This document shows, piece after piece, positions 1 through 10,760 of a stretch of DNA of 10,760 nucleotides; positions within the stretch are counted from its first letter, which is position 1, and every line of letters begins with the position of its first letter. Where the stretch lies: the NCBI GenBank assembly GCA_002400675.1, contig NVQY01000169.1, positions 1-10,760 of the forward strand, in the 5' to 3' direction. The position numbers were made by a program, and so were the translations under genes. This DNA is from Paracoccaceae bacterium (GTDB lineage Bacteria > Pseudomonadota > Alphaproteobacteria > Rhodobacterales > Rhodobacteraceae). The notes beneath the pieces were generated by a model. It did no database searches. It worked only from the letters and a program-made list of their open reading frames with translations, and was not told where the DNA came from.

Positions 1-1834
1 AAGGAACGTCATCTTGCCCCCCCGCGACGCCGTCTGCCGCCCCTGCCACGGCATCCGGTGCCGCCTGTTTGGTTGCCCCCAACCGGCTAAGCCAGAACAC
101 GAACACCATGATTCCCATGAACCCCAGCGTAACGGCGGTGATGGTGTTGCCGGCCTGCCCGATGGTCGGGATATAGGCCTCGGGCGAGGCATCTTTCATG
201 ATGGTATAGATGTGCCAGTTGGTCCTTAGCGACGAGCGGATGTACCCCATCAGCCCCATCAGCCAGGTAAACGCCACCGGCAGCACGAACAGCGCATATT
301 GCGACCGCTCGCTCATCCGGCCCCAGTGGATTTTCTCGGCCTTCGCCCCGCGCAGCATAAAGATGTCGATGATCACCGACCCGATAATGATGCTTAGCGT
401 GGTCACAACCTGCGGCACCGATGCCCCCACCTTGTAGACCGTGGGTGTGAGGTAGCCATAGATCCCGGCCCCGACGATGTTCAGACAGCCAACCACATAC
501 AGTGCCACAACCACGCTGTTACCGGCCTTGGCCCAGCTGACCGTTGGCACCCTTGAGGAGCGATAGAACATCTGGAACGACAAAAAGGTAAACACCAACA
601 TCAGGTTCACGGCCGTATTCTTGGCCGGCATGATGCCCAAAGGGCCCAGCAACTTGTGATTGGTGCCGCCCAGAACCTGCAATTCCTGCGAGGTCAGGAT
701 CAGCGAATGCGGCGTCACCCAGACCAGAAACCCGCCGACAATGACCACGGCGATGTATTTGACATACTTAGAATATTGCGCGCCCCGGTCCGTGCGCATC
801 AACCCCGACCACAGGTAATAATTCGCCGCCAGCATAATCGTCCCGATCAGCACCGCCTGAATGATGAACAACCACGCCAGAATTCCGCCCATGGCGGTGA
901 TGCCCATCTGTTGCGAATAGGCATAAATCTCGGCCATCAGCCAATAACCGGCAAACGGCAGCGGCAGGAACCCGAGGATGGCGATAAAGTTCGAGGTATA
1001 GCCCATCCAGTCGTAATGCGCCTTGTCCTCGGGTTTTTTGGCGGCCAAAAACATATAGGCGGCGTAGCCCCCGACAATGGCCCCTCCGTAGGCGATATTG
1101 GCGAGAAACCTGTGCAGGTTCAGCGGGTTCCACAACGGATTGCGCGTGGCCTCCCAGACGCTACCGGTGATGGCTCCGGCGGCGTCCACACCGGCGGGCG
1201 ACATCATGAACGTGGCCCAGGCGTTGGCGACAAACATCAGCGTCAGACCAATCGTGTTCAGCAACAGACCAATCGACATATGCACCCACTTGCGGTTGCC
1301 GTGTCGCAGCGCGTCCCAGGAATAGAAATAGACATAAAGCGTGATGGATTCGAGCCCGAACAACAGCGCGTAAACCAGCGTCTGGCCGCGAAACACCTTT
1401 AACATATAGCCCATCAACTGCGGGTAAAACAGGAACAAGGCGATGGTCAGCGCGCCGCCCACAAGGGCCGTCAGCGAATAGGCAGCCATGGAAATCTTCA
1501 TGAACTCCCGCGCCATCGAGTCATACCTGGCATCGCGGGCCACAACGCCCATGAACTCGGTCGCAATGGCAAACAACGGCACCGACAACACGAACGCCGC
1601 CAGAAACAGGTGCATCTGCGCCAGCCCCCAGGCAATGGTGCGCGCGCTTAACCCGCCGATCTGCGGATAATCCGCCGCCGTGGGCTTGGGTGCCCCCACC
1701 AACGCATCCCCGACAAAACCCGGATCCCCCGTCGCCGACGCCAGATCCGGCAGGGCGACTGCCAGCAACGCCAGCGCACTGAATATGGCAATCCTGGTCA
1801 CCGGGCGGGACATCATTTCCTGCATATCGCTCAT
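1..1834 (-). CDS. Divergent cytochrome bd oxidase subunit I-like (CydA superfamily) membrane protein, partial at C-terminus
   Basis: The frame stays open from an ATG at 1834 to the window edge: 611 residues visible, C-terminus missing. About 14 hydrophobic segments can be drawn: an N-terminal signal or anchor (about 14-33), a short loop, then a polytopic core from about 66 to 585. The first core helices align by eye with CydA. MHLFLAAF places His75 at the CydA haem-ligand His19; FGLESITLYVYFYSWD places Glu162 at Glu99; FVANAW...SPAG matches the CydA FVANGW...NP stretch; NLHRFLANIAYGGA places His241 at His186. Met412 may correspond to the Met393 ligand. The quinol-site motifs are absent: GDESGYE is replaced by a region with PFAGYWLM, and GRQPW by LRTNW (536-540). 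The tail after 586 is rich in Ala, Gly and Asp, like an interdomain linker. The start overlaps the stop of the 42-residue gene (ATGA), implying translational coupling; no good ribosome binding site of its own is seen. Expected role: an inner-membrane haem-containing oxidoreductase or terminal oxidase. Its electron donor cannot be read from the sequence, and no CydB-like subunit is visible here. Confidence 0.8.
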   Translation of the reverse strand, partial: MSDMQEMMSRPVTRIAIFSALALLAVALPDLASATGDPGFVGDALVGAPKPTAADYPQIGGLSARTIAWGLAQMHLFLAAFVLSVPLFAIATEFMGVVARDARYDSMAREFMKISMAAYSLTALVGGALTIALFLFYPQLMGYMLKVFRGQTLVYALLFGLESITLYVYFYSWDALRHGNRKWVHMSIGLLLNTIGLTLMFVANAWATFMMSPAGVDAAGAITGSVWEATRNPLWNPLNLHRFLANIAYGGAIVGGYAAYMFLAAKKPEDKAHYDWMGYTSNFIAILGFLPLPFAGYWLMAEIYAYSQQMGITAMGGILAWLFIIQAVLIGTIMLAANYYLWSGLMRTDRGAQYSKYVKYIAVVIVGGFLVWVTPHSLILTSQELQVLGGTNHKLLGPLGIMPAKNTAVNLMLVFTFLSFQMFYRSSRVPTVSWAKAGNSVVVALYVVGCLNIVGAGIYGYLTPTVYKVGASVPQVVTTLSIIIGSVIIDIFMLRGAKAEKIHWGRMSERSQYALFVLPVAFTWLMGLMGYIRSSLRTNWHIYTIMKDASPEAYIPTIGQAGNTITAVTLGFMGIMVFVFWLSRLGATKQAAPDAVAGAADGVAGGQDDVP

Positions 1835-1959
1835 ATCGGCATCAAATCCGCGCCAACCGGCAGACCCTGCAAATTCATGATGTAGCGGTCCATCGCGTAG
1901 AAAAACGCGCCCCATGCCACCAGTGCCAAAACAAAGACAATCAGCTTGCTTGCGTTCAC
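1831..1959 (-). CDS. Small single-span membrane protein (42 aa), likely accessory subunit of the CydA-like protein
   Basis: A GTG-started frame of 42 residues, MNASKLIVFVLALVAWGAFF at its N-terminus, then YAMDRYIMNLQGLPVGADLMPI. Residues 6-21 form one membrane-spanning helix and the short remainder is polar to neutral. A strong ribosome binding site (AGGGGGG, about 1966-1972) sits 6 bases before the GTG, which decides the start. The stop overlaps the ATG of the CydA-like gene by 4 bases (ATGA), so the two are very probably translated together. Known bd oxidases carry tiny single-helix subunits (CydX, CydY/CydH), and by position and topology this could play such a part. I see no sequence similarity to CydX that I would trust, so the role is inferred from context. 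Confidence 0.72.
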   Translation of the reverse strand: MNASKLIVFVLALVAWGAFFYAMDRYIMNLQGLPVGADLMPI

Positions 1960-1990
1960 GTCACGCCCCCCTGTCCAAGACCCGGCACCT

Positions 1991-2113
1991 TCAATGCACC
2001 GAAACGACGCCGTGGTCGTAGATCAAAAGCCACCAGAAAAAGGTCAGCATCGCGACTGCGGTCAGCGCAAAGACGATCTTGCCCAGAATTGCGGTTTTCT
2101 CTTTTGGCTGCAT
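1991..2113 (-). CDS. Small single-span membrane protein (40 aa), first gene after the FNR-type box
   Basis: A 40-residue frame beginning MQPKEKTAILGKIVFALTAV and ending in a WWLLIYDHGVVSVH-like tail. A basic N-terminus is followed by one transmembrane helix (about residues 10-31), suggesting the N-terminus inside. An upstream in-frame ATG at 2173 would add 20 polar residues, but it abuts the FNR-type box (2173-2186) and has no ribosome binding site. The ATG at 2113 has a GGTGG about 5 bases ahead and lies downstream of where an FNR-activated transcript would start, so I prefer it. The gap to the next small gene is 31 bases. It probably belongs to the same transcript as the CydA-like gene and may be a small subunit or assembly factor; no family is recognised. 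Confidence 0.6.
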   Translation of the reverse strand: MQPKEKTAILGKIVFALTAVAMLTFFWWLLIYDHGVVSVH

Positions 2114-2156
2114 CCTGCCACCACTGGTCAGTTTCCGTTCCGCCGTGAAACCATGT

Positions 2157-2172
2157 TGACGCGCCCGCGTCA
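2157..2172. promoter_or_regulatory. Inverted repeat abutting the FNR-type box
   Basis: TGACGC-GCCC-GCGTCA is a perfect 6-base inverted repeat with a 4-base spacer, directly touching the FNR-type box on its promoter-proximal side for the minus-strand operon. Its half-site (TGACGC) resembles, but is out of register with, the FNR half-site TTGAC. It could be a second regulator site or chance symmetry in GC-rich DNA. Confidence 0.35.
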
Positions 2173-2186
2173 TTGACGAGCGTCAA
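2173..2186 (-). promoter_or_regulatory. FNR/CRP-family operator upstream of the CydA-like operon
   Basis: TTGACGAGCGTCAA is a perfect palindrome of the form TTGAC-N4-GTCAA, matching the TTGAT-N4-ATCAA pattern bound by FNR, FnrL, FixK and Dnr proteins with one symmetrical change per half-site. Its centre (about 2179.5) is 66-67 bases upstream of the chosen ATG at 2113. If it acts as a class II activator site at -41.5, transcription would begin near 2138. The -10 region at that distance is weak (TTTCAC, 2150-2145), as expected for a promoter needing an activator. Confidence 0.72.
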
Positions 2187-2241
2187 GATTGTGCTGATTG
2201 TTCGATAATCTGACCCTTTGGCGCGTGCTAACGGCCCCGCT

Positions 2242-2544
2242 TCAGTACCGGGTCGCGCATTTCTCAGAGATCACCCGCTCCAGCCGTTGCAGATAGTCCG
2301 GCGTGGATTCGCCACTTTGCTGCGGTACCAGAAAGATCAGTTTGGCGGCCACCAGATAGGGCCGTTTGCGGGCATCTCCCACGGGGTTGGGGTTGGTCAG
2401 GATATCTTCGACATAGCCGATGGCGGCGCGCGGATCGGCGCAATATCTGGGCAGGGCAGAGGTGTCCGCGTACCATCCCGCATAGCGAAATATCAGCATC
2501 ATCAACCCGGCAGTTATCGCAAACACTATCAATAAACGGCGCAT
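2242..2544 (-). CDS. Membrane-anchored protein of unknown function (100 aa)
   Basis: I do not recognise this protein. From the ATG at 2544 it has 100 residues: a short basic N-terminus (MRR), one hydrophobic helix (about 4-19) that could be a signal peptide or anchor, then a soluble, presumably periplasmic, domain of about 75 residues. That domain contains two cysteines (35 and 96) that could form a disulphide. An in-frame TTG at 2559 would add five residues, but GGAAAGG (2551-2557) fits better as the ribosome binding site for the ATG. The gene is divergent from the FNR-type regulator and points toward the CydA-like operon. The FNR-type box at 2173-2186 separates it from those genes, so it may be its own unit. 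Context suggests, without proof, a link to respiration. Confidence 0.6.
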   Translation of the reverse strand: MRRLLIVFAITAGLMMLIFRYAGWYADTSALPRYCADPRAAIGYVEDILTNPNPVGDARKRPYLVAAKLIFLVPQQSGESTPDYLQRLERVISEKCATRY

Positions 2545-2560
2545 TTCCGGCCTTTCCAAC

Positions 2561-2580
2561 GCCGCAAACCCACATGCGGC
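2561..2580. repeat. Short inverted repeat in the divergent intergenic region
   Basis: GCCGCA and TGCGGC are perfect 6-base arms separated by 8 bases. It lies 16 bases upstream of the start of the 100-residue gene, within its leader or promoter. There is no T-run on either side, so it is not a convincing terminator. Confidence 0.25.
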
Positions 2581-2620
2581 GATCTGCCACCGGGCCTAGC
2601 GCGGACAATCTCAGGATGTG

Positions 2621-2634
2621 TTGACTCAGATCAA
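2621..2634 (+). promoter_or_regulatory. FNR/CRP-family operator upstream of the regulator gene
   Basis: TTGACTCAGATCAA fits TTGAC-N4-ATCAA, with one change from the symmetrical FNR consensus. It lies in the divergent region, 65 bases before the regulator start at 2699. A class II site centred here (2627.5) would put the transcript start near 2668-2669, and GATGAT (2656-2661, 4 of 6 matches to TATAAT) sits at the proper -10 distance. That points to autoregulation, either activation or, if the site is used otherwise, repression. Confidence 0.7.
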
Positions 2635-2698
2635 TAAAGCGTTCTGCCCCCATGCGATGATGGCGCAAACGTACTTTGATTATTTGAGGAATGGTCGC

Positions 2699-3466
2699 AT
2701 GTCGCCCCACCTTCCCGAACAATGTTCGCATTGTTCGATGTATTTCGACGCGGAAAATTTTTGCGCAAAACTGTCTGATGATGAACTAGTCGCCCTGAAC
2801 GCCCAATCGTCTTTGGTGACGATAAAACGCGACGAAGCCGTAACCGAAGAAACCCAAAAACTGCACCCGGTGATGGCCATCTCGTCGGGCGTTCTTAGCC
2901 TGCAACACCTGCTGCATGACGGGCGCAAAACCATCGCGGCGATCCTGATGCGGGGCGACATTCTGGACCTGCGCAACTCCACCCGAAACCAGCTTGGCGC
3001 GCTAATCGCGCTGAACTCTGTCACCCTGTGCCGGCTGTCCCCTGTCGTGTTCGACGCGGCAATCGCCGAGAACCCACAGGCGCGGATGCTGGCCTGGGCC
3101 AATATCACCGACCAGACGTTCCGGGCAATCAATCACGCCGCCGATCTGGCCAAGAAACAGGCGCTGGAAAAGCTGGCCTCGTTCATCTTCGAAATCCGCA
3201 ACCGCGATGTGCGCGTGCCGGGCAACGACCATGTGCATATTCCGATCCGGCGCCGTGATCTGGCCGAATATCTGGGCATGCAGCCCGAAACCGTGTCCCG
3301 TTGTTTCAAGGATCTGGCCGGGCGCGGCATCATTCACGTATCCGACCTGTCCGTCATCCGCATCCTCAACGCGCCGGCCCTGCGGCGGATTTCCAATGGC
3401 GACCGCTCTCCCAAAGGCGGGCGTTTGGACGTGCCTTCGTTCAATGTTCTTGTCGCCGACGCCTGA
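2699..3466 (+). CDS. CRP/FNR-family transcriptional regulator with four-cysteine FNR-like pattern
   Basis: A 255-residue protein with the CRP/FNR layout. The N-terminus holds C9-x2-C12-x9-C22, and a fourth cysteine (111, in VTLCRLSP) sits where FNR has its central cluster ligand, so an oxygen-labile [4Fe-4S] sensor is plausible. Residues about 40-125 form the cyclic-nucleotide-like beta barrel, 125-170 the long dimer helix, and 180-225 the winged helix-turn-helix. The recognition helix PETVSRCF has the E-x2-S-R pattern (E197, S200, R201) of proteins binding TTGAT-type sites. In-frame ATGs at 2618, 2657 and 2660 exist. The first lies just before the FNR-type box, so that frame would translate through it, and all three fall upstream of the transcript start predicted from the box. 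The ATG at 2699 has GAGG about 9 bases ahead, so I chose it. Nitric-oxide regulators of the Dnr/NnrR type usually lack the cysteines, so an FnrL-like oxygen sensor is favoured but not certain. Confidence 0.85.
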   Translation: MSPHLPEQCSHCSMYFDAENFCAKLSDDELVALNAQSSLVTIKRDEAVTEETQKLHPVMAISSGVLSLQHLLHDGRKTIAAILMRGDILDLRNSTRNQLGALIALNSVTLCRLSPVVFDAAIAENPQARMLAWANITDQTFRAINHAADLAKKQALEKLASFIFEIRNRDVRVPGNDHVHIPIRRRDLAEYLGMQPETVSRCFKDLAGRGIIHVSDLSVIRILNAPALRRISNGDRSPKGGRLDVPSFNVLVADA

Positions 3467-3471
3467 ACGCG

Positions 3472-4458
3472 ATGAAAACCGGCATTCTTCTGATCAACCT
3501 TGGCACACCCGAGGCCGCCGACGCCGCATCTGTGCGACGTTACCTAAAGGAATTCCTGTCCGACCCGCGGGTGATCGAGAAACGCGGCATTCTCTGGTGG
3601 ATGATCCTGAATCTGGCGATCCTGCCGCGCCATTCCAAGAAATCCGCCGCCGCCTATGCCCAGATTTGGAACCACGAACTGGACGAATCGCCGCTCAAAA
3701 CCGTGACCCGGTCGCAGGCAAACAAGATCGCCGCGCGGTTTGGCGATGATCCCGCGATCATGGTCGAATGGGCCATGCGCTATGGCGCGCCCTCAATCGC
3801 CTCCGGGCTGACACGCCTGACCGAAGCCGGCTGCGAACAGGTGCTATTGTTCCCGCTTTACCCGCAATATAGCGGCGCGACCACGGGAACCGCGCTCGAC
3901 AAAGCCTATGACGCGCTAAAGACTATGCGCCATCAACCGGCCCTGCGCACGGTGCCACCCTATCATTCCAACCCGACCTATATCCACGCGATTGCCAGAG
4001 ATATTACCGCGCATATTCAGTCGCTTGACTGGCGGCCTGACCATTGCCTCGTGTCATTCCACGGCCTGCCGGAAACCTTCATTCAGGCCGGCGACCCCTA
4101 TCAATCCCACTGCGAGGCAACCTTTGCCCGGCTGCAATCAGCCCTTGGGGCCGACGATGGTTTCCTGCGGCTAACCTACCAGTCGCGCGGGCGTGGGCGG
4201 GCGACCTGGACCGGCCCTCAGCTAGAGGAAACGCTGGTTGATCTGGCAGGCAAAGGCGTGAAAAACCTGTGCGTGGTCACGCCGGGGTTCGCCTCTGACT
4301 GCATTGAGACACTGGAAGAGGTGCAGATTCGCGCCGCCCGGACCTTTCGCGCCCATGGTGGCGCGAATTTCTCGCTTGTCCCCTGCCTGAACGACTCTGA
4401 CGCGGCGATTGCGTTGTTGCACAATTTGGCCCGCGAAAATCTGGCTGGCTGGCGCTAG
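3472..4458 (+). CDS. hemH: Ferrochelatase
   Basis: Inserts ferrous iron into protoporphyrin IX, the last step of protohaem synthesis, at the cytoplasmic face of the inner membrane. At 328 residues it is of usual bacterial length. Visible family features are the start MKTGILLINLGTPEA, the SFHGLPE motif with catalytic His197, TYQSRGRGRATWTGPQ (235-250; family form QSR-x-G-x2-W-x2-P, here with extra arginines and glycine), and PGFASDCIETLEE with the conserved acidic Glu279. The frame could extend upstream to 3301, but that would overlap the regulator and add non-family sequence; the ATG at 3472 fits exactly. It starts 5 bases after the regulator stop with no clear ribosome binding site, so it is probably co-transcribed and translationally coupled. 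The haem link fits the neighbouring haem-containing oxidase. Confidence 0.95.
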   Translation: MKTGILLINLGTPEAADAASVRRYLKEFLSDPRVIEKRGILWWMILNLAILPRHSKKSAAAYAQIWNHELDESPLKTVTRSQANKIAARFGDDPAIMVEWAMRYGAPSIASGLTRLTEAGCEQVLLFPLYPQYSGATTGTALDKAYDALKTMRHQPALRTVPPYHSNPTYIHAIARDITAHIQSLDWRPDHCLVSFHGLPETFIQAGDPYQSHCEATFARLQSALGADDGFLRLTYQSRGRGRATWTGPQLEETLVDLAGKGVKNLCVVTPGFASDCIETLEEVQIRAARTFRAHGGANFSLVPCLNDSDAAIALLHNLARENLAGWR

Positions 4459-4492
4459 CAACTGTATCTTTCATACGCTTGGCAGGCCCGCG

Positions 4493-6172
4493 TTACAATA
4501 TCCCCGGCAGGTTCAGCCCCTTTTCGCGGGCGCAATCCAGCGCAATTTCGTACCCCGCGTCCGCATGGCGCATGACCCCGGTGGCCGGATCATTCCACAA
4601 AACCCGCGCCAACCGCGCATCCGCGTCCTTGGTGCCATCGGCGCAGATCACCATGCCGGAATGTTGCGAAAACCCCATGCCGACCCCGCCGCCATGATGC
4701 AGCGACACCCACGTCGCCCCGCTGGCGGTGTTCAACAACGCATTCAGCAACGGCCAGTCACTAACCGCATCCGAGCCATCCTTCATCGCCTCGGTTTCCC
4801 GATTGGGCGAGGCCACCGACCCCGAATCCAGATGGTCGCGCCCGATCACCACAGGCGCCTTCAATTCGCCAGTGCGCACCATTTCATTGAACGCCAATCC
4901 CAACTTGTCGCGTTGCCCCAATCCAACCCAGCAAATCCGCGCCGGAAGGCCCTGAAACGCAATCCGTTCGCGCGCCATATCAAGCCAGTCGTGCAGATGC
5001 TTGTCGTCGGGGATGATCTCTTTGACCTTGGCATCGGTCTTGTAAATGTCCTCGGGATCGCCCGACAACGCACACCAGCGAAACGGCCCCACCCCGCGAC
5101 AGAACAGCGGGCGGATGTAGGCGGGCACAAACCCGGGAAAGTCAAAGGCGTTTTCTAACCCTTCCTCAAGCGCCACCTGCCGGATGTTGTTGCCATAATC
5201 CAGCGTCGGCACGCCCGCATTCCAGAAATCGACCATCGCCGCCACTTGGATTTTCATGCTGGCCCGCGCCGCCGTTTCAACCGCCTTGGGATCAGATTCG
5301 CGTTTTGCGCGCCACTCCCCCATGCTCCAACCCTGCGGCAGATAGCCATTGCGCGGGTCATGCGCGCTGGTCTGGTCGGTGACCATGTCCGGGCGCATGC
5401 CGCCGTCCTTCATCCGCGCCATCAACTCGGGAAACACGTCCGCCGCGTTGCCCAGCAGACCAACCGACTTGGCCTCGCCCGCCTTGGTCCAGCGATCAAT
5501 CATCGCCAGCGCTTCATCCACTGTCTCGGCTTTCTCGTCGAGGTACTTGGTGCGCAAGCGAAAATCTATGCTTTCAGGATTACATTCGACCGCCAGACAA
5601 CAGGCCCCGGCCATCACCGCCGCCAGCGGTTGCGCGCCCCCCATGCCGCCCAAACCGCCGGTTAAAATCCAACGGCCCTTGAGATCGCCTCCGTAATGCT
5701 GGCGGCCTGCCTCGGCAAAAGTCTCGTAAGTTCCCTGCACAATGCCTTGGGTTCCAATGTAAATCCAGGACCCGGCGGTCATCTGCCCGTACATCGCCAG
5801 CCCGCGTTTATCGAGTTCGTTGAAATGATCCCAGTTGGCCCAATGCGGCACAAGGTTGGAATTGGCGATCAAAACCCGCGGCGCGTTCTCGTGGGTCTTG
5901 AACACGCCCACCGGCTTACCCGACTGCACCAACAGGGTTTCATCGCTTTCAAGGTCTTTCAGCGTGGCGACAATTTTGTCAAAATCCTCCCATGTGCGCG
6001 CCGCCCGACCAATGCCGCCGTAAACCACCAGTTCGTGAGGGTTTTCAGCCACATCCGGGTGCAAGTTGTTCATCAACATGCGCATCGGCGCTTCGGTTTG
6101 CCAGCTTTTGGCAGTGATTTCCGTGCCGGTGGCCGGGAAAATATCGCGTGTGTTGTGGCGACTATGGGTCAT
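4493..6172 (-). CDS. hutU: Urocanate hydratase (urocanase)
   Basis: Converts urocanate to 4-imidazolone-5-propionate with tightly bound NAD+ as electrophile; cytoplasmic, second step of histidine breakdown. The 559 residues match the usual 550-560. Visible motifs are the glycine-rich NAD+ segment [12 protein letters not shown] (171-182), [19 protein letters not shown] (358-376), the urocanase signature [14 protein letters not shown] (406-419) with active-site Cys414, [18 protein letters not shown] (446-463) and [16 protein letters not shown] (491-506). The ATG at 6172 has AGGAGG (6179-6184) 6 bases upstream and overlaps the hutG stop by 4 bases. It is the last gene of the hutIHGU operon; its stop lies 34 bases from that of hemH, which converges on it, and no strong hairpin terminator is visible between them. 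Confidence 0.98.
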
Positions 6173-6963
6173 AGTGAACCTCCTGAGTAAACGAGTTGTT
6201 CCAAAGCGTTGAGGATGCGGGATAATGTTCCGCGCAGGTGATCGGCGCGGGCCTTGTCATAGGTCCACGGCGGGGCCTCTTGCATGTAGGTCGATTGCGC
6301 CAGTTCCATCTGAATCGCATGAATTCCGCGCACCGGGTGACCATAATTGCGCGTTGTCCACCCACCTTTGAAGCGCCCATTCACAACCGAGGTGAACCCA
6401 GGCACGGATTGACAGATTTCCTCCACAGCCTTCTCCATAGACACAGCACAGCTTGTGGAGGAATTAGTGCCAATGTTGAAATCCGGCAGGGTATCGGCAA
6501 ATAGGTAGGGGATTTTACCCCGGATCGAGTGACAATCGTACAAGATAGCCATCCCGTGAATCGCCTTGACCCGCGCCAGTTCTGTGGACAAGGCGCGATG
6601 ATAGGGGGCGTGATAGGTCTGGCGGCGACGCTCAATTTCCTGCGCATCAGGTTCGCATCCGTCACGATAGATCGGATTCCCGTCGAAATCCGTCACCGGG
6701 CACAGGCCCGTAGTGTTCTGGCCGGGATACAGGCTGGCATCATCAGGGCCGCGATTGACGTCGATCACATAGCGATGAATGGGCGCGCGTACGGTGGTCA
6801 CATTGTCCAGCAAACCACCGTAAAGACGGTGAATATTCCAATCCGTATCAGCCAGCGCCAGCCCCCGGTCGTTGAGCATTCCGGCAATATCCACCGGCAC
6901 ATCCGTACCCGTATGCGGCACCCCCAGAACGATTGGCCCGCTGCCTTGGGTGACCTCGATCAT
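6169..6963 (-). CDS. hutG: N-formylglutamate deformylase (N-formylglutamate amidohydrolase)
   Basis: Hydrolyses N-formyl-L-glutamate to glutamate and formate, the final step of the five-step histidine pathway; metal dependent and cytoplasmic. The 264 residues are the normal length of the proteobacterial HutG (FGase) family. Visible conserved blocks are [10 protein letters not shown] (14-23), DTDW (39-42), [11 protein letters not shown] (65-75), YDCHSI (142-147) and [11 protein letters not shown] (200-210), with His and Asp residues suited to metal binding. The ATG at 6963 follows AAGGCGG and overlaps the hutH stop by 4 bases; its own stop overlaps the hutU start in the same way. The presence of hutF nearby confirms that this HutG acts on formylglutamate and is not the ureohydrolase-type formiminoglutamase that shares the gene name. 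Confidence 0.95.
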
Positions 6964-8465
6964 GACGCCGCCTTGACCAAAGCGCCGTTGGAAACAAGAT
7001 CCGCCGCCTTGTTGATGTCCGGTGCCAGATAGCGATCAGGGCCCAACGTCGGCACGTCCTCGCGCAGTCGTGCGATCACCCGTACCAAGGCCGGCGACGT
7101 GGTGAGAGGCGCGCGGGCCTCAATACCCTGACATGAACAAAGCGCTTCAACCCCTTGGATAACCGCAAGATTCCTTGCCATCTTTAGCAGCCGATAGGCC
7201 CCGTGCGCTGCCATGCTCACGTGGTCCTCCTGATTGGCAGAGGTCGGCGTGCTGTCGGTCACGCATGGGTTTGCCAGATGTTTGTTCTCGCTCATCAAGG
7301 CCGCTGTGGTGACTTCGGCGATCATGAATCCCGAATTCAGACCCGGATCATTGGTCAGGAACGGCGGCAGATCGTGGCTAAGCGTTGGATCGACCATCAG
7401 CGCCACCCGGCGTTGGCCGATAGCGCCGATCTCTGCCAGCGCCAAAGCGATCAAATCTGCGGCGAAACCAACGGGTTCCGCGTGAAAGTTACCACCTGAC
7501 ACGATGCGCCCGCTCTCGACCAGCACCAGCGGATTATCAGTCACCGCGTTTGCTTCTATCTCAAGTGTGCGCGCGGCCATTTCGATGAAATCTGACGCCG
7601 CGCCAACAACTTGCGGCTGACAGCGAATGCAATATGGGTCCTGTACACGGGTGTCGCCATCGCGGTGGCTCTCGCGGATTTCGCTGCCGTCCATCAGTGC
7701 GCGCATTTGCGCGGCGACATTGATCTGGCCCGGATGACCCCGCAAGTCGTGGATTTCCGGCACCAGTGGCGCGGTTGACCCCATGATCGCGTCGGTACTC
7801 AGGGCGGCCATGACGATCGAATTAGCCACGGCGCGCTGTGCCTCAAACAGCCCGACCAGCGCCAATGCGGTGGAAAACTGCGTGCCGTTGATCAGCGCCA
7901 GACCCTCTTTTGGACCCAACACAACGGGCGTCAACCCGGCCTTGGACAGAGCCATTTCGCCCGGCATCACCTGACCGCCCAATGTCGCTTCGCCCGCGCC
8001 GATCATCACCGCCGCCATATGCGCCAACGGGGCCAGATCGCCGGATGCGCCAACCGATCCCTGATGCGGAATGACCGGGATGACGCCGTGTTCCAGCATC
8101 GCTGCGAGTTGCTCGCATATCGCCCAGCGGACGCCAGAGGCCCCACGCCCCAGCGACATCAGTTTCAGGGTCATCATCAACCGCGTCAGTTCGGGGTCAA
8201 GCGGGTCGCCCACCCCACAACAATGCGACAGGATCAGGTTTTCCTGAAGCTTTGCCGTGTCTTGCGGGGCGATCTTACGGCTTGCCAGTTTGCCGAACCC
8301 GGTGTTGACGCCGTAAACGGCGGCCTCTCCGGCAGCAGTTTTGGCCACCATGGCTGCGGCTGCCTCGACGGCCTGCCGTGCGCTTGGGATAAGTTTCACA
8401 GACAGGTTTTGGCGATAAATCCGCTCAAGATCGCCGAGTGTGACGTGCCCAGGTGTAACGATCAT
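6960..8465 (-). CDS. hutH: Histidine ammonia-lyase (histidase)
   Basis: Non-oxidatively deaminates L-histidine to trans-urocanate and ammonia, the first and committing step of the pathway; a cytoplasmic homotetramer in this family. The protein has 501 residues, as usual. The hallmark [15 protein letters not shown] (136-150) contains Ala140-Ser141-Gly142, which cyclise to the MIO electrophile. [11 protein letters not shown] (50-60) holds the conserved active-site Tyr51, and the SQ-type motif appears as [11 protein letters not shown] further on. The frame is open up to 8723, but those extra 86 residues overlap hutI and are unlike HutH. The ATG at 8465 has a strong GGAGG six bases upstream and overlaps the hutI stop by 4 bases. 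Confidence 0.98.
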
Positions 8466-9658
8466 TCCTTGCCTCCAAATATGCGCTGATAAAGTGGGTT
8501 GAACCCGATCCGATAGGCCAACTCGCCCGGTGTTTCGACGTCCCATATGGCCAGATCGGCCCGCATTCCGGGCGCGATTGACCCGGCATCTTTCACCCCC
8601 AGCGCGCGGGCGGCATGACAGGTCACCCCGGACAACGCCTGGGCCGGGGTCAGGCCAAACAGGGTGCAGCCCATGTTCATCGTCAACAATAACGAGGCCA
8701 GCGGCGATGACCCCGGATTGCAATCCGTGGCCAGGGCAATCGGCACCCCGTGGTCACGCAACGCCGCAACCGGTGGGGCCTGCGTTTCGCGTAAAGTATA
8801 GAACGCCCCCGGCAGCAAGACTGCGACCGTTCCCGCAGCCGCCAACGCCGCGGCGTCCGCCGTATTGGCATGTTCAATGTGATCCGCCGACAACGCGCCA
8901 TATCGCGCGGCAAGCGCGGTTCCCCCCAGATGCGAAAGCTGTTCGGCGTGCAGTTTAACCGGCAATCCAAGTTCATTTGCTACATCAAATACACGCGACA
9001 TCTGACTGGTATCAAACGCAATTCCCTCACAGAACCCATCCACCGCATCGACCAACCCCTCGCTGTGCGCGGCGCGCAAGGTCGGCAGGCAAACTTCGTC
9101 CAGATAGGCATCGGCGCGCCCGGAATACTCGCCCGGCACCGCGTGCGCCCCAAGGAAACTCGTGCGAATTCGCACGTCCCGCCGCACCGCCAACTGACGT
9201 GCAGCACGCAACATGCGCAACTCGGTTTCCGCATCCAGCCCATAACCGGACTTGACCTCGACCAGGGTCACCCCTTCGCTGATCAGCGCGTCCAAACGGC
9301 GCAGGGCCGACGCGATCAGCGCCCCGTCCGTTGCCGTTCGGGTGGCCGTCACGGTCGAGACGATGCCGCCACCGGCGCGGGCGATCTCTTCGTATCCGGC
9401 CCCGTTCAGGCGCATCTCGAATTCCAGCGCGCGGTTGCCGCCAAACACCAGATGGGTGTGACAATCCACCAGCCCCGGCGTGATCAGGCGACCTTCGACA
9501 TCTTCGCAAGGCCACGCCGCATATTCAGCCGGCAAATCCGCCCCGACATAGGCCAGCCTGCCGGCCTCTATCGCCACGTATCCTTTGTCCACAATCCCAT
9601 AGCCGCCTTCGGGGGGCATGGTGGCAATCTGTGCATTGCTCAAAACGCGCCGGGTCAT
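8462..9658 (-). CDS. hutI: Imidazolonepropionase
   Basis: Opens the ring of 4-imidazolone-5-propionate to give N-formimino-L-glutamate; a cytoplasmic metal-dependent amidohydrolase. The 398 residues fit the family (about 400). Amidohydrolase-superfamily metal ligands are visible: [12 protein letters not shown] with His67 and His69, KLHAEQLS with His237, the ADHIEH block with His260 and His263, and LATDCNPGS with Asp312. KSGYGLD (136-142) is a typical HutI substrate-pocket segment. It is the first gene of the hutIHGU operon. The ATG at 9658 has AAGGTAG about 6 bases upstream, and the 71-base region to hutF holds the putative operator. Confidence 0.97.
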
Positions 9659-9691
9659 TTTTGCTACCTTGTTATGTCTGGGTTATTACCG

Positions 9692-9707
9692 TTATGTATA
9701 GACATAA
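9692..9707. promoter_or_regulatory. Putative GntR/HutC-type operator in the divergent hutI-hutF promoter
   Basis: TTATGT-ATAG-ACATAA is a perfect 6-base inverted repeat with a 4-base spacer; its core GTATAGAC fits the GT-N-TA-N-AC pattern typical of GntR-superfamily regulators, including HutC. A further half-site, GTTATGTCT (9671-9679), repeats the left arm (GTTATGT at 9691) exactly 20 bases away, about two helical turns, on the hutI side. The palindrome covers a possible -10 for hutF (CATAAT, 9703-9708). A repressor bound here, released by urocanate in known HutC systems, could silence both directions. No hutC gene is in the window. Confidence 0.68.
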
Positions 9708-9729
9708 TAGAGTCGTCAAGAGGTGAATC

Positions 9730-10760
9730 ATGACCGTACTGCTGGCAAAATCGGCGCTTCTCCCGGATGGGTGGGCGCGTGATGTAACGGTTCAGATTGG
9801 CGCGGATGGGCGCATAACGTCGCTTGACCCGGTTGCGAAATCCACCTCGGTGGACCACCATGTGGACATTCTGGTGCCGGCTCCGGGCAACGTTCATTCC
9901 CATGCGTTCCAGCGCGCCATGGCCGGGCTGTCCGAACGGCGCGGCACCAGCGGGCAAGACAGTTTCTGGACCTGGCGCCAGCTGATGTTCCGCTTTCTCG
10001 ACCGGCTGACGCCTCAGGACGTGCAGGCGATTGCCGCGCAGGTGCAGATGGAAATGCTTGAGTCCGGCTATGGGGCGGTGGGCGAATTCCATTATCTGCA
10101 CCACCAGCCTGGCGGCATTCCTTATGACGACCTTGGCGAGATGAGCGCGCGCATTGCAGCTGCCGCCAACCAGACTGGAATCGGGCTGACAATGTTGCCG
10201 GTGCTGTACCAGCAAGGCGGGGTTGATGGGCGCGCGTTGGGGCCCGGGCAGATCCGGTTTGGCAATGATCCTGATCGGTTCTTTCGTCTGTTGGAAACCG
10301 CCGGGCAGGCAATCTCAGGCCTGCCGCAGGACACAAATCTGGGCGCGGCCCCGCATTCCCTGCGCGCAGTATCGCGCGAGGCGTTGCGCGAGATCGTGAG
10401 CAACACGACCGGCCCGCTGCACCTGCATCTGGCCGAACAAAAGGCCGAAGTTGACGAGGTTGCCGCCGCTTACGGGGCCAGACCGGTGCAATGGCTGCTG
10501 GACAATCAGCCGCCCGACCGGCGGTGGTGCCTGATCCACTGCACCCAGATGTTGCCCGAGGAAACCACCGGGCTGGCCAAAACCGGGGCCGTGGCCGGGC
10601 TGTGCCCGATCACCGAAGGGTCGCTGGGCGATGGCATCTTTGACGGCACCAGATGGCTGCAAGCCGGCGGCGCGACGGCCATCGGATCGGACAGCAACAT
10701 CCGCATTACCCTTAGCGAAGAACTGCGCCAGCTAGAGTACTCCCAGCGCCTGAAAGACCA
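9730..10760 (+). CDS. hutF: Formimidoylglutamate deiminase, partial at C-terminus
   Basis: Converts N-formimino-L-glutamate to N-formyl-L-glutamate and ammonia, feeding HutG; cytoplasmic amidohydrolase-superfamily enzyme. 343 residues are visible before the window ends, out of a family length of about 450. Seen are the metal-binding PGNVHSHAFQRAMAG (His55, His57), the HutF-typical SFWTWR block (78-83), APHSLRAV (207-214) with His209, LHLHLAEQ (230-237) with substrate and metal-pocket histidines, His270, and IGSDSN (318-323) with Asp321. The ATG at 9730 follows AGAGG (9719-9723) by 6 bases. It is divergent from hutI across the shared promoter. Genes beyond the right edge may include the regulator or a transporter, but they cannot be seen. 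Confidence 0.95.
   Translation, partial: MTVLLAKSALLPDGWARDVTVQIGADGRITSLDPVAKSTSVDHHVDILVPAPGNVHSHAFQRAMAGLSERRGTSGQDSFWTWRQLMFRFLDRLTPQDVQAIAAQVQMEMLESGYGAVGEFHYLHHQPGGIPYDDLGEMSARIAAAANQTGIGLTMLPVLYQQGGVDGRALGPGQIRFGNDPDRFFRLLETAGQAISGLPQDTNLGAAPHSLRAVSREALREIVSNTTGPLHLHLAEQKAEVDEVAAAYGARPVQWLLDNQPPDRRWCLIHCTQMLPEETTGLAKTGAVAGLCPITEGSLGDGIFDGTRWLQAGGATAIGSDSNIRITLSEELRQLEYSQRLKD

Follow-up and report, generated by a model that had tools for sequence, protein, structure and literature searches.

CydL, a protein encoded at the edge of the window, keeps the N-terminal core of cytochrome bd, and extra membrane helices substitute for the quinol-oxidising Q-loop. It appears to take electrons from cytochrome c and not from quinol, and the pairing of such a bd-like protein with idr-type genes appears to be new. 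The window is the whole stretch of DNA that was analysed, contig C96 of 10,760 bases, from a genome assembly that is 68% complete (2.88 Mb, 251 contigs). CydL and the features around it are as follows.

2 to 1834, minus strand: CydL, divergent CydA-superfamily (bd-like, OR-N-like) membrane protein of 611 aa, ATG at 1834
1 to 12, minus strand: first codons (MTFL) of cytC, the next gene after CydL, with the same start as MTFLRVIGFS of relatives
1831 to 1959, minus strand: s42, about 42 aa with one hydrophobic helix, ending in QGLPVGADLMPI, in ATGA overlap with the CydL start
1991 to 2113, minus strand: s40, 40 aa with one hydrophobic helix (WWLLIYDHG)
2242 to 2559, minus strand: S105, about 100 aa with one N-terminal hydrophobic helix
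2618 to 3466, plus strand: divergent regulator of the Crp/FNR family, GTG start at 2618, below the FnrL equivalog cut-off
2621 to 2634, plus strand: FNR-box-like sequence TTGACTCAGATCAA with 1 mismatch
3469 to 4458, plus strand: ferrochelatase (hemH)

The CydL reading frame has its 3' end at the contig edge (position 2) without a stop inside the window. At positions 1-30 the frame runs past the ATGA overlap that L020-like relatives show as a stop, and a run of seven G lies directly before the start of the next gene. PF01654 matches CydL with 52.8 bits and at profile positions 10-251 only. A canonical CydA is also encoded in the genome (G000:C17, L001) and matches the full PF01654 profile with 557 bits. 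The haem-binding half of CydA is recognisable in CydL, as the original prediction had stated: H75, E162 and H241 are kept at CydA positions, where they align to H19, E107 and H186 of E. coli CydA, and all three residues stay the same throughout 78 CydL rows, 8 divergent relatives and 4 rows of the paralogue CydP. A check of structure that had been proposed found the CydA fold retained with these three residues in place, the His/Glu core that marks membership of the cytochrome bd superfamily. The model of CydL contains 15 helices of at least 16 residues, one of them the short stretch 292-307; a crude hydropathy scan gives 11 segments.

The quinol motifs were rightly predicted to be missing. Neither a GDESGYE-type Q-loop motif nor GRQPW occurs in the CydL sequence of the window, and LRTNW stands at 536-540 (W540 is invariant; at 537, 60 of the 78 rows have R and the other 18 have K). 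E302, E384, H393, M402, K405, R533, W540 and H541 are also invariant across CydL, the divergent relatives and CydP, and several of them fall in the region that substitutes for the Q-loop. No invariant Glu was found beyond residue 384 across the same rows; E. coli Glu445 therefore is without a counterpart in CydL, whose second high-spin haem site cannot match that of the known O2-reducing bd enzymes. Met412, earlier named as a possible haem ligand, is invariant in the CydL rows but Ile in 4 of 4 CydP rows, which rules it out as a family-wide ligand of haem b558. The position of E. coli Met393 aligns to Q326 or A408 of CydL, depending on the alignment method.

The phylogeny that had been called for places CydL outside canonical CydA: in a tree of the N-terminal core with 70 rows, a single branch (100/100) splits 42 bd-like from 28 canonical CydA rows, and the long-branch warning of the tree program stands for this tree. 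The canonical rows L124, L131 and L143, with branches 8-10 long, were left out as apparently wrong ORFs. The rows of the tree include no named OR-N sequence, and CydL is called OR-N-like here by its description. A genome scan returned 205 CydL relatives, the best 80 of which were taken as loci L003-L082, with CydL present in 80 of 80. Among these best 80 of 205, records titled alphaproteobacteria are 71-85% identical to CydL, those titled gammaproteobacteria (including Thiodiazotropha, Sedimenticola and Parabeggiatoa) 59-67%, and one locus titled Lambdaproteobacteria 71%. Searched with CydL, 5 of 61 near genomes gave a match, as did 11 of 385 genomes from the class and 4 of 398 from the phylum, with the window's genome counted each time; the 11 of the class include G080 (46% identity, other gene setting) and G349 (a fragment). 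A tblastn search of plasmids with CydL gave no match. No name of Nitrospira or Nitrospina occurs among the best 120 of 6068 matches to the CydL-type protein of G080 or the best 120 of 5623 to CydP. The latter is a second, longer CydA-like paralogue of about 716 aa with its own cytochromes, which lies beside CydL in several other alphaproteobacteria (islands L102, L109, L110, L111 and L153); IdrA adjoins wherever the stretch extends to that point. A second CydA-like paralogue of the CydAA' type was not found in the window's 68%-complete genome.

Several of the small genes recur near CydL. For s42, 73 of 76 relatives have a Q[GN][LM]P motif ahead of the CydL gene (a raw count, uncorrected for chance). 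For s40, the strict motif occurs in 18 of 76, and similar short proteins are found upstream of CydL in some gammaproteobacterial loci. A homologue of S105 is present in 28 of 80 loci, mostly just upstream of CydL in alphaproteobacteria; compared with Pfam, S105 gave no match. A homologue of the regulator adjoins CydL in 12 of 80 loci, and the ferrochelatase also adjoins the regulator in 10 of 80. The FNR-box-like site lies within the regulator ORF if translation starts at GTG 2618 and is intergenic if a later start codon is used. An equally good match arises in 0.4% of shuffles. As a conserved element the box is weak, with at most 1 mismatch in just 3 of 13 equivalent regions. The remainder of the window (4493-10758) holds genes like those of histidine degradation, identified by eye from the translations: hutU, hutG, hutH and hutI on the minus strand and a hutF-like gene on the plus strand.

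The gene order points to a cytochrome c as the redox partner of CydL. cytC lies directly after CydL in all 76 loci with at least 600 bases downstream, and cytEB, a cytochrome c/EB_dh protein, is present in 63 of the 64 loci with at least 2.2 kb downstream. PF02322 (CydB) had no match among the 5 + 7 + 8 scanned proteins, with s42 outside the scan. Five natural fusions of PF01654 with cytochrome c domains, 875-888 aa long, occur among the 120 best matches listed for the G080 homologue (P0159, P0179, P0194, P0207 and P0212; named sources include Rhodocyclaceae and Methylomirabilota), and the cytochrome c part is C-terminal in the three that were inspected. Operon structure and fusions are the main evidence for cytochrome c as the partner. 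The function first proposed, a bd-like oxidase whose electron donor is not quinol at the usual site or whose substrate is not O2, thus holds in part: the electron source is supported by the loss of motifs, by the position of cytC and by the fusions, and the results speak neither for nor against a substrate other than O2.

Further downstream, idr-type genes follow in many relatives. Any idr-type gene was found in 39, and IdrB or IdrA in 36, of the 53 loci with at least 7.3 kb downstream; the other 14 have no idr gene within at least that distance. The cytEB of L020 combines three cytochrome c stretches with an EB_dh domain (PF09459, 73 bits; TIGR03477, 92 bits, below cut-off). The genes after it encode two dihaem proteins of the MauG/CCP family, a Rieske protein that matches TIGR02694 with 114 bits, and a molybdopterin subunit. 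A single contig of G006 carries, in order, the divergent regulator, S105, CydL, cytC, cytEB, P1, P2, IdrB, IdrA, HEAT, p246, SUMF1, USP, radical SAM and PPOX. In the window's own genome these genes lie on three contigs, and we infer their adjacency there from the relatives. Contig C163 (L097) starts within cytC, of which it probably holds the remainder, and carries cytEB, P1 and P2; contig C99 (L098) starts within IdrB and carries IdrA, HEAT, p246, USP, radical SAM and PPOX. The ends of C96, C163 and C99 match the gaps predicted from the relatives. The HEAT-repeat gene directly follows idrA even where CydL is absent (L149, L150, L151 and L152), which suggests that its product has an Idr-specific role such as maturation.

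The molybdoenzyme is of the Idr type by several comparisons. The IdrA-like protein of G006 is 66, 51 and 50% identical to copies on Vibrio, Azonexus and Thiothrix plasmids and 26-31% identical to the listed plasmid proteins of the AioA type; its named homologues among the 120 matches listed reach 75-81%. In an IdrA tree of 53 rows, 49 stand apart from 4 AioA rows at 100/100, and the rows include no biochemically proven IdrA. Passages of PMC8692401 tell IdrA from AioA by synteny with the P1/P2 peroxidases, and in G006, L020 and others the gene lies in synteny with those of two dihaem cytochrome c peroxidases and of a Rieske subunit. Of 385 alphaproteobacterial genomes, 11 have CydL (E<=1e-30), 12 have IdrA (E<=1e-150) and 7 have the two together. 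The Fisher test gives p 1.1e-9, and 2.2e-8 once the window's genome is left out; it counts the genomes as independent, although they are not. IdrA is absent from 4 of the 11 CydL genomes and CydL from 5 of the 12 IdrA genomes. These genomes with one partner, together with the CydL loci that lack idr genes, indicate that CydL and Idr do not require each other. On the IdrA tree, the state 'with CydL' must change 7 times, and starred branches force at least 5 of these changes, so the pairing was gained or lost repeatedly. Neither the pairing nor the tetrapyrrole-type genes attached to it (see below) were found in literature searches that covered open-licence papers of PubMed Central.

The reading preferred here, held at about even confidence, is that CydL is a cytochrome-c-linked bd-like terminal reductase which shares a c-type electron pool with the Idr-type enzyme. 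Its substrate is probably O2; we infer both this acceptor and the direction of electron flow. CydL, s42, s40, S105, cytC and cytEB would form a membrane module, with cytEB as a triheme cytochrome c bearing the gamma (EB_dh) domain of type-II DMSO reductases. The module would resemble the bd-like/alternative-NxrC module of nitrite oxidisers, with a periplasmic molybdoenzyme of the IdrABP1P2 type as the partner here. In its simplest form, the c-type pool (cytC/cytEB) would be reduced by the bc1 complex and drained by two sinks, CydL, which may reduce O2 when O2 is low, and IdrAB, which may reduce iodate as the presumed Idr substrate; IdrP1/P2 would remove peroxide. Matches to the COX1 family (PF00115) were found in 15 of 15 CydL genomes tested, those in G656 being fragments, and CydL is thereby ruled out as the sole oxidase. 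The family PF00115 also includes NO reductases. The window's genome encodes canonical CydA and COX1-family proteins, beside which one more oxidase looks redundant, a point against the preferred reading. Cytochrome b was matched in 14 of the 15 genomes. The exception is the window's 68%-complete assembly, and the absent match there also counts against the preferred reading, as do the missing counterpart of Glu445, the loci and genomes that have just one of CydL and Idr, and the spread of the genes over three contigs in the window's genome.

The strongest rival is a quinone-linked role, which we regard as possible at a clearly lower level of confidence. CydL would then be the membrane entry or exchange point for Idr, passing electrons between the quinone pool and cytC/cytEB through a non-classical quinone site, and would provide the quinone oxidoreductase that is missing from the known idr cluster as described in passages of PMC8692401. 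The cytochrome b matches just given speak against this role, as do the CydL-type proteins found without idr genes nearby (including that of G080) and the IdrA genomes that lack CydL; the likeness to subunits of alternative complex III may be merely a common helical bundle. A second rival is unlikely. It reverses the chemistry: the Idr-type enzyme would work as an oxidase, in the manner of AioA or with another donor, and CydL would be its dedicated O2 reductase. The IdrA of the window's genome (420 bits) and the IdrB of L020 (114 bits) do match arsenite oxidase models, the arrangement has an analogy in the NXR and bd-like oxidases proposed for nitrite oxidisers, and several host names among the CydL loci are those of sulfur oxidisers. 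The protein nevertheless falls in the IdrA-side clade, and the P1/P2 synteny by which PMC8692401, in the passages concerned, separates IdrA from AioA is present. A third rival, very unlikely, has CydL work beside Idr in detoxification and reduce another small oxidant, for example NO, peroxide or a reactive iodine species. In its favour are the operon, which also encodes an IdrA-like enzyme and two dihaem cytochromes of the peroxidase type, and the changed ligand set around the second high-spin haem. Against it stand CydL-type proteins where idr genes are out of reach, a removal of peroxide that already fits IdrP1/P2, and a sequence that gives no pointer to another substrate.

Genes of a tetrapyrrole type are linked to CydL. 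On C99 the radical SAM protein, which has a PCP_red domain, is best matched by the models NirJ2 (304 bits) and AhbD (292 bits), both under the cut-off of 500; the universal stress protein (USP) has two PCP_red stretches, and the FAD protein scores above the cut-off for protoporphyrinogen oxidase (128 against 97.85 bits).

L098, 8044 to 9393 and 6468 to 8126: PCP_red (protochlorophyllide reductase) domains, on the NirJ2/AhbD-like radical SAM protein and on the USP

The counts among the 80 CydL loci, many of them short, are 39 for USP, 32 for radical SAM and 5 for PPOX. Of the 14 loci with no idr gene in reach, 12 carry a USP or radical SAM gene. The USP/radical SAM kit was not seen in three idr-only plasmid loci (one of which covers one side of idrA only) or in five idr-only genome stretches. 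Its presence at idr-less CydL loci and absence from idr-only stretches indicate that the kit accompanies CydL, not Idr. It is conceivable, and we consider it improbable, that the kit (the NirJ2/AhbD-like radical SAM protein with PCP_red, the USP with PCP_red, protoporphyrinogen oxidase and, in some loci, ferrochelatase) would supply CydL with a purpose-made, non-standard, perhaps chlorin-type haem, and that CydL with cytC/cytEB would be a dedicated module wiring iodate respiration to the respiratory chain. If true, this would be a new type of complex in the bd superfamily and a lead on the synthesis of haem d-like cofactors; the tetrapyrrole-type genes after CydL give a starting point for tracing the synthesis of bd-type haems. 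The association with Idr-type genes yields a candidate for the membrane partner of iodate reduction and bears on iodine cycling. The module also touches the question of what bd-like proteins without a quinol site do in nitrite oxidisers. G006, a relative at the family level with a complete one-contig assembly, has a module of this kind, in which the electron donor, the acceptor and the type of haem could be tested.

Murali et al. in 2021 reportedly divided the cytochrome bd superfamily into three families and made a finding on archaeal CydAA'. By description, CydL fits a kind already known, the 'cytochrome bd-like oxidase' (OR-N) of Nitrospira, Nitrospina and anammox bacteria, and the earlier remark that such families are noted yet little characterised agrees with passages of PMC3578206 and PMC6606698, where the role of bd-like proteins in nitrite oxidisers is called enigmatic or still to be determined. 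OR-N types are summarised in parts of PMC10839748 and PMC12342949. A passage of PMC3578206 gives the bd-like oxidase of nitrite oxidisers about 14 helices, with extra ones in place of the Q-loop and the quinol residues missing; in parts of PMC6606698 its genes are grouped with those for c-type cytochromes and for an alternative NXR gamma (NxrC/EB_dh) subunit, and the module is discussed there as an anchor for NXR or as a means of reverse electron transport.

CydL shares with canonical CydAB the fold and the equivalents of H19, E107 and H186; unlike CydAB it lacks the Q-loop motif, GRQPW and a conserved Glu445, is followed by cytC instead of cydB, and lies in a separate clade. ActC/ActF of alternative complex III gave no match in sequence searches and have different partners. 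The Idr-type proteins match TIGR02693 and TIGR02694 as arsenite oxidase AioBA does, but are only 26-31% identical to the listed plasmid AioA, and AioA clusters are without peroxidases according to the literature. The order P1-P2-B-A, two dihaem peroxidase-like proteins and Rieske and molybdopterin subunits are shared with idrABP1P2 on the Azonexus plasmid; unlike in the published idr cluster, CydL, cytC and cytEB come before the idr-type genes here. Like OR-N/CydAA', CydL has a CydA-like N-terminal half, extra helices for the Q-loop, about 14 helices and no quinol residues; like OR-N, it has genes for membrane c-type cytochromes and for an NxrC-like (EB_dh) subunit as neighbours; and, as with bd-like_3/bd-like_4 of OR-N, the paralogues CydL and CydP share a single island in some relatives. 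It differs from OR-N in occurring in Alpha- and Gammaproteobacteria paired with an enzyme of the IdrABP1P2 type, not NXR, with tetrapyrrole-type genes alongside.
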